Made by a program: the position numbers and the translations under genes. The notes under the pieces are model-generated. The model had not been told where the DNA came from. It did not search any database and saw only the letters and a program-made list of their open reading frames with translations. A stretch of DNA of 64,000 bases from positions 1 through 64,000 of the forward strand of contig JALHOE010000011.1 in assembly GCA_022843175.1 (NCBI GenBank), given 5' to 3'. This DNA is from Deltaproteobacteria bacterium (lineage in GTDB: Bacteria > Myxococcota_A > Polyangia > Polyangiales > JADJMO01). Below, piece after piece: positions 1 through 64,000 of this stretch. Each line of letters opens with the position of its first letter. Within the stretch, counting starts at the first letter, position 1.

Positions 1-141
1 GCCGACGCAGACGCGAACGCCGACGCAGACGCGAACGCCGACGCGGACGCGAACGCCGACGCGGACGCGAACGCCGACGCGGACGCGAACGCCGACGCGG
101 ACGCGGACGCCGACGCGGACGCCGACGCCGACGCCGACGCC
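1..141. repeat. GACGCN hexanucleotide tract A
   Basis: The window opens inside a tandem array of six-base units, GCN GAC or GCG AAC, running without a break to about position 141. Units vary only at the third codon-like position or G/A of GAC/AAC. It could be read as Ala-Asp/Ala-Asn, but that frame is not the frame of the next gene, so I treat it as intergenic. Related tracts occur at 38433-38513, 46889-46975 and 47601-47793. The left end lies outside the window. Confidence 0.9.
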
Positions 142-155
142 GCGTGTGCATTGTC

Positions 156-1037
156 ATGAGCCGCTCCCGCAGAGTCGGCTACATTTCGCCAGTGATCCGC
201 GCGGCCGAGCTCCCCCCGCGTCCACGCGACGCCGACATCCGCCGCGCGATTCGCACCTTCGTCGCGCCGCCGCGCGCGGTGCTCCGACCACTCTTCCGTG
301 GGCTCGAGCACATCCCCGAGGAGCGCCCGCTGCTCTTCGTCGGCAACCACACGCTCTTCGGCGTCCTCGACGTCGGGTTCCTCTGGGCCGAGCTCTACGA
401 GCAAAAGGGCATCGTGCTCCGCGGCCTGGGCGACCACCTGCACTTCCAGCTGCCGGTGTGGCGCGATCTCGTCTCGGCGTTCGGCGCGGTCGACGGCACG
501 CGCGAGAACTGCGCGGCGCTCATGCGCGCGGGCGAGACAGTGCTCGTCTTCCCCGGCGGCGCGCGCGAGGTCGCGAAGCGCAAGGGCGAGCGCTACAAGC
601 TCGTGTGGAAGGAGCGCCTCGGCTTCGCGCGCCTCGCCGCGCGGCACGGGTGCACGATCGTCCCGTTCTCGGCGATCGGCGTCGAAGACGCGTTCGACAT
701 CGTCTACGACGCCGACGACCTCTTCGCGTCGCCGCTCGGCGCAGTGCTGAAGAAGCTCAGGGTGCGCAGGGACGCCGTCCTGCCCATCGCGCGCGGCGTG
801 GGGGGCACGCCGTTGCCACGCCCGGAGCGCCTCTACTTCCAGTTCGGCGCGCCGATCCCGACCGCGTCGCTGACGACGTCGTACGAGGACGACGCGGCGA
901 TGCGGGCGCTCCGCGATCGCGTGCGCGGCGCGGTGCAGGCGGGGATCGACGAGCTCCTCGAGCTGCGCGAGCGCGATCCGGATCGCGCGCTCCTCCCGCG
1001 GCTGCTCGCGGCTGCTCGCGACGCATCGCGCCGGTAG
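156..1037 (+). CDS. lysophospholipid acyltransferase family protein
   Basis: A 293-residue PlsC/TMEM68-like acyltransferase, expected to transfer an acyl chain onto a glycerolipid at the membrane. The acceptor-site block GNHTLFGVLD lies at about residues 63-72 and holds the His-Asp pair of the family (wider spacing than classic HX4D, as in DGAT-type members). FPGGAREV follows at about 132-139. I prefer ATG 156; an in-frame GTG at 144 is possible. No clear ribosome site is seen, and the hexamer tract ends about 15 bases upstream, so the 5' region is largely repeat. Substrate is unknown. A second family member lies at 53451. Confidence 0.85.
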   Translation: MSRSRRVGYISPVIRAAELPPRPRDADIRRAIRTFVAPPRAVLRPLFRGLEHIPEERPLLFVGNHTLFGVLDVGFLWAELYEQKGIVLRGLGDHLHFQLPVWRDLVSAFGAVDGTRENCAALMRAGETVLVFPGGAREVAKRKGERYKLVWKERLGFARLAARHGCTIVPFSAIGVEDAFDIVYDADDLFASPLGAVLKKLRVRRDAVLPIARGVGGTPLPRPERLYFQFGAPIPTASLTTSYEDDAAMRALRDRVRGAVQAGIDELLELRERDPDRALLPRLLAAARDASRR

Positions 1038-1095
1038 CGGGCTCGCGGACGGATCCCTGACGAACCACCAACAAATCGCCCCAAAGCAACGACAG

Positions 1096-2802
1096 ATGAT
1101 GGATGAAGGAGCCCCGGGCGAAGGCATCACCACGGTCCTCACCGGCGGCCGCGTGTGCACGCTCGTGCGTGGCGCGGCCGACGCCGAGGCGCTCGCTTTC
1201 GCCGCCGGCAAGATCGTCGCGGTGGGTGATCGCGACGAGGTGCTGCGCGCGGCGGGGCCGAGCGCCCGGGTCGTCGACATCGGCGGCGCCTCGGTGCTTC
1301 CCGGGTTCATCGACGCGCACCACCATGTCGCCGTCTCCGCGCTCTACGGCGGACGGCTCCCGCTCGTTCCACCGCGTGTCATCGACATCGCTTCCCTGCA
1401 ATCGGTCCTCGCGGCGGCGGCGGCCGAGCTCGCTCCGGGGCGTTTTCTCGTCGCGACCGCGTGGGACGAGACGTTGCTTCGTGAACGACGTGCGCCGACG
1501 CGCGCAGAGCTCGACGACGCGGTCCCCGATCGGCCGCTGTTCCTGCTCCACCACACGTGCCATCGCGGACTCGCCAACTCGCGCGCGCTCGAGCTCGCGG
1601 GCATCGACGCGAGGACGCCCGAGCCCCCGGGCGGGATCATCTCTCGCGGCCGCGGCGGCGTGCCCGATGGCTTGTTGATCGAGCAGGGCATGAGCCGGGT
1701 CGAGTCCCTCGCGCGCGCCGAGCTCGCGAAGATCGACGAGCTCGACGTGCTCGAACGCATCGCCGCGCATCACAGGGCGCTCGCGCGCGCGGGAATCACC
1801 CGGGTGGTCGACACCGCGGTCCCGCCCGAGCTGCTCGCGATCTATCGCGAGTCGGCGCGCCGCGGCGACTTGATCGTCCCGACCCACGCGTGCCCGGTCT
1901 CGATGAGGGGTTGGCTGGAGCCGCCGCTCGATGTCCTCGACGGCCCGCACACCGGAGAGGGCGACGACCCCCTGACCATCGGCCCGGTCAAGCTGGTGTT
2001 CGACGGAGCGCCGGGCTGTTCGATGTGTTTGTCGTGGGGCCAGGTGCTCGGCGGCTCGTTCCGATCGCTGGGGCTCGCGCTTCGCCACGGGACGTGGGAT
2101 CCGGTGCGTACCGCGCTCTCGGTGGAGCCGCGTGTCGGGCGCAGGGTCCGCACCGGCATCGCGATCTATCGCCAACAAGAGGCGTCGAGCGTGGTCTCCG
2201 CGGCCGTCGAGCGTGGGTTCGCGGTCGCGACGCACGCGATCGGCAACGCGGCGATCGAGGTCGCGCTCGCCGCGTACGAGGCCGCGGGTTCCTCGCTCGG
2301 CCGCGCCGGCGTCCCACGCATCGAGCATGGAGCGTTTACCGATCGCGCCCTCGCGGTGCGGATGGCCGCGGTCGGCGCCGCCGCGGTGGTGCAACCGGCG
2401 ATGCTCGAGATGCACATGTACGAGAACGCGGCGCGCATCCCCGGCCTGCCGTTCTTCCCGCTACGTTGGCTCGCGGAGGCCGGTGTGCGCTTGGTCGGGA
2501 GCTCCGACTATCCGGTCCACACGTTCGACCCGCTGGTGGCGCTCCGAACCGCGGTGACCCGCAAGAACGCGCGTGGTGTGGTGGTCGACGAGGAGCAACG
2601 CCTCACGCTCGACGAGGCGCTCGCGATGTACACCCGCGACGCGGCGGAGGTCATCGGGTGCGACGCGCGGTGTGGAACCCTCGAGCGAGGCAAGCGCGCC
2701 GACCTCGTGCTCGTCGACGATTGGAGCGAGACGTTGGAGAGGGCTCGCATCCGCGCGACCATCATCGCCGGACGGCTCGTCCACGGTCGCGCGACCCCCT
2801 AG
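1096..2802 (+). CDS. metal-dependent amidohydrolase (YtcJ-like)
   Basis: A 568-residue amidohydrolase of the YtcJ-like amidohydrolase 3 group, a TIM-barrel hydrolase that cuts amide or similar C-N bonds. The N-terminal small domain leads into the metal-binding HHH segment (FIDAHHHVA, about residues 73-81). Later motifs include ATHAIGN, RIEHGAF and GSSDYPV, which supply the remaining His and Asp ligands. The C-terminus has the usual G-x-L-x-x-GKRADLVLVD strand. Two adjacent ATG codons at 1096 and 1099 are both possible starts. There is no signal peptide, so it is probably cytoplasmic. It is convergent with the next gene, with three bases between them. Substrate cannot be told. Confidence 0.88.
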   Translation: MMDEGAPGEGITTVLTGGRVCTLVRGAADAEALAFAAGKIVAVGDRDEVLRAAGPSARVVDIGGASVLPGFIDAHHHVAVSALYGGRLPLVPPRVIDIASLQSVLAAAAAELAPGRFLVATAWDETLLRERRAPTRAELDDAVPDRPLFLLHHTCHRGLANSRALELAGIDARTPEPPGGIISRGRGGVPDGLLIEQGMSRVESLARAELAKIDELDVLERIAAHHRALARAGITRVVDTAVPPELLAIYRESARRGDLIVPTHACPVSMRGWLEPPLDVLDGPHTGEGDDPLTIGPVKLVFDGAPGCSMCLSWGQVLGGSFRSLGLALRHGTWDPVRTALSVEPRVGRRVRTGIAIYRQQEASSVVSAAVERGFAVATHAIGNAAIEVALAAYEAAGSSLGRAGVPRIEHGAFTDRALAVRMAAVGAAAVVQPAMLEMHMYENAARIPGLPFFPLRWLAEAGVRLVGSSDYPVHTFDPLVALRTAVTRKNARGVVVDEEQRLTLDEALAMYTRDAAEVIGCDARCGTLERGKRADLVLVDDWSETLERARIRATIIAGRLVHGRATP

Positions 2803-2805
2803 CGG

Positions 2806-3600
2806 TCACTGCCAGCTGTACGAAGCCTCGAAGTGCGCGACGACCGGGAGGTGGTCCGAGCCGCCGATGTTCCTCACGTACGCGTGGAGCGGCTGCATCG
2901 ACTTGTCGAACATGACGTGGTCGATCGTCTGGGTGAACTGCCCGCCGACCGACGGCTTCTTCCACGTGTATTGCCCCGGGTAGAAGAGCGGCAGCGCGTT
3001 GCGGAAGCCCTGCGACTCGAGCATCTGCACGGCGCCGCCGTCGGTGCTCTCGTTGAAGTCGCCGAGCACCACCGTCGGCATGCCGGGGCGGCCGTGGGAC
3101 TGGAACATCGTCATCGAGCTGCGGTGGTCGGCGCTGAGCGCCGCGATCGACTGGAGGTTGTCCACGCCCTTACCCTCGGGCGCGCGGAGGTGGACGTTGA
3201 GCACCTGCAGCCAACCGGCCGGCGTCTCGACGAGGACGTGCCACGCCGGGTGCCAACCGTTCGGGCCCGGCACGAAGGCCTGGTCCTCGAGCGGGAACTT
3301 CGAGAGGAACCCGAGGCCCGCCGAGCCGGACGGGTAGAACAGCATGTGGGGGTAGCGCGCCTTGTACTGGGTGCGGAGGATGCGCTCCCACTCCGGCGTG
3401 ACCTCTTGCAGGCAGACGACATCCGCCCCGAGCTCGCCGATGGCGTTGACCGTGTTCGGATCCTTCGAGGCCTCGTCGAGGATGTTGTAGGTCGCGATCG
3501 TGAAGTGCGGCACGCCGGGCGTCGGCTCGCGCGGCTCCATCGGACGCTCTCCACATCCCACGCAGAGGAGCGCGATCAACAACCCAACTCCGTACCCCAT
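2806..3600 (-). CDS. endonuclease/exonuclease/phosphatase-fold lipoprotein
   Basis: A 264-residue exported lipoprotein of the endonuclease/exonuclease/phosphatase superfamily. The signal peptide ends in a lipobox (LLCVGC, Cys at about residue 16). The fold signatures are all present: ATYNI near the N-terminus, LQEV (metal-binding Glu), NVHLRAPEG, LGDFNES (Asp/Asn) and the final GSDHLPVVAHF with the catalytic Asp-His pair. Family members cut nucleic acids, phosphoinositides or other phosphodiesters; the substrate here is open. It is likely to act in the periplasm or at the outer membrane. It is followed at 3673 by another minus-strand unit, 72 bases away. Confidence 0.85.
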   Translation of the reverse strand: MGYGVGLLIALLCVGCGERPMEPREPTPGVPHFTIATYNILDEASKDPNTVNAIGELGADVVCLQEVTPEWERILRTQYKARYPHMLFYPSGSAGLGFLSKFPLEDQAFVPGPNGWHPAWHVLVETPAGWLQVLNVHLRAPEGKGVDNLQSIAALSADHRSSMTMFQSHGRPGMPTVVLGDFNESTDGGAVQMLESQGFRNALPLFYPGQYTWKKPSVGGQFTQTIDHVMFDKSMQPLHAYVRNIGGSDHLPVVAHFEASYSWQ

Positions 3601-3620
3601 GGGAGCTGAGACTATCGGAC

Positions 3621-3645
3621 CGGCCGCACGCGGCGAGCGCGGCCG
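3621..3645 (-). terminator. GC hairpin after the NapC unit
   Basis: A seven-base inverted repeat, CGGCCGC at 3621-3627 and GCGGCCG at 3639-3645, with an 11-base loop. It lies just downstream of the minus-strand membrane protein that ends at 3673. It has no T-run, so it may only stabilise the 3' end or be chance in GC-rich DNA. Confidence 0.3.
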
Positions 3646-3672
3646 TGCCGATTTGCCGCACCTTCTGCGCGT

Positions 3673-3879
3673 TCAGCGCAGCTTTCGCTTCAGCCCGAGG
3701 TCCGCCGCGACGACGATCAAGTAGAGGAGGAACGAGAGCGTGCCCACGCCCTGCCCGATGGTGAGCCCCATCAGCACCGGCAGCGGGCGCGGATCGAGGA
3801 CGCCCCACACCATCAGCCCGAGCCCCAGCAGGGCGAAGACGCTCGCGATCCGCAGGGCCTTCTCGCTGCGAGAAGTCAC
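3673..3879 (-). CDS. small membrane protein next to NapC-type cytochrome
   Basis: A 68-residue protein with two hydrophobic helices (about residues 10-30 and 38-58) and a basic C-terminal tail (LGLKRKLR). The GTG start at 3879 overlaps the TGA stop of the cytochrome gene as GTGA, so the two are probably translated as a coupled pair. I do not recognise the family. Its position suggests an accessory membrane subunit for the tetraheme cytochrome. Confidence 0.6.
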   Translation of the reverse strand: MTSRSEKALRIASVFALLGLGLMVWGVLDPRPLPVLMGLTIGQGVGTLSFLLYLIVVAADLGLKRKLR

Positions 3880-4538
3880 TTGGCCTCCTCCTGGTGCAGA
3901 TCCTTCGGGTCCTTCGTGAGCGGGTGGGCCACGCCGTGGCAACCCTTGCTCGAACAACCAATTTTTCCGGCGATCACGTCCTCCTTCGAGCTCGCGTGAT
4001 CCGGCAACTTGTTCCACCCCGGGGCAGCCGTCGTATGGCACTGCATGCAGTTCACGTTGGGGTACGGCTTCATCAGGTGGATTTTATGCTTCGCCTCCTC
4101 GAGGCTCATGCTCCTAAACTCGGTGGCGTACAGCCACACGTGGCGCATGCCACCGAGCTTGGTGAAGAACGTGCCGAACATGCCGTAGTCTGCGTGGCAC
4201 GTGTAGCAGTTGTCCTTCCCGAAGTAGGGATTGCGCGCGTGGATCGCGGCAAGCGACTTGCTCTTCGGGTCCTCTGAGTCGGACGCATGCGGGATCATCA
4301 CGTGACAAGAACCGCAGAACGATCGATGCTGCGTCGCCTTGTAGCCCTGCACGTTGGCCGACGTGGCCGACGCGATGGGCAGCACGCCCAGGCCCATGAG
4401 CAGCCAGAGCCGCGTCCACTTATGATCGAGCGGCGGACGCCGCACGAGATACACGATGAGGATGGCGGCGGCGCCGGCGGCGCACAGCACGGCGGCCACC
4501 GAGAGCAGGTTGTGCTCGTCGATCGGAAAGTGTTTCAA
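3876..4538 (-). CDS. NapC/NrfH-type membrane tetraheme cytochrome c
   Basis: A 220-residue cytochrome. Two hydrophobic segments (about residues 12-32 and 42-58) are followed by heme sites CGSCH, CYTCH and CMQCH and one wide-spaced CX4CH site (CSSKGCH), four in all. NapC/NirT/NrfH proteins take electrons from quinol in the inner membrane and pass them to periplasmic cytochromes, which fits the multiheme genes next door. The start is TTG at 4538, supported by GGGAG six bases upstream. It is head to head with the barrel gene, with only 18 bases between start codons. The membrane topology and exact family are inferred from layout only. Confidence 0.8.
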   Translation of the reverse strand: MKHFPIDEHNLLSVAAVLCAAGAAAILIVYLVRRPPLDHKWTRLWLLMGLGVLPIASATSANVQGYKATQHRSFCGSCHVMIPHASDSEDPKSKSLAAIHARNPYFGKDNCYTCHADYGMFGTFFTKLGGMRHVWLYATEFRSMSLEEAKHKIHLMKPYPNVNCMQCHTTAAPGWNKLPDHASSKEDVIAGKIGCSSKGCHGVAHPLTKDPKDLHQEEAK

Positions 4539-4556
4539 AGGGCGCTCCCGATCGCG

Positions 4557-5708
4557 ATGGCCATCACGATCGCCTTGGCAGTTCTCATGCCCGCGTCAGC
4601 CGGGGCCGATCCGCTGCGGTTGCGGGGGGACGCGTTCGTCCAGACCCGTTCGCCGGTCGGCCTGTTGGTGCTCCGCGGCGAAGATCGCCTGAAGCCGTGG
4701 ATCGATGTCGAGACCGTCGCATGGGTCGGTGCCCGCCATTCTCCCGACGCCACCGGGGATGTCCAGACTTTGACGGTCCGCCTCCGCGATCCCGCGGGCG
4801 CCGGTGAGGTGCGAGCCGGGCGCTTCGTCTTCGCGTCGGGCGCGATCCGGCCGATCCACCTCGACGGAGTCCGCGCGCTCGGGCGCGCACCGTTCGGCAC
4901 TACGCTCGAGCTGTTCGGCGGCGCGCCGGTAGCCCCTCGCCTCGGCTCGCGGATGTTCGACATGGCGTTCGGCGGCCGGGTCGGCCAGCCGATCGGCACC
5001 GTGGCCGTCCTCGGCGTGTCGTATCTCATGCAGCGAAAAGACGGGCGCATCGCCGACCAGGAGGTCGGGCCCGACCTCGCCGTCTCGCCGACGAAGCACC
5101 TCGACATCGCGGGTCGTTTCGCGATGGACCTCGTCACGCGCGGGCTCAGCGACGCGCTCCTCTCGGTCGGGGCGCACAAGGGTGGAATCCGCGCCGAGGG
5201 CTTCCTCACCCACCGCTCGCCCGCGCGAATCCTGCCCTCCACGTCGATCTTCACCGTCCTCGGCGACGTGCCGAGCACCACCATGGGCGGCAGCTTCCGC
5301 TACAAAATCGCGCCCCGGCTCGATCTCCTCGGCACCGGCGGCGCGATCAACATGGGCAACGACGTCGGCGCCTTCGCCACCGCCCGCGCCACCCTCGCGC
5401 TCGACGACGACGCGCTCGGCACCCTCGGGTTCGAGGTGCGGCGGCAGTCGGTCGCCGGCGCACGTTGGTCCGGCGCGCGCGCGCTCCTCGGCCTCCCGCT
5501 CGGCGGCTCGGTCCGCGTCGCGACCGAGGTCGAGGTGGTCCGTCACGACGACACGCGCTGGTGGCCGTGGGCGCTCCTCGCCCTCGCCTACCGCGCGCCG
5601 CAGGGCTGGGACTTCGTCGCCGGCGTCGAGGCGGTCACCACGCGCGACGAGCGCCGAGAGCTTCACGCGCTCGGCCGTGTCACCTATGCCTTCGAGCGCT
5701 CGAAATGA
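4557..5708 (+). CDS. predicted outer-membrane beta-barrel of the cytochrome locus
   Basis: A 383-residue protein with a signal peptide (start ATG 4557, cleavage probably after the ASAGA region near residue 17). The rest is a run of alternating amphipathic strands with Gly and aromatic turns and a C-terminal strand ending ALGRVTYAFERSK, as in outer-membrane barrels. Its stop overlaps the ATG of the 13-heme gene as ATGA. In porin-cytochrome systems of other bacteria such a barrel sheathes a multiheme wire across the outer membrane; that role is inferred from context. I see no similarity clear enough to name it MtrB or a known porin. Confidence 0.65.
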   Translation: MAITIALAVLMPASAGADPLRLRGDAFVQTRSPVGLLVLRGEDRLKPWIDVETVAWVGARHSPDATGDVQTLTVRLRDPAGAGEVRAGRFVFASGAIRPIHLDGVRALGRAPFGTTLELFGGAPVAPRLGSRMFDMAFGGRVGQPIGTVAVLGVSYLMQRKDGRIADQEVGPDLAVSPTKHLDIAGRFAMDLVTRGLSDALLSVGAHKGGIRAEGFLTHRSPARILPSTSIFTVLGDVPSTTMGGSFRYKIAPRLDLLGTGGAINMGNDVGAFATARATLALDDDALGTLGFEVRRQSVAGARWSGARALLGLPLGGSVRVATEVEVVRHDDTRWWPWALLALAYRAPQGWDFVAGVEAVTTRDERRELHALGRVTYAFERSK

Positions 5709-6742
5709 AGAGGCAGGCGCTCCTCCTCTTGCTCTGCATGAGCGTCGCGGCGTGCGCGGGCATCCTCGGCATCAAGAAGAAGGACCAAACGCGCGCCTTC
5801 GAGCACAAGCGGCACACGACGGCCGGCGTCGCGTGCGTGAGCTGTCACGAGGACATCGACAAGGCGGGGGACGACGGGCCGCTCCACCTGCCGTCCACGG
5901 CCACCTGCACGAGCTGTCACAAGAAGCCCCACGACACGCGCGCGTGCGGCACCTGCCACGGCTCGCCGATGGCGCGCGAGGGCGCCGTCGCGGCGCGCAA
6001 GTTCCTCAAGTTCTCGCACCAGGGCCACCTCGGCACGGTGAAGGGCCAGTGCGTCCCGTGTCACGCGTCGGCCGGCGCGCCCGACGCCGAGACCCTGCGC
6101 CCGCCGATGGCCCAGTGCTTCACGTGTCACAAGCACAAGGACCAGTTCAAGGTCCGCGACTGCGACAGCTGCCACCACGATCTGCCGTCCGAGCACATCA
6201 AGCCGGCGAGCCACGTGGTCCACGAGGGCGACTTCCTCCGCGAGCACGGCGTCCGCGCGGCGTCGGCGCGCGATCTGTGCGCGACGTGCCACAGCCAGCA
6301 GTCGTGCGACGTCTGCCACGGCGCGACGACGCCGATCCTTCCGTGGAAGCTCGCGGTCGAGTCGCCCACGCTCTCGCGGCTCCACCCCGGCAACTTCATG
6401 GCGCGCCACCCGGACGAGGCCAAGGCGCAGCCGGCGCTCTGCGCCACCTGTCACAGCGAGAACAGCTGCCTCGGCTGCCACGTCGATCGCAACGTCGCGG
6501 CCAAGAAGGGCGTGCCGAGCCCGCACCCGCCCGGTTGGGTCCGCGCGGTCGGCGGCGGTCACGGCCCCGCGGCGCGTCTCGATCCGGTGTCGTGCGCCAG
6601 CTGCCACGGCGGCGCCGGTGAGATGCTCTGCGTCGGCTGTCACAAGGTCGGCGCGCCCGGCGGCACCCCGCACGGCCCCGGGTTCTCGAGCACCAAGGAC
6701 AAGACCAAGGACGAGCCGTGCCGGCTCTGCCACCTGCCATGA
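5705..6742 (+). CDS. 13-heme c-type cytochrome lipoprotein
   Basis: A 345-residue lipoprotein with a signal peptide and lipobox-like SVAAC (Cys near 17). I count 13 CXXCH sites, from CVSCH near residue 40 to CRLCH at the very C-terminus, about one per 26 residues. Extra His residues throughout could serve as second axial ligands. It overlaps both neighbours by ATGA-type stop/start joints, so it is made together with the barrel upstream and the 27-heme protein downstream. The likely role is a periplasmic or barrel-inserted electron wire. It is not a close copy of MtrA (which usually has ten hemes) as far as can be seen by eye. Confidence 0.85.
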   Translation: MKRQALLLLLCMSVAACAGILGIKKKDQTRAFEHKRHTTAGVACVSCHEDIDKAGDDGPLHLPSTATCTSCHKKPHDTRACGTCHGSPMAREGAVAARKFLKFSHQGHLGTVKGQCVPCHASAGAPDAETLRPPMAQCFTCHKHKDQFKVRDCDSCHHDLPSEHIKPASHVVHEGDFLREHGVRAASARDLCATCHSQQSCDVCHGATTPILPWKLAVESPTLSRLHPGNFMARHPDEAKAQPALCATCHSENSCLGCHVDRNVAAKKGVPSPHPPGWVRAVGGGHGPAARLDPVSCASCHGGAGEMLCVGCHKVGAPGGTPHGPGFSSTKDKTKDEPCRLCHLP

Positions 6743-8430
6743 CCACCCGCGTCGTCCTCCTCCTCACGCTGATGTTCGGCGCGCTCTTCGCGGCGTGCGA
6801 TCGCGGCGAGGCCCCGGCGCCCACCGAGGTGCCCAAGGCCTGGAGCGGCGCGCGCACGACGCCCGGTCACGTCGCGCACCTCGGAAAGAAGGCCGAGGAC
6901 GGGCACGTCATCGCCTGCGCCGACTGTCACGTCGAGAAGGAGGGCTTCAAGTCCCCCGGCGCCGAGCCGTGCGCCAAGTGCCACGAAGACAAGACGAAGC
7001 GCCACCACAAGGGCAACGACAAGAAGCCCACGACCTGCATCACCTGCCATTCGTTCTCGATGAAGGACTCGGGGCCCGGCGCGCCCACGTGCATCGACTG
7101 CCACGCCAACGAGAAGAAGCACCACGGCACGGCCGACATCTCCTGCACGAGCTGCCACGCGCCGCACGGCGAGCCGAAGTCGATCGACGCCGACTGCACC
7201 TCGTGCCACACCGGCGTCACCGCGCAGCACGGCACCGCGAAGATCGTCGGCACCGCCGACGCCGGCACCATCGCCACGCCCGACGCGGCCGGCGCCGAGC
7301 TCCGGGACGGCGGGGTCACCGCCAACTCCAAGATGTGCAGCACCTGTCACGCGCCGCACACCGGCAAGGCCGAGGCGAAGGACACCTGCGCCACCTGCCA
7401 CAGCAAGACCTCGCCGATCGTCACGCAGAAGGGCCACCCCGCGTGCACCACCTGCCACGCGCCGCACGAGGCCAAGGCGTCGGCGGTGCCGTCGTGCGCG
7501 TCGTGCCACGCGCAGAAGACGGGCATTGGGCTCGTGAAGGGCCACGCCAACTGCACCTCGTGTCACGCGCAGCACGCCCCGCTCGGCGCCGCGGGCGCGT
7601 GCGAGAGCTGCCACAAGAACCACGAGGCGCTCGCCGCGTCGAAGGTCGTCGCGCACGACAAGTGCACGAGCTGCCACGACGTCCACGCGCCGGGCACCAA
7701 GCCCTCGTGCAACAAGTGCCACGACAAGATCCAGCCCAAGCACCCCGGCTTCAAGTCGGGCCCCTGCAGCGGCTGCCACGCGCCGCACCCCGCCACGTCC
7801 TCCGCCTCGGTCGCCACGAGCTGCACCTCGTGCCACGCCAAGATCGCGTCGAGCGACACCAAGGTTCACGGCGGCGTCACCTGCAGCAAGTGCCACCAGA
7901 AGCACGAGTTCAAGTCACCGACGTGCGCCACCTGCCACGCCAAGGTCGCGAGCTCGGTGCACTCCCCCGGCCACGACAACTGCCTCGGCTGCCACGTGTC
8001 GCAACACACGCCGGTCAAGCAGGTCAACTGCGGGAAGTGCCACGCCAAAGAGGCGACGACCGCGCCCAAGGGCCACGCCGCGTGCGGCTCCTGCCACGAC
8101 AACCACGCGGGCAAGGTCATGAAGACCTGCGGGTCGTGCCACGCCGAGAAGTCGAAGACGCAGCACGCCTCGCTCAACTGCAACACCTGCCACCGCCCAC
8201 ACGGCCCGGCCGGCGTCGCGGCGCCGCCGTCGTGCACCTCGTGTCACACCAAGCTGCCCGGCCTCCACACCATGCCGACGCACCAGAAGAGCTGCGAGAG
8301 CTGCCACGGCGGCCACCGCCCCATCTCCTCCGACCGCGCCACGTGCACGAGCACCTGCCACGAGAAGCAGCGCAATCACCAGCCCACGGCGACCACCTGT
8401 AAGGGCTGCCACATCTTCAAGAACCCGTAG
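6739..8430 (+). CDS. 27-heme c-type cytochrome lipoprotein
   Basis: A 563-residue lipoprotein; the signal ends in LFAAC (Cys at about residue 20). It holds 26 CXXCH sites and one CX3CH site (CTSTCH near the C-terminus), about one heme per 20 residues. The repeat unit is roughly CxxCHAPH/CxxCHxxH with Ala, Lys and His linkers. There is no catalytic domain. Such a protein should be an extended, solvent-exposed heme wire, probably on the outer-membrane surface. The ATG at 6739 overlaps the previous TGA. The stop lies in the arm of a hairpin shared with the opposite gene. Confidence 0.88.
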   Translation: MTTRVVLLLTLMFGALFAACDRGEAPAPTEVPKAWSGARTTPGHVAHLGKKAEDGHVIACADCHVEKEGFKSPGAEPCAKCHEDKTKRHHKGNDKKPTTCITCHSFSMKDSGPGAPTCIDCHANEKKHHGTADISCTSCHAPHGEPKSIDADCTSCHTGVTAQHGTAKIVGTADAGTIATPDAAGAELRDGGVTANSKMCSTCHAPHTGKAEAKDTCATCHSKTSPIVTQKGHPACTTCHAPHEAKASAVPSCASCHAQKTGIGLVKGHANCTSCHAQHAPLGAAGACESCHKNHEALAASKVVAHDKCTSCHDVHAPGTKPSCNKCHDKIQPKHPGFKSGPCSGCHAPHPATSSASVATSCTSCHAKIASSDTKVHGGVTCSKCHQKHEFKSPTCATCHAKVASSVHSPGHDNCLGCHVSQHTPVKQVNCGKCHAKEATTAPKGHAACGSCHDNHAGKVMKTCGSCHAEKSKTQHASLNCNTCHRPHGPAGVAAPPSCTSCHTKLPGLHTMPTHQKSCESCHGGHRPISSDRATCTSTCHEKQRNHQPTATTCKGCHIFKNP

Positions 8431-8449
8431 CGCGCGACAGAGCGCGCTA
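8428..8449. terminator. perfect hairpin holding both convergent stop codons
   Basis: An eight-base perfect inverted repeat, TAGCGCGC at 8428-8435 and GCGCGCTA at 8442-8449, with a six-base loop. The first three bases are the TAG of the 27-heme gene. The last three, read on the other strand, are the TAG of the convergent 13-heme gene. It can serve as a two-way terminator or 3' end block. There is no T-run. Confidence 0.65.
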
Positions 8450-9823
8450 CAGGTCGATGTTGCCGTTGACGTGCTTCGCGGACGCCGGGGGCAGCGCGTC
8501 GAGGTGGCAGCCGGCGGTGCCGCACGAAGAGCTCGTGGAGTGCGGGGGCGGCGGCGGGCTCGAGTGGCAGCTGTTGCAGCCGGTGAGCGTCTCGGTCCAC
8601 TTCGGCGTGCGCGCGGTGCCACCGTTGAGGTCGTGGCAGTAAGTGGTGCTGCACGACTTGGCGGTGCTGTCGAAGGTGGGCGTGCGGCCGCCCTTGGCGG
8701 CGAGGCCGACGAGGCGCACCGACAGCGTGCCGCTCGGGTGCTTGGCGTCCGACTCGTGGCACGAGTCGCAGGCGAACGCGTGCTTGGCGTGCGCGCCGGT
8801 CTTCGGGCGCGGATCGTCGCCCGTCCCGTGGCACGCGCCGCACTTGCCGCTGCCGTCGCCGAGGTCGACGCGCCCGTTGGCGTGGAGGAGCGGCGAGTGA
8901 CAGCTCGCGCACGCGCCCGCGGCAGGGTGGGGCGCGGGCGGCGGCGCCGCGTGGCAATCGCCGCACTTCATCTTGCCATCTGTCCACGCGGGGGCGGGAC
9001 GCGCCGCGCCCGGCCCGGCGTGACACTTGGTGGCGCACGCCTTGGTGTTGGGATCGAAGGTGCCGCTGGCGAGGAGCACGTGCACTTGACCGTCGGCGTG
9101 CGTGCCCCCCGGCTTGCCGTCTGCGGGCACCGGATGGCAGGCCTGGCAGGGCACGCCTGCCGGCGTCGTCTCGCTCTTCTCGACGTGCGCGGCGTGCGCG
9201 CCGCCGGTCTTCCCGGGGAAGAAACACGCGTCGCGCGGCGGGTAGACCCGGGCCGCTTTGGCAGAGCCGTGGCACGTGGTGCAGGCGAGGACGCCCTCTT
9301 TCTCCTGGTGACAGCTCGCGCACGAGGTGGCGCCCGGCGCGGCGGAGGGACCGCTCGTGGGCGTCCCCGCGTGGCACTTGCCGCATGCGTCCGCGTTGCC
9401 CGCTTCGAGCATCGGCACGAACCGGCGATCACGGAGAAACTTGCCGTGGAACTCGCTCGAGCGAGGGTCGAGGAACGACGGCGAGTGCACGCCTCCATTC
9501 GAGAACGGCGCGCCGCGCTCGAGCCAACGCGCGAGAACCGTGCGCGCATCTGCAACGGTTGCGTGCGACGGGCGGCCGAGCGCTTGGAGCAGCTTTGGGT
9601 CGCGTCCCGCGGTGAGCGGCTCGCCGTTCACGCATCCGAGCAAGTCCAGGTATGAGCCGACGCGGAAGTTGCCGGCGGGTGCGTCCCCGCTGTGACACGA
9701 GGTGCAGCGCGAGGTGACGAGCGACGCGATTTCCTCGCGGTATGCAGGCTCGAGGGCGGCGCGATCGGGGGTGCAGCCGAGCAGCGCCGAGACCGCGACC
9801 GCGCGCAGGAACTGCAGGCGCAT
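8447..9823 (-). CDS. CX4CH/CXXCH multiheme cytochrome lipoprotein (13 hemes)
   Basis: A 458-residue lipoprotein with lipobox SALLGC (Cys near 16). I count ten CXXCH, one CX3CH (CATKCH) and two CX4CH sites (CSTTYCH, CGTAGCH). The mix of CX4CH and CXXCH, with Pro-rich linkers such as CHSSPPPPPH, matches the Geobacter-type CxxxxCH/CXXCH surface cytochromes. The first 150 residues around a single CTSCH look like a separate domain. It is transcribed against the 27-heme gene and away from the collagen-like cytochrome. The likely role is extracellular or outer-membrane electron transfer. Confidence 0.83.
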   Translation of the reverse strand: MRLQFLRAVAVSALLGCTPDRAALEPAYREEIASLVTSRCTSCHSGDAPAGNFRVGSYLDLLGCVNGEPLTAGRDPKLLQALGRPSHATVADARTVLARWLERGAPFSNGGVHSPSFLDPRSSEFHGKFLRDRRFVPMLEAGNADACGKCHAGTPTSGPSAAPGATSCASCHQEKEGVLACTTCHGSAKAARVYPPRDACFFPGKTGGAHAAHVEKSETTPAGVPCQACHPVPADGKPGGTHADGQVHVLLASGTFDPNTKACATKCHAGPGAARPAPAWTDGKMKCGDCHAAPPPAPHPAAGACASCHSPLLHANGRVDLGDGSGKCGACHGTGDDPRPKTGAHAKHAFACDSCHESDAKHPSGTLSVRLVGLAAKGGRTPTFDSTAKSCSTTYCHDLNGGTARTPKWTETLTGCNSCHSSPPPPPHSTSSSCGTAGCHLDALPPASAKHVNGNIDL

Positions 9824-9870
9824 GAACGCGCTGCGTGTCGAACCTCTCGGTCGCGTCCCCGGTTTCAAGC

Positions 9871-9886
9871 CGGTTCTGCTTTTGCT
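9871..9886 (+). promoter_or_regulatory. sigma-54 promoter before the collagen-like cytochrome
   Basis: CGGTTCTGCTTTTGCT has GG and GC ten bases apart and the TTGCT core of the -12 box. The C of the -12 box is 15 bases before ATG 9900, so the message would have about a 3-nt leader. The same fixed spacing recurs in the stress island. Confidence 0.6.
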
Positions 9887-9899
9887 AAGGGCCTTTGCC

Positions 9900-11219
9900 A
9901 TGCGCATCTTCATCGCTCCCACCATCCTCGCCGTTGCGCTCTTGTCCGCGTGCTCGGGCGACCCCGGGCCCGAGGGTCCGCAGGGACTCGCTGGCCCCGC
10001 AGGCCCGCAGGGTCCGGCAGGCCCGGCAGGCCCCGGTGCCGATGGAGGAGTCGTCGTCATCCCCGACGCGATGGCTGACGGCGCTACCATGACCGGTTGC
10101 ACGTCACCATGCCACGGCTTCGGCAACGTCGTCGACCAATGGCGCTTCAGCGGCCACCAAAAGATCAGCGCCATGGCGGCCGACGAGCCGGTGTGGACGA
10201 GCGCCGCCACCTGCGGCAACTGCCACGCGATCGACGGCGTCGAGCGCCGCGTCGCGGGCACGGTCACGGTTGCGGACGGCGGCGTGTCGTCGAACGTGAA
10301 CAAGGGCCACCTCAACTACAAGCCGGCGGCTGGCGGCGCGTCCGAGGTGGTCTACTCGGGCTTCGGCAAGAACGCGATCATCCACTGCACGACGTGCCAC
10401 GCGTTCACGCCCACCAACGATCCGCACAACACCGGCAAGTACGAGCCCGGCCAGGCGCCGCTCCGTGTCCCCGGCGGCACCGACGACGTGGCCTACATCG
10501 AGAAGAGCGCCGCTGGCTCCACCGAGACGGTCGGCACCTCGGTCAAGTACAAGTCGGGCAACACCTGCGTGTACTGCCACAAGTCGCGCAAGGACATCAC
10601 GTTCTACATCACGGCGAGCAACAAGATCAGCAGCCCGAACTGGGGCCCGCACCTGGGTCCGCAGGCCGACCTCTACTCCGGCCTCGGCGGCTACGCCTTC
10701 GCCGGCGCGAAGTACGGCACCTCGGTCCACACCACCGTCGCCAACGGCTGCGTGTCGTGTCACATGCAGGGCGTCGCCACGAACAAGGGCGTGCCCGACC
10801 ACACCATGCAGCCCGCCCTCGCGTACTGCAAGACGTGCCACACCACGTACACCGGCACGAGCTACAACGTGCAGTCCGGTCAGTCGGCGGTGCGTTTGGC
10901 GCTCACCGAGCTGCAGGCGGCGCTCAACGCCAAGGGGCTGCTCACCCGCTCCGAGGCCAAGCCCTACCAGCCGCTCAGCCCCGAGGAGCTCGCCGACAGC
11001 AACTTCGCGCTCGATAGGACCCGCCCCGGCAGCAACCCGGACGGCACCGATCAGACGATCGACGCGGCCACGGCCGGCGCGGTCTACAACTATCTAATCA
11101 TCGCCCGCGGCGGCGACTTCGGCGTCCACAACCCGACGTACACCAAGCAGCTGCTCTGGGACTCGATCAAGCAGATCAAGGGCACCAACCCGACGAGCAT
11201 GACGAGCCGCCCCGAGTGA
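9900..11219 (+). CDS. collagen-like hexaheme cytochrome lipoprotein
   Basis: A 439-residue lipoprotein; lipobox LLSAC (Cys near 19). Directly after the Cys comes a Gly-X-Y stretch of about nine triplets, rich in GPA, GPQ and GPE, able to form a collagen-type triple helix. Then come one CX3CH (CTSPCH) and five CXXCH sites (CGNCH, CTTCH, CVYCH, CVSCH, CKTCH), all within about the first 320 residues. The C-terminal 120 residues have no heme site. The middle resembles decaheme/hexaheme redox domains only loosely. Its promoter is separate from that of the barrel operon and looks sigma-54 dependent. The product may be a trimeric surface cytochrome (inference). Confidence 0.82.
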   Translation: MRIFIAPTILAVALLSACSGDPGPEGPQGLAGPAGPQGPAGPAGPGADGGVVVIPDAMADGATMTGCTSPCHGFGNVVDQWRFSGHQKISAMAADEPVWTSAATCGNCHAIDGVERRVAGTVTVADGGVSSNVNKGHLNYKPAAGGASEVVYSGFGKNAIIHCTTCHAFTPTNDPHNTGKYEPGQAPLRVPGGTDDVAYIEKSAAGSTETVGTSVKYKSGNTCVYCHKSRKDITFYITASNKISSPNWGPHLGPQADLYSGLGGYAFAGAKYGTSVHTTVANGCVSCHMQGVATNKGVPDHTMQPALAYCKTCHTTYTGTSYNVQSGQSAVRLALTELQAALNAKGLLTRSEAKPYQPLSPEELADSNFALDRTRPGSNPDGTDQTIDAATAGAVYNYLIIARGGDFGVHNPTYTKQLLWDSIKQIKGTNPTSMTSRPE

Positions 11220-11896
11220 TGGACAAGAAGGTCGCCGTGCTGCTCGCCGTCATCGGCGGCGCAGCAGTCTTCGCCGCCACGCGCACGCGCGAGCCGACGC
11301 CGCAGATCACCCCTGCGGCGCCCGAGCCCGCGCCGAGCGTGGCCGTCCCCGCGGGCTCGCTGCCCCCGGGTCACCCGCCGATGGGCGATCTACCGAGCGG
11401 GCATCCGCCCATCGGCAAGACCGGCGGTCACGGCGGCGGCGGTAGCGGCCCCACCATGGCCAAGCCCGACGCGTCGATCGAGTGGACGATGCCTCCGCGC
11501 TGGGAGGCCGTGCCGCACATGAGCACGATGCGCATCGTCACCTACCGGGTGCCGAAGGTGTTCGGCGACGTCGAGGACCCGGAGGTCTCGGTCACCCGCG
11601 CCGGCGGCGACATCGAGCAGAACGCCACGCGTTGGATCCAGCAGTTCGACGAGCCGAGCCGCAAGTCCGCCAAGCGCTCCATCAAGACGATCGGCGCCCT
11701 CCAGGTGCACGTCGTCGAGGTCGAGGGCGGCTACACCTCCATGAAGGGCGAGGTCGAGAACGACTGGGCGATGATCGGCGCGATCGTCGACACGCCCAAC
11801 GGCTCGCACTTCTTCAAGCTCACCGGCCCGAAGAAGAGCGTCGCCAACGCGAAGGCGGAGATGGACGCGCTGATCGCGTCCATCAAATCCAAGTAG
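11219..11896 (+). CDS. exported protein of unknown function
   Basis: A 225-residue protein with an N-terminal hydrophobic signal or anchor (KVAVLLAVIGGAAVFA), a Pro/Gly/His-rich linker to about residue 75, and a globular domain of about 140 residues beginning EWTMPPRWE and containing repeated charged amphipathic segments. I recognise no catalytic motif. The ATG overlaps the previous stop (TGATG), so it is co-translated with the hexaheme cytochrome. It may be an envelope partner of that protein. Its TAG is the first part of a 24-base hairpin. Confidence 0.7.
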   Translation: MDKKVAVLLAVIGGAAVFAATRTREPTPQITPAAPEPAPSVAVPAGSLPPGHPPMGDLPSGHPPIGKTGGHGGGGSGPTMAKPDASIEWTMPPRWEAVPHMSTMRIVTYRVPKVFGDVEDPEVSVTRAGGDIEQNATRWIQQFDEPSRKSAKRSIKTIGALQVHVVEVEGGYTSMKGEVENDWAMIGAIVDTPNGSHFFKLTGPKKSVANAKAEMDALIASIKSK

Positions 11897-11918
11897 GCGC
11901 TCGCTGACGCGCGCGCCT
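11895..11918. terminator. 24-bp dispersed hairpin, copy 1
   Basis: The element has six-base arms AGGCGC/GCGCCT, one mismatch, three more paired bases and a TGAC loop. It begins in the stop codon of the plus-strand gene and lies before the end of the minus-strand universal stress gene, so it sits between convergent units. Identical or covarying copies lie at 47552-47575, 61825-61848 and 61864-61887. It may act as a bidirectional terminator. Confidence 0.6.
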
Positions 11919-11940
11919 GTGTAGCGCGCGTCCCACGACG

Positions 11941-12732
11941 TCAGTCGTGGTGCGGCACCACCAGCACCGAGCACGAGGCCTTGCGCACGACGCTCGCGGC
12001 CACGCTGCCGAGCACGAAGCGCGCGAGGCCCTTGCGGCCGTGCGAGGCGACGACGATCAGCTCGGCGTTGTGTCGCTCGGCCGCGGCGACGATCACCGCG
12101 GCGGGATCGCCGTTGTCGACCTCGAACCGCGCCGACTCCGGTAGGTCCTTGCGCACGCGGTCGAGGGCCGCCGTGTCCTGGGTCTGGTTCACCGGCAGCA
12201 CGTGCACGACCGTGAGCCGCGCCATCGTCTTGCTCGCGAGCTCGGCGGCCTTCTTCACCGGCAGGAGCCCGTCCTCGATCAGATCGGTCGCGGCGACGTA
12301 CTCGCCGGTGTCGCGGTGCCGCCGCGCGATCAACGCCGGGATCTTCGCGTTGGCCAGCACGGCCTCGGCCACGCTGCCGAAGAGCCGCTTGCCGCCGGGA
12401 TCGCGGCCGCCGAGCACGATCAAGTCGCACTCGCGCGCCGCGGCCAGCTCGAGCAAGCGCTCGGCGGGATTGCCCTCCTCGACGATCAGCTTCGCGTCGG
12501 ACAGGTCCTCGGGGAGGTTCGCACGCAGGTGTTCGCCGACGCGGCGCTGCAGCTCGACGCCGTCGAGCACCGCCGGCTGGTTGTCCTGAGGGAACAACAT
12601 CTCGGGGCGGGTCGACGGCGGAACGACGTGCGCGATCGCGATCGTCCCGCCGTGCCGTGCGCGAAACGCACGTGCGACGTCGATCGCGACCTCGCCGTCT
12701 TCACTGAGGTCGGTGGCGACGAGAATGCGCAT
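11941..12732 (-). CDS. tandem universal stress protein
   Basis: A 263-residue protein with two UspA domains (about 1-140 and 145-260). The first opens MRILVATDLSE and ends GGRDPGGKRLFGSVAE; the second carries the full ATP-binding pattern SHGRKGLARFVLGSVA. The first domain has Gly-Arg-Asp in place of the usual THGR, so nucleotide binding may differ between halves. It is the last gene of a four-gene minus-strand unit led by a response regulator at 14119. Universal stress proteins bind ATP and help cells survive starvation, low oxygen or redox stress. Confidence 0.9.
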   Translation of the reverse strand: MRILVATDLSEDGEVAIDVARAFRARHGGTIAIAHVVPPSTRPEMLFPQDNQPAVLDGVELQRRVGEHLRANLPEDLSDAKLIVEEGNPAERLLELAAARECDLIVLGGRDPGGKRLFGSVAEAVLANAKIPALIARRHRDTGEYVAATDLIEDGLLPVKKAAELASKTMARLTVVHVLPVNQTQDTAALDRVRKDLPESARFEVDNGDPAAVIVAAAERHNAELIVVASHGRKGLARFVLGSVAASVVRKASCSVLVVPHHD

Positions 12733-12739
12733 CGGGGTT

Positions 12740-13117
12740 CTAGCTCCTGGTCAGCGCGCGGAGCGCATCGGTGGTGGTGAAGATACCAACCACCTTCGAA
12801 CCGCGCGCGACAATCGCCGTGCTGTACTTGTGATCCGCCATCGTCGCCGCGACCTCGCTCAACGGCGCGTTGGGCGCGACGACGTAGGGATCGGCGGTCA
12901 TCGCCTCGGAGATCGTGGCCTTCTCGAGGTCGAACTTTCCGAGCGTCTCGAGCAGATGGAGATCTCCCATGCTCACGACACCAACCAGCTTGCCCCCGTG
13001 GAGCACGGGCAAGTGACGAATGCGGTGCTCGCGCATCAGCTCGTGCGCGCGGGTCAACGGCTGATCATCGCCGACCGTGAGCGGCGACGCCGTCATGTAT
13101 TCGGCGACGGTGATCAT
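12740..13117 (-). CDS. CBS-pair protein
   Basis: A 125-residue stand-alone pair of CBS domains: first repeat starts VAEYMTASPLTVGDD and ends HLPVLHGGKLVGVVSMGDL, second starts ISEAMTADPYVV and ends GIFTTTDALRAL. Such proteins bind adenine nucleotides and act as energy sensors or regulatory partners. The ATG overlaps the stop of the upstream universal stress gene (ATGA). It lacks any enzymatic or DNA-binding domain. The C-terminal VGIFTTTDALRAL is nearly shared with the CBS proteins at 19143 and 32690. Confidence 0.9.
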   Translation of the reverse strand: MITVAEYMTASPLTVGDDQPLTRAHELMREHRIRHLPVLHGGKLVGVVSMGDLHLLETLGKFDLEKATISEAMTADPYVVAPNAPLSEVAATMADHKYSTAIVARGSKVVGIFTTTDALRALTRS

Positions 13118-13746
13118 GCGTGGAATCCCCACGGCCGGGCGGGCTCGCTCGAGCGCTCCTCGTAGTGGTAGACGTGCGCGCGGGGGTGGTGGCCCTGGTG
13201 GCGCTCGCACCACAGCTCGGCGTTGTTGGTCTTGTAGCGAACGTTCGCGCAGTCCTCGCACACGGGCTCGATCTGCGGCACGCGCGCGTCCACCGGGTGA
13301 TCCTTGGGACGCACCGCGTAGACCGGACAACCGGCCGTGCGCACGACCTCCTCGGCGACCGAGCCGAGGATCGCGCGGCGAATGCCGCGGCGCCCGTGCG
13401 TGCCGACCACGATGAGATCGGCGTCGAGCTCGGCGGCGAGGTTCACGATCGAGCGCGCGGGCGCGCCGAGCGTGACATGAGCGATGACGGCGGCGACGCG
13501 GAGATCGCCCGCGTCCGCGATCATCTTCTGGATCGCCTGCTGGAGGAGTTCCTTCAGCTCGGACAGTTGCTCCTCGGTGCTCGGCGGAAGAACGCCCAGC
13601 ACGGGGTCGGCGATCGGCTCGATCACCCGGATCGCATGGACCTCGGTGCGCGGGCCCTCGCTGGCGATCTCGAGCGCGTTGCGCAGCGCCCGAGTCCCGG
13701 TCTCGGTGTTGTCGACACCGACAACGATCTTACGAATTGCTTCCAT
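13114..13746 (-). CDS. universal stress protein with Cys-rich tail
   Basis: A 210-residue protein. Residues 1-155 form a UspA domain with the GTHGRRGIRRAILGSVAEEVV nucleotide motif. The last 50 residues are an added tail holding CEDC, CERH and several further His residues, which could bind a metal such as zinc. It starts at ATG 13746, overlapping the response-regulator gene by 17 bases, and ends in an ATGA joint with the CBS gene. Confidence 0.88.
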   Translation of the reverse strand: MEAIRKIVVGVDNTETGTRALRNALEIASEGPRTEVHAIRVIEPIADPVLGVLPPSTEEQLSELKELLQQAIQKMIADAGDLRVAAVIAHVTLGAPARSIVNLAAELDADLIVVGTHGRRGIRRAILGSVAEEVVRTAGCPVYAVRPKDHPVDARVPQIEPVCEDCANVRYKTNNAELWCERHQGHHPRAHVYHYEERSSEPARPWGFHA

Positions 13747-14119
13747 GATGTTCTCCTGCGCTGCGCATCGCGGCGGTGAGCTCCGGGTACGCGAGTGGTT
13801 TGGGAAACACGTGCGCAATCGGTGGCAGCACGTCTTCGATACGCGAGATCATCTCGGGGTAGCCGGTCACGATGAAGACCGGGATCGACGGGTTGAGAGA
13901 GCGCGCATGCCGCGCGACCTCGAGCCCGTCGACATGCGGCATTCGCAGATCGGTGATCAGCACATCCGGCGCGGCGCCGGCCGACAGCCGCGCGAGGGCG
14001 TGGGCCCCGTCGGTCGAAACCTCGACCTCGAAGCCGTCTTCCGTGAGCAGGCGCGCGAGCAGCCGGACGGTTCGCGCGTCGTCATCGACGAGCAGGACAC
14101 GGCGCTTCACCGACAACAT
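13730..14119 (-). CDS. single-domain response regulator
   Basis: A 129-residue receiver domain alone. It has the acidic DDD cluster (VLLVDDD), phospho-acceptor Asp in LITDLRMP (about residue 57), conserved Thr in FIVTGYP and Lys in VFPKPL. With no output domain it must act by protein contact, or be a phosphate sink. It heads the operon with two universal stress proteins and a CBS protein. The sigma-54 spacing puts ATG 14119 at about +3 of the transcript, which favours this start. Confidence 0.88.
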   Translation of the reverse strand: MLSVKRRVLLVDDDARTVRLLARLLTEDGFEVEVSTDGAHALARLSAGAAPDVLITDLRMPHVDGLEVARHARSLNPSIPVFIVTGYPEMISRIEDVLPPIAHVFPKPLAYPELTAAMRSAGEHHGSNS

Positions 14120-14131
14120 GGGATAGTGACC

Positions 14132-14147
14132 AGCAATCGACGTGCCG
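14132..14147 (-). promoter_or_regulatory. sigma-54 promoter of the response-regulator operon
   Basis: On the minus strand the sequence is CGGCACGTCGATTGCT, the closest match in the window to the TGGCACG-N4-TTGCW consensus. The -12 C is 14 bases before ATG 14119. It faces away from the similar box at 14222-14237. Confidence 0.75.
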
Positions 14148-14221
14148 CGAGAAATGCGGGCCATGGCCGGGCACGACGGCCCGCGCGCTCGCGCTTCTTG
14201 CGGGCGACGCAGGTTTTGCGC

Positions 14222-14237
14222 CGGAACGCGCATTGCT
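14222..14237 (+). promoter_or_regulatory. sigma-54 promoter of the 167-residue membrane protein
   Basis: CGGAACGCGCATTGCT has GG-N10-GC and the TTGCT core. The -12 C is 14 bases before ATG 14250. A later ATG at 14274 would give an ordinary short leader instead. Confidence 0.65.
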
Positions 14238-14249
14238 CGACCACGGATC

Positions 14250-14753
14250 ATGACCTTCCGAGTCGAGTGGCTGATGCCACACCTGATCTCCATCGTCGCG
14301 TCGCTGCTGATGGCGCTCGCCGCTTGGAAGCGGCCGACGCTCGGCAGGACGCTCTTCGTGCTGCTGTTCGCCTGGGCGGCGCAGTTCAACCTGCGCACTG
14401 CGCTCGCGGCGCCGGCGGCCTACCTCGACTACGCGGCGCTGACCGACTCGACCACGATGCGTCGGCTGATCCTCGGCCCGTTCGCCGCGCACGCGCAGGC
14501 CTACGTCGTCCTCATCGCGGTCGCACACGCCTGCATCGCGATCGGCCTCACCCTTCGCGGCAAGGTCGCCAGCGTCGCCGCGGTGGGTGCGATCGCCTTC
14601 TTCGTCGCGATCGCCCCGCTCGGGGTGGGTTCGGCCTTCCCGTCGTCGCTGATCCTGGCCGGCGCCATGGCGCTGCTCCTCCGCGACGGCTTCGCGACGA
14701 CGCTCTTGCGCGATCTCCGGCACCGCCTGCGTCCCCCGCCCCGCCTCACGTGA
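14250..14753 (+). CDS. four-helix membrane protein of unknown function
   Basis: A 167-residue, very hydrophobic protein with four likely membrane helices (about residues 9-27, 33-52, 88-108 and 118-140) and a basic C-terminus. I do not recognise the family. ATG 14250 is chosen because of the spacing to the sigma-54 box; ATG 14274 (MPHLIS) is the alternative. Its end overlaps the convergent AI-2E-type gene by eight bases. The shared regulation suggests a stress-related membrane role. Confidence 0.65.
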   Translation: MTFRVEWLMPHLISIVASLLMALAAWKRPTLGRTLFVLLFAWAAQFNLRTALAAPAAYLDYAALTDSTTMRRLILGPFAAHAQAYVVLIAVAHACIAIGLTLRGKVASVAAVGAIAFFVAIAPLGVGSAFPSSLILAGAMALLLRDGFATTLLRDLRHRLRPPPRLT

Positions 14754-15693
14754 CCGGGTCGAGCTCCGGCGCCGACACCTCGAGCGCGAGGCGCGCGATG
14801 AGCGGGCCGAGCCACAGCCCCTGAAAGCCGAGCACCGCGAGGCCGCCGAACATGGTCAGCGCGACGACCCACACCGGCAGCGCGAGCCGCGCCCGATGCG
14901 CGAAGAAGGCGCGCATGACGTTGTCGACCGTCCCGATCAGCACGACGCCGAGCACGGCCAGCGCGGCGCTCGCCGCGGGCCGCCCGCCGAGCGCCAGCCC
15001 GACCGCCGTCGGCACCCACACGGTCGACGTCCCCACGAAGGGGACGAACGCCGCGACGAACGTCAACGCGCCGAGCACCAGCGCGTGCGGGACCCCGAGC
15101 GCGAGGTAGACCAGGGTCGCCACCACCGACTGCGTGAGCGCCGTCAGGCAAACGCCGATCAGGAGCCCCCGCCCGGTCTCCTGCATCGCGCCCGCCAGCC
15201 GATCCATGAGCGCGGGCGGCAACGGGGCGCGATCGCGGAGGAACTTCCAGGCGCGCTCGCCATCGACCAGGCAGCTGTAGGCGCCGAGGACGAACAGCGA
15301 CGCGCCGATCAACACGCGGGTCGCGCCCGCACCCACCGTCTGCGCGGCGCGGACCGCGCCGTCGCGCACCGCCGCGCGCACCGCCTCGAGCACCGCGAGG
15401 CCGGTGCGGCTCTCCTGCAGGCGCCCGAAGATGTCGAGCGCGGTCGAGGTCGCGACGATCGACAACACCACCACCGGCAACAGCAACACCACGACGACCG
15501 CGAGCGTGAGCGCCGCACCCGCCCGCCGCCGGCCGCCGAGCAGGCGAACCGCGCGCTCCATCAGCGGGCGCGCGAGCTGGGCGAACCACACAGCCAGCAC
15601 CACGATCCCCGCGTACGGCGCGATCACGATCGCGCACGCGACGAGGAGCGCGATGGTTAGCGCACGGCGACTTGTTTGTGATGGGTCGGCCAT
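14746..15693 (-). CDS. AI-2E family transporter-like membrane protein
   Basis: A 315-residue protein with about seven membrane helices and the layout of the AI-2E/UPF0118 family: two N-terminal helices, an amphipathic stretch (LQESRTGLAVLEAVRAAV), then a cluster of helices with FVAAFVPFVGTSTVWVP and a final FGGLAVLGFQGLWLGPL block. Members export small molecules or ions, and the substrate is uncertain. It overlaps the universal stress gene before it by 37 bases and is probably in one unit with that gene and the SDR. Confidence 0.82.
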   Translation of the reverse strand: MADPSQTSRRALTIALLVACAIVIAPYAGIVVLAVWFAQLARPLMERAVRLLGGRRRAGAALTLAVVVVLLLPVVVLSIVATSTALDIFGRLQESRTGLAVLEAVRAAVRDGAVRAAQTVGAGATRVLIGASLFVLGAYSCLVDGERAWKFLRDRAPLPPALMDRLAGAMQETGRGLLIGVCLTALTQSVVATLVYLALGVPHALVLGALTFVAAFVPFVGTSTVWVPTAVGLALGGRPAASAALAVLGVVLIGTVDNVMRAFFAHRARLALPVWVVALTMFGGLAVLGFQGLWLGPLIARLALEVSAPELDPVT

Positions 15694-16148
15694 CGGACAT
15701 CCACGTCGTGGACGCGCTCCCGCACCACTGTGACCGGACAGCCCGCCGTCCGCACGACCTTCTCGGCCACCGAGCCGAGGACCGCGCGCTTGACGCCGGT
15801 CCGACCATGCGTGCCGACGAAGATCATGTCGGCATCGAGGACCGCCGCGCACGCGACCAGCGTGCCCGCCGCGGGGCCCACGATGCCGTGGAGGATCACC
15901 ACCGGCGCGTCCTGTCCGAACCGGGCCACCCGCTCGTGCACGAGCGGCGTGAGGCGCTCGAGCTCGAACTCCATCGCCGGGTCGGCGGGACCGCCGTAGA
16001 GGTTGGTGGCGTCGCCGAGCGGCTGGTAGACGAACACGACGTGAACCTCCGCCTCCTGCGTCGTCGCGACCTCGAGCGCGTGCTCGAGGGCCATCATCCC
16101 GAGCTCTCGATCGAGGCCGACCACGTACCGACGAATGCGCTTTTCCAT
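15657..16148 (-). CDS. universal stress protein
   Basis: A 163-residue single UspA domain. The opening RRYVVGLDRELG and the GTHGRTGVKRAVLGSVAEKVV motif for ATP binding are intact. It sits three bases after the SDR gene and overlaps the AI-2E-type gene, so the three minus-strand genes probably form one transcript from the sigma-54 box at 16945. The C-terminal 25 residues (VHDVDVRWPTHHKQ) extend beyond the domain. Confidence 0.9.
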   Translation of the reverse strand: MEKRIRRYVVGLDRELGMMALEHALEVATTQEAEVHVVFVYQPLGDATNLYGGPADPAMEFELERLTPLVHERVARFGQDAPVVILHGIVGPAAGTLVACAAVLDADMIFVGTHGRTGVKRAVLGSVAEKVVRTAGCPVTVVRERVHDVDVRWPTHHKQVAVR

Positions 16149-16151
16149 GGG

Positions 16152-16931
16152 TCACCCCACCAGGTATCCGCCGTCGACGACGAGCGTGGAGCCGGTCACG
16201 TAATCGGACGCGTCGGTCGCGAGGTACGCGACGGCGCGCGCGATGTCGTCCGGCACACCCATCCGACGGAGGGGGATCTTCGCGGCGAACTCGGCGCGCA
16301 CCGCCGGATCGCCGAGGATGCCCGACGCGCCGGGCGTCTCGATCGCGCCGGGCGCCACGGCGTTGACGCGGATCCGATGCGGCGCGAGCTCTCTGGCGAG
16401 CGATCGGGTGAGCATCACGAGGCCGCCCTTGGAGGCGTCGTAGTGGGCGAGTCCTCCGGTCGGGTGCATGGCGTCGACCGACGCGATGTTGACGATCGAG
16501 CCGCCGGTCCCCTGCTGAACCATTCGCCGAGCGGCGAGCTGGGCGCAGAAGAAGGCGCCCTTGAGGTTGACGTCGAGGACGCGGTCCCACATCGCCTCGC
16601 TCAGCTCGAGAGCGGCCATCGAGGGGAACACCCCGGCGTTGTTGACGAGCACGTCGACGCGCCCGAGCTCCTCGACCACGCAGCGAATGGCGTACTCGAC
16701 GCTGGCGACGTCATCGACGTTGCAGACGTAGCGCTGGGCGCTGTCGCCCTCCTCGATGATCTCGGCCGCGGTCGCCTCGGCGTGGGCGGCGTCACGGTCG
16801 AGGATCGCGACCTTGGCGCCGAGCTCGGCGAGCCGCCGCGCGCACGCCGCGCCGATCCCCATCGCGCCACCTGTGACGATGGCGATCCGCCCGTGCAGAT
16901 CAAAGCTTCGCGCATAGGGTGCGGTCTTCAT
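16152..16931 (-). CDS. SDR-family NAD(P)-dependent oxidoreductase
   Basis: A 259-residue classical short-chain dehydrogenase/reductase. Nucleotide-binding TGGAMGIG (about 20-27), NNAG, the catalytic Ser in NIASVDA and YDASK (Tyr-x-x-x-Lys) are all present. It would oxidise or reduce an alcohol/carbonyl substrate with NAD(P)H in the cytoplasm. Substrate unknown. It leads the SDR, universal stress and AI-2E-type unit, and is divergent from the HdeD-like gene. Confidence 0.9.
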   Translation of the reverse strand: MKTAPYARSFDLHGRIAIVTGGAMGIGAACARRLAELGAKVAILDRDAAHAEATAAEIIEEGDSAQRYVCNVDDVASVEYAIRCVVEELGRVDVLVNNAGVFPSMAALELSEAMWDRVLDVNLKGAFFCAQLAARRMVQQGTGGSIVNIASVDAMHPTGGLAHYDASKGGLVMLTRSLARELAPHRIRVNAVAPGAIETPGASGILGDPAVRAEFAAKIPLRRMGVPDDIARAVAYLATDASDYVTGSTLVVDGGYLVG

Positions 16932-16944
16932 GGCCACTCGACGC

Positions 16945-16960
16945 TGCAAGGCCCGAACCA
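16945..16960 (-). promoter_or_regulatory. sigma-54 promoter of the SDR-usp unit
   Basis: Minus-strand TGGTTCGGGCCTTGCA has the TGG and TTGCA cores with correct ten-base spacing. The -12 C is 15 bases before ATG 16931. Confidence 0.65.
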
Positions 16961-17018
16961 GCGCGCGAACGCACGAGCGATCGTGGCGACGCACGCCGTC
17001 GTCGCGCAGCTCCTGCGT

Positions 17019-17034
17019 TGGCGCGTGCGTTGCT
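17019..17034 (+). promoter_or_regulatory. sigma-54 promoter of the HdeD-like gene
   Basis: TGGCGCGTGCGTTGCT is a strong consensus match. The -12 C is 14 bases before ATG 17047. It is divergent from the SDR promoter at 16945-16960. Confidence 0.72.
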
Positions 17035-17046
17035 CAAACGTTGTGC

Positions 17047-17616
17047 ATGGCAAGGCGGCTCACCGATCGTTGGCAGGCAATCTTCTGGCGCGGCGCCGTG
17101 ACGATCCTCTTCGCGATCGGCGCCTTCGCCTGGCCGATCATGACGCTCTCGGCCGTGTTGCTGCTGTTCGGCGTGTTCGCGTTGGCGGACGGCGCGCTGT
17201 CGCTGGTGCTCGCGCTTCGCGAGGCACCGCGCACGCGGTGGTCGTTCGCGCTCCTCGCCGAGGGATTGCTCGGGATGCTCGCCGGCGGCATCGCCCTCTT
17301 CCTCCCCGGGCTCGCGCTCTCGGTGGCGTTGGCCGTGGTCTGCACCTGGGCCGTGATCACCGGCGTGCTCGAAATCGTCGCCGCGAGCGCGCTCAGCGGG
17401 AACCCGCAGGTGCGAATTCCGCTGGCGGTCGGCGGCGGGGTGTCGATCCTGGCTGGGCTCGCGATCGCGCTCCGCCCCAGCGCCGGGGCGCTCGCCGTCC
17501 TCTGGATCCTCGGCGCCTACGCCCTGGCGTTCGGCTCGCTGCTCCTCATCATCGCGGTGCGCCTGCGGGCGTCGACTTCGCTGCACGACGCGCGGCCCTC
17601 GCGATCGCCGCGATGA
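17047..17616 (+). CDS. HdeD-family membrane protein
   Basis: A 189-residue protein with six predicted membrane helices in three pairs and the family pattern (W-x-x-x-x-x-R-G near the N-terminus, WPIMTL, FGVFALADG). HdeD of enteric bacteria is tied to acid resistance at high cell density; the mechanism is not known. ATG 17047 fits the sigma-54 spacing. Its 3' end overlaps the convergent APS-kinase-like gene by 68 bases, which is long for real convergent genes, so one of the two stops may have moved late. Confidence 0.85.
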   Translation: MARRLTDRWQAIFWRGAVTILFAIGAFAWPIMTLSAVLLLFGVFALADGALSLVLALREAPRTRWSFALLAEGLLGMLAGGIALFLPGLALSVALAVVCTWAVITGVLEIVAASALSGNPQVRIPLAVGGGVSILAGLAIALRPSAGALAVLWILGAYALAFGSLLLIIAVRLRASTSLHDARPSRSPR

Positions 17617-18064
17617 CCTCATCCGGCACCTCGCGGTCTGTCGCGACGACGAGGTCGGCGTCGCTCGGGTCGACCCACGGCACGTGGACGCCCGGCATCG
17701 TCCCGCCCCCGCTGCGCGCGGCGCGGTAGAGCTCCTTCGGATCGCGCGCCTCGCACACCTCGAGGGGACAGTCGGCGAGCACGAGAAACACGTCACCGCA
17801 GACCTCGCGCGCCGCCGCACGCAATGCAGGGTCGTGCGCAGTGGCGGCGACGACCGGGAAGAGCCCCGCGTCGTGCATGCGCCGCGCGAGGTAGGCAATC
17901 GAGCGGTAGACGATCGCGCGTTCGTCCGCGGTGTACGTCGGATGAGGCGTGATCGCCCGCCGTACCTCGTCCGAGTCGACGAGGACGCCGCCCGCCGCCT
18001 CGACGACCCGGCGGGCGAGCGTGGTCTTCCCCGACGCCGGCCTCCCCGTGATCCACACGATCAT
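17549..18064 (-). CDS. adenylylsulfate kinase-like P-loop kinase
   Basis: A 171-residue kinase of the APS-kinase (CysC) type. It shows the P-loop GRPASGKT (about 7-14), DSDEVRR and the active-site loop with DPKELY that is characteristic of APS kinases. The family phosphorylates adenosine 5'-phosphosulfate. Placed after a CBS protein and an APH-type kinase and away from sulfate genes, it could act on another small molecule. Its ATG overlaps the TGA of the APH gene. Confidence 0.8.
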   Translation of the reverse strand: MIVWITGRPASGKTTLARRVVEAAGGVLVDSDEVRRAITPHPTYTADERAIVYRSIAYLARRMHDAGLFPVVAATAHDPALRAAAREVCGDVFLVLADCPLEVCEARDPKELYRAARSGGGTMPGVHVPWVDPSDADLVVATDREVPDEVIAAIARAARRAAKSTPAGAPR

Positions 18065-19146
18065 GGGGCGAACAGCATGTCGAGGTCGTCGACGTCGAGC
18101 CGGTCGCGCCGCATCACCGAGGCCACGATCTCGAAGAGCCGCGCGCGGACGTTGGGCGCCAGCGTCGGGTACCAGACCGGCGAGGCCACCACGAGCGCGC
18201 GCCAGACGAAGTACGGCGCGATCACCTTGAGCGCGTCGGTGTCCTCGGTCTCGGTCAGGTAGGTCTCGAAGAACTGGCGGAAGAGCGCGCGGAAGGGGCC
18301 GTTCTTGGGGTGGTCGGCGCGAAGCGCGAAGAACACGTAGTTGATCGACATCGCCGCGAGGTCGTCCGCGGCCTCGCCCCACTCGCCGCGGCTGCGATCG
18401 AGGAGGGTGAAGCGCCGAGCGAAGCCCTCGCCGTCGAAGAGGACGTTCCACGGGTGGAAGTCACCGTGCACGCGACAGAGTCGGTCCGGCATCTTCTTGA
18501 GCCGGTGGCGCCAGTCGACCGCCCAGTGCTCGATGAGCCGCCGCACCTCGCGCGAGGGCACGCCGCCCTCGAAGTGGTCGTCGTAGCTGTCGAGCAAGCC
18601 GGCGATGCACTCGTGCCCACCGACGAGATCGCGGAGCCGCCGGACCCACAGCTCGGGGGCGTCGCGCTTGTCGCGATGGATGCGCGCGAGGTGGGTCGCG
18701 AGACGCTCGACGCGCGCGTGGTCCTCGGGCGTGGCGACCTGGGTCGTGGCGATCCGATCCAGGTCCTTGTAGTAGGGCTCGCCGTGCGCGTAGGCGGTCA
18801 CGAGGAAGAAGTCGCGCACGTCGCCGAGCGACTTGAGGTGACCCTCGCCGTCGAGCACGCCGACGTCGAGCGCGCGGACGTGCGCCGTGAGGTGATTGAA
18901 CGTCTCCCAGGGCAGGAGCACCTCCTGCGCGCGATCGGCGAGCGTGTCGTGACCGAATCCGCCGCGGCGGGCGGTGTGGAGGACGACCTCGCTCACCTTC
19001 GCGTTGCGGAGCGTCACGTGGACGACGTCGCCATAGCCGAACTCCTTGGGGCCGGCCGCGCCGCTTATGGACTCGAGCGAGACGACCTCGCCGCCAAAGC
19101 GGTCGTGGAGGTAGGCCTCGAGCCCGGCGCGCAGCGACGTCGTCAT
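18061..19146 (-). CDS. APH-fold phosphotransferase
   Basis: A 361-residue protein of the aminoglycoside phosphotransferase/choline-kinase fold. The catalytic motif HGDFHPWNVLF (about 231-241) and the downstream metal-binding LLDRS segment are present, although the usual second Asp (DxD/DFE) is changed to Asp-Arg-Ser. Early residues include HLTAHV and a DFFLVTAYAHGE hinge. The substrate is unknown. Start and stop both overlap neighbours (ATGA), placing it between a CBS protein and an APS-kinase-like enzyme. Confidence 0.78.
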   Translation of the reverse strand: MTTSLRAGLEAYLHDRFGGEVVSLESISGAAGPKEFGYGDVVHVTLRNAKVSEVVLHTARRGGFGHDTLADRAQEVLLPWETFNHLTAHVRALDVGVLDGEGHLKSLGDVRDFFLVTAYAHGEPYYKDLDRIATTQVATPEDHARVERLATHLARIHRDKRDAPELWVRRLRDLVGGHECIAGLLDSYDDHFEGGVPSREVRRLIEHWAVDWRHRLKKMPDRLCRVHGDFHPWNVLFDGEGFARRFTLLDRSRGEWGEAADDLAAMSINYVFFALRADHPKNGPFRALFRQFFETYLTETEDTDALKVIAPYFVWRALVVASPVWYPTLAPNVRARLFEIVASVMRRDRLDVDDLDMLFAP

Positions 19147-19589
19147 GAGACCGGCCCCTTGCTGATGATGCCGCCGTAGCGATCCGACGTGGGCGCCGAG
19201 AAGTATTCCTCGAGGATCTCGGCGAGTGCACGCAGTGCATCGGTGGTGCAGAAGATGCCGACCACAGCCGTATCCTCGGTGACGATCACCGAGCCGAGCT
19301 TGCGATCGGCCATCGTGCGACAGACTCGCGCGATCGGCATGTTGATATCGACGACGTAGGGCTCGGGCGTCATCGCTTCGCGGACTTGAATGTCGACCGT
19401 TGCGCGGCCGCAGCTCTCGAGCATGCGGATGTCGCGTTCGGTGACCATGCCGACGATGGTCTCCCCGTCGACGACGGGGAGGTGCCGAATCCCCGCCGCC
19501 TGCATGCGCTGCCGCGCCTGAAAGACCGAGTCCCCCGGCCGAGCCGTTCGTGGGGAACGGGTCATGTAATGGCGGATGGATTCGTACAT
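19143..19589 (-). CDS. CBS-pair protein
   Basis: A 148-residue CBS pair (MTRSPRTARPGDSV ... HLPVVDGETIVGMVTERD; then VREAMTPEPYVVD ... GIFCTTDALRAL) with a 20-residue charged tail. It would bind AMP/ATP-type ligands. It starts a three-gene group (CBS, APH-type kinase, APS-kinase-like) and has its own sigma-54 box although the efflux genes upstream run in the same direction. Confidence 0.88.
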   Translation of the reverse strand: MYESIRHYMTRSPRTARPGDSVFQARQRMQAAGIRHLPVVDGETIVGMVTERDIRMLESCGRATVDIQVREAMTPEPYVVDINMPIARVCRTMADRKLGSVIVTEDTAVVGIFCTTDALRALAEILEEYFSAPTSDRYGGIISKGPVS

Positions 19590-19602
19590 GCGTCGAAACC
19601 GC

Positions 19603-19618
19603 TGCAAGGTTCCTGCCG
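19603..19618 (-). promoter_or_regulatory. sigma-54 promoter of the CBS-APH-APS kinase group
   Basis: Minus-strand CGGCAGGAACCTTGCA; GG and GC ten bases apart. The -12 C is 15 bases before ATG 19589. It fills the 29-base gap after the HlyD-type gene. Confidence 0.7.
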
Positions 19619-20797
19619 TCAACGCAGGACAACGCGCGCGCCGTCGTGGATGTCGTTGCCCGGAAAGCTGATGAGCGTCGCGCCGAGCGGGGCGCCGCCG
19701 CCGAGCATCGCCTCGGGCCCGTTTCGCCGCTCGACCACCACTCGACGCTTGCGCGCGCGGTCGCCCTCGACGACGAACACGGCCCAGGCATCGCCGTCGC
19801 GGAACACCGCTGCCGCCGCGGTCTTGATCGCGCTCGCCTCGCGATGCACCAAGATCTTCGCGTGTACGCGGAAGCCGTCGCCGAGCGAGGCCCACTGCGC
19901 GGGCGGGCTCATGATGTCGAGTACGACATCGACGCGTTGCTCCTCGACGCCGAGCGCCGAGAGCTTGGTATAGCCCGACGGTTCGATCGCGCGGACGCGC
20001 GCCTCCAGGGCGGGACCGCCCCAACGATCGAGCGACGCCGAGGCCCCCGGCTTGACCCGCAGCGCGTCGGTCGTGAGCAGCGTGGCGACCACCTCGAGGT
20101 CGCTCGTGTCCGCGATCTCGAGCAGCGGGGTCCCCGCGGCGACGACCCCCTCGCTCGTCTGCAGCACGCGCAGGACGCGCCCGCGGAGCGGCGAGCGAAG
20201 CTCCCAGCCGATCTCGGCCTTGGGCGGCGCGTCACCGGCCGCCGCCTGCGCGACCGCGAGCTGATTGGCGGCGACGGTGGCCGAGAGCTCGGCGGTGCGC
20301 ACGTCCCTCTCCGCGATCTTGAGATCGAGCTCCGCCTTCTCGAGCTCGACGCCCGCGAGCACGCCCTTGTCGACGAGCCCCTTGATCCGGACGAGCTCCT
20401 TCTGCGCGAAGTCCTTCACGGTCTTGGCCTTGGCCACCGCAGAGGTCGAGAGTGCGTGCGAGGCGCGCGCCGCGTGCAGGCGCGCGTCGAGCTCGCTCTT
20501 GGTGCGCGCGTCGAGCATCACCGGCGCGAGTGGGCGGATCGTGGCGAGCAGATCCTTCTCCTCGACCATGTCGCCCGGCTTGCGCGTGATCCGAGCGAGC
20601 TCGCCGGACACCGGGGCCGAGATGATGAAGCGCTCGCGCACCCGGGTGCGCGCCGGCTCTTCGACATACTCCTTGAACTCGCCCTGTTCGACCTTCGCCG
20701 TCTCGACCGGGATCGGCTTGGGCCGGAACGCATACACGATCGCCACGACGATGGAGGCGAACAGGACGATGAGCAGCGACCGACGGAGCCATTTCAT
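19619..20797 (-). CDS. HlyD/MacA-type membrane fusion protein
   Basis: A 392-residue periplasmic adaptor with one N-terminal membrane anchor ([18 protein letters not shown]), a lipoyl-like half, a long coiled coil rich in Ala/Glu/Lys (about 110-190), the second lipoyl half ([20 protein letters not shown]) and beta-barrel domains. It joins an inner-membrane ABC transporter to an outer-membrane channel. It is the third gene of the ABC-permease-adaptor operon, two bases after the permease, as in DevBCA or MacAB systems. The cargo is unknown and no TolC-type gene is nearby. Confidence 0.85.
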
Positions 20798-20799
20798 GA

Positions 20800-23148
20800 T
20801 CAGTCCCTCGTCTTGAGCACGGCAACCAAATCCAGGCGATCGAGCTTTCGTCGCACGATCAGCGCGCTCGCCAGCGCGGACGCGCCGACGATCAACGCGG
20901 CGACGGCCAGCGAGCTCGCGTGCAGGTCGGACGGGAAGCGGTACGCCTCGCTCGAGAGCAGCGTGAGGATGAGCGTGATGATCCCGCGCCCAATGAGAAA
21001 CCCGAGCGGGATCCCGAGCAGGACCAGGGTCACCAGCTCGCCCGCGAAGATGGTGGTGATCTCGCCCACCGTGAACCCGAGCACGCGCAAGCTCGCGAGC
21101 TCGCGCTCGCGCTCGGCGAGGTTGATCCGGGCTGTGTTGTAGACGACGCCGAACGCGATCGTCCCGGCGAACGCCGACAGGATGGTCGACACGAGCAGCA
21201 TCCAGCCGGCGCTGGTGTCGCGGAACGCCTTGAGCGTCGCGTCCCGCCGGTTGATCGCCATCACGGCCGGCTTGCTCTTCAGCTCGGCCACCGTGCGCTC
21301 GATGGAGCGCGGATCGACGGCGAGGAGCGCCGACGAGATCGACTCCTGCTCGCCGATCAGCCGGTGGAGCGCGTCGAGCTGCATGTACGCCGTGAGGCCG
21401 AACATCTCGTCGACGAGCCCGGTCACGGTGGCCTCGCGAATCGGATGCGCGCCGTCGAGGACCTCGAGCGACACCTTGTCGCCCATCCCGACGCCGAGCG
21501 AGGTGGCGAGCGTCGCGTTGAGCATGACCCCGGTCCCCGGCACCGCGACCGCCTGCCCCTCCACGGTGCGGACGCTGCGCAGCGTCACGCCCGCGGGCAG
21601 CGCGAAGAGGACGACCCGCTTGTCGCGATGACCGGCCATCACGCGGACCGGGATCATCCGCGTCGGCTCGACGTGGAGCACGCCCTCGACGTGGCGCAGC
21701 TCGGACACCGCCGACGAGTCGACCGGCGCGCGGAACACGACGGTGACGTCGTCGCGGAACACCTCACCGAACAGGTGCTTGATCAGGGTGTCGACCGCGT
21801 CCCCGAAGAACAGCCCGACCGCGATGATCGCCGTCGCGAACCCGACCCCGACCACCGAGGCAATGGCTCGAAGCGGCCGCCGGCCGAGGTTGCGGCTGAC
21901 GATCCGACCGATGTTGGAGAGCAGCACCGCGAGCCCGATGCGCTCGACGAGCGAGCGTCGGTAGCGCGCGGGTGAGGGAGGACGCATCGCTTCGGCGGGC
22001 GAGAGCCGAACCGCGCCGCGGATGGCCGAGAAGCCGCCGACCGCGGCGAGCGCGAGCGTCATGACGAGCGCGCTGATCACCATCGGCGCCTCGAGGCGAT
22101 AGAGCAGCGACGGGAAGCGGAAGTACTTCGTGTACTGCGCGGTGAGCCCGGTGCCGAGGTACCAGCCGAGCCCGGTGCCGAGGAGCGTGCCGAGCGCGAC
22201 GATCACCGCGATCATCTGCAGGTAGTGACCGCCGACGCGGCCGTTTCCGTAGCCGAACGCCTTGAGCGCCGCGATCTGCTCCCGCTGCGTACCGATCAGC
22301 CGCGCGAGCACGATGTTGAGGAGGAACGCCGCCACTCCGACGAAGATGATCGGCAGGATGATCGCCCAGGTCTTGAGCTCGTTGAGCTCGCGCGTGACGA
22401 AATGGTGCGAGCTCTGGTCGTCGCGGCCGACCGCGGGGAAGCCGCCGTAGGGCTGGAGCACGCGATCGACCGACGCGAGCACCGCGCGCTCCGACGCGTC
22501 GGGCGCGAGGCGCATGACGACGTCGTTGAACGCGCCCTCCATGCCGCGCGCCGCCGCGACCGCCGCGCGATCGGCCCACAGGATGCCGAAGCGGGCGTCG
22601 TCGACCGCGGCGGCGCCGGGGGTCATGGCGAAGACGTACTCGGGCGACTGCGCGAGCCCCGACACGCGGAAGGTGCGCATGCGCCCCTCGACGAGGGCGC
22701 TCACGGTGGCGCCGGGGCGGAGCTTGTGGGCCCGCGCGAAGGCCTCGTTGACGAGCGCCTCGTCGGCCGAGGCCGGCAGCGAGCCCTCGCGGATCATCGG
22801 GGTGCTCATCGTGCGCGGCAGCGACAGGAGGAGCCCGCGGATCGGCTCCTCGTAACCCGGCATGTCGAACGTGACCGGCGCTGCGACCCGCGTCTCGAGC
22901 GACGCGACGCCCGGGATCGCGGAGAGCTGACCGGCGACCTCCTCCGGGGCCCGTACGCATTGCGCGAACACATCGGCGAACCGGGTCGCGCGGTAGAACT
23001 CGTCCTCGGCGGAGCGGAGCGAGCGAAAGGCACCCACGAACGTGAGAAACGTGGCGACGCCGCACGCCACGACGAGCGCGATGGTGAGGACCTGCCCCTT
23101 GAGCCGGAGCAGATCGCGCAGCAGCTTGCGGTCGAGGGCCTTCACCAC
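20800..23148 (-). CDS. FtsX-like ABC transporter permease
   Basis: A 782-residue permease with two FtsX repeats. An N-terminal helix ([18 protein letters not shown]) is followed by a large extracytoplasmic domain, three helices (from about residue 265 to 380), then a second anchor, a second outer domain and three final helices. This long double form matches exporters or mechanotransmission pumps of lipids, peptides or lipoproteins. GTG 23148 or GTG 23145 can be the start; the latter overlaps the ATPase stop as GTGA. Confidence 0.85.
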
Positions 23149-23849
23149 GACATCTGCTCCGGCTTGAGCTTGGTCTCGTTGGTCGTGACGCTCGCGACGC
23201 GCCCGTCGGCGAAGCGCATGACGCGGTCGGCCATCCCGGCGATCACGGCGTTGTGCGTGATCACGGCGGTGGTGGTGCCGAGCTCGCGGTTCACGCGCTC
23301 GATGACCTCGAGGACCTTGATGCCGGTCTGCTGGTCGAGCGCGCCCGTCGGCTCGTCGCAGAGCAGCAGATCGGGTCGCTTGGCGATGGCGCGAGCGATC
23401 GCGACCCGCTGCTGCTCGCCGCCGGAGAGCTGCGACGGGAAGTGGTCGAGGCGGTGCTCGAGCGAGACCATCGCCAGCGCCTCTTCGGGCGACATCGGGT
23501 GCTCGGCGATGTCGGTGACGAGCGCGACGTTCTCGCGCGCGGTGAGGCTCGGGATGAGGTTGTAGAACTGGAAGACAAACCCCACGTGCTCGCGGCGATA
23601 GCGGGTGAGCTCCCGCTCGCTCGCGATCTCGAGCTTGTGATCGAGGTAGTGGAAGGTGCCGCGCGTCGGGCGGTCGAGGCCGCCGAGGATGTTGAGCAGC
23701 GTCGATTTTCCGCTGCCCGACGGCCCGAGCATGACCACGAGCTCGCCCCTGAAGAGCGACAGGTCGACGCCGCGGAGCGCCACGACCTCGACCTCCCCCA
23801 TCGCGTAGGTCTTCGCGAGGTCGTGTGCTTCGAGGACGGCGGTATCCAC
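23142..23849 (-). CDS. MacB/LolD-type ABC ATPase
   Basis: A 235-residue ATPase. Walker [10 protein letters not shown]-loop FQFYN, signature [14 protein letters not shown], Walker [13 protein letters not shown] and the H-loop ITHN are complete. It powers the FtsX-type permease and adaptor downstream. I choose GTG 23849 because the sigma-54 box places it 14 bases from the -12 C, as at other genes here, and the protein then begins at the usual place ([11 protein letters not shown]). ATG 23900 is a longer alternative but overlaps the divergent promoter. Confidence 0.88.
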
Positions 23850-23861
23850 GAGCCAGGGGAC

Positions 23862-23877
23862 TGCAACGCGCGGACCG
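23862..23877 (-). promoter_or_regulatory. sigma-54 promoter of the efflux operon
   Basis: Minus-strand CGGTCCGCGCGTTGCA. The -12 C is 14 bases before GTG 23849. Its -24 end overlaps that of the divergent box at 23871-23886, so both cannot be filled by RNA polymerase at once. Confidence 0.7.
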
Positions 23878-23886
23878 CTCTTTGCA
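23871..23886 (+). promoter_or_regulatory. sigma-54 promoter of the leader-usp-CBS-ATPase operon
   Basis: CGGACCGCTCTTTGCA. The -12 C is 14 bases before ATG 23899, which opens a 27-codon frame ending on the ATG of the universal stress gene. Its -24 end overlaps the divergent efflux promoter. Confidence 0.65.
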
Positions 23887-23898
23887 GCGTGCTCCCGC

Positions 23899-23982
23899 AT
23901 GGTGTGGACGAACGACGCGGACCGTCGAGGCGGAGACGCCGACGCAGAACCTGCGCCCTCGGGCGCAAAGGAAACGCCATGA
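23899..23982 (+). CDS. 27-residue leader ORF before a universal stress gene
   Basis: ATG 23899 opens a short frame of 27 codons ([20 protein letters not shown] to SGAKETP) whose TGA overlaps the ATG of the universal stress gene as ATGA. The ATG is exactly where the other sigma-54-driven genes of this island start, 14 bases after the -12 C. It has no ribosome site of its own, so it would be read from a nearly leaderless mRNA. The peptide is acidic and not recognised. It may serve only to carry ribosomes to the next gene, or be chance. Confidence 0.4.
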
Positions 23983-24437
23983 AAATCGAACGAATCCTCG
24001 TCCCCACCGACTTCTCCCCGTGCGCCGACCACGCGCTCGAGTACGCGCTGCTCTTGCGCGAGAAGCTCGGCGCGAAGCTCACGCTGATGCACGTGTGGGA
24101 GGTCCCCCAGGGGATCGGCATCGAATCGATGCCGTTCATCGCCATGCAGGGCGGCGATCGCGTCAGCCTCATGGACTACGTCCGAGCCGAGGCCGAGAAG
24201 TCGCTCGCCGAGCTGGTCGACAAGCTCGCCAAGCGCGGCATCGAGGTTGGGTCGAAGCTCGTACCGGGATACGCGCCGCTGATGATCCTCGAGGCCCAGA
24301 AGGACTACGACCTCATCGTCATCGGCACCCACGGCCGCGGCGCGATCGCGCATTTCCTCCTCGGCAGCGTGGCCGAGCGCGTCGTCCGCAAGGCGAAGAC
24401 CCCCGTGCTCACGATTCGGGACGAGAAGAAGTCATGA
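23979..24437 (+). CDS. universal stress protein
   Basis: A 152-residue single UspA domain with [20 protein letters not shown] at the start and the ATP-binding [22 protein letters not shown] good ribosome site (AAAGGA) lies six bases before ATG 23979. Its stop overlaps the CBS gene (ATGA). It leads a universal stress, CBS and ATPase set. Confidence 0.92.
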
Positions 24438-24859
24438 ACGCCCGCCTGGCCAGCGAAGCAGTGATCACCGCGACTGCCGACTGCTCGGTCGCGTCGCTGG
24501 CGAGGAAGATGCGGCGCCATCACGTCGGCTGCGTCGTCATCGTCGCGCGCGGACGCCCGATCGGGATCGTCACCGACCGCGATCTGGCGCTCCGGGTGGT
24601 CGCCGAGTCGCTCCCCGCCACGACGCCCGCCTCGGCGGTGATGACGCCCGATCCGGTCACCGCGCGCGCAACCGCGGGCATCGAGGCGATGCTCCGCGAG
24701 CTCCGCAAGGCGGGTACCAGGCGACTGCCGCTCGTCGACGACGCCGGCCGACTGGTGGCGATCGTCACCCACGACGATCTCGTGCGGGTCCTCGCGGGCG
24801 AGCTGAAGCACCTCGGCGAGAGCATCGAACGCGGCGTCGACTCCACGGAGCTCCGATGA
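24434..24859 (+). CDS. CBS-pair protein
   Basis: A 141-residue CBS pair of the inosine dehydrogenase-like type: SVASLARKMRRHHVGCVVIV ... GIVTDRDLALRVV, then SAVMTPDPVTARA ... RLPLVDDAGRLVAIVTHDDLVRVL, and an acidic tail. It overlaps both neighbours by four bases (ATGA). As a sensor of adenine nucleotides it could tune the neighbouring stress protein or ATPase. Confidence 0.9.
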   Translation: MNARLASEAVITATADCSVASLARKMRRHHVGCVVIVARGRPIGIVTDRDLALRVVAESLPATTPASAVMTPDPVTARATAGIEAMLRELRKAGTRRLPLVDDAGRLVAIVTHDDLVRVLAGELKHLGESIERGVDSTELR

Positions 24860-25404
24860 CCCGACGCATCGTCATCACCGGCGGCCCCGGCGGCGGCAAG
24901 ACCGCGCTGATCGAGCTCTTGCGCAAGAGCACGCCGAATCACGTCGGGTTCGTGCAGGAGTCGGCGTCGCTCCTCTTCGGCGGCGGCTTTCCCCGCACGC
25001 CCGACGGACGGGTGCGGCGCGCGGCGCAGCGGGCGATCTTCCACGTGCAGCGCGAGCTCGAGGTGATCGCCGACGGAGAGGTCGTCATCTGCGACCGGGG
25101 CACGCTCGACAGCCTCGCGTACTGGCCGGGCGACGAGGCGGAGTACTGCCGCGAGGTCGCCATCGATCGCCGCGAGGAGCTCGCGCGCTACGAGGCCGTC
25201 ATCCACCTGCGCACGCCGGGGAACGGCAATGGCTACGGCCACCAGAACCCGCTGCGCATCGAGACGCCCGAAGAAGCACGCGTCGCCGACGAACGCATCG
25301 CGCACGCCTGGCGCGACCACCCGCAGCGGTGGTTCATCGAGCCGACCACCGACTTTCTCGAGAAGGCCAACGCCGCCTCCGCCATCATCCGCAGCCTGCT
25401 CTAG
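24856..25404 (+). CDS. AAA_28-type P-loop ATPase
   Basis: A 182-residue ATP-binding protein. The P-loop GGPGGGKT (about 9-16) is followed by FVQESASLLFGGGFPR and a Walker B-like VVICDRGTLDSLAYW. The layout matches AAA_28/NadR-like nucleotide-binding proteins, some of which are small-molecule kinases; function here is unknown. It ends six bases before the convergent kinase gene. Confidence 0.8.
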   Translation: MTRRIVITGGPGGGKTALIELLRKSTPNHVGFVQESASLLFGGGFPRTPDGRVRRAAQRAIFHVQRELEVIADGEVVICDRGTLDSLAYWPGDEAEYCREVAIDRREELARYEAVIHLRTPGNGNGYGHQNPLRIETPEEARVADERIAHAWRDHPQRWFIEPTTDFLEKANAASAIIRSLL

Positions 25405-25409
25405 CGGCG

Positions 25410-26369
25410 TTATGAGTCGTGGGCTGCGGAGGCGGTGCGGACGCGCTCGACGAGCGCCGCAGGGTCGGAGCCGAGCGACACCGAGCCGACAGGGATCCCG
25501 TGGCGCGCCGCCTCCTCCGCGGAGTCCGCGGTGAACACCACCGGCATCGCGGGGCGAGTCACCCCGATGCACCGCGCGAGGTGCGCGCCCGACATGCCGC
25601 GGAGCGCGAGGTCGGTGACGACGACGGCGAGCGCGCGGTTCTCGACGATCGCCAGCGCGTCGGCGGGCGCGCTGGCGGTGACCGTCTTCAGGCCGTGCTC
25701 GCCGAGCAGCGCCGCGGTCGCGGCGGCGCGTGTCGCGTCGTGGTGAACGACGAGCACGGTGACCTCGACGAGCTCGGAGACGAGGGCGCGCGGCACGCGG
25801 AGCTGACAGCGCGTGCGCTGCACGGCGAGCACACCGCCGAGCGCGCGCACCCGTGCCCGCAGCGCGAGCGCCAACTTGGCGGTCGGCGGTTCGCCGCCGG
25901 CCGGGATCGAGAGCGTCAGCTCGGCGGCGTCCTCACCGAACGAGAGAGAGACCTGGATCGTCCCGCGCCGCGTGCGGTGGGCGATCGACAGCGCGAGGTC
26001 GACGAGGAGGAGCCCGAGCGCGTCGGCGATCATCCGCGGCTCCGGGTCGGCGATCCGGACGGTGACCCGCTGGTCGGACACGTAGCGTATGAGCCGATCG
26101 ATCGCGAAGACGACGCTCCTGAGCTCCCCGTGCGGGGGGTGGCCGGCGAGATCCGTCAGCGCCGAGCACTGCCGAACGAGCGACTCGGCGCGCTGGACGG
26201 CCGCGAGCACCTCGTCGCATGTCTCGGTCGCCGCGGCGCCGCCGGCCCGGAACTGTCCGACGCTCGTCGCAATGATCGAGAGCGCGTTGTTGACGTCGTG
26301 CGCGAGCCGGGACGATGCGCGCAGCACCGCCTCGCGGCGCCGCTCGAGGAGCACGTCTCTGCGAGCCAT
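25410..26369 (-). CDS. degenerate histidine kinase-receiver protein
   Basis: A 319-residue protein. A HisKA-like helix with RLAHDVNNAL (His near 24) is followed by a reduced ATPase-like region lacking clear N, G1 and G2 boxes, and by a receiver-like domain (about 200-319). The receiver keeps VVVTDLALRGM but has HHD in place of the acidic DDD and no conserved Lys near the C-terminus. It probably cannot signal in the ordinary way. It starts directly after the stop of the intact sensor kinase, so it may modulate it as a phosphotransfer or dimer partner. Confidence 0.72.
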   Translation of the reverse strand: MARRDVLLERRREAVLRASSRLAHDVNNALSIIATSVGQFRAGGAAATETCDEVLAAVQRAESLVRQCSALTDLAGHPPHGELRSVVFAIDRLIRYVSDQRVTVRIADPEPRMIADALGLLLVDLALSIAHRTRRGTIQVSLSFGEDAAELTLSIPAGGEPPTAKLALALRARVRALGGVLAVQRTRCQLRVPRALVSELVEVTVLVVHHDATRAAATAALLGEHGLKTVTASAPADALAIVENRALAVVVTDLALRGMSGAHLARCIGVTRPAMPVVFTADSAEEAARHGIPVGSVSLGSDPAALVERVRTASAAHDS

Positions 26370-28028
26370 CTACTGCGCCCCCAGCACCCGAGCGATGGCG
26401 GAGCGAAGCGCCTCGGCGGCGAATGGTTTGTAGAGGAGCGCCTCGTTGGGCCTCAGCTCGACGGCCTCGCTCGCGGCCGCGTGGCCGGTGACGTGAACGA
26501 CGCAGACGTCGGGGAAGCAGCGCCGGACGCGATCGGCGAGCTCGCGGCCGTTCATGAACGGCATGATCGCATCGGTGACCAACACGTCGAGCTCGCCGTC
26601 CCACTTCTCGAGGTGACCGAGCGCCTCGCCGGCGCCCGACGCGCTGTGCACCTGGAAGCCGTACAGCTCGAGCGACCGCGCGAGGAGGCGGCGCAGGACG
26701 TCGTCGTCCTCGACGAGCAGCACCGAGACCGCGCGGGCCGGAGGGAGGGAGCTCACGCGGGCAGGCGCGATGGGCGAGGCCTCGCTGACCGGCAGCGTGA
26801 TGGACACGGTGGTGCCGAGCAGCTCCTCGCTCTCCACGCACATCGTTCCACCGGCGCCGCGCACCATCTCGAGCGACATCCACAGGCCGAGCCCCGTCCC
26901 GCTGGCATCGGCCTTGGTCGTGAAGAATGGCTCGAAGATGCGCGGCAATGCGGCGCGCGGGATGCCGACGCCGTTGTCGGTGATGACGATCGACGCCGAG
27001 GTCTCCGAGACGCGCTCGGTGCGCACCCTCACGCATCCGCCGCCCGGGAGCGCATCGCGCGCGTTGACGACACAGTTGAGGATCGCTTGCTCGAACCGCG
27101 TCCGGTCCACGTTTACCCTGGCGTTGGAGCTCGTGGTGCACTCGAGGTGGATCGCCTCGCCGAGCGCGTTGCGCAGGAGCGGCGCCAACTCCTCGATCAC
27201 GGCGTCGAGCTCCACCACGGCGGCGTCTCCGCTGCGGGAGCGGGCGTAGGTCAGCAAGCGGCGCGTGAGCTTGGCCCCGCGATCGACCGCGAGGCCGATC
27301 GCGGCGAGGTGCTCGGCCGCGGCGGGCGCGTGCTTCTCGGCCGCGGCGAGCTCGGCCGCGACGCGCACCACCGCGAGGAGGTTGTTGACGTCGTGGATCA
27401 CCGCGCTCGCGACGCGGCCGACCCCCTCGACTTGCAGCACCTGCTGCAGCTGCTGCTCCACTCGCGCCTGACGCGACACGTCTCGCACCACCGCGATGAG
27501 GAGCCCTTCGGTGCCGTGTTGCTCGCGTGAGATCGACGCCTCCATCGGGAAGCGCTCTCCGTCACGCCGACGCCCCCACAGCCGCGACCGGTCGCCCATG
27601 GTCCGCACCGACGGCCCACGGCGACGGTAGCTCTCGACGTGCTCGTCGTGACGACCGCGCACCTCTTCGGGGATGAGGATGGCGAGCGGCTCGCCGATGA
27701 CATCCTCCGGGGCGTAACCGAACATGCGCTGCGCGGCCGCGTTGAACACCACGATCCGCTGGTCGGGATCGATGGCGACGATGCCGTCCGGCGAGCCCTC
27801 GAGGAGCGCAGCGTGCACTGCCTCCGCGCGCGCACGCGCCTGCTCGGCCGCGTCACGCGCCAGCGCCGCGTGGACGATCATGCGCAGCGCCTCGTCCGGA
27901 ACGGAGTCCGCGAGGACGATCGCGTCCGCGGGGGCCGCTTCGGGGCTGGCGACGTCGAGCGCGAGGCCGAGCGCGGTGACCCGCGCGGCGAGCGCGTGAT
28001 CTCCGACGATCGTCAGCCGCCCCGTCAT
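26370..28028 (-). CDS. PAS-domain hybrid histidine kinase
   Basis: A 552-residue cytoplasmic sensor. An N-terminal 70 residues of unknown fold are followed by a PAS domain (about 80-195; LEGSPDGIVAID), a HisKA helix with His in VIHDVNNLL, a full HATPase_c domain (NCVVNARDAL, DNGVGIP, GTGLGL) and a C-terminal receiver with Asp in VLVTDAIMP and Lys in LLYKPF. There are no membrane helices. It is preceded by an ABC ATPase frame that overlaps its 5' end by 176 bases and followed at once by a degenerate kinase. The signal is unknown. Confidence 0.87.
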   Translation of the reverse strand: MTGRLTIVGDHALAARVTALGLALDVASPEAAPADAIVLADSVPDEALRMIVHAALARDAAEQARARAEAVHAALLEGSPDGIVAIDPDQRIVVFNAAAQRMFGYAPEDVIGEPLAILIPEEVRGRHDEHVESYRRRGPSVRTMGDRSRLWGRRRDGERFPMEASISREQHGTEGLLIAVVRDVSRQARVEQQLQQVLQVEGVGRVASAVIHDVNNLLAVVRVAAELAAAEKHAPAAAEHLAAIGLAVDRGAKLTRRLLTYARSRSGDAAVVELDAVIEELAPLLRNALGEAIHLECTTSSNARVNVDRTRFEQAILNCVVNARDALPGGGCVRVRTERVSETSASIVITDNGVGIPRAALPRIFEPFFTTKADASGTGLGLWMSLEMVRGAGGTMCVESEELLGTTVSITLPVSEASPIAPARVSSLPPARAVSVLLVEDDDVLRRLLARSLELYGFQVHSASGAGEALGHLEKWDGELDVLVTDAIMPFMNGRELADRVRRCFPDVCVVHVTGHAAASEAVELRPNEALLYKPFAAEALRSAIARVLGAQ

Positions 28029-28590
28029 CGCGAAAGAGGACGGCGCGCCGCGCGCCCTCGCGGGCGACGATCGCGAGCAGCGCGTCGCGCGCACGGTCGT
28101 CGAGCCCCACCGATGGCTCGTCGAGCACGAGGAGGCGCGTCTCGGCGGCGACCCCGCGGGCGACCGCGAGCGCGCGCTGCTGACCGAGCGGGAGATCGAT
28201 GACCCGCGCGTCCATCGTCTCGGCGAGCACGTCGAGCCCGAGCTCTCGGAGGATCCCACGCACGCGTTCGCGCTGCTGCGCATGGGTGAGCCGGTGGCGA
28301 TCGCGGAGCCCGATGAGAACGTTCTCGAAGACCGTCGCGATCATCAGGCGCGCGCTCTGCGCGAGGAGGAACGGCCGCTCGACGTCGTTGTAGCGAGCCT
28401 CGCCCCACGTGCGGAGCAGCGGCTGCGCGTCGTTGTGCCCGGCGATCGTGCGGACCAGCGTCGACTTGCCCGCGCCGCCCGGTCCCATCAGCGTCGTCAC
28501 GCCGAGCGACGGCACCTCGAGATCGATCGAGCGCAATACGACGTTGTCGCCGAAAGCAACGCCATAGCCGCGAAGCGTGAGGACCCCCAT
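27853..28590 (-). CDS. ABC ATPase frame, probably frameshifted at its 3' end
   Basis: A 245-codon frame. The first 185 residues are a good ABC ATPase: Walker A GPGGAGKS, signature region DLPLGQQRALAVARG (unusual LGQQR in place of LSGGQ) and Walker B LLVLDEPSVGLDD. After VLF the reading turns into Arg-rich low-quality sequence with no H-loop and runs 176 bases into the PAS kinase gene. In the kinase frame, the region just after that point (GDHALAARVTALGL) reads like sensible protein. A frameshift near 28030, or a fusion remnant, is likely. There is no permease beside it. The start faces the truncated reductase-globin gene. Confidence 0.6.
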   Translation of the reverse strand: MGVLTLRGYGVAFGDNVVLRSIDLEVPSLGVTTLMGPGGAGKSTLVRTIAGHNDAQPLLRTWGEARYNDVERPFLLAQSARLMIATVFENVLIGLRDRHRLTHAQQRERVRGILRELGLDVLAETMDARVIDLPLGQQRALAVARGVAAETRLLVLDEPSVGLDDRARDALLAIVAREGARRAVLFRDDGAADDRRRSRARRAGHRARPRARRRQPRSGPRGRDRPRGLRSGRGAAHDRPRGAGA

Positions 28591-28596
28591 CGCAAA

Positions 28597-29724
28597 TCGA
28601 GCCTCCCCGAGGACGGCTACCTCGAGCTCCACGTCGAGCGGATCGGGGGCGGGCGCTTGAGCCCGTACCTGTGCGATCGACTTCGCCCCGGCGACGAGGT
28701 GCAGATCCTCGGGCCGTTCGGGGAGTGCTACTACGAGCCGCGCGATCTCGATCAGCCCTTGCTCCTCGTCGCAACCGGCACCGGCCTCGCGCCGCTGCTC
28801 GGTGTGGCGCGGGACGCCGTCGCGCGCGGCCATCGGGGGACGATCGCGCTGTTTCACGGCGCGCGGAGCCGCGACGAGCTGTATCTGCACGGCGAGCTCG
28901 CGCCGATGGTGCAATACGTCGGCTGCGTGTCGGGCCCGACCGCGGCGACCGACGTCGCGCACGGCCGCGCGGTCGACGTCGCGCTCGCGCGGCACCCGGA
29001 GCTCGCCGGCTACGGCGTGTTCATCGCCGGCGCGCCGGAGGCGGTCGAGGAGACTCGATGCCGCGCGATCGCGGCCGGCTGCGATCGGCGCGACGTGCGC
29101 GTGGACGCTTTCACCCCGACGCAGCCGTATCAGCCCGACGACCGCGCGAAGCTCGCGCGGATCGAGCCCGATCCGGCGTTGTGGCAGGCGCTCGACCACG
29201 GGCGCCTCCTCCGCGCGATCCTCGAGGCCTTCTACGCCCGCGTCTACGTCGACCCGCGGCTCGCGCCCTTCTTCCAGCGCACCTCGATCACCCGCGCGGT
29301 CGACAAGCAGTACGAGTTCCTGGCCTGGCTGATCAGCGGCGAGGGCGGCTACTTCGGGCTCAACCCGTTCAACGCTCACCACTGGATGGTGATCAGCGAC
29401 GAGCTCTTCGACTACCGCGAGCAGCTCCTCGAAGCGACGATGCGCGCGCACGGCCTCGACGAGGCGAGCGTCCGGCGATGGGCCGCGCTCCACGAGCGAT
29501 TCCGCCGCGAGATCGTCAAGCAGGCGCCGCGCGGCCTGGTCCGTGACGGCGTCGAGATGCCGGCGGAGGGCTACAGCGAAGAGACCGTCGACGTGGCGAC
29601 GATCTGCGACGGCTGCGCAGAGCCGATGGACGTCGGCTCCCTCGGCCGGCTGCACGTACGCACCGGCGAGCTGTTCTGCGGTCGCTGCGCGGCGCGACGC
29701 GCCACGGTGCCCCCGCCGGCGTAG
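28597..29724 (+). CDS. 5'-truncated FAD/NAD reductase-truncated globin protein
   Basis: The frame from about 28597 matches the second half of an FNR-type reductase (SSLPEDGYLEL, GRLSPYLCD, GPFGECYY, LLVATGTGLAPLLG for NAD binding, CRAIAAGC). It is joined to a truncated-globin domain (about PFFQRTSI, NAHHWMV with candidate heme His, LFDYREQLL) and a four-Cys tail (CDGC, CGRC). The expected N-terminal part with the FAD R-x-Y-S motif is absent; an ABC ATPase gene begins on the other strand at the break. No good start exists; TTG 28657 or GTG 28699 are the nearest. It may be a remnant or a shortened, still-working globin protein for NO or oxygen. Confidence 0.6.
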   Translation, partial: SSLPEDGYLELHVERIGGGRLSPYLCDRLRPGDEVQILGPFGECYYEPRDLDQPLLLVATGTGLAPLLGVARDAVARGHRGTIALFHGARSRDELYLHGELAPMVQYVGCVSGPTAATDVAHGRAVDVALARHPELAGYGVFIAGAPEAVEETRCRAIAAGCDRRDVRVDAFTPTQPYQPDDRAKLARIEPDPALWQALDHGRLLRAILEAFYARVYVDPRLAPFFQRTSITRAVDKQYEFLAWLISGEGGYFGLNPFNAHHWMVISDELFDYREQLLEATMRAHGLDEASVRRWAALHERFRREIVKQAPRGLVRDGVEMPAEGYSEETVDVATICDGCAEPMDVGSLGRLHVRTGELFCGRCAARRATVPPPA

Positions 29725-29727
29725 ACG

Positions 29728-31104
<1,377 letters not shown>

Positions 31105-31117
31105 TGGGCTTCCTCAA

Positions 31118-32680
31118 CTACTCCGTACCACTCGCGATCGCGAGAGGTAGGGTAACTCGAAACACCGTCTTTCCGGGGTGACTCTCGACCGCCACGGCGC
31201 CGCCGTGATCCGTCACGATGCGATGCACGATGGCAAGGCCGAGGCCCGTGCCCTCGGGCTTGGTGGTGTAGAACGCGTCGAACACCGGCGCGTGGGGATC
31301 GGGGAGCCCGGGGCCCTGATCCTCGATCTCGATCAGCGCGACGCGCGGCTGCCGCCGCACGCGAATCGTCGCCGCGCCGCCCCCGTCGGTGGCCATGGCC
31401 TCGACCGCGTTCTGGAGGAGGTTGAGGACGACCTGCTCAATCTTGGCGGGGTCGGCGTCGATCAGGAGCTCGGCCCCCGGCATGTCGAGGGTCAACGTGC
31501 AGCCCGCGGTGGCGAGCGTGGGGGCAACGAGCAACGCGACCTTCTCGCACAGGCGCTGCACGATCACCGGCCTTCGGTCGAGCGGCTTCGGCCGCGCGAA
31601 GTCGAGGAACTCGGTGACCAGCGTCGACAGGCGCTTGATCTCGTCGCCCACGACCTTCACGGCCTCGAGCGAGTCGGCGTCGGCGCCGGTGCGCCGCAGG
31701 CCACGCTCGAGGAACGTGACGTGGAGGTGCGCGCCGTTGAGCGGGTTGCGGATCTCGTGGGCGAGACCAGCGGCCATGGTGCCGATCGCCGCGAGCTTCT
31801 CCTGCTGACGGGTGCGCTCGGCGGTCGCAGCCTCGTCGGTCACGTCGCGACCGATCGCGAACGCGATGACCTGCTCCTCGGCCGCGGCGGCGTGCGCGAG
31901 CTGCCAGTCGACGAGGCGGAGCCGGCCCGACACGGTGCGGAGCGGAGCGCCGGCGAGCGAGACGATCGCCTTCTGCCCCTCGAGCACCGCGTTGATGTCG
32001 CTCGCGTCGCTGCCCTCGGGAAACATCGTCTCGATGAACGGACGCCCGAGCACCTGGTCGCGCTCTCGCTGGGTCGCCCGCTCGGCCGCGCGGTTGAACA
32101 GCGCGATGGTGCCCTCGCGCGTGATCCCCACCACGAGGTACGGCGCGAGCTCCACGGCGTTCTCGTAGTGATGCTCGCTGCGCGCGAGCGCGCGGGCGGC
32201 GGTGCGCTTCAGTCGCGCGGCGTAGTCGTCGAGATAGGTCTCGAGCATCATCGCCAGCTCGAGGTCGAGCGCGCGGATGATCGAGGTCCGCACGGCCGTC
32301 GCGCGCGCGCCGAGCTGAGCGTCGGCGATCTCGTTGAACGAGATATGGATGAGCGCCATCGCGCTGAAGACGTAGCGCTGCGGGAGGTTGACGCGCACGT
32401 GGACGGCGCCGATCTTCAGCGTCTCGTCGATGTAGGCCTGGTCGCGCTCGGCGGTGCACACGCGGTCCATCCAACGCACGAGGGAGCGTTGTAGCCGCGC
32501 GATCTGGTCCTCGCCCGACAAGACCGCGTGGGCCTGCTCGTGCTCTCGAATCCGCTCGTAGAAATCGCGCGAGATTCGCTCGAACTGGGGGCGCGCCAGC
32601 TCGTGAAACGCGCGCAGGTTTTCGAGGTCCTCGGCGCCGAAGCGGACGTAGCGCCGCAGCTCCTCGAAGCGTTGGTTCAC
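31118..32680 (-). CDS. globin-coupled sensor histidine kinase
   Basis: A 520-residue soluble kinase. Residues 1-160 are a globin-coupled sensor domain (FGAEDLENLRAFHELARPQF ... KIGAVHVRVNLPQRYVFSAM) with the proximal heme His at about 94. A PAS domain (about 170-285) is followed by HisKA with His308 in GLAHEIRNPL and HATPase_c (NLLQNAVEAM, DQGPGLP, GTGLGLAIV). Heme globin sensors respond to oxygen, NO or CO. It lies 13 bases before the NtrC-type gene, forming a two-component pair. Confidence 0.9.
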   Translation of the reverse strand: MNQRFEELRRYVRFGAEDLENLRAFHELARPQFERISRDFYERIREHEQAHAVLSGEDQIARLQRSLVRWMDRVCTAERDQAYIDETLKIGAVHVRVNLPQRYVFSAMALIHISFNEIADAQLGARATAVRTSIIRALDLELAMMLETYLDDYAARLKRTAARALARSEHHYENAVELAPYLVVGITREGTIALFNRAAERATQRERDQVLGRPFIETMFPEGSDASDINAVLEGQKAIVSLAGAPLRTVSGRLRLVDWQLAHAAAAEEQVIAFAIGRDVTDEAATAERTRQQEKLAAIGTMAAGLAHEIRNPLNGAHLHVTFLERGLRRTGADADSLEAVKVVGDEIKRLSTLVTEFLDFARPKPLDRRPVIVQRLCEKVALLVAPTLATAGCTLTLDMPGAELLIDADPAKIEQVVLNLLQNAVEAMATDGGGAATIRVRRQPRVALIEIEDQGPGLPDPHAPVFDAFYTTKPEGTGLGLAIVHRIVTDHGGAVAVESHPGKTVFRVTLPLAIASGTE

Positions 32681-32689
32681 AGCGATACC

Positions 32690-33079
32690 CTAACGACGCT
32701 CGTCGATGGCTTGCAACGTCACCGCGAGAGCGCGCTCGGCGTCGGTCGCGGTGAAGATGCCGACCACGTTCTCGCCGCTGACGACGATCGCCGCGTCTGC
32801 GTGCTTTTCGGCCATCATCGTGGCGACGTCGGCGGCGATGTCGGTCGGGTCCACCACGAGCGCCTCGCGCAGCATCACCGCGCGCACCGGGTGATGGGGC
32901 TCCCCGCGATCGAGATCCTTGAGCGCGACGACGCCGACCAGGTGCCCGTCGTCGCGCACCGGCAGATGGCCGACGTGATAGTCGGCCATCATCGAGCGCG
33001 CGGCGGCCAGGCTCATGTCCGCTCCGATGGTCAGCGGAGCGGAGGTCATCAGCTGTTCCATGGTGTGCGGCAGCGGCAT
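32690..33079 (-). CDS. CBS-pair protein
   Basis: A 129-residue CBS pair (MEQLMTSAPLTIGADMSL ... HLPVRDDGHLVGVVALKDL; then VMLREALVVDPTDIAAD ... GIFTATDAERAL). The DDHLVGVVALKDLDRGEPHH linker is charged. ATG 33079 fits the sigma-54 spacing; a TTG at 33097 is less likely. It runs in the same direction as the globin-coupled kinase downstream and ends ten bases before it, so some kinase mRNA may come from this promoter. Confidence 0.88.
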   Translation of the reverse strand: MPLPHTMEQLMTSAPLTIGADMSLAAARSMMADYHVGHLPVRDDGHLVGVVALKDLDRGEPHHPVRAVMLREALVVDPTDIAADVATMMAEKHADAAIVVSGENVVGIFTATDAERALAVTLQAIDERR

Positions 33080-33092
33080 GGGGAACCCCAAG

Positions 33093-33108
33093 AGCAACGC
33101 GCATGCCT
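33093..33108 (-). promoter_or_regulatory. sigma-54 promoter before CBS and globin kinase genes
   Basis: Minus-strand AGGCATGCGCGTTGCT with GG-N10-GC and TTGCT. The -12 C is 15 bases before ATG 33079. If reading passes on into the kinase and NtrC-type genes, the activator would stimulate its own synthesis. Confidence 0.65.
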
Positions 33109-33190
33109 CGCGCGCTCGCGCCCCAATATCACGCCGGTTTTGCCGCCCCGATGCAAGCCGTGCGGTGCGCGCCGGGCGCGCGCTGCCGAC

Positions 33191-33553
33191 CTACTTTTTG
33201 AACGAGCGGATCTTCGCGACGAGCCCGTCGACCAGGGCCGGCTTGGCCTCGAGGTCCGGGTTCGGCGGCATCAGCGGGCTCTTTCCCGCCGCCGCGCCGC
33301 CCTTGACGATGACCTTGCGGAGGTCGTCGTCGGTGACCGCGGCCTGCCACGCAGCGTCGTTGTAGGCGCGCGGCTTGGGGTTGAGGTTGGCGGCCGCCGG
33401 ACCGTTCCCCGAGCCGTCGGTTCCGTGGCACGTCGCGCACCGCTGGCCGAAGAGCTCCTCGGCCTCGGCCGGGACGGCGGCGGCCTTCGGCTCGTCCTTC
33501 TTACACGCGACCGACAGGACAGCGACCAACGAGACGACGATCCAACGATTCAT
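33191..33553 (-). CDS. monoheme cytochrome c lipoprotein
   Basis: A 120-residue lipoprotein: lipobox LSVAC (Cys near 17), class I cytochrome c site CATCHGTDGSG and a distal Met in the SPLMPPNP segment. It should carry single electrons in the periplasm. A strong ribosome site (AGGAGG) lies before ATG 33553. It is divergent from the Crp/Fnr gene, a common layout for low-oxygen respiration genes. Confidence 0.88.
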   Translation of the reverse strand: MNRWIVVSLVAVLSVACKKDEPKAAAVPAEAEELFGQRCATCHGTDGSGNGPAAANLNPKPRAYNDAAWQAAVTDDDLRKVIVKGGAAAGKSPLMPPNPDLEAKPALVDGLVAKIRSFKK

Positions 33554-33566
33554 GACGTTCCTCCTG

Positions 33567-33582
33567 CGCAGGACGCGCGCCT
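33567..33582 (-). promoter_or_regulatory. weak sigma-54-like site before the monoheme cytochrome
   Basis: Minus-strand AGGCGCGCGTCCTGCG has GG-N10-GC and lies 15 bases from ATG 33553, the same spacing as the stronger sites, but the -12 box is CTGCG. The good ribosome site lies between it and the ATG and would be mostly outside a message starting there, so this may be chance. Confidence 0.25.
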
Positions 33583-33641
33583 CGGCGCAAACGGTGCGCT
33601 TTGCTTCGACGCAGCGCCGACGAGATACGGGCGCAGCGACA

Positions 33642-33657
33642 TGGCCTCGTTCTTGTA
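33642..33657 (+). promoter_or_regulatory. variant sigma-54-like site before the Crp/Fnr gene
   Basis: TGGCCTCGTTCTTGTA has a perfect TGG and a TTGTA -12 box (GT in place of GC), ten-base spacing, and its -12 end is 15 bases before GTG 33671. Confidence 0.35.
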
Positions 33658-33670
33658 GCTCGGCCGCCTC

Positions 33671-34405
33671 GTGCCCGTCGCTGCGATCGATCATCCGACT
33701 CCCACTGTCGACAAACTCCTGGCCGCGAGCCGCTTGTTCGGCCACCTCCCGCTCGGGACGCGAGTCGCCGTCGCGGCCCGCACCACCCGCCGCGCGTTCG
33801 CGCGAGGGGAGCGCATCTTCCGCGCCCGCGAACAGGCCACGAACTTCAACCTGATCCTCTCTGGGGTCGTGAAGATCGTGCGGCCAGTGGCAGACGGGAG
33901 CGAGGCCATCGTCGGTCTGTTCGGCCCGCGCGAGAGCATCGGGGATCCCGCGATCATCGGGCGCTCGAGCTACCTCGCAGACGCGGTCGTCGCGAGCGAC
34001 TTCGCCGAGGTCCTCTCGGTCGACGCGGCGCCGGTGCTCGCGATGGCGACCCGCTGCCCGGAGGTCGCTGGCGCGCTCAACCGCGTCCTGCTCGAGCACA
34101 CCCGCGCGCTGCACGAGAAGATCGGCGTGATGAGCGCGGGCTCTGCGCCCAAGCGTCTCGCCACCCTGTTCCTGCTCCTCGCCGAGCGCTTCGGCGACGA
34201 GACCGAGGACGGCACGTTGATCATCCCGCTCCCGCTCTCGAGGGGCGAGCTCGCGAGCATGATCGGCGCGCGCGTGGAGACGACCATCCGTATCGCGCGC
34301 AAGTTCGAGCGCGCCGGAATGCTCGAGACCAGTCACGACGGCTTCTGCGTCCGCGACGCCGAGGCGCTGGTCGCGGAGACCAGGGCGCGCTCGCACGGGG
34401 ACTGA
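33671..34405 (+). CDS. Crp/Fnr-family transcription regulator
   Basis: A 244-residue regulator with an N-terminal cyclic-nucleotide-type beta-roll (about 25-140; GERIFRAREQATNFNLILSG) and a C-terminal winged helix (LSRGELASMIGARVETTIRIARKFERAGM). There is no N-terminal Cys cluster, so it is not a classic Fnr iron-sulfur sensor. A direct heme, NO or nucleotide ligand is possible. The start is GTG 33671; no ribosome site is evident. It is divergent from the monoheme cytochrome. Confidence 0.88.
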   Translation: MPVAAIDHPTPTVDKLLAASRLFGHLPLGTRVAVAARTTRRAFARGERIFRAREQATNFNLILSGVVKIVRPVADGSEAIVGLFGPRESIGDPAIIGRSSYLADAVVASDFAEVLSVDAAPVLAMATRCPEVAGALNRVLLEHTRALHEKIGVMSAGSAPKRLATLFLLLAERFGDETEDGTLIIPLPLSRGELASMIGARVETTIRIARKFERAGMLETSHDGFCVRDAEALVAETRARSHGD

Positions 34406-35305
34406 TCAGCGGTAGGTGAACACGACCTCGTGGTCGCAGATGCGGAACGTGTCGCCCTCGGCGATCGCCTTGCGGGTGACGCGCTGGCCCTGGTACTCGA
34501 CGCCGTTGGTCGATCCCAGATCGACCATGTAATAGACACCGTTCTGGAACTCGACCATCGCGTGCTGGCGCGACACGTTCGGATCCTTGATGGTGAGGTC
34601 GCTCGTCTGACGGCCGCGACCGATGATGAACTTCTCTTTGTTCACCGGCGTGCGCTCGCCCTGATAGATGGCGATGAGACCGCCGACGAACGCGGGCTGA
34701 ATCGGCGCGGCGACGTTCCCCGCGTGCTGGTGGTGCTGGTGGTGCTGCGGCTGCGACTGCATCGGCGGCGGCTGGTGCTGCGGCTGCGACTGCATCGGCG
34801 GCGGAGGAGGCGGCATGGAGCCGCGCGGCAACGGCGGCGGTCCGCCCATCGGTCCGCGCGAGCCGGGCGGAGGAGGCGTGGGCGCCATCTGCGCCTGTCG
34901 CCCCCCGGTCGCGGGCGGAGGCGGAGGAAGCCGGCCGCCACCCGGCGGCGGCGGAGGAGGGGGCGGAGGGAGACGACCGCCGCTCTGCATCGGCGGGGGC
35001 GCCGAGACCATCGGGGCCGACGGCCGGGCCATGGGAACCGCAGGCGCGGTGGGCGGCAGCGGGGGACGCTGCGTGGGCTGGTTGTCGCCGGCGTCGCGCG
35101 CACCGGGGAACGGCGTGCGCGAGGAGCCCTGCCCGCTCTGCGCGCCGTAGCTGCGCTGACGAGCGTATTGCTTCATCGCCTCGTTGATGAGGTAGTCGAT
35201 GCTGCACTCCAGCTCGCGAGCCATCTGCTCGAACGTCTCCCAGAGCTGGTCTCGGCACTGGAAGGTGCGTGGGCTCTTCCTGCTCGCGTCGTTCTGCTGA
35301 TTCAT
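34406..35305 (-). CDS. ribbon-helix-helix, proline-rich, FHA protein
   Basis: A 299-residue protein in three parts. Residues 1-50 look like a ribbon-helix-helix segment (FQCRDQLWETFEQMARELEC, then DYLINEAMKQYA). Residues 60-195 are low-complexity Pro/Gly/Gln/His. Residues 205-299 are a full FHA domain (FIIGRGRQTSDLTI, NVSRQHAMVEF, DLGSTNGVEYQGQRV), which binds phosphothreonine. It may link Ser/Thr kinase signals to DNA or to a partner. The ATG overlaps the TAA of the HEAT-like lipoprotein (TAATG). Confidence 0.82.
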   Translation of the reverse strand: MNQQNDASRKSPRTFQCRDQLWETFEQMARELECSIDYLINEAMKQYARQRSYGAQSGQGSSRTPFPGARDAGDNQPTQRPPLPPTAPAVPMARPSAPMVSAPPPMQSGGRLPPPPPPPPPGGGRLPPPPPATGGRQAQMAPTPPPPGSRGPMGGPPPLPRGSMPPPPPPMQSQPQHQPPPMQSQPQHHQHHQHAGNVAAPIQPAFVGGLIAIYQGERTPVNKEKFIIGRGRQTSDLTIKDPNVSRQHAMVEFQNGVYYMVDLGSTNGVEYQGQRVTRKAIAEGDTFRICDHEVVFTYR

Positions 35306-37008
35306 TACTTCTTCCCCTCAGGGGGCGGTGCCTTCGCGCGCTTTTCGATCTCGGGCTTCACACAGAAGAGGACGTACTCGCCCACGGTGTTGACCGGCTT
35401 GAACTCGACGTCCGCGCCCTTGGGCACCGGGCAGCCGGGCTTGTCCCAGCCGCACTCCTCGTCGTCCTTGCACTTGGGGACGGGGGACTTGTCCTTCTCG
35501 TGCTTCTCGAGGATCGAGAAGTCTGCGGGGGTGCCCTTGGCGTAGTACCACCCGAGCGCCGTCATCTGCGCGCCGAGCCGCGGGCTCCGCAGCGCTTCGT
35601 CGATCGCCTCTTTGGCCTTGAGCTCTGTGGGGAGGTGCGTGAGCGCAGTGCCGTATGCGGTGGGCTCGCCGATCGCGAACTTCGTCTTCTCGCTGGCCGG
35701 GAGCTTGTGGAGGAACTCGCGCACCGTGGTCTTGGTCTTGTCGCCGACCTTGCCCATGAGGTCGATGATGCGCATCGCGCCGTCGTAGCGAACCTTCCAG
35801 TTCGGCGACTCGAACAGATCGTAGTAGGCCTTGGTGGCCTGGTCGGGCGGGTAGGCGGTGATGCGCAGCATCGCGCCGTGCTTGACCTCGTCGGGCGCGT
35901 TGCTGCGACCGATCGCGAGGAACACCTTGAGGCCCTCGGGGTTGTTGGTGTCGATGTTTCCCTCGAGCGCGGCGAGCGCGAGGGCGCGGTGCTTCGGCTC
36001 GGCCTTCTCGTCGGAGGCGGTGGCCATGAGCACGTCGACGACGGGCTTGCGACCGACCTGCTTCGCGATCGCGAAGAGGTTGGTGAGTCGCTCGTTGCGC
36101 ACGTCGGACATGTACTTCTTGTAGGTCTCGGGGTTGTCGAGGACCTGCTTGCCGTTGGGCGCCTTCTTGAGCGCCTCGTCGATCTCGCCCTTCACCGCGT
36201 TGACGAAGCCGTCGCCGAGGGAGCTGCGGAGGATCGCCGCGAAGTTCGTGGAGAGCTCGTCGCGGGCGTGCTCGTAGGCTTCTGCCGCGCCCTTGTCGTT
36301 GGCCGGCGGCTTCACGTCGACGACGATGCGAGCGATGGAGTCGAGGCGCTGCGACTTGATCGCCGACGGCGCGCTCAGGAGCGCGGGGAGCTGCTTGGCC
36401 GCGGTGAGCCCTAGCTTGCGGAGCACCTGCTCGACGCCGTAGGCCTGCGCGGAGTTCTCCATGCGGACCTCGAACGCCTGCAGCCGCTTCTCGACCGGCT
36501 CGCCCTTCTTGCCGACCGCCCACTCCGTGAGCGAGACGGTCATCTCGTCCTTGAGCTTCGCGTCGAGGTCGAGTTTGTCGTCGGTGTAGAGCGCGAACGT
36601 CGCGTCCTTGAAGAGGACCGCCGGGTCGCTGAACTTGCCGTCGCCCGCGGTGGCGATCGGCTGTTCGACCTTCGGCTTGAGTCGCAGCCAGGCGCCCTCG
36701 AGGATCTCGCGGCGCTCGGCGACAGGGAGCTTGTTGAGCTCCTCGATCAGGCGCGTGAGGCCGATCGCTTGCCCTCCGCGGCGCGGCATCTCGATCAGCG
36801 ACCACGCCGCTTCGACGCGCAGATCCTTCTCGTACTTGTCGTGGGTGAGCACGGCGACGAGTTTGTCGGGGCCGTTGACCGTCTTCTTCCAGCGCGCGAG
36901 ATCGTCCTTGTTGACGCGGCACGCGGCCGACGCAGCGATCAACAACAGGAGCGCCGCAGCTCGGCCGGCACGCCCTCGCGTCGAGACTCCACCACGCTCG
37001 AAATGCAT
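35305..37008 (-). CDS. helical-repeat lipoprotein of unknown function
   Basis: A 567-residue lipoprotein; the signal ends at ASAAC (Cys near 30). The body is made mostly of amphipathic helix pairs resembling HEAT/ARM repeats (for example LRVEAAWSLIEMPRRGG, KHRALALAALEGNI, WKVRYDGAMRIIDLM), plus a short C-terminal region with paired Cys (CKDDEECGWDKPGC). Likely a periplasmic or outer-membrane scaffold. It is in one unit with the FHA protein. Homologues in related bacteria cannot be checked here. Confidence 0.72.
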   Translation of the reverse strand: MHFERGGVSTRGRAGRAAALLLLIAASAACRVNKDDLARWKKTVNGPDKLVAVLTHDKYEKDLRVEAAWSLIEMPRRGGQAIGLTRLIEELNKLPVAERREILEGAWLRLKPKVEQPIATAGDGKFSDPAVLFKDATFALYTDDKLDLDAKLKDEMTVSLTEWAVGKKGEPVEKRLQAFEVRMENSAQAYGVEQVLRKLGLTAAKQLPALLSAPSAIKSQRLDSIARIVVDVKPPANDKGAAEAYEHARDELSTNFAAILRSSLGDGFVNAVKGEIDEALKKAPNGKQVLDNPETYKKYMSDVRNERLTNLFAIAKQVGRKPVVDVLMATASDEKAEPKHRALALAALEGNIDTNNPEGLKVFLAIGRSNAPDEVKHGAMLRITAYPPDQATKAYYDLFESPNWKVRYDGAMRIIDLMGKVGDKTKTTVREFLHKLPASEKTKFAIGEPTAYGTALTHLPTELKAKEAIDEALRSPRLGAQMTALGWYYAKGTPADFSILEKHEKDKSPVPKCKDDEECGWDKPGCPVPKGADVEFKPVNTVGEYVLFCVKPEIEKRAKAPPPEGKK

Positions 37009-37101
37009 CCGCTGGTTCCTCTGTCGCGATGTAGGCGAGCCACGGATGGTAGTCGGAAGCCTTGGATCCACTCAACCTTTGTGCGCTCGCGTTCCCTCGC
37101 T

Positions 37102-37128
37102 GCCGAGCGCCGAGCGCCGAGCGCCGAG
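37102..37128. repeat. GCCGAGC heptamer repeat
   Basis: Nearly four tandem copies of GCCGAGC, in the divergent region between the HEAT-like lipoprotein and ftsK. Confidence 0.7.
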
Positions 37129-37176
37129 AAGTGCTTCGCCGGGGCGGCCGGCCCGTTTTTTTGCGTTTGTTGGCGT

Positions 37177-37188
37177 CCTACATGTAGG
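37177..37188. promoter_or_regulatory. 12-bp palindrome upstream of ftsK
   Basis: CCTACATGTAGG is a perfect palindrome, AT-rich in its centre, 15 bases before ATG 37203. It could be an operator; the binding protein is unknown. Confidence 0.35.
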
Positions 37189-37202
37189 TACGGATTGCCC
37201 CC

Positions 37203-40112
<2,910 letters not shown>

Positions 40113-40134
40113 ACCGACGATCTGAGCGTCGACA

Positions 40135-41472
40135 TCACATCGCGGACTTGCTCCCGGCGGCGAGCAACGCGTCGATGATCCGCCCGGGATCCGCCTTGTT
40201 GCTCTTCTTGGCCGGCGGCGGCTTCGCGGCCGACTTCTTCGCCGGCGGCGGCGCCGTCGACACGATGCGCACCTCGCTGGTCTCGTAGATCTCGGGCGTC
40301 GCTTGGTCGCTGACGGCGGTGCTCGTCGACTCTGCGACCCCGTGCATCGGGGCCGCCGCTTGCGTGGGCTCGGGCCGGCTGGCGCTGAGGAAGGTGAACG
40401 CGCCGACGACCATCGCGACCGCGCCGCCCACGGCGAAGACGCTCTTGCGACGGCGCTCGACGCGCCGGGAAATGCTCGGGCGCGTGGCGATATCGATGAG
40501 CGACGGCGAGAAGACCCGCTCCGGCTCCGCCGAACGAGTCTCGATCAGGCGCTGCGGATCGGTCGGCTCGGGCGGCAGCACGGCGGGCACCTCATCGCCG
40601 CGCAGCGATGCGCGGGCAGCGCGCGCGGCCTCGAGCATCTCCGCGGCGTCCTGCCACCGCTGGTCGAGCGACATCCGGGTCGCGCGGTCGATCAGCTCGC
40701 ACACCGCGGGCGAGAGGTGGGGCGCCACGACTCGAAGCTGCCGCGCCGGCTTCGTCGCGACGAGAATGAGCAGCTCCTGCGGCGTCTCGGCGGCGTGGAG
40801 GAACTCGCCGGTCGCGAGGTAGAACAGCGTGGCCCCGACGGCGAACAGATCGGTGCGCGGGCCGACCTTGTGCCGATGACCGAGCGCCTGCTCCGGCGAG
40901 ATGAACCCGGGGGTGCCGAACGCGATGCCGGTCTTGGTGCTGAAGAAGCTCTCCTGATCCTCCTCGAGGAGGCGCGCGATGCCGAAGTCGAGGACGCGGA
41001 TCTTCCCGCTCGGGTCCATGAGCAGGTTGTCGGGCTTCAGATCGCGGTGGACGACGCCCGCCGCGTGCGCGACCGCGAGCGCGGCGCAGACCTGCTCGGC
41101 GACGTCGAGGAGCTCGTCGTCATTCATGCGGCGGTCTTGGATCTTGTCGGCGAGCGTCTCGCCCTCGACGAAGTCCATCACCAGGAAGGGCGTGCCGTCC
41201 TCGTCGACGTCGTCGTCCTGCACCTTCACCACGGCGGGATGGTTGATCCGGTTGGCCGCGTAGCCCTCGCCGACGAAGCGCCGGCGGAGCTCGTCGTTGT
41301 CGGCGAGCGACGCGTGGAGCACCTTCACCGCGACGCAGGCGCCGTTGCGATGATGCGAGCGGTACACGGCCGCCATGCCGCCGACGCCCACCAGCTCCTC
41401 GAGCAGCCATTTGCCGCGGAGGGTCTTGCCGAGTCGAGCTTTCGCGCGCTGCTGAAGATGCGAGTCCTGCAT
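40135..41472 (-). CDS. Hanks-type Ser/Thr protein kinase with C-terminal anchor
   Basis: A 445-residue kinase. The kinase domain (about 20-290) has GVGGMAAVY, Lys50 (VAVKVL), HRDLKPDN (142-149), DFG (162-164) and GTPGFISPEQ, so it should be active. A basic stretch and one membrane helix (SVFAVGGAVAMVVGAFTFL, about residue 345-365) lead to a Ser/Pro/Lys-rich tail outside. It lies after the DFA kinase-like gene in the FHA operon, after a gap of about 134 bases. The sensing tail has no PASTA domain. Confidence 0.9.
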   Translation of the reverse strand: MQDSHLQQRAKARLGKTLRGKWLLEELVGVGGMAAVYRSHHRNGACVAVKVLHASLADNDELRRRFVGEGYAANRINHPAVVKVQDDDVDEDGTPFLVMDFVEGETLADKIQDRRMNDDELLDVAEQVCAALAVAHAAGVVHRDLKPDNLLMDPSGKIRVLDFGIARLLEEDQESFFSTKTGIAFGTPGFISPEQALGHRHKVGPRTDLFAVGATLFYLATGEFLHAAETPQELLILVATKPARQLRVVAPHLSPAVCELIDRATRMSLDQRWQDAAEMLEAARAARASLRGDEVPAVLPPEPTDPQRLIETRSAEPERVFSPSLIDIATRPSISRRVERRRKSVFAVGGAVAMVVGAFTFLSASRPEPTQAAAPMHGVAESTSTAVSDQATPEIYETSEVRIVSTAPPPAKKSAAKPPPAKKSNKADPGRIIDALLAAGSKSAM

Positions 41473-41606
41473 GTTCTGGTTGGCTTCATCGCAACTCGGG
41501 GGCCACTCCCCGGCGCGTGCTCGCACCGTGCTTCGCTGACACCGCCCGCACAGACCGTGACCACGCGGTTCGTTGGGGACGGCCAGGCTCCGCTCGCGCT
41601 GCCCAC

Positions 41607-42812
41607 CTATCGCATGCGCGCGAGCGCGTCGGACGCCGTGGCCGGACGCTCGCTCGCGCTCGCCAGGCAGTCCGCCGCGAGCGCTTGCAGCGAGGCGTCC
41701 GTGCCGGGCAGCTCGGCGAGGATCTTCCCGAGCGCGAACACGTCGTCGCGCGGATCGTAGGGGGCGCCGCCGAGTCGTTCCGGCGAGACGTACCCGGCGC
41801 TGCCCGGCGTCGCGGGCTCGCCGACGGTCCGCGCGAGCGCGAAGTCGCCGAGCCACACGTCGCCGTCGTCGTCGAACAGCACGTTGGCCGGCTTGAGATC
41901 GCCGTGCACCCAGCCGTCGCGGTGGATGTCGGCGAGCGTCTCGACGAGGCGGCGCAGCCAGCGGGCGTGCCCGAGCGGGCCCCCAGCGCGCAGCCGCGCG
42001 CGCAGGCTTCCGCCGCCGGCCCAGGCCATTGCCAGCCAGCCCTCCTCGGGATCGACGTCGTAGATCGGCACGACCCCGGCGCCGCGGAACCGCACCGCGA
42101 TGCGCGCCTCGTGGGCGAGGAAGGCGCGCGCCGTGGAGCGCTGGTGGGCGAGCTTGAGGGCGACGGTGCGCTCGATGGCGCCGATGGCCGACCGCGCCTG
42201 ATAGACGACGCCCGACCCGCCGCGCGCGACCTCGCGCACCAGCGTGAAGGGGAGCGCCGGTCCGTCGACGAGGAGGGTGGCTCCGAACGACGCGACGACG
42301 CTCTCCGCGCCGCGGCCGAGGCGCACGCGGAGTCGCTCCCACCGCTCGCGGGCGCCCGGCGCGTCGATGTCGTCGCGGAGCGCGTCGGAGAGGAGTTTGA
42401 GCGCGAGATCGAGCTCCTCGGGCGTGGCCGGTCCGTCGGTGCCGTCGCACAGGAGATCGGCGCGCAGGATCTTGGCCGCGGTGGAGTGGGCGCGGCGGAG
42501 CTGCTCGCACGCACGTGCGCGATCGCCGCGCGCGACGAGCACGTCGGCGATGAGCAGGACGAGCTCGTCCCACCCGCGCGTGTGCGGCGGCTCCTCGGGG
42601 AGCGAGAGCAGGATCGCGTCGAGGACATGGCCCTCGTCCGCGGAGTCGCGCGCGTTGCGGAGCGCGACGAGCGCGTCGTCGAAGCGAGCCTCGGCGACGG
42701 CGTGCCCCGCGCGCATCGGCGCGGTCTCGATCGCCACGGGCGGCGGCTCCGGCGTCTCGGTGGCGGGCTGCTTCTTGGCGAAGAGCCCGCGCAGCTTCGC
42801 GAGCCAGCTCAC
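41607..42812 (-). CDS. Ser/Thr kinase-like protein with DFA in place of DFG
   Basis: A 401-residue protein. The first 180 residues are helical, TPR-like. The kinase domain (about 190-400) has the Gly-rich ARGGSGVVY, Lys220 (VALKLA) and catalytic-loop HGDLKPAN (303-310) but DFA (323-325) replaces the magnesium-binding DFG. The Asp is kept, so activity is uncertain. It starts at GTG 42812, overlapping the FHA gene stop (GTGA). It has no membrane segment. It is likely to act with the FHA-TPR protein. Confidence 0.82.
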   Translation of the reverse strand: MSWLAKLRGLFAKKQPATETPEPPPVAIETAPMRAGHAVAEARFDDALVALRNARDSADEGHVLDAILLSLPEEPPHTRGWDELVLLIADVLVARGDRARACEQLRRAHSTAAKILRADLLCDGTDGPATPEELDLALKLLSDALRDDIDAPGARERWERLRVRLGRGAESVVASFGATLLVDGPALPFTLVREVARGGSGVVYQARSAIGAIERTVALKLAHQRSTARAFLAHEARIAVRFRGAGVVPIYDVDPEEGWLAMAWAGGGSLRARLRAGGPLGHARWLRRLVETLADIHRDGWVHGDLKPANVLFDDDGDVWLGDFALARTVGEPATPGSAGYVSPERLGGAPYDPRDDVFALGKILAELPGTDASLQALAADCLASASERPATASDALARMR

Positions 42813-43993
42813 GTGCGCTCGGGAGGCGGCGTGACCACGCGGAGCAGCAACTGGCCGCCGTGAACGTCGAACAGCTCGTCGCCGATGAGGAGCTGGATCG
42901 TGCCCTCGACGCGCAGATCGCCGAGGATCACCGACTGACCACGCGGGAGCTTGAGCTCGAGCCAGCCGTCGGCGGTGTTCTCGATCGTCGCGCGCCGCGG
43001 GCCGAGCTCGATCGGTCCGAGCGGGAGCCACACCACCCGGCCGGGGAGCTCGACGATGAGGCCGCCGGTGTCGGCGGGGCGGACCTTGAGCGGCAGCGCG
43101 TTGCCGATGAGCAGGTCGAGGCCGATGCCGACCGGCAGCGTCTCGACGCGCGCGCCGCGGAGCGTGGTGCCGTTCTTTCCGCCGAGATCGCGCACGACCG
43201 GATCGGCGCCGTCGGGTCGCTCGAACTCGAGGTGGCGCCGCGACACCACCGGCGCCGGCACGCGCAGATCGCAGTCGCTGCGGCCGAGCACCACCGGGTT
43301 GCCGGGGACCAGCTCCATCACCCGACTGTCGACGGAGACGAACGGCTGCTGCGGCCGGCGCGCGAGCAAACCCGAGAGCAGCGCGCGCAGGTCCTCGACC
43401 TCTTCTTCGGCGAGCGCGTTGCGCAGGAGGTCGTGCGCGTCCCTTCGGCGGCCAATCGCGATGAGATCGCGCGCCTCTTCGAAGCGCATCGCGCGGCGCA
43501 CCTTGGACTCCTCGGCGCGGCGCTGGCGGCTGACGGCCTCTTCGAGCTTGCCGACCGCGCCGGCGTCGGCGAGCGCGGCGATTTCGCCGTCCAGATCGCC
43601 GGCCGCACGGAGCGCCCGCGCGGCGAGCTCGTTCTCGCCGAGCTCACGCAACGCGCGCCCCGCCTCGACGAGCTCGCGGCGACGGATCGCGGGATCGAGG
43701 CCGCCCGCCTCGGCGCGGTCGAGGATGAACTGCGCGCGGGCCTTCCACGCTTGCTGACGCGCCGGATCGCCGCGCGGGGCGAGCGCGGTGGCCTGCGCGA
43801 GGAGGAGCGCGCGCCGGTGTGGCTCGAGCTCACCCTGCGCCCGCAGCAACATCACGCGCACGGCGTCGGCGTAGCGACCGGCCTGGCTGTACGCGGCGCA
43901 CGCCGTCTCGAGGTCGCCACGTTGCTCGGCGCCGCGCGCCGTCTTCACGGCCTCGGGCGAGAACCACGTTCGCAGGCGCGTCGAGAGCGACAT
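42809..43993 (-). CDS. TPR-FHA protein
   Basis: A 394-residue protein. Residues 1-215 are Ala/Arg-rich helical repeats of TPR type. Residues 220-310 form an FHA domain (VVLGRSDCDLRV, VVSRRHLEFE, DLGGKNGTTLRG). The last 80 residues are beta-rich (IELGPRRATIENT, LPRGQSVILGDLRVEG) and may be a second, worn FHA-like domain. It should bind a phosphorylated partner, perhaps the neighbouring kinase. It is co-translated with that gene. Confidence 0.83.
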   Translation of the reverse strand: MSLSTRLRTWFSPEAVKTARGAEQRGDLETACAAYSQAGRYADAVRVMLLRAQGELEPHRRALLLAQATALAPRGDPARQQAWKARAQFILDRAEAGGLDPAIRRRELVEAGRALRELGENELAARALRAAGDLDGEIAALADAGAVGKLEEAVSRQRRAEESKVRRAMRFEEARDLIAIGRRRDAHDLLRNALAEEEVEDLRALLSGLLARRPQQPFVSVDSRVMELVPGNPVVLGRSDCDLRVPAPVVSRRHLEFERPDGADPVVRDLGGKNGTTLRGARVETLPVGIGLDLLIGNALPLKVRPADTGGLIVELPGRVVWLPLGPIELGPRRATIENTADGWLELKLPRGQSVILGDLRVEGTIQLLIGDELFDVHGGQLLLRVVTPPPERT

Positions 43994-44011
43994 CGTTGCG
44001 GGGAGGCAAGG

Positions 44012-45148
44012 CTATCGCGATGCGCGATGCGCGAACAGGCCGAGCGCGACGAGCACGGCCGTGACGCCGACGAACAGGCCCGTGTGCGCTCGTTTACCCG
44101 GGTGTTTCTCTGATCGAGCAAGCCCGATCGGCCCGATGCGAGGCAGCTTTTCGAAGGGCAGAGCGCTCGCCTCGGCGAGCGCCGCCGAGCCCTCCTGGGC
44201 GAACCGGACGTCGGGATGGTTCACCCGGAGGAGGTCGTCGATGCGCGGACAGCCGCTCTCGGCCTCGTCGAGGAGGCCGGTCGCCGACAGCTCTCCGAGC
44301 GGGGTGGGCCAGCGGGCGGGCATGGCCTGCTCGCCGCGCACGCAGGTGGTGAAGCCCCGAAGGATGGCGGTCGCGGTGCGCTGGCCGATCGCCGAGAACA
44401 GCGGCTCGCGCGAGAGGGCAGCCGCCCGCGCGGCGCGCGAGATCTCACCGAGCCGCGCGAGCGCCGAGGACGCGTCGCCCGCGGTCGCCACGGCGAGGGG
44501 CAGATCGGAGAGCAGCACGGAGAGCGCGTCGACGCCGCCCCGCGCGAGGGCCCGGCCGCGCTCGGCCTCGGTCGCCACGGTGACCTCGCCGCCCATGATC
44601 GGCCCGCCGTCCACGATCAGCACCGGCACCGGCGCCCTGCCGTCGAGCTGGAAGGTCAGCGCGGCGGGCTCGTGGTCCCGAGTGGGATCGACGTTGACCA
44701 CGATGGGCGCGCCGGTCTCGATCCACGTCGCGAGGCCGGCGACGCGGTGCGGCCCCCACGTGCTGCGGGTCGAGAGCGCGACGCGCACGCGGCCCGCCGT
44801 GACGGGGACGTGCGCCGGGTTGGTGGTGAGCGGCGCGGCGATGAAGCGATCGCCCCGCACGACCGCGACGAAGCGCACGGTGCCCGCCTTCGTGATCTCG
44901 GCCGTGACGCGGCCCCGCGGACCGCCGAGGGTCAGCGGCTTGTCGTCGAGCTCGATGCGAAAGGCGATCAGCTCGGGGGGCGCCCTCCCCTCTTCGCGGG
45001 CGCGGAGCACTCCGCCGGCATCGACGGCGCACGGCGCGCCCGAGACGCGCGCGGTGAGCGCGACGATGGCCACGCCGCGACCGACGTCGACGAAGGTGGT
45101 CTCGTTCGCGATCGTGCACGGCGGCAGCGACATGGCGAGGACACCCAT
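44012..45148 (-). CDS. membrane-anchored exported protein of unknown function
   Basis: A 378-residue protein. It has a weak N-terminal signal (MGVLAMSLPPCTIA), a long beta-rich outer part with no motif I recognise (TFVDVGRGVAIVALTARV, VPVTAGRVRVALS), and a C-terminal helix (GLFVGVTAVLVALGLFA). TTG 45172 is an alternative start that gives a longer signal peptide. It runs into the FHA-kinase genes with an 18-base gap. It is tightly divergent from the metallophosphatase cytochrome. Confidence 0.6.
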   Translation of the reverse strand: MGVLAMSLPPCTIANETTFVDVGRGVAIVALTARVSGAPCAVDAGGVLRAREEGRAPPELIAFRIELDDKPLTLGGPRGRVTAEITKAGTVRFVAVVRGDRFIAAPLTTNPAHVPVTAGRVRVALSTRSTWGPHRVAGLATWIETGAPIVVNVDPTRDHEPAALTFQLDGRAPVPVLIVDGGPIMGGEVTVATEAERGRALARGGVDALSVLLSDLPLAVATAGDASSALARLGEISRAARAAALSREPLFSAIGQRTATAILRGFTTCVRGEQAMPARWPTPLGELSATGLLDEAESGCPRIDDLLRVNHPDVRFAQEGSAALAEASALPFEKLPRIGPIGLARSEKHPGKRAHTGLFVGVTAVLVALGLFAHRASR

Positions 45149-45185
45149 GGACAGAAGCGCGCCGCGGGACAAGACTCCGCCCGGA

Positions 45186-46886
45186 ATGCCCCCCCGGACG
45201 CTCGCCCGAGGACCGCGCGCCGCGTTCGCCGTCGCGCTCTCGACCTTCGCGTTGCTCAGCGCCTGCAACGGCTGCCGGGCAGGCGCGGGCAAGGGCGACG
45301 GCGGCCCCGCGGTCTCCGAGTCCGCCGCGCCCACGCTGCGCGTCTACGTCCTTTCCGATCTCGCCGGCGCGCTCGAGCCCTGCGGCTGCCAGAAGGACAT
45401 GCTCGGCGGCGTCGACCACTTCGGCGCGCTCGTCGAGAAAGAGCGCTCCAAGGCCAAGGACTCGGTGGTCGTGAGCGTCGGCCCCACCTTCTTCATGGAC
45501 GAGGTGATCAAGCCCGAGCGCCTCGAGCAGGAGACGTGGAAGGCCGAGGCGATCGCCGCGGGCCTCAAGCCGTCGGGGCTCATCGCGTTCACGCCCGGCA
45601 AGAACGACTGGGCCGCGGGCGCGCCGGTCCTCTCCAAGCTCCGCGAGGCGTGCGGCGCCCCGCTCATCGCGGCGAACGTCTCGGGCGAGGCGAGCGCGGG
45701 CGCCGTCGCGCAGTCGATCAAGGAGATCGGCGGCGTGAAGGTCGCCTTCCTCGGCGTCTCGCTGCCGAAGTCGAGCAAGGGCAGCATCGAGGGCCTCACC
45801 GTCGACGACGCCGCCAAGGCGCTCTCGGCGGCGGCGAAGAAGGCTCGGAAGGACGGCGCGCGAATCGTCATCGGCACCGCGGCGCTCGAGCGCGGCGACG
45901 CCATCCGCGCCGCCGAGGCCGCGCCCGAGCTCGACGTGCTCGCCATCGGCTCGCCCTACGCCGAGGGCGAGGCGAACAGCACGCCCAAGCCGCCGCGCTT
46001 CGTCGGTCCGGTGCTCGTGGTGCAGGCGTCCAATCACCTCACCCGCGTCGCGGTCGTCGATCTGTTCGTCCGCGGCGACGGCCGCTTCGCCGACGGCAGC
46101 GGCCTCGCGCACGCCGCCGAGGTCACCGACCTCGAGACCCAGATCGACGATCTGCAGAAGCGTATCGCCAACTGGGAGAAGGACCCGGCGGTGCCCAAGA
46201 GCGATCTCGACGCGCAGAAGAAGCGCCTCGAGGTCATGCGCGACAAGCTGGCGAAGGCCAAGGTGCCGCCGGCCACGCCCACCGGCTCGTTCCTTCGCTA
46301 CGAGCTGGTCGAGGTGCGCGACAAGCTCGGCCGCGAGAAGACCGCGCACGACGCGATGAAGGCCTACTACACGCGCGTCAACGCGTTCAACAAGGACAAG
46401 TTCAAGGACAAGAAGGCGCCGCCGCCGCCCAAGGGCGAGCCCTTCTTCGTGGGGCAGGAGTCGTGCACGCCCTGCCACACCGCCACCGTCGACGTGTGGA
46501 AGAAGACGGGCCACTCGCACGCCTACAAGACGCTCGTCGAAGAGTCGAAGGAGTTCAACCTCGACTGCGTCGGCTGCCACGTCACCGGCTACGACAAACC
46601 GGGCGGCTCCACGGTGACCGACGTCGTGTCGCCGAACCTCAAGGACGTGCAGTGCGAGTCGTGTCACGGCGGCGGCAGCGAGCACGTCAAGGACCCGACG
46701 ATCGCGATGCCGATCAGCGATCCAGGCGAGAACGTCTGCATCGGCTGCCACCACCCGCCGCACACCGACGTGTTCGACTACAAGGCGCGCAAGGACAAGG
46801 TCCTCGGCCCCGGCCACGGCAAGCCCGGCGCGCAACCGAACAACGACCCGCCCAAGGGCTGGAAACCGCCGAAGCCGCGGTTTTAG
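45186..46886 (+). CDS. metallophosphatase-like, tetraheme cytochrome lipoprotein
   Basis: A 566-residue lipoprotein (lipobox LLSAC, Cys near 27). Residues 50-290 resemble the calcineurin-like 5'-nucleotidase fold (YVLSDLAGALEPCGC, LGGVDHFGALVEKE, GKNDWAAG), but several metal-ligand motifs are weak. A coiled coil (TDLETQIDDLQKRIANWEK) leads to a cytochrome c554-like domain with CTPCH, CVGCH, CESCH and CIGCH. Similar two-part proteins occur in other multiheme-rich bacteria. The likely place is the periplasm or cell surface. A hexamer tract begins just after the stop. Confidence 0.8.
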   Translation: MPPRTLARGPRAAFAVALSTFALLSACNGCRAGAGKGDGGPAVSESAAPTLRVYVLSDLAGALEPCGCQKDMLGGVDHFGALVEKERSKAKDSVVVSVGPTFFMDEVIKPERLEQETWKAEAIAAGLKPSGLIAFTPGKNDWAAGAPVLSKLREACGAPLIAANVSGEASAGAVAQSIKEIGGVKVAFLGVSLPKSSKGSIEGLTVDDAAKALSAAAKKARKDGARIVIGTAALERGDAIRAAEAAPELDVLAIGSPYAEGEANSTPKPPRFVGPVLVVQASNHLTRVAVVDLFVRGDGRFADGSGLAHAAEVTDLETQIDDLQKRIANWEKDPAVPKSDLDAQKKRLEVMRDKLAKAKVPPATPTGSFLRYELVEVRDKLGREKTAHDAMKAYYTRVNAFNKDKFKDKKAPPPPKGEPFFVGQESCTPCHTATVDVWKKTGHSHAYKTLVEESKEFNLDCVGCHVTGYDKPGGSTVTDVVSPNLKDVQCESCHGGGSEHVKDPTIAMPISDPGENVCIGCHHPPHTDVFDYKARKDKVLGPGHGKPGAQPNNDPPKGWKPPKPRF

Positions 46887-46888
46887 GA

Positions 46889-46975
46889 CGCGTTCGCGTC
46901 TGCGTTCGCGTTCGCGTCTGCGTTCGCGTTCGCGTCTGCGTCCGCGGGAGCGTCCGCGTGCGCGTCCGCGTCGCG
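46889..46975. repeat. hexamer tract C (GCGTTC/GCGTCT)
   Basis: About fourteen units of GCGTTC, GCGTCT and worn variants begin three bases after the cytochrome stop. Read on the minus strand this is GAACGC/AGACGC, the same family as the other tracts but inverted relative to tract D at 47601. The right end decays into GCGTCC-type units. Confidence 0.85.
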
Positions 46976-47051
46976 GGCGAGTCTGCGATTCGCGTCGGCG
47001 TCGTGCTGGTGAACGTGGGCCGACGTTGCCAGCGCCGGCCCACACCGCGCC

Positions 47052-47369
47052 TTACCGCGCGTTCTTGAACAGCACCGCCCGCGCGCGCGACATGCGGTCG
47101 CGGAGCGCGGGATCGAGCGGCGCGATCCAACCCCACGCCGCGCCGGTGTCGAACGCGCCGATCGCCTCCTGCATCGAGCCTGCGCCGCCGTGGTAGTGCG
47201 CCGCGCGGTTCTTCCCGCGGCTGTAGCTACCCTCGGCGATTCGCAGCGGCACCGCGCTCAGCGCGCGCTCGGCTTGGTCGGCGAGGTTCGGGCTGCGCTT
47301 GCGGAGCTCGTGGACGAGGGGCGCAGCGGCGCGGATGATCTCGAGGACGTCGTCGTAGATTCGCAACAT
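47052..47369 (-). CDS. four-helix bundle protein (S23/IVP-like)
   Basis: A 105-residue all-helical protein resembling the S23 or intervening-sequence four-helix bundle family: ALSAVPLRIAEGSYSRGKNR is the typical conserved heart. Relatives are often encoded in 23S rRNA insertions or near repeats, and their role is unclear. Here the gene lies between inverted hexamer tracts and near a copy of the 24-base hairpin. ATG 47369 is followed by MLRIYDDVLEIIR. Confidence 0.8.
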   Translation of the reverse strand: MLRIYDDVLEIIRAAAPLVHELRKRSPNLADQAERALSAVPLRIAEGSYSRGKNRAAHYHGGAGSMQEAIGAFDTGAAWGWIAPLDPALRDRMSRARAVLFKNAR

Positions 47370-47600
47370 GAGGTGACTCCTTGGCAACCCGAACCGAGCC
47401 ACTCTCGGCGGGCGCCCTCGCCCCCCGCCGGCGCGCGCAGGGTCGGTCAAGGGCGAGGAGCGCAGCGACGAGGCGCCGAAGGCGCGAACCCTTGACCGAC
47501 CCGAGCACGCCGGCAGGATCGAAGGGCCCGCGGAGAGAGCCCCATCGGGTCAGGCGCTCGCTGACGCGCGCGCCTATCACGCCGCGATCACGCCGACACA
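47370..47600. other. gene-free stretch with a 24-bp hairpin
   Basis: No convincing gene is seen in the 428 bases from 47370 to 47797. The left part is ordinary GC-rich sequence with the hairpin at 47552-47575, and the right part is hexamer tract D. A long plus-strand frame across it is Asp-Ala/Asn-Ala repeat read-through and has no good start. Confidence 0.6.
47552..47575. repeat. 24-bp dispersed hairpin, copy 2
   Basis: Identical in all 24 bases to copy 1 at 11895-11918 (arms AGGCGC/GCGCCT, loop TGAC). It lies just before hexamer tract D. Confidence 0.75.
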
Positions 47601-47793
<193 letters not shown>

Positions 47794-47797
47794 GTTC

Positions 47798-48673
47798 CTA
47801 CGGCTGGTGCCTCAGCACTGCGATTCCCATCCCCTCGCCGAGCGTGGGGAACCTCTTCGCCGCGACGCCCCACCCGCGGTTCATCACGTCGAACGTCCCG
47901 TGATACGCGCCGCCCGCGGTCTTCCCGTGCAGCCCGATCCCCTTCGTCGCGTCCTCGAGCGGCTGCGGTGCGCCGTCCTGCAGCCACACGTACTTCTCGC
48001 TGAACACCGCGACCCAGAGGTCCGGCGTGTCCAGCACCAGCTGGTACTTGTCCTTCGGCTTCGCGCGGGCCTTGGGTTTCACCGTCTTCATCGCGAGGTC
48101 GGTCTGCAGCTGCCGTTGCATGTCCTCGGCCGCCTCGTGCACCTCCCACGCGGAGATGAGCGCGCCGACCGGCTTGTTCGCGCGGAGGATCGGCGCCGCC
48201 TCGAAGAAGGTGAGCGCCTCGGGATCGGCGCCGCCGTAGCGCCCCGCGCCCGCGGCGTAGGGGACCTTCCCCGCGAGGACGTCGGCCATCGCGGGGAACG
48301 CGACGCCGGCCTTGCGCCCGACGACCAGCCAGTTCGGATCGTCGACCGCGATGATCTCGCCGTTGAGGTCCACGATCGCGAAGTAGGAGCGCTTGGCCGA
48401 GCGGAGGTCGTCCATCCGGTTGCGGATCTCGTCGAACGCGCTCGTGATCGTGGCGGACTCCTTGGGCTCGATCGGCTTGTCGCCCAGCTTGTCGGCGAGC
48501 GCCTTCGCGGCCACCGGCAGCCCGCGCGAGAGCGCGTCGACGTGCCGCTCGGCGATCAGCTTCTCGAGGCGCGCGACATCGGGGATGGCGGCCTCGGCCT
48601 GCTTCTGGGCCTTCGACTTACAGCCGACGGCCGCGACCGACGCGAGCGTGATGAGGAAGTTCCGCCGGTGCAT
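47798..48673 (-). CDS. lipoprotein with Cache-like sensory fold
   Basis: A 291-residue lipoprotein (RRNFLITLASVAAVGC, Cys near 18; the RR pair and following hydrophobic run also allow Tat export). The middle (residues 90-190: SYFAIVDLNGEIIAVDDPN, LVVGRKAGVAFPAMADVLAG, GALISAWEVHEAAEDMQRQL) looks like the extracytoplasmic Cache fold of sensor proteins, but there is no signalling domain attached. Hence it may bind a small ligand for another protein. Its stop is beside hexamer tract D. Confidence 0.65.
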   Translation of the reverse strand: MHRRNFLITLASVAAVGCKSKAQKQAEAAIPDVARLEKLIAERHVDALSRGLPVAAKALADKLGDKPIEPKESATITSAFDEIRNRMDDLRSAKRSYFAIVDLNGEIIAVDDPNWLVVGRKAGVAFPAMADVLAGKVPYAAGAGRYGGADPEALTFFEAAPILRANKPVGALISAWEVHEAAEDMQRQLQTDLAMKTVKPKARAKPKDKYQLVLDTPDLWVAVFSEKYVWLQDGAPQPLEDATKGIGLHGKTAGGAYHGTFDVMNRGWGVAAKRFPTLGEGMGIAVLRHQP

Positions 48674-48719
48674 GGGGCGCGAGCATAACGACCACGAGCA
48701 GGTCGCTAAAGTTCCGCGG

Positions 48720-49253
48720 TCAGTACGTGACGAGCGAATGGACGGGCGTGGGCAAGAGCCTCTCGCGCCCGGAGAGGAACGCGAGCTCGATGACGAACGC
48801 GTACGCGAGGACGATTCCGCCCTGCTTACGCACCAGCTCGGCCGCGCCGCCCGCCGTACCTCCGGTCGCCAAGAGATCGTCGACGATCAGGACCCGGGCC
48901 TCGGGGCGGATCGAGTCCTTGTGCATCTCGAGCGCGCCCTCGCCGTACTCGAGGGAGTATTGGACGCGGTCGACGTGGTAGGGGAGCTTGCCGGGCTTGC
49001 GCACGGGCACGAAGGAGCAGTTGAGCCGCGCGGCGAGCGCACCGCCGAAGATGAACCCGCGCGACTCGATGCCCACGATCGCGTCGAGGTGCCGTCCCAC
49101 GTATTCCTCGGTGAACGCGTCGAGGATCATGGTGAAGGTGCGCGGGTCGGCCAGGAGCGGCGTGATGTCCTTGAACAGGATGCCCGGCTTGGGAAAGTCC
49201 GGAATGTCACGGACCATCGCGCGAATGACTGCGGCTCGGGGATCCTCGCTCAT
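48720..49253 (-). CDS. apt: adenine phosphoribosyltransferase
   Basis: A 177-residue enzyme that makes AMP from adenine and PRPP. It has VRDIPDFPKPGILFKDITPL at the start, GIESRGFIFG and the PRPP-binding loop VLIVDDLLATGGTA. Length and layout match bacterial Apt. ATG 49253 is divergent from the OmpA-like gene; an AT-rich TATAAC (49265-49270) in the gap may be a -10 box for the opposite gene. Confidence 0.95.
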   Translation of the reverse strand: MSEDPRAAVIRAMVRDIPDFPKPGILFKDITPLLADPRTFTMILDAFTEEYVGRHLDAIVGIESRGFIFGGALAARLNCSFVPVRKPGKLPYHVDRVQYSLEYGEGALEMHKDSIRPEARVLIVDDLLATGGTAGGAAELVRKQGGIVLAYAFVIELAFLSGRERLLPTPVHSLVTY

Positions 49254-49311
49254 AGACCCGATGATATAACGTTGAGCCCCCGGAACCCCTGCGGCATCTG
49301 CAACTCGCTTA

Positions 49312-51237
49312 ATGCTCCGTCCTCTTCTCCTCGCCGCCGTCGCCACGACCACGCTCGCCCTCTCGGCCGACGCTGGCGCGGTGGAGTGCGGGCAGAACCC
49401 GTCGACGTGCATCGACTCGGACGCCCTCTGGTTCACCCCCGGAGCGACCACCTTCTTCTCGGTCGCCTCCGGTCAAACCCTGGGGGCGCGCCGCTTCGGC
49501 TTCGGGCTCGCCAACTCGCTGCAAGACAAGCCGATCGTGCTCCGCCGCGGAGCCGGCGGTCCGGCGGGTGAGGTGGCGACGCCGGCGGTCGGCACCCAGC
49601 TCAACACGTCGTTCCTCTTCTCGTACGCGTTCACCAACAAGCTGCAGGCCGACATCGCGGCGCCGGTGACGTTCTACCAAACGGGCACCGGCCTCTCCAC
49701 GGTCAGCGGCGCGGGGACCGATTCGCCGAGCAACGCCGTCCGCGACATGCGCATCGGCGCGGCCTACGCGCTCGCGTCGCTGCCGCGCGCGGGCAAGGTG
49801 CGCGGCGTCGGCCTCGTAGCGCGCTTCGACCTCTCGATCCCCACCGGCGAGCGCGAGTCCTTCGGCGGCGATCGCGGCGTGGTGGGCATGCCCGGCCTCG
49901 CGATCGAGGACCGCATCGGCCCCATCATCTTCGGCGCGCACGTCGGCGCGCGCCTGCGCAAGACCACGAACTTCTTCGACAAGAAGGTCGGCTCGCAGGC
50001 CTACATGGCGTTCGGCGTCGCCGGCCACCTCGACAAGAAAGAAACGCTGTCGCTCACCGGCGAGCTCTTCGCGCTCCCGTCTCTCGTGGCCGACGGCACC
50101 TCGCCGATGCAGTGGCTCGGCGGCCTGCGTTGGTCTGGCCTGTGGGGGGGCGACCTCGTCATCCACGGCGGCGCCGGCGGCGGGTTCCGCTCCTCGTCCA
50201 GCGCGCAGCTCCTCGAGCCGTCCTGGCGCGCGGTGCTCGACATTCGTTATGCGCCCATCGACCTCGACCGCGACGGCGACGGAGTCCCCGACCGCGAGGA
50301 CAAGTGCCCCGACGAGCCCGAGGACCGCGACGGCTTCGAGGACAAAGACGGCTGCCCCGACCCCGACAACGACAAGGACGGCATCCCCGACAAGCTCGAT
50401 CGCTGCCCCAACGAGCCCGAAGAGGTCAACGGCATCGACGACACCGACGGCTGCCCCGAGCCCGACCGCGATCTCGACGGCATCAAGGACGTCGTCGACA
50501 AGTGCCCCGACAAGGCCGAGGACAAGAACGGCTGGCAGGACGAAGACGGCTGCCCCGACGGCGGCCCGCCCCCCACCGTGCTGTGCGCCGACGGCAAGCC
50601 GCCGGCGAAGGGCGAGAAGTGCGACGTCGATCACGACGGCCGCCCCGACGACGTCGACGTCTGCCCCACGGTGCCCGAGGACATCGACGGCATCGCCGAC
50701 GGAGACGGCTGCCCCGAGAAGGACGCCGACGAGGACGGCATCGCCGACCAGCTCGACAAGTGCCCGCTCGAGCCCGAGACCATCGACGGCAAGGACGACG
50801 ACGACGGCTGCCCCGAGGCCGGCGCCAAGTCGCTCGTCACCTTCGCAGCCGGCGCGATCGAGGTCGACGGCGCGGTGCGCTTCGGCAACGGGAGCGCGAT
50901 CGTCACCAAGCCGATGAGGGCGCAGATCGCGATGATCGCGCAGCGGCTGCAGGGCCTCGTCGATCGCGGCGTCGAGAAGATCGTCATCGAGAGCTGGGCG
51001 GACGCCGCAGGGGAGACGCCCGCCAACGAGGCGCTCGCCACCAAGCGCGCCGACGCGATCGCGGCGGCCCTCTCCGCGGCCGGCGTCCCCGAGGGGCTCG
51101 TCAAGGCGCGCGTCGGCGACCTCGCCGATCCGCCGTCCAAGGCCAAGCCGAACTGGCTCGTCACGGTCCGCACCAAGCGCAAGGCGGCGCTCACCGGCAA
51201 GCCGGCGGCGCTGCCGGCGAGCGCGAAACCGGAATGA
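49312..51237 (+). CDS. OmpA-family protein with thrombospondin type 3 repeats
   Basis: A 641-residue outer-membrane protein. A signal peptide (to about residue 24) precedes a 290-residue predicted beta-barrel. Then come several Asp-rich calcium-binding TSP3 repeats (DRDGDGVPDREDKCPDEPED, DKDGIPDKLDRCPNEPEE and others, about 312-500), and an OmpA-like domain (about 510-630), where the usual peptidoglycan-binding NxxLSxxRA block is represented by NEALATKRADAIAAAL. It links outer membrane and wall. The stop overlaps the next ATG (ATGA). Confidence 0.9.
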   Translation: MLRPLLLAAVATTTLALSADAGAVECGQNPSTCIDSDALWFTPGATTFFSVASGQTLGARRFGFGLANSLQDKPIVLRRGAGGPAGEVATPAVGTQLNTSFLFSYAFTNKLQADIAAPVTFYQTGTGLSTVSGAGTDSPSNAVRDMRIGAAYALASLPRAGKVRGVGLVARFDLSIPTGERESFGGDRGVVGMPGLAIEDRIGPIIFGAHVGARLRKTTNFFDKKVGSQAYMAFGVAGHLDKKETLSLTGELFALPSLVADGTSPMQWLGGLRWSGLWGGDLVIHGGAGGGFRSSSSAQLLEPSWRAVLDIRYAPIDLDRDGDGVPDREDKCPDEPEDRDGFEDKDGCPDPDNDKDGIPDKLDRCPNEPEEVNGIDDTDGCPEPDRDLDGIKDVVDKCPDKAEDKNGWQDEDGCPDGGPPPTVLCADGKPPAKGEKCDVDHDGRPDDVDVCPTVPEDIDGIADGDGCPEKDADEDGIADQLDKCPLEPETIDGKDDDDGCPEAGAKSLVTFAAGAIEVDGAVRFGNGSAIVTKPMRAQIAMIAQRLQGLVDRGVEKIVIESWADAAGETPANEALATKRADAIAAALSAAGVPEGLVKARVGDLADPPSKAKPNWLVTVRTKRKAALTGKPAALPASAKPE

Positions 51238-52688
51238 AACGCGCACTCGCCGTCGCAGCGTGCGTCGCGTGCAGCACCGCGGAGGCGCCGGTCGCGAGCG
51301 GCCCGCCGCCCACGCGATGCACCGAGCAAGCGGTGATGGGCACGCGCTGCGGCCAGCTCGTCGACGGGAGCGGCCGCGTCGTCATCTATCGCGGCATCAA
51401 CGCGCGCGTGCGCGGCCAGTTCGACGCAGACCTCGGCGCCGGCAAGGTGCCGCTGATGCCGCCGATCCCCGAGCTCACCGACGACGATCTGAAGCAGATG
51501 CGCCGCATCGGGTTCGATCTGCTGCGCCTTCCGATCAACTGGAGCGCGATCGAGCCCGAACAGGGCAAATACGACGACGCCTACCTGGAGCGCACCGCCG
51601 CCGTGGTGGCCCGGTGCAAGGCGCACGACCTCAAGGTGCTCGTCGACCTGCATCAGGACGCCTACAGCAAGTACATCGGCCAGGACGGCGCGCCGCTGTG
51701 GGCGATCGTGCCGGCCCCCACCGAGCTCCTCGAGGGCCCGCTCGACGACCTCGGCGATCGGCGGATCAGCAAACAGGTGCTCGGCGCGTTCCAGACGTTC
51801 TTCTCCCGCTCGTCGCCGGACGGTGCGCGCCTGCGCGCTCGGTTTGGCGAGATGGCCGCCCGGGTCGCCGCGAAGCTCAAGGGCGACGACACGGTGCTCG
51901 CGCTCGAGCTGTTCAACGAGCCGCAGGGCACCGACGAAGAGCTCCGCGCCTTCCACGACGAGGTCACCGCCGCGGTGCGCAAGGCCGACCCGGCCCGGCT
52001 GATCGCCTTCGAGCCGTCGGCCACCCGCAACTTCACCGACCGCTCGACGATCCCCACGACGCCGCTCGCGCACCCCGGCACGATCTACGCGCCGCACGTC
52101 TACACCAAGGTCTTCGCCATGGGCTGCGACGACAAGTGCCGCGACGACTTCACGATCGACACGCTCCGCACCTCGAACGAGAACGCGCGCGCCGAGGCCG
52201 AGGGCTGGAGAGCGCCGCTGCTCATCGGCGAGCTCGGCTTCGATCCCCGCTCGCCGCGCTTCGGCGACTGGGTCGCGTTTCAGCTCGAGCTGCAGGACGA
52301 CGTCATGGCGTCGAGCGCGTGGTGGGTGTGGAAGGAGAACTCCGAGGGCTCGTGGGGGTTCTACGACTGGAACGCCGCCACCGATTCGTGGACCGAACGG
52401 ACGCAGGTGCGCAAGGCCTTCGCTCGCGTGCAGCCCCGCGCGATCGCCGGCTGGCCCCAGCGGTGGCGATGGGATCGCGAAAAGCGCCGCTTCGAGCTGG
52501 TCGTGCTGGGTGATCCGACGATCGCCGCGCCGACGGTGGTGCACACCCCGTTCCCCGGCGACGGCCCGGCATCTTTCAAGGTCACCTGCGACGGCAAGCC
52601 GATCCCAGCCACGCCCGATGCGCGCGGAGATCTCGCTATCCCTTGCAATGGAGAGGGGATCCACACCATCGTGGTAGAGCCGGCATGA
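51234..52688 (+). CDS. glycoside hydrolase family 5-like lipoprotein
   Basis: A 484-residue hydrolase with a signal and lipobox-like AVAAC (Cys near 9-13). The TIM barrel shows the GH5 pattern: RGINAR, FDLLRLPINWSAIEPEQGKY, LKVLVDLHQDAYSKY, the acid/base in ALELFNEPQG and the likely nucleophile in LLIGELGFD. The WWVWKEN segment matches endoglycosylceramidase-like members. It is predicted to act on glycans or glycolipids in the envelope. A beta-sandwich domain (about 400-484) follows. Confidence 0.85.
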   Translation: MKRALAVAACVACSTAEAPVASGPPPTRCTEQAVMGTRCGQLVDGSGRVVIYRGINARVRGQFDADLGAGKVPLMPPIPELTDDDLKQMRRIGFDLLRLPINWSAIEPEQGKYDDAYLERTAAVVARCKAHDLKVLVDLHQDAYSKYIGQDGAPLWAIVPAPTELLEGPLDDLGDRRISKQVLGAFQTFFSRSSPDGARLRARFGEMAARVAAKLKGDDTVLALELFNEPQGTDEELRAFHDEVTAAVRKADPARLIAFEPSATRNFTDRSTIPTTPLAHPGTIYAPHVYTKVFAMGCDDKCRDDFTIDTLRTSNENARAEAEGWRAPLLIGELGFDPRSPRFGDWVAFQLELQDDVMASSAWWVWKENSEGSWGFYDWNAATDSWTERTQVRKAFARVQPRAIAGWPQRWRWDREKRRFELVVLGDPTIAAPTVVHTPFPGDGPASFKVTCDGKPIPATPDARGDLAIPCNGEGIHTIVVEPA

Positions 52689-53446
52689 GCTTCGACCGAC
52701 TCATCACCCTGGTGCGGCGCGAGCTCGCGGCCGACGACGTGCGCATCGTCGAGCTCGGCGACGAGATCCCCGAGGGCGCGCTGTCCGCGCCGCTCCCCGG
52801 TGGCAAGCGCCTGGTCGCCACCTTTGCCGCCAACGTCGACGACCGAGAGGCGCGCCTCCGCCGCATGGAGATGCTCGCCGAGTCGTTCGGCGAATCGCTG
52901 CGCCTCGGCGGCGGGTCGCGCCCGCCGCCCGCGATGTCGCTCCACACCGAGCTGCAGGGCCTCGCGCAGCGCGCCGGCGCGATCGACGCGGTGGTGATCG
53001 ACGCGCAGTCGCCGGTGGTGTGGGGCGCCGCCGAGGACGACGACGCCGCGCCGCACCTGCTCGCGCGCGACAACGTGATCTCGCTCGACGCGCACCGCCC
53101 CTCCGGCGAGCGGCTCTCCGAGAAGTCGCAGCCCCCACCGCCGCGCGATCCGCCGGCGTCCACCCGCGCGGTCGACGCGATCCGCGCGCTGCCCGAGATC
53201 CACGCGCTCCATCGGGGCGGTCACCTCGCTCAGAGCTTCAGCGAGCCGGGCTTCGGCTGGCTCGCGCGCTCGTTCGCCGGCATCTACGTGCTCATCCTCG
53301 CCTTCGAGGGCCCGTTCGACGAGCTCCGCGCCGAGCGCGCGGTGGCCATCTCGCTGCCGGCGATCGAACGCCTGGTCACCTCGCTTCCCCCGCTCGACCC
53401 CACCCCGGTCGCCGGCGCCGCCGCCATCCGCCGCCGCCGCCGCTGA
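52685..53446 (+). CDS. protein of unknown function
   Basis: A 253-residue protein with no recognised motif. It has two alpha/beta parts joined by a Pro/Ser/Arg-rich linker (about residues 135-165): an N-terminal part around LVRRELAADDVRIVELGDEI and a C-terminal part with HLAQSFSEPGFGWLARSFAGIYVLILAFEGPFDELR. The two halves have a general roadblock/profilin-like look. It starts on the stop of the hydrolase and ends RRRRR. Homologues may be confined to relatives. Confidence 0.6.
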   Translation: MSFDRLITLVRRELAADDVRIVELGDEIPEGALSAPLPGGKRLVATFAANVDDREARLRRMEMLAESFGESLRLGGGSRPPPAMSLHTELQGLAQRAGAIDAVVIDAQSPVVWGAAEDDDAAPHLLARDNVISLDAHRPSGERLSEKSQPPPPRDPPASTRAVDAIRALPEIHALHRGGHLAQSFSEPGFGWLARSFAGIYVLILAFEGPFDELRAERAVAISLPAIERLVTSLPPLDPTPVAGAAAIRRRRR

Positions 53447-53450
53447 CCGC

Positions 53451-54278
53451 GTGACGATCGCAGCTCGCCTCGCTTCTCGCGCGCGCTACGGAGCGCCGGG
53501 ACAGCCGCGGGCGAGCGTCGTGTGGCTCCTCCGGTGGATCCTCCGTCCGGTCGTGAAGCTCGCGTTCCGGCCGCGGCTCAGCGGGCTCGAGAACCTGCCG
53601 ACCGACCGCCCGTACATGCTCGTCGCCAACCACGGCGCGGGGTTCGGCATGGCCGACATCCTGTCGTTCGCGGTGCTGTGGCTCGAGCACGCCGGCGGCC
53701 GGCCGCTCGCCGGGTTCGCGCACCCGTTCGCCTTTCACGTGTGGCCGATCTCGTGGTTGATGACCGGGCTCGGCTCGATCCCCTCGAGCTACGAGGCGGG
53801 CCTCGCTGCGTTGCGCGCGGGCGTGCCGATCCTCGTCTTCCCCGGCGGCGATCACGAGGCCGGCCTCTCGTTCGTCCGCGGCTGCGACGTCGACTTCGGC
53901 GGACGGACAGGCTTCCTCGCGCTGGCACGGCAGGCGAACGTGCCGATCGTGCCGATGGGGATCCGCGGGAGCCGCTTCCCCTCACCGGTGCTGTTTCGCT
54001 CCCGCGTCTTCGCGTGGCTCGCGATCCTCCCGCGCGCGTTCGGCGTGAAGCGCTACCCGATCGGCGTCGCCGCTGTGGCCGGCGCGATCGCGATCGTGCT
54101 CCTGCTGCCCCACCTCGGACCGTGGCGGTTCGTCCTCGCGTGGGCGTGGATGGCGTCGCCGTTCGCGCTGCTGCCGTGGGTGCCGTGGACGCTGCGGATG
54201 CGGATCGGGCCGCCGATCGAGGAGCCGACGCTCGGACGCGTCGAGGCCGCGGTGCAGTCGCTCGTGACTACACGCTGA
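53451..54278 (+). CDS. lysophospholipid acyltransferase family protein
   Basis: A 275-residue PlsC-fold acyltransferase. It has NHGAGFGMAD (His-Asp block, about residues 58-67), FPGGDHEAG and VPIVPMGIRGSR, and a hydrophobic C-terminal helix pair (VAAVAGAIAIVLLLPHL, FVLAWAWMASPF). The GTG start lies four bases after the previous stop. It belongs to the same broad group as the enzyme at 156 but differs in length and end. It overlaps the convergent MBL gene by 11 bases. Confidence 0.83.
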   Translation: MTIAARLASRARYGAPGQPRASVVWLLRWILRPVVKLAFRPRLSGLENLPTDRPYMLVANHGAGFGMADILSFAVLWLEHAGGRPLAGFAHPFAFHVWPISWLMTGLGSIPSSYEAGLAALRAGVPILVFPGGDHEAGLSFVRGCDVDFGGRTGFLALARQANVPIVPMGIRGSRFPSPVLFRSRVFAWLAILPRAFGVKRYPIGVAAVAGAIAIVLLLPHLGPWRFVLAWAWMASPFALLPWVPWTLRMRIGPPIEEPTLGRVEAAVQSLVTTR

Positions 54279-55113
54279 GCGTGAGCCCCTCGTACGCAGC
54301 CTGGCAGCTCGGGAACAGCTCGCGCGCGCGGCGCTCCTTCTCGCGCACCGCCGCGTCGTCCTGCCCGGGGTCGTGGTGATAGAGCACGAGCTGCTTCACG
54401 TCCGCCGCCTTCGCGAGCTTCACCGCTTCGACGAACGTGGAGTGGCCCCACCCGAGCTTGGGCTGGCCCCCGTGCTCGCCGATGTACTCCTCGGGGGTGT
54501 ACTGCGAGTCGTAGATCAAGAGGTCGCAGCCGGCGGCGAGCTTCTTGAGCTTGGGATCGATCACCGCGTAGTGCTCGGTGTCGGTCGCGTACATGATCGA
54601 CTTGCCGTTGTAGTCGACGCGGTAGGCGAGGACGCCGTCCGGGTGGTTGCCGCGCGCGTTGGTGATCACCACGCTCCCGCCGCCCGTGGCGGCGGGGATC
54701 TCCATGACCTCGCCCTCGTAGAGGTCGTTGAAGGTCATGTGCGCGCCCATCTCGGTGAGGTGGACGGGGAACGACGGGTTCTCCATTTGGCCGGCGAGGG
54801 CGCTCTCGAGCGTGCCCGACACCTTGCGACCGCCGTGGAGGTGGAACGTGTTGCCGCGGACGAACGCCGGCGTGAAGAACGGGAAGCCCTGGATGTGGTC
54901 CCAGTGGACGTGGCTGAAGAAGATCCACGCCTCGATCGGGAGCTGCTGCATCAGGGCGGAGCCGAGGTTCCGCAGGCCGGTGCCGCCGTCGAAAATGAGC
55001 AGGCGGCCGCCCGCGCGCACCTCGACGCAGCTGGTGTTGCCACCGATCTCGACGGTCGCCGGGCCGGGCGTCGGGATGCTCCCGCGGACCCCCCAGAACC
55101 TGACGTCAATCAT
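54268..55113 (-). CDS. MBL-fold metallohydrolase
   Basis: A 281-residue metallo-beta-lactamase-fold hydrolase of the RNase Z/PhnP-like group. It has the early RFWGVRGSIPTPGP strand and metal-site motif FFSHVHWDHIQGFPFF, then NHPDGVLAYR, YATDTEH and HSTF, and a final VLYHHDPG. Two metal ions are expected at the His/Asp cluster. It may be a phosphodiesterase; the substrate is not clear. It is divergent from a small membrane gene. Confidence 0.88.
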   Translation of the reverse strand: MIDVRFWGVRGSIPTPGPATVEIGGNTSCVEVRAGGRLLIFDGGTGLRNLGSALMQQLPIEAWIFFSHVHWDHIQGFPFFTPAFVRGNTFHLHGGRKVSGTLESALAGQMENPSFPVHLTEMGAHMTFNDLYEGEVMEIPAATGGGSVVITNARGNHPDGVLAYRVDYNGKSIMYATDTEHYAVIDPKLKKLAAGCDLLIYDSQYTPEEYIGEHGGQPKLGWGHSTFVEAVKLAKAADVKQLVLYHHDPGQDDAAVREKERRARELFPSCQAAYEGLTLSV

Positions 55114-55205
55114 CGGCAGCGAAGATAGACCCTCGCGAGGGGCGTCGTACAGCCCTCGCCGCGCGCGCTGCTCGGAGGTGATATACGGAAGACGTGGCTG
55201 CGCGA

Positions 55206-55376
55206 ATGGTCGACGCCCTCGCTCTCCTCCTCCTGCTCGGAGCCGGTGTGGCCTTCTTCTTCGGCGCGCGACACATCGCGAGCCGCGAGGACCTGCACGC
55301 CATCTACTGGATGATCGTCGGCATCGCGTTGACCCGCGCCTGCAGCAACCTCGCTCGCGCGGATCGCGGGAGCTGA
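55206..55376 (+). CDS. small two-helix membrane protein
   Basis: A 56-residue protein of two hydrophobic helices (LALLLLLGAGVAFFFGARHIA and IYWMIVGIALTRA) joined by a charged turn (SREDLH). GTG 55194 could add four residues. It stops two bases before the PpiC-type gene, so the two are probably one transcript. Not recognised. Confidence 0.55.
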   Translation: MVDALALLLLLGAGVAFFFGARHIASREDLHAIYWMIVGIALTRACSNLARADRGS

Positions 55377-55378
55377 CC

Positions 55379-56272
55379 GTGCGCCCGATGGCGATCGCCG
55401 CGATCGTCGTTGCCGCCTGCAGCGGCGAGCGCTCGAGCACCGACACGCCCGCGCCGGGCGCCGTCCCCGCCGCGCTCGGCGCCGCCACGGTCGCGCGGGT
55501 CGGAGACCTGTCGATCGAGCGGTCGCTGCTGATCGCGGTAGCGCGCGCGCAGCACGTCAGCGCGGACGTCGCGCTCCAGCGCCTGATCGACGACGCGCTG
55601 CTCGCCGAGGCCGCGCGAAAGCACAACCCCGACACCCGCAACGGCGAAGCGGCGGTGCTCGCGCGCGCGCTCATCCTCCGCCTCAAGAGCGTGGCGCTCG
55701 CCAAGGGCCCGTTCACCGACGAGGAGATCGCCGTCCCGCTCGCCGGCTACTGGCTCGAGCTCGATCGGCCCGAGAAGCGCACGCTCGTCCACGCCCTCAT
55801 CAAGAAAGAGGTCGCGGGCGGCGCCGAGCTCGCCCGCGCTCTGCAGAAAGAGCTCGCCGCCGCCAACGGGCCGGACGAGGCGAAGAGCGAGGCCGCGTTC
55901 TCCGAGCGCGCCAAGCAGTTCAAGGTCAAGCCGGCGGTGCACGTCGAGAAGTTCGCCATCGTCTCCGACGGCCGCGTCGCGGCGCCGGGCGGCGGGAGCG
56001 TGCTCGACGCGTTCACCAAGGGCGCGTTCGACGTCCCCGCGGTGTTCGGCACGAGCGACGTCGTCGAGACCGAGTACGGCTGGCACGTCATCCGCGTCCT
56101 CGCGCGCGAGCCCGAGCACCGCGCCACGCGCGAGGAGAAGATCGCGCGAATGATGCCCGACCTCGTCGGCAACCGCGTCCGCGGGCTGCAAGAAGAGCTG
56201 CTGCAGCGGCTGCGCGCCTCCACCACCATCGCCGTCCTCGCCACCGACAGCGACCTCCTGCTCCCCCGATGA
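55379..56272 (+). CDS. parvulin-type peptidyl-prolyl isomerase lipoprotein
   Basis: A 297-residue lipoprotein (GTG start, MAIAAIVVAAC lipobox). The first half is SurA/PrsA-like helical (ARVGDLSIERSLLIAVARAQ). The PpiC domain follows (VHVEKFAIVSDG ... GAFDVPAVFGTSDVVETEYGWHVIRVLARE), with the last strand well kept. It should help fold outer-membrane proteins in the periplasm. Its stop overlaps the next ATG. Confidence 0.83.
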   Translation: MRPMAIAAIVVAACSGERSSTDTPAPGAVPAALGAATVARVGDLSIERSLLIAVARAQHVSADVALQRLIDDALLAEAARKHNPDTRNGEAAVLARALILRLKSVALAKGPFTDEEIAVPLAGYWLELDRPEKRTLVHALIKKEVAGGAELARALQKELAAANGPDEAKSEAAFSERAKQFKVKPAVHVEKFAIVSDGRVAAPGGGSVLDAFTKGAFDVPAVFGTSDVVETEYGWHVIRVLAREPEHRATREEKIARMMPDLVGNRVRGLQEELLQRLRASTTIAVLATDSDLLLPR

Positions 56273-56946
56273 GCGGCGACGACGGCAGGCGCTACTCCCG
56301 CGAGGAGGACGAGACCGGCTTCACCGCGGTGCTGCGCAAGCACGTCGAGTCGACGCCGGGCGCGCTCGGCGCCGCCCTCGTGGACGGACAGGGCGAGGCC
56401 GTCGACTACGCGGGCGAGACGATCGATCCCTTCGACCTCAAGGTCGCCGCGGCGCACTTCCGCATCGTCCTCAACGACATCGACGGAGGAAGGCTCGCCG
56501 TCGAGGGAGGCATGACCGAGCGCCTCCTGGTCCTCACCGACAAACGCGGCTTCGTGCTCACCGTGCTCCCCGAGGGCTACGCGCTGCTCTCGATCCTCCG
56601 CGCCAACGCCGCGCTCGGTCACGCCGATCGCTCGATCGACGTCACGCTGCGCGGCATCTACCGCGAGGCCGGCTGGAACGCTCCGCCGGGCGCGTTTCGC
56701 TGGCACCCGATCGACGTCGAGATCGACGCGCGCGCGCGGCCGCACCGCGTGCGCATTCGCCACCAGTGGACCAGCGTGCAGCCGATCGGTCGCGTGATCG
56801 GCGGCCTCCAGCCCGGCGAGGTCGGCTGGCGCGTCGACGTCCCCGCCGCCGAGTGCGAGACGACTCTGGTCCTCGGACGCGACGACCGGTGGTACGCGGA
56901 CTTGCCCCTCGAGGGCGACGCGGCCGACGATCCTGTGCCAGATTGA
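56269..56946 (+). CDS. roadblock/LC7-like protein
   Basis: A 225-residue protein. Residues 15-115 read as a roadblock/LC7 fold (VLRKHVESTPGALGAALVDG, RLLVLTDKRGFVLTVLPEGY), a fold used by regulators of small GTPases such as MglB. The C-terminal half (WHPIDVEIDARARPHRVRIR) is beta-rich and not recognised. It is joined to the isomerase gene by ATGA. No Ras-like GTPase gene is close, so its partner is unknown. Confidence 0.65.
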   Translation: MSGDDGRRYSREEDETGFTAVLRKHVESTPGALGAALVDGQGEAVDYAGETIDPFDLKVAAAHFRIVLNDIDGGRLAVEGGMTERLLVLTDKRGFVLTVLPEGYALLSILRANAALGHADRSIDVTLRGIYREAGWNAPPGAFRWHPIDVEIDARARPHRVRIRHQWTSVQPIGRVIGGLQPGEVGWRVDVPAAECETTLVLGRDDRWYADLPLEGDAADDPVPD

Positions 56947-57021
56947 GCGCCGACGCCGCGAGGATTCGCGCTTCTTTCGCGACGATCATGATGGCACGGC
57001 ACTTGGATTGAGCCGGCTCCC

Positions 57022-57678
57022 ATGGCCAAGCCCGTTCGCAAACCGTTCGTGATGACCGTCGCCGTGCTGGCCACCGCGTGCGGCGCCAAGTTCGAGGTCA
57101 ACACCGAGGACAGCGGGACGACGACGGACAGCGGCGTCACCGACACGGCGGTAGGCGAGACCGATCCCGGCGCGTGTCCGCGCTCTGCGCCCTCGGTCGG
57201 CGCCGCGTGCACCGGCAGCAACACGTGCAACTACCCACGCTGCATGGCGCCGACGTGGCAGGGCGACATCGTGGTGCAGTGCGTGGGCGGGACGTGGCGC
57301 GAGTCCGGCGTGTCGAGCTGCAACCCGCCGCCGCCGACCTGCCCCCCCAGCGAACCCGCGCCGGATACGTCGTGCCTCGGGGCGCCGCCGGGGACGAGCT
57401 GCAGCTACCCCGACAAGTGCAGCCCGTCGGCCGTGAAGAACTACCGGTGCGAGTCCGGTCTGTGGAAGGTCACGTCGCCGATCTCGACGAGCGTCTGCCC
57501 CGCGACCGCGCCGAAGCACGGTAGCCCCTGCCTCTGCGTCACCGGGACCTGCACCTACGGCGACTGCTACGGCACCCCGACCATCTACGCCAAGTGCGAC
57601 CCCACGACCGGCACCTGGGAGGCGCTCGAGTCCACGTGCAACCCGCCGCCGCCCCCGCTCGACGGTGGCATGTTCTAA
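57022..57678 (+). CDS. cysteine-rich lipoprotein
   Basis: A 218-residue lipoprotein (lipobox LATAC, Cys near 20). After an acidic Thr/Ser linker come three similar Cys-rich modules of the form CP...G..C......C.Y..C ... C..G.W......C.PPPP. The modules carry about eighteen Cys residues, probably all in disulfides. Such proteins are common in Polyangia-type genomes and their role is not known. It ends a few bases before the ferritin-like gene. Confidence 0.78.
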   Translation: MAKPVRKPFVMTVAVLATACGAKFEVNTEDSGTTTDSGVTDTAVGETDPGACPRSAPSVGAACTGSNTCNYPRCMAPTWQGDIVVQCVGGTWRESGVSSCNPPPPTCPPSEPAPDTSCLGAPPGTSCSYPDKCSPSAVKNYRCESGLWKVTSPISTSVCPATAPKHGSPCLCVTGTCTYGDCYGTPTIYAKCDPTTGTWEALESTCNPPPPPLDGGMF

Positions 57679-57688
57679 CATCGAGGCG

Positions 57689-58411
57689 ATGAAGCGCACA
57701 CCGGCGAGCGACCGTGTCCGCGCCGAGTGGCTGCGGCGCGTGGAGGCCGAGTACCGCAGCACCGCCATCACGCAGCACCTCACGCTGTGGCTCATTCAGG
57801 CCGGCGCGTCGCCCGATCTGATCAAGCTCGGAATGCGCATCTGCTCCGACGAGCTCGCGCACGCGGATCTGAGTCACCGCACCTACGCTGCCGCTGGCGG
57901 CGACGGCATGCCGCAGATCACCCGCGAATCGCTCCAGCTCCGGCGCCACGAGGACGAGCCCCTCGAGTACGACATCACCCGCGTGTGCGTCGACGTCTTC
58001 TGCATCGGCGAGACGGTGGCGGTGCCGCTGTTCAGCAAGCTCCGCGAGGACTGCACGGTGCCCTCGGCGCGCAAGGTCCTCGACCGCGTGCTCCGCGACG
58101 AGGTCCGCCATCGCGACTTCGGCTGGACGCTCCTCCCGTGGCTCCTCGAGCACCCGCTCGGCCCGCAGCTCCGCGCGCTCATCGAGCGCGAGCTCCCCTC
58201 GTGGTTCCGGCGCATCCGCTCGGTCTACGCGCCGCCCGGCGCCGAGACGCGCGCCGTCATCTCCCCCGCAGACCGGGCCTGGGGCCTGATGGCGCCCGCG
58301 AAGTACGGCGAGGTGCTCCGACGCGCGCTCGAACGCGACTGGGTGCCGCGCTTCGGCAGGCTCGGCTTCGATGCACGCAAGGCGTGGGCTACGGATCCAG
58401 CCAGTGCTTGA
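57689..58411 (+). CDS. ferritin-like di-iron protein
   Basis: A 240-residue helical protein with the ligand pattern of a ferritin-like four-helix bundle: SDELAHADL and RDEVRHRDFGW (two ExxH motifs) with further Glu in RRVEAEYR and IGETVAVPLF. Some relatives are oxygenases or N-oxygenases; iron storage is less likely at this size. ATG 57689 has GAGG just upstream; GTG 57665 is an alternative. It overlaps the convergent transporter by 23 bases. Confidence 0.78.
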   Translation: MKRTPASDRVRAEWLRRVEAEYRSTAITQHLTLWLIQAGASPDLIKLGMRICSDELAHADLSHRTYAAAGGDGMPQITRESLQLRRHEDEPLEYDITRVCVDVFCIGETVAVPLFSKLREDCTVPSARKVLDRVLRDEVRHRDFGWTLLPWLLEHPLGPQLRALIERELPSWFRRIRSVYAPPGAETRAVISPADRAWGLMAPAKYGEVLRRALERDWVPRFGRLGFDARKAWATDPASA

Positions 58412-60248
58412 CCTGTAGCGCGGCGATGAGCACGCCGATGAGGCTCTCGCCGGCGATGATCCCCGAGCTCACCGGCACGATGTAGCGGTCGGCGAGCTTT
58501 TGGTTCCGGTGCTCCAGCCAGAGCGCGAGCACCGCGCCGAGAAACATCGAGCTGACGTTGTACGCGGGCAGCGTGAAGGCGAGGCCAAAGCCGATCGCCG
58601 ACGGGATGTACGGCTTCTTCTTCGGCCAGCGGCGCTCCGCGAGGACCATCAGGATGCCGATGGTGCCGCCGATCACGATCAACCATCGCGAGGCGACCGG
58701 CAGCTCGCCCACGCCCTTCGCGAGCACGCGCGCCACGCTCGCCCACGTGATCGCGCCCGGCGCCGGCCACTGCGCCGAGCCCACGACCGTGTGATCGGGG
58801 ACGAACAATCGGAACGCGGGGACCACGAACGCGGAGCCGGCGATGACGCCGAAGAACTGCGCGAAGAACTGTTGCCGCGGCTTCGCGCCGAGGAGGTAGC
58901 CCGATTTCAGATCGGTGAGGAGATCGGCGGAGTGGATCGCGATGCCGGCGCCGATGTTCGCCGTCATGAGGTTGGTCGTGACGCTGCCGGGTGCGAGCAC
59001 GCCGGCCGTGAGCTGCGTGACCTTGGCGAGCGCGCCGGTCGGCGTCGTATCCGTCTCGCCGGTGGCGCGGCACGCCACGATCGCGAGGAAGAACGAGAGG
59101 ATGATGGTGATGATCGCCATCCACCACTTGATCTGGAAGAAGACCGCGCCGGCGATCACCACGATCGGCGCGAAGACGAGGACGCCGTACAGAAACCAGC
59201 TCGTCGGCACCTCGATGCCTGCGAGCGGATCGTCGGTGCCGGTCTTGTTCTTGGAGAACAGCGACGACACGCCGGAGAACGCCTTCGCGACCTGACGCCA
59301 GCTCAACGCGAATTGGAGCAAGCCAGCGGTGAGGAGCAGCGACGAGCCGAACCACACGGTGAAGTTGACGATCGTCTTGTACCCAACGTTGGCCGCGGGA
59401 ATGACGCCGTGCGTGTGCCCCCACGGCGCGAGGAAGCCGTAGTTGATGAGGGCGCCGAGCATCATGCTCCACGCAGCGCGCCACCCCATGATCGCGCCAG
59501 CGGCGAAGAGCAGCAGGGAGGTGTCGAGCGCGAGCGTCCACTTCTTGAGCGCGATGCCGTGCAGCGTGAAGGGCGGTGCGATGTGCTCCGGCGGGTGCCA
59601 GTACGGGAGCCAACTCGCCTTTGCGCCGCGCCACCACGTCCACACGGCGCCGAGCAAGCCCGCGCGAAGGAGCGCGCGGGCCTGCAGCTCACCCTCGGCG
59701 GTGTCGCCCTCTTCGGCGCCGTGCTGGGGGTGCAGGCTGCGCAAGGTCTCGGCCGCGGCGACGCCCGACGGGAACCGGAGCTGCTCCTGGTTGATCATCT
59801 GCCGCTTCATCGGGATCGCCATGAACACGCCGAGGAAGGCGAGCGCCGTGATCCAGATGAAGATCTGGTAGCCGGGGATCGGCGTCTGCAGCACGATCAT
59901 CAACGCAGGAATGGCGGCCACGGTGCCGCCGCCCGTCATGTATCCGGCCGCCGACGCGACCGACTGCATCGCGTTGTTCTCGAGCATGCCGAACTCGGTC
60001 TTCACCAAGCGCACCCGCGCGAGCAGCTTGAAGATGACGAACGCGAGGATGCCCGCGGTGATCGTGACGCCGAATGACCAGCCCGTCTTGAGCGCGATGT
60101 AGAGGTTCGACAGCGACATCACGCCGCCGAGCAGCATCCCGGAGACGACCGCGCGCACCGTGAGCTGACGGGTGTTGTCGCCCGCGTACACCTCGCGGAG
60201 CCATCGGACGTCCGGATCTTCGGTGGGCGGCTGTTGCGCGTCGGCCAT
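58389..60248 (-). CDS. OPT-family transporter
   Basis: A 619-residue transporter with about 14-16 membrane helices. It has the bacterial OPT-family N-terminal SLSNLYIALKTGWSFGVTIT, NNAMQSVASAAGYMTGGGTVA, and central DLLTDLKSGYLLGAKPRQQFFAQ motifs. Such proteins take up oligopeptides or metal chelates by proton coupling. The C-terminal helices (AIGFGLAFTLPAYNVSSMFLG) are complete. It ends inside the ferritin-like gene on the other strand. Confidence 0.9.
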   Translation of the reverse strand: MADAQQPPTEDPDVRWLREVYAGDNTRQLTVRAVVSGMLLGGVMSLSNLYIALKTGWSFGVTITAGILAFVIFKLLARVRLVKTEFGMLENNAMQSVASAAGYMTGGGTVAAIPALMIVLQTPIPGYQIFIWITALAFLGVFMAIPMKRQMINQEQLRFPSGVAAAETLRSLHPQHGAEEGDTAEGELQARALLRAGLLGAVWTWWRGAKASWLPYWHPPEHIAPPFTLHGIALKKWTLALDTSLLLFAAGAIMGWRAAWSMMLGALINYGFLAPWGHTHGVIPAANVGYKTIVNFTVWFGSSLLLTAGLLQFALSWRQVAKAFSGVSSLFSKNKTGTDDPLAGIEVPTSWFLYGVLVFAPIVVIAGAVFFQIKWWMAIITIILSFFLAIVACRATGETDTTPTGALAKVTQLTAGVLAPGSVTTNLMTANIGAGIAIHSADLLTDLKSGYLLGAKPRQQFFAQFFGVIAGSAFVVPAFRLFVPDHTVVGSAQWPAPGAITWASVARVLAKGVGELPVASRWLIVIGGTIGILMVLAERRWPKKKPYIPSAIGFGLAFTLPAYNVSSMFLGAVLALWLEHRNQKLADRYIVPVSSGIIAGESLIGVLIAALQVKHWLDP

Positions 60249-60273
60249 GGGCGGCCGCGGATGCTACACGCGA

Positions 60274-60891
<618 letters not shown>

Positions 60892-60928
60892 GGCCCCCTC
60901 TTAGCACGGCGCGACACGACTGCCCGCT

Positions 60929-61759
60929 TCACTTCTTGAGCAGCAGTTTGTCGGTCAGCGTGATGACGATCTCGAAGGCGATCAGCGCGATGATGGTGAG
61001 CTCGAGGACCTTGCCGCGCTTGTACTGCACGAGGTCGACAACGATCTCGAGGTTCTGCTGAATGAGCTGAATCTTGTGCTCGAGCGTCTGGTGCCGATCG
61101 CCGATCTCGAACGCCACGCGGAGGTGTCGGTAGAGCCGGTCGTACAGCTCGCGCTCCCAGGTGGCCGAGGGCGCGTCGAGCAGCGAGAGCGTCATCGCGA
61201 TCTGGTTGCGGACGGAGAGGATGTTGCCCACGAACCGGTTGACCGAGCGCTCCGAGAGCCGGATGGCGCCGCGCTCGGCGAGGCTGTTGGCGAACTGCTC
61301 GACCCGCTTGTACGCGACGGCGACGTCCTCCTCGTAGTAGTCCATGGCGACCGACTGAGCGAGGATGAGGGACATCAGTTCGACGATCGGGCCGTCGAGC
61401 GTGGGGATGATCGCGCGGTCGAAGCTGACGAGGGGCTCCGAGCCCTCCCGCACCTCGATCAGGTAGTCGTCGAGCAGGGGCGGGTGCGGCTCCGGCGGGA
61501 GCGACGCGAGGAGCTTCGACATGAACGTCTCGCGCTCCTCCTTGCTGCAGTCGAAGAACACGACCGCGCCGAAGTCGTACACGACGATGTAGTGACCATC
61601 GCTGTGCTGCGCCATCACGAACGTCTTCGTCATTCGGTAGCGCGGGTCGGCGGGCTCGGTCGCCCAGCCGAACAGCGCCGCGACCTCGCGAGGACGCAGC
61701 GTCGCGGCGATTCCAAATGCGAAGACGGGTATCGTGCGCACCGTTGCCGAGCGGAGCAC
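60929..61759 (-). CDS. RMD1/DUF155-family protein
   Basis: A 276-residue protein of the RMD1/YagE (DUF155) family: FAFGIAATLRP near the N-terminus, IVVYDFGAVVFFD, many helices (SVAMDYYEEDVAVAYKRVEQ, SVRNQIAMTLSLLDAPSATW) and one C-terminal membrane helix (LELTIIALIAFEIVITL). Family members in mitochondria are membrane-bound; the biochemical role in bacteria is unknown. Confidence 0.87.
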   Translation of the reverse strand: MLRSATVRTIPVFAFGIAATLRPREVAALFGWATEPADPRYRMTKTFVMAQHSDGHYIVVYDFGAVVFFDCSKEERETFMSKLLASLPPEPHPPLLDDYLIEVREGSEPLVSFDRAIIPTLDGPIVELMSLILAQSVAMDYYEEDVAVAYKRVEQFANSLAERGAIRLSERSVNRFVGNILSVRNQIAMTLSLLDAPSATWERELYDRLYRHLRVAFEIGDRHQTLEHKIQLIQQNLEIVVDLVQYKRGKVLELTIIALIAFEIVITLTDKLLLKK

Positions 61760-61824
61760 CCGCCCGCGCGCGCTGTCTACAAAAAGGGCGCGCGGGCTCG
61801 CCCGTGCGGCCCACGCGCAGTCAC

Positions 61825-61848
61825 AGGCGCGCGCGTCAGCGAGCGCCT
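61825..61848. repeat. 24-bp dispersed hairpin, copy 3 (inverted)
   Basis: Exact reverse complement of copies 1 and 2. It lies 15 bases left of copy 4, facing it. Confidence 0.75.
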
Positions 61849-61863
61849 TCGGCTGGAACTGTT

Positions 61864-61887
61864 GGGCGCTCGCTTACGCGCGCGCCC
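61864..61887. repeat. 24-bp dispersed hairpin, copy 4
   Basis: GGGCGC and GCGCCC arms with loop TTAC. The outer base pair has changed on both sides (A-T to G-C), so pairing is kept. It follows the small gene that ends at 61906 on the minus strand. Confidence 0.75.
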
Positions 61888-61905
61888 ACCTATGAGAAAT
61901 GGCCT

Positions 61906-62160
61906 CTAAACCGTCGTCGAGGCCGACGGCGACGACGGCCGCGGCACGCGCGCGGTCGAGACCGACCCCTTGCGCATCTGGCCGAGCTTCGGCGCGACGT
62001 GCTCGGCGTACATCGACTTGAGCTTCGCGCGGTTCTGCCACGCGAGCCACCCGAGCGCAGGGACCATGCCGCCGATCGGGGCGAGCATCGTGCCGTTGCG
62101 GCGCATCCAGGACTGCTGGGCCTTTCGCATACCAAGGAACATGAGAAGGTTCTTGAACAT
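61906..62160 (-). CDS. small protein with a short hydrophobic helix
   Basis: An 84-residue basic protein: amphipathic MFKNLLMFLGMRKAQQSWMR, a weakly hydrophobic stretch (MLAPIGGMVPALGWLAW), then a charged helix and Ser/Pro tail. A strong ribosome site (GAGGAGG, eight bases before ATG 62160) supports it. Not recognised. Divergent from the acyl-CoA dehydrogenase. Confidence 0.65.
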   Translation of the reverse strand: MFKNLLMFLGMRKAQQSWMRRNGTMLAPIGGMVPALGWLAWQNRAKLKSMYAEHVAPKLGQMRKGSVSTARVPRPSSPSASTTV

Positions 62161-62291
62161 CGGGCGTGCCTCCTCGGGGCAGGACGTACGGTTTACGCAC
62201 GTTCGGTGGTGGTTGCCCCGGACCACAGACCCTGCTGCACGGCGGATGCCGCACCGCACTACGGGAGCCGCGCGCGCGTTATGCTGCGGGC

Positions 62292-63437
<1,146 letters not shown>

Positions 63438-63485
63438 GCCCGGCAGGCTTGACGAACGGCTGAGGCAGGTCAGGCTTCGCGCGCC

Positions 63486-64000
63486 ATGACCACCCGCGCC
63501 CTGCTCCTTCCCCTGTTCCTCGCACTCGGCTGCGGCGCCGACGCCGACCGAGAGCCCGGCCCCGGCAGGCTGACCGACGACGGCGGCGGCCTGAACACCG
63601 ACGGCATCTCCGGCGAGGTGGGCGACGCGGCGGGCCTGCAGGAGATCTTCCTCTCGCCCTCCAACGCGGTGCTGTTCATCGACCAGTGCACCACGCCGGC
63701 CACGGCCGCGAAGCAGAAGTACACCGCGAAGCTGCAGAACAACGACGGCAGCGAGACCGACGTGAGCGCCGAGGTGGTCCTCACGCTCGACGACGCGGCG
63801 CTCGGCACGTTCGCGGGCCCCGAGCTCACCTCGGTCGACAAGCTCCCCGGCACCGCGCTCGGCGTCACCACCGTCATCCGCGCGAGCGCCCGCGGCAAAC
63901 AGGGCTTCGCCAACGTCACGCTCGCCTCGCTCCGCAAGAACTGCGATCGCCGCGACTTCTTCTTCCTCGAGCCCTACAAGCTCTCGCCCACGCCCTCGCG
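63486..64000 (+). CDS. lipoprotein, 3' end outside the window
   Basis: The first 171 residues are open to the window edge. A signal peptide ends at LALGC (Cys near 16). After an acidic Gly/Asp linker comes an Ig-like beta domain (LQEIFLSPSNAVLFIDQ, VSAEVVLTLDDAALGTF, GVTTVIRASARGKQGFANV), of the kind that repeats in myxobacterial surface lipoproteins. The rest is not visible, so its full role cannot be told. Confidence 0.75.
   Translation, partial: MTTRALLLPLFLALGCGADADREPGPGRLTDDGGGLNTDGISGEVGDAAGLQEIFLSPSNAVLFIDQCTTPATAAKQKYTAKLQNNDGSETDVSAEVVLTLDDAALGTFAGPELTSVDKLPGTALGVTTVIRASARGKQGFANVTLASLRKNCDRRDFFFLEPYKLSPTPS

Follow-up and report, generated by a model that had tools for sequence, protein, structure and literature searches.

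Polyangia-type myxobacteria are best known as aerobic predators of the soil, and the question raised by this locus is whether one of them carries a porin-cytochrome conduit, through which electrons would pass from the inner membrane to an acceptor outside the cell. Six-frame counting of heme motifs across the window (the whole 64,000-nucleotide stretch of DNA that was analysed) placed the multiheme frames between 3.9 and 11.2 kb, plus one four-heme frame at 43.9 kb. The latter (43875-46886, plus strand) has a tetraheme domain of the c554 type (PF13435), and its C-terminal half is similar to UshA-like (seleno)proteins (NF041198, 226 bits, below the cutoff of 275).

The preliminary description had counted 63 heme motifs in the main cluster, and the recount arrived at the same figure: 4+13+27+13+6 over five c-type cytochromes (designated A4, C13, D27, E13 and F6col), made up of 57 CxxCH and six CX3-4CH sites. 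Residue shuffles gave a mean of 0.01-0.57 CxxCH per protein, with a maximum of 4 in 2000, and the histidines present cover those needed for bis-His ligation in each of the five (30/26, 59/54 in D27, 27/26, 14/12 and 16/8, present/needed). Beside these cytochromes stand a barrel gene, B, and a small gene, H68; the models of six genes were set by codon-position GC bias together with homologues in the same frame. A further open frame (11216-11896, plus strand; 226 aa, secreted-looking) overlaps the end of F6col in a TGATG. Its membership in the set is doubtful: it gave no Pfam or NCBIfam match above cutoff and no homologue at ≥45 bits in the related clusters compared.

The barrel and the 13-heme lipoprotein

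Gene B (4557-5708, plus strand) encodes a heme-free protein of 383 aa, and the barrel proposed from its sequence does model as one: AlphaFold2, run on a 47-row alignment, gave an outer-membrane barrel of 22 strands (pLDDT 86.1, pTM 0.78). Foldseek groups the model with large outer-membrane barrels (usher pores, AlgE and Occ porins) at a query TM of ~0.3-0.6. Nothing fitting was found for the window sequence in Pfam, NCBIfam or the PDB sequences, nor for the 47-member alignment in Pfam and the PDB sequences; the MtrB_PioB family (PF11854) in particular was not matched by the window protein at E up to 1 or by any of the 47 homologues at E up to 0.1. From the model, B is predicted to be an outer-membrane beta-barrel and the scaffold of the conduit. 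By standard barrel geometry the backbone radius is ~20 A for 22 strands vs ~24 A for 26, and a slim heme rod could fit inside.

The next gene, C13 (5705-6742, plus strand; 345 aa, 13 CxxCH), is bound closely to the barrel gene. In the 41 loci with both gene ends placed it starts between -6 and +132 bp from the barrel end, and the order, barrel first and C13 second, is constant wherever sequence is available. All 13 heme sites, the lipobox Cys17, Ala18 and L21-G22 are invariant in 45 aligned C13 rows. In-frame stops within C13 matches of some genomes are taken to be the ends of the genes themselves and not recoding, as the coordinates bore out at L112, the one case checked. Among PDB sequences the C13 profile matched 3OV0 best (E 1.3e-16, partial and by heme repeat only), and a chain of the MtrCAB entry (6r2q_A) was matched at E 8e-4 over a part only. 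With the MtrA/DmsE-type decaheme model TIGR03508 the score was 22 bits, below the cutoff of 192. The structure model of C13 alone is weak (pLDDT 66.5), and its fold search against the PDB returned one non-significant match. Taken from its sequence and gene context, C13 appears to be the core cytochrome of the conduit, lipid-anchored and held in B.

B, C13 and the following D27 are probably co-translated, since four-base overlaps occur at both junctions (B/C13 and C13/D27). On the other side, A4 and B are divergent with start codons 18 bp apart (4539-4556), so that one of their promoters, if not both, must be located within the opposite gene; a promoter scan of the region gave a single weak match.

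The accompanying cytochromes

A4 (3876-4538, minus strand) has four hemes, three at CxxCH and one at CX4CH, and was earlier taken for an inner-membrane tetraheme. This assignment was borne out by its match to the NapC/NirT family (PF03264, 45 bits, cutoff 24.1) and by a heme-1 CxxCHxM (C75, C78, H79, M81), which, like the CX4CH site of the fourth heme, is kept in ≥95% of 39 homologues. The protein has an extra N-terminal transmembrane helix and is predicted to be a NapC/NirT-type quinol dehydrogenase with a CymA/NrfH-like role. H68 (3673..3879, minus strand; 68 aa with two hydrophobic segments) is the neighbour of the A4 homologue at most of the related loci, and the alignment of 39 homologues shows conserved W25, GQ (42-43), GT (46-47) and D60. 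It is a probable small inner-membrane partner of A4, perhaps acting at the quinone site or in assembly.

D27 (6739-8430, plus strand; 26 CxxCH and one CX3CH) is built of c7/c3-like repeats and has 18.7 residues per heme, counted from the first heme. Its description as a lipoprotein stands for the window sequence, in which, as in the relative L050, a lipobox with Asp at +2 is present; it does not extend to most homologues, ~28 of 41 having instead an N-terminal hydrophobic helix (~18 residues) and no lipobox, and ~13 of 41 being lipoproteins with various +2 residues. These helices were read from the sequence and are taken to be uncleaved. Because the majority of homologues have a transmembrane helix of this kind, D27 probably has its tether in the inner membrane, which would make it a periplasmic bridge and not an outer-membrane subunit. 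Asp+2 as sole proof of retention in the inner membrane was dropped: in Myxococcus xanthus the inner-membrane lipoproteins use Lys at +2, and Ala at +7 marks lipoproteins of the matrix (PMC3222651). Lipoproteins of this group do not follow the E. coli sorting rules, so the lipobox residues are an uncertain guide to the membrane in which a protein resides.

Lipoboxes are also present on C13, E13 and F6col. E13 (8447-9823, minus strand; 10 CxxCH and three CX3-4CH) matches the CxxxxCH/CxxCH domain TIGR01904 (67 bits, cutoff 27), its homologues adjoin the barrel in most loci, and it is a probable outer-membrane or surface cytochrome. In F6col (9900-11219, plus strand) five CxxCH and one CX3CH follow a lipobox and GXX repeats that form a collagen-like stalk (CSGDPGPEGPQGLAGPAGPQGPAGPAGPG). 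Orthologues were found at L049, L050, L053, L054, L055, L062 and other loci, and collagen-stalked cytochromes with 8 or 10 hemes occupy the same cluster elsewhere; F6col is likewise a probable surface cytochrome. In 40 multiheme frames at 34 loci, F6col included, the lipid Cys is followed immediately by a collagen-like run of GXX, and such stalks (L063-L091, L108, L115, L116) also occur on decahemes of the OmcA/MtrC family. We know of no description of a collagen-like stalk on a multiheme surface cytochrome, and our literature search found no paper that pairs 'collagen-like' with 'multiheme cytochrome'.

The clusters of relatives carry lipoproteins with 8-10 hemes, eight of which were tested: six belong to the OmcA/MtrC family TIGR03507 (320-440 bits, cutoff 209) with MtrC/MtrF domains, and the other two, octahemes, do not. 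An OmcA/MtrC-family cytochrome is not found in the window cluster. The TIGR03507 search of the window genome gave no match, but its positive control was likewise silent, and absence from the genome is not proven.

Distribution among Myxococcota and a second copy

Barrel homologues were found in 13 of 57 near genomes and in 49 named loci, nearly all from Myxococcota; their titles are nearly all Myxococcales, Polyangiaceae, Labilithrix, Nannocystis, Kofleriaceae, Sandaracinaceae and deltaproteobacterium MAGs. The cluster is also present in the complete genome of a cultured organism, Minicystis rosea DSM 24000 (L064), which makes the conduit idea directly testable. Among 284 sampled genomes of the phylum the barrel profile matches 44, and the C13 profile matches 115 at threshold, the weaker of which may be other multiheme proteins. 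Within the window's class most loci have D27, E13, A4 and H68 along with the barrel-C13 pair. Families farther away show a core reduced to an E13-like protein, the barrel and C13, the adjacency of the last two persisting in families without D27 or A4; in some distant families no barrel matching the profile was seen beside C13, and one single-contig, 5.0-Mb genome (G063) has only a seven-heme partial match, without a barrel. From these sequence matches, the putative conduit set is a phylum-wide module, not an oddity of one genome.

The same genome contains a second, diverged copy of the conduit genes (contig C9, L030 31000-50900, and L120), with its F6col homologue ~17 kb away. Identities between the two copies are 87% for A4, 86% for C13 and 84% for B, against 68% for D27, 67-68% for E13 and 67% for F6col. 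In Geobacter conduits the outer-surface components vary more than the periplasmic ones (PMC6148476), a pattern that the second copy resembles in that D27, E13 and F6col are less conserved than A4, B and C13.

A candidate conduit and its known counterparts

The layout fits the way a porin-cytochrome conduit is defined for Geobacter (PMC6148476), and the claim that such an arrangement exists in a Myxococcota genome holds: the barrel stands beside a multiheme gene in 41 loci, with outer-surface-type cytochromes linked in relatives. We consider it likely that the cluster encodes a porin-cytochrome type conduit of Myxococcota that carries electrons from the inner membrane outward to an acceptor. 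A4, with its small partner H68, would oxidise menaquinol at the inner membrane. D27 would receive the electrons and, as a heme-dense rod fixed to that membrane, bridge the periplasm. Next would come C13, lipid-anchored and held in the 22-strand B, as the passage across the outer membrane. From it the electrons would reach lipoproteins of the cell surface, which are E13 and the collagen-stalked F6col in this cluster and include OmcA/MtrC-family decahemes and an octaheme in relatives. The final acceptor outside may be Fe(III)/Mn(IV) oxides, humics or another cell. The genes and their order, the heme motifs, the modelled barrel, the conservation of the family and the OmcA/MtrC membership of proteins in relatives are observations; we infer that a complex is formed, which lipoproteins reach the surface, that D27 is the bridge, that the direction is outward, and the nature of the acceptor. 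A more specific version, in which one module encodes a continuous path, an inner-membrane protein of ~23-34 hemes spans the periplasm and docks directly on C13 in B with no diffusible carrier, and the stalks keep the surface cytochromes clear of the membrane, perhaps as trimers, is tentative, and we lean slightly against it.

The preliminary description had also stated that the subunit sizes and heme counts correspond neither to Mtr nor to known Geobacter sets. Profile searches agree: PF11854 is absent from B, C13 stays below the TIGR03508 cutoff, and no NCBIfam Ext model scored above cutoff. Its remark that extracellular electron transfer is rarely described in this group needs one qualification: a two-gene Pcc cluster has been published for Anaeromyxobacter, which belongs to this phylum. 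This pair, Pcc group IV, consists of a porin and a 12/14-heme cytochrome of 338-344 aa (Shi et al. 2014, PMC4245776) and is the closest published precedent, likened here by size and heme count only: in both cases a porin gene adjoins a cytochrome of ~340 aa with 12-14 hemes. The published pair includes no gene for a cytochrome of the outer membrane, and its own cytochrome is described as periplasmic (PMC4245776), whereas C13 is a lipoprotein and the window cluster has tetraheme, 27-heme and surface genes. No description of Polyangia or Myxococcota conduits beyond this was found in the literature; the surveys consulted make no mention of the group in the main text, and a prior detection may stand in a supplementary table.

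The Geobacter conduits ExtABCD, ExtEFG and OmbB-OmaB-OmcB combine a barrel, a multiheme cytochrome and redox lipoproteins (PMC6148476). The same kinds of component are seen here, including the C4xCH/CxxCH domain of E13, and ExtA and ExtG, with 12 hemes, and ExtB and ExtE, with 18 and 21 predicted strands (PMC6148476), are comparable. Heme counts and sizes differ, however, and here the inner-membrane tetraheme and 27-heme genes are part of the cluster. With the Shewanella system of MtrCAB/OmcA and CymA the likeness lies in a NapC-type tetraheme, a barrel, a conduit cytochrome and a surface decaheme, the relatives of the window cluster sharing true OmcA/MtrC-family proteins with it; the differences are that B is not MtrB_PioB and has 22 vs 26 strands, and that C13 is not of the DmsE/MtrA type, having 13 hemes and a lipid anchor. 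MtrA, ExtA and OmaB are all described as periplasmic (PMC6148476, PMC4245776), unlike a C13 that is lipid-anchored. Nanowire cytochromes of the GSU1996 type (PDB 3OV0) have c7-type tandem heme repeats in common with C13 but no barrel partner. By sequence comparison, then, what is new is a predicted barrel outside the Pfam, NCBIfam and PDB sequence families and a putative core cytochrome that is a lipoprotein.

The genome encodes cytochrome c assembly genes and several heme-copper oxidases, and because of the latter the organism is not an obligate metal respirer. Inward electron flow is also possible through NapC-type proteins and porin-cytochrome pairs, as in the Mto/Pio systems. Operated in this way, the same conduit would take electrons from Fe(II), reduced humics or cells to quinone or to the oxidases, several of which are available as sinks; inward operation of such conduits is also treated in PMC12016527. 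Mtr clusters for Fe(II) oxidation are often without OmcA/MtrC-family surface cytochromes (PMC4245776). The relatives' clusters do carry these proteins, which are typical of outward respiration, and we regard the inward direction as unlikely.

Another reading is a reductase at the cell surface that serves a single soluble substrate, comparable to the DMSO-reductase type of conduit, with F6col or the octaheme as its catalytic head. Weak NrfH/C552-like regions in F6col and the variation of head genes among loci would agree with this, but the five window cytochromes have no CxxCK catalytic heme and the cluster showed neither a molybdopterin partner nor one resembling NrfA, which leaves it very improbable. 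That there is no conduit, and that an ordinary porin lies beside periplasmic cytochromes for internal electron storage or detoxification, is scarcely credible: D27 is probably periplasmic and the surface location of the lipoproteins is only predicted, but barrel and C13 are adjacent in every measured locus, across orders and classes, and OmcA/MtrC-family lipoproteins recur beside them.

If the outward conduit is real, many Polyangia-type myxobacteria would be capable of extracellular electron transfer, not Anaeromyxobacter alone. It would add a barrel family without a Pfam or PDB entry, a lipid-anchored conduit cytochrome and an apparent genetically encoded periplasmic bridge, the last of which bears on how electrons cross the periplasm.

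A genome-wide count of the CxxCH pattern was discarded as a heme census, its 548 matches vs 414 in the reversed control being too noisy. Individual multiheme frames elsewhere in the genome include a 13-heme frame of 504 aa (L044, contig C46:2410-3924), a pentaheme of 255 aa with a heme-copper oxidase gene ~10 kb away (L045, contig C149:8820-9587) and a 533-aa frame with 6-7 hemes (L046, contig C196:10792-12393).
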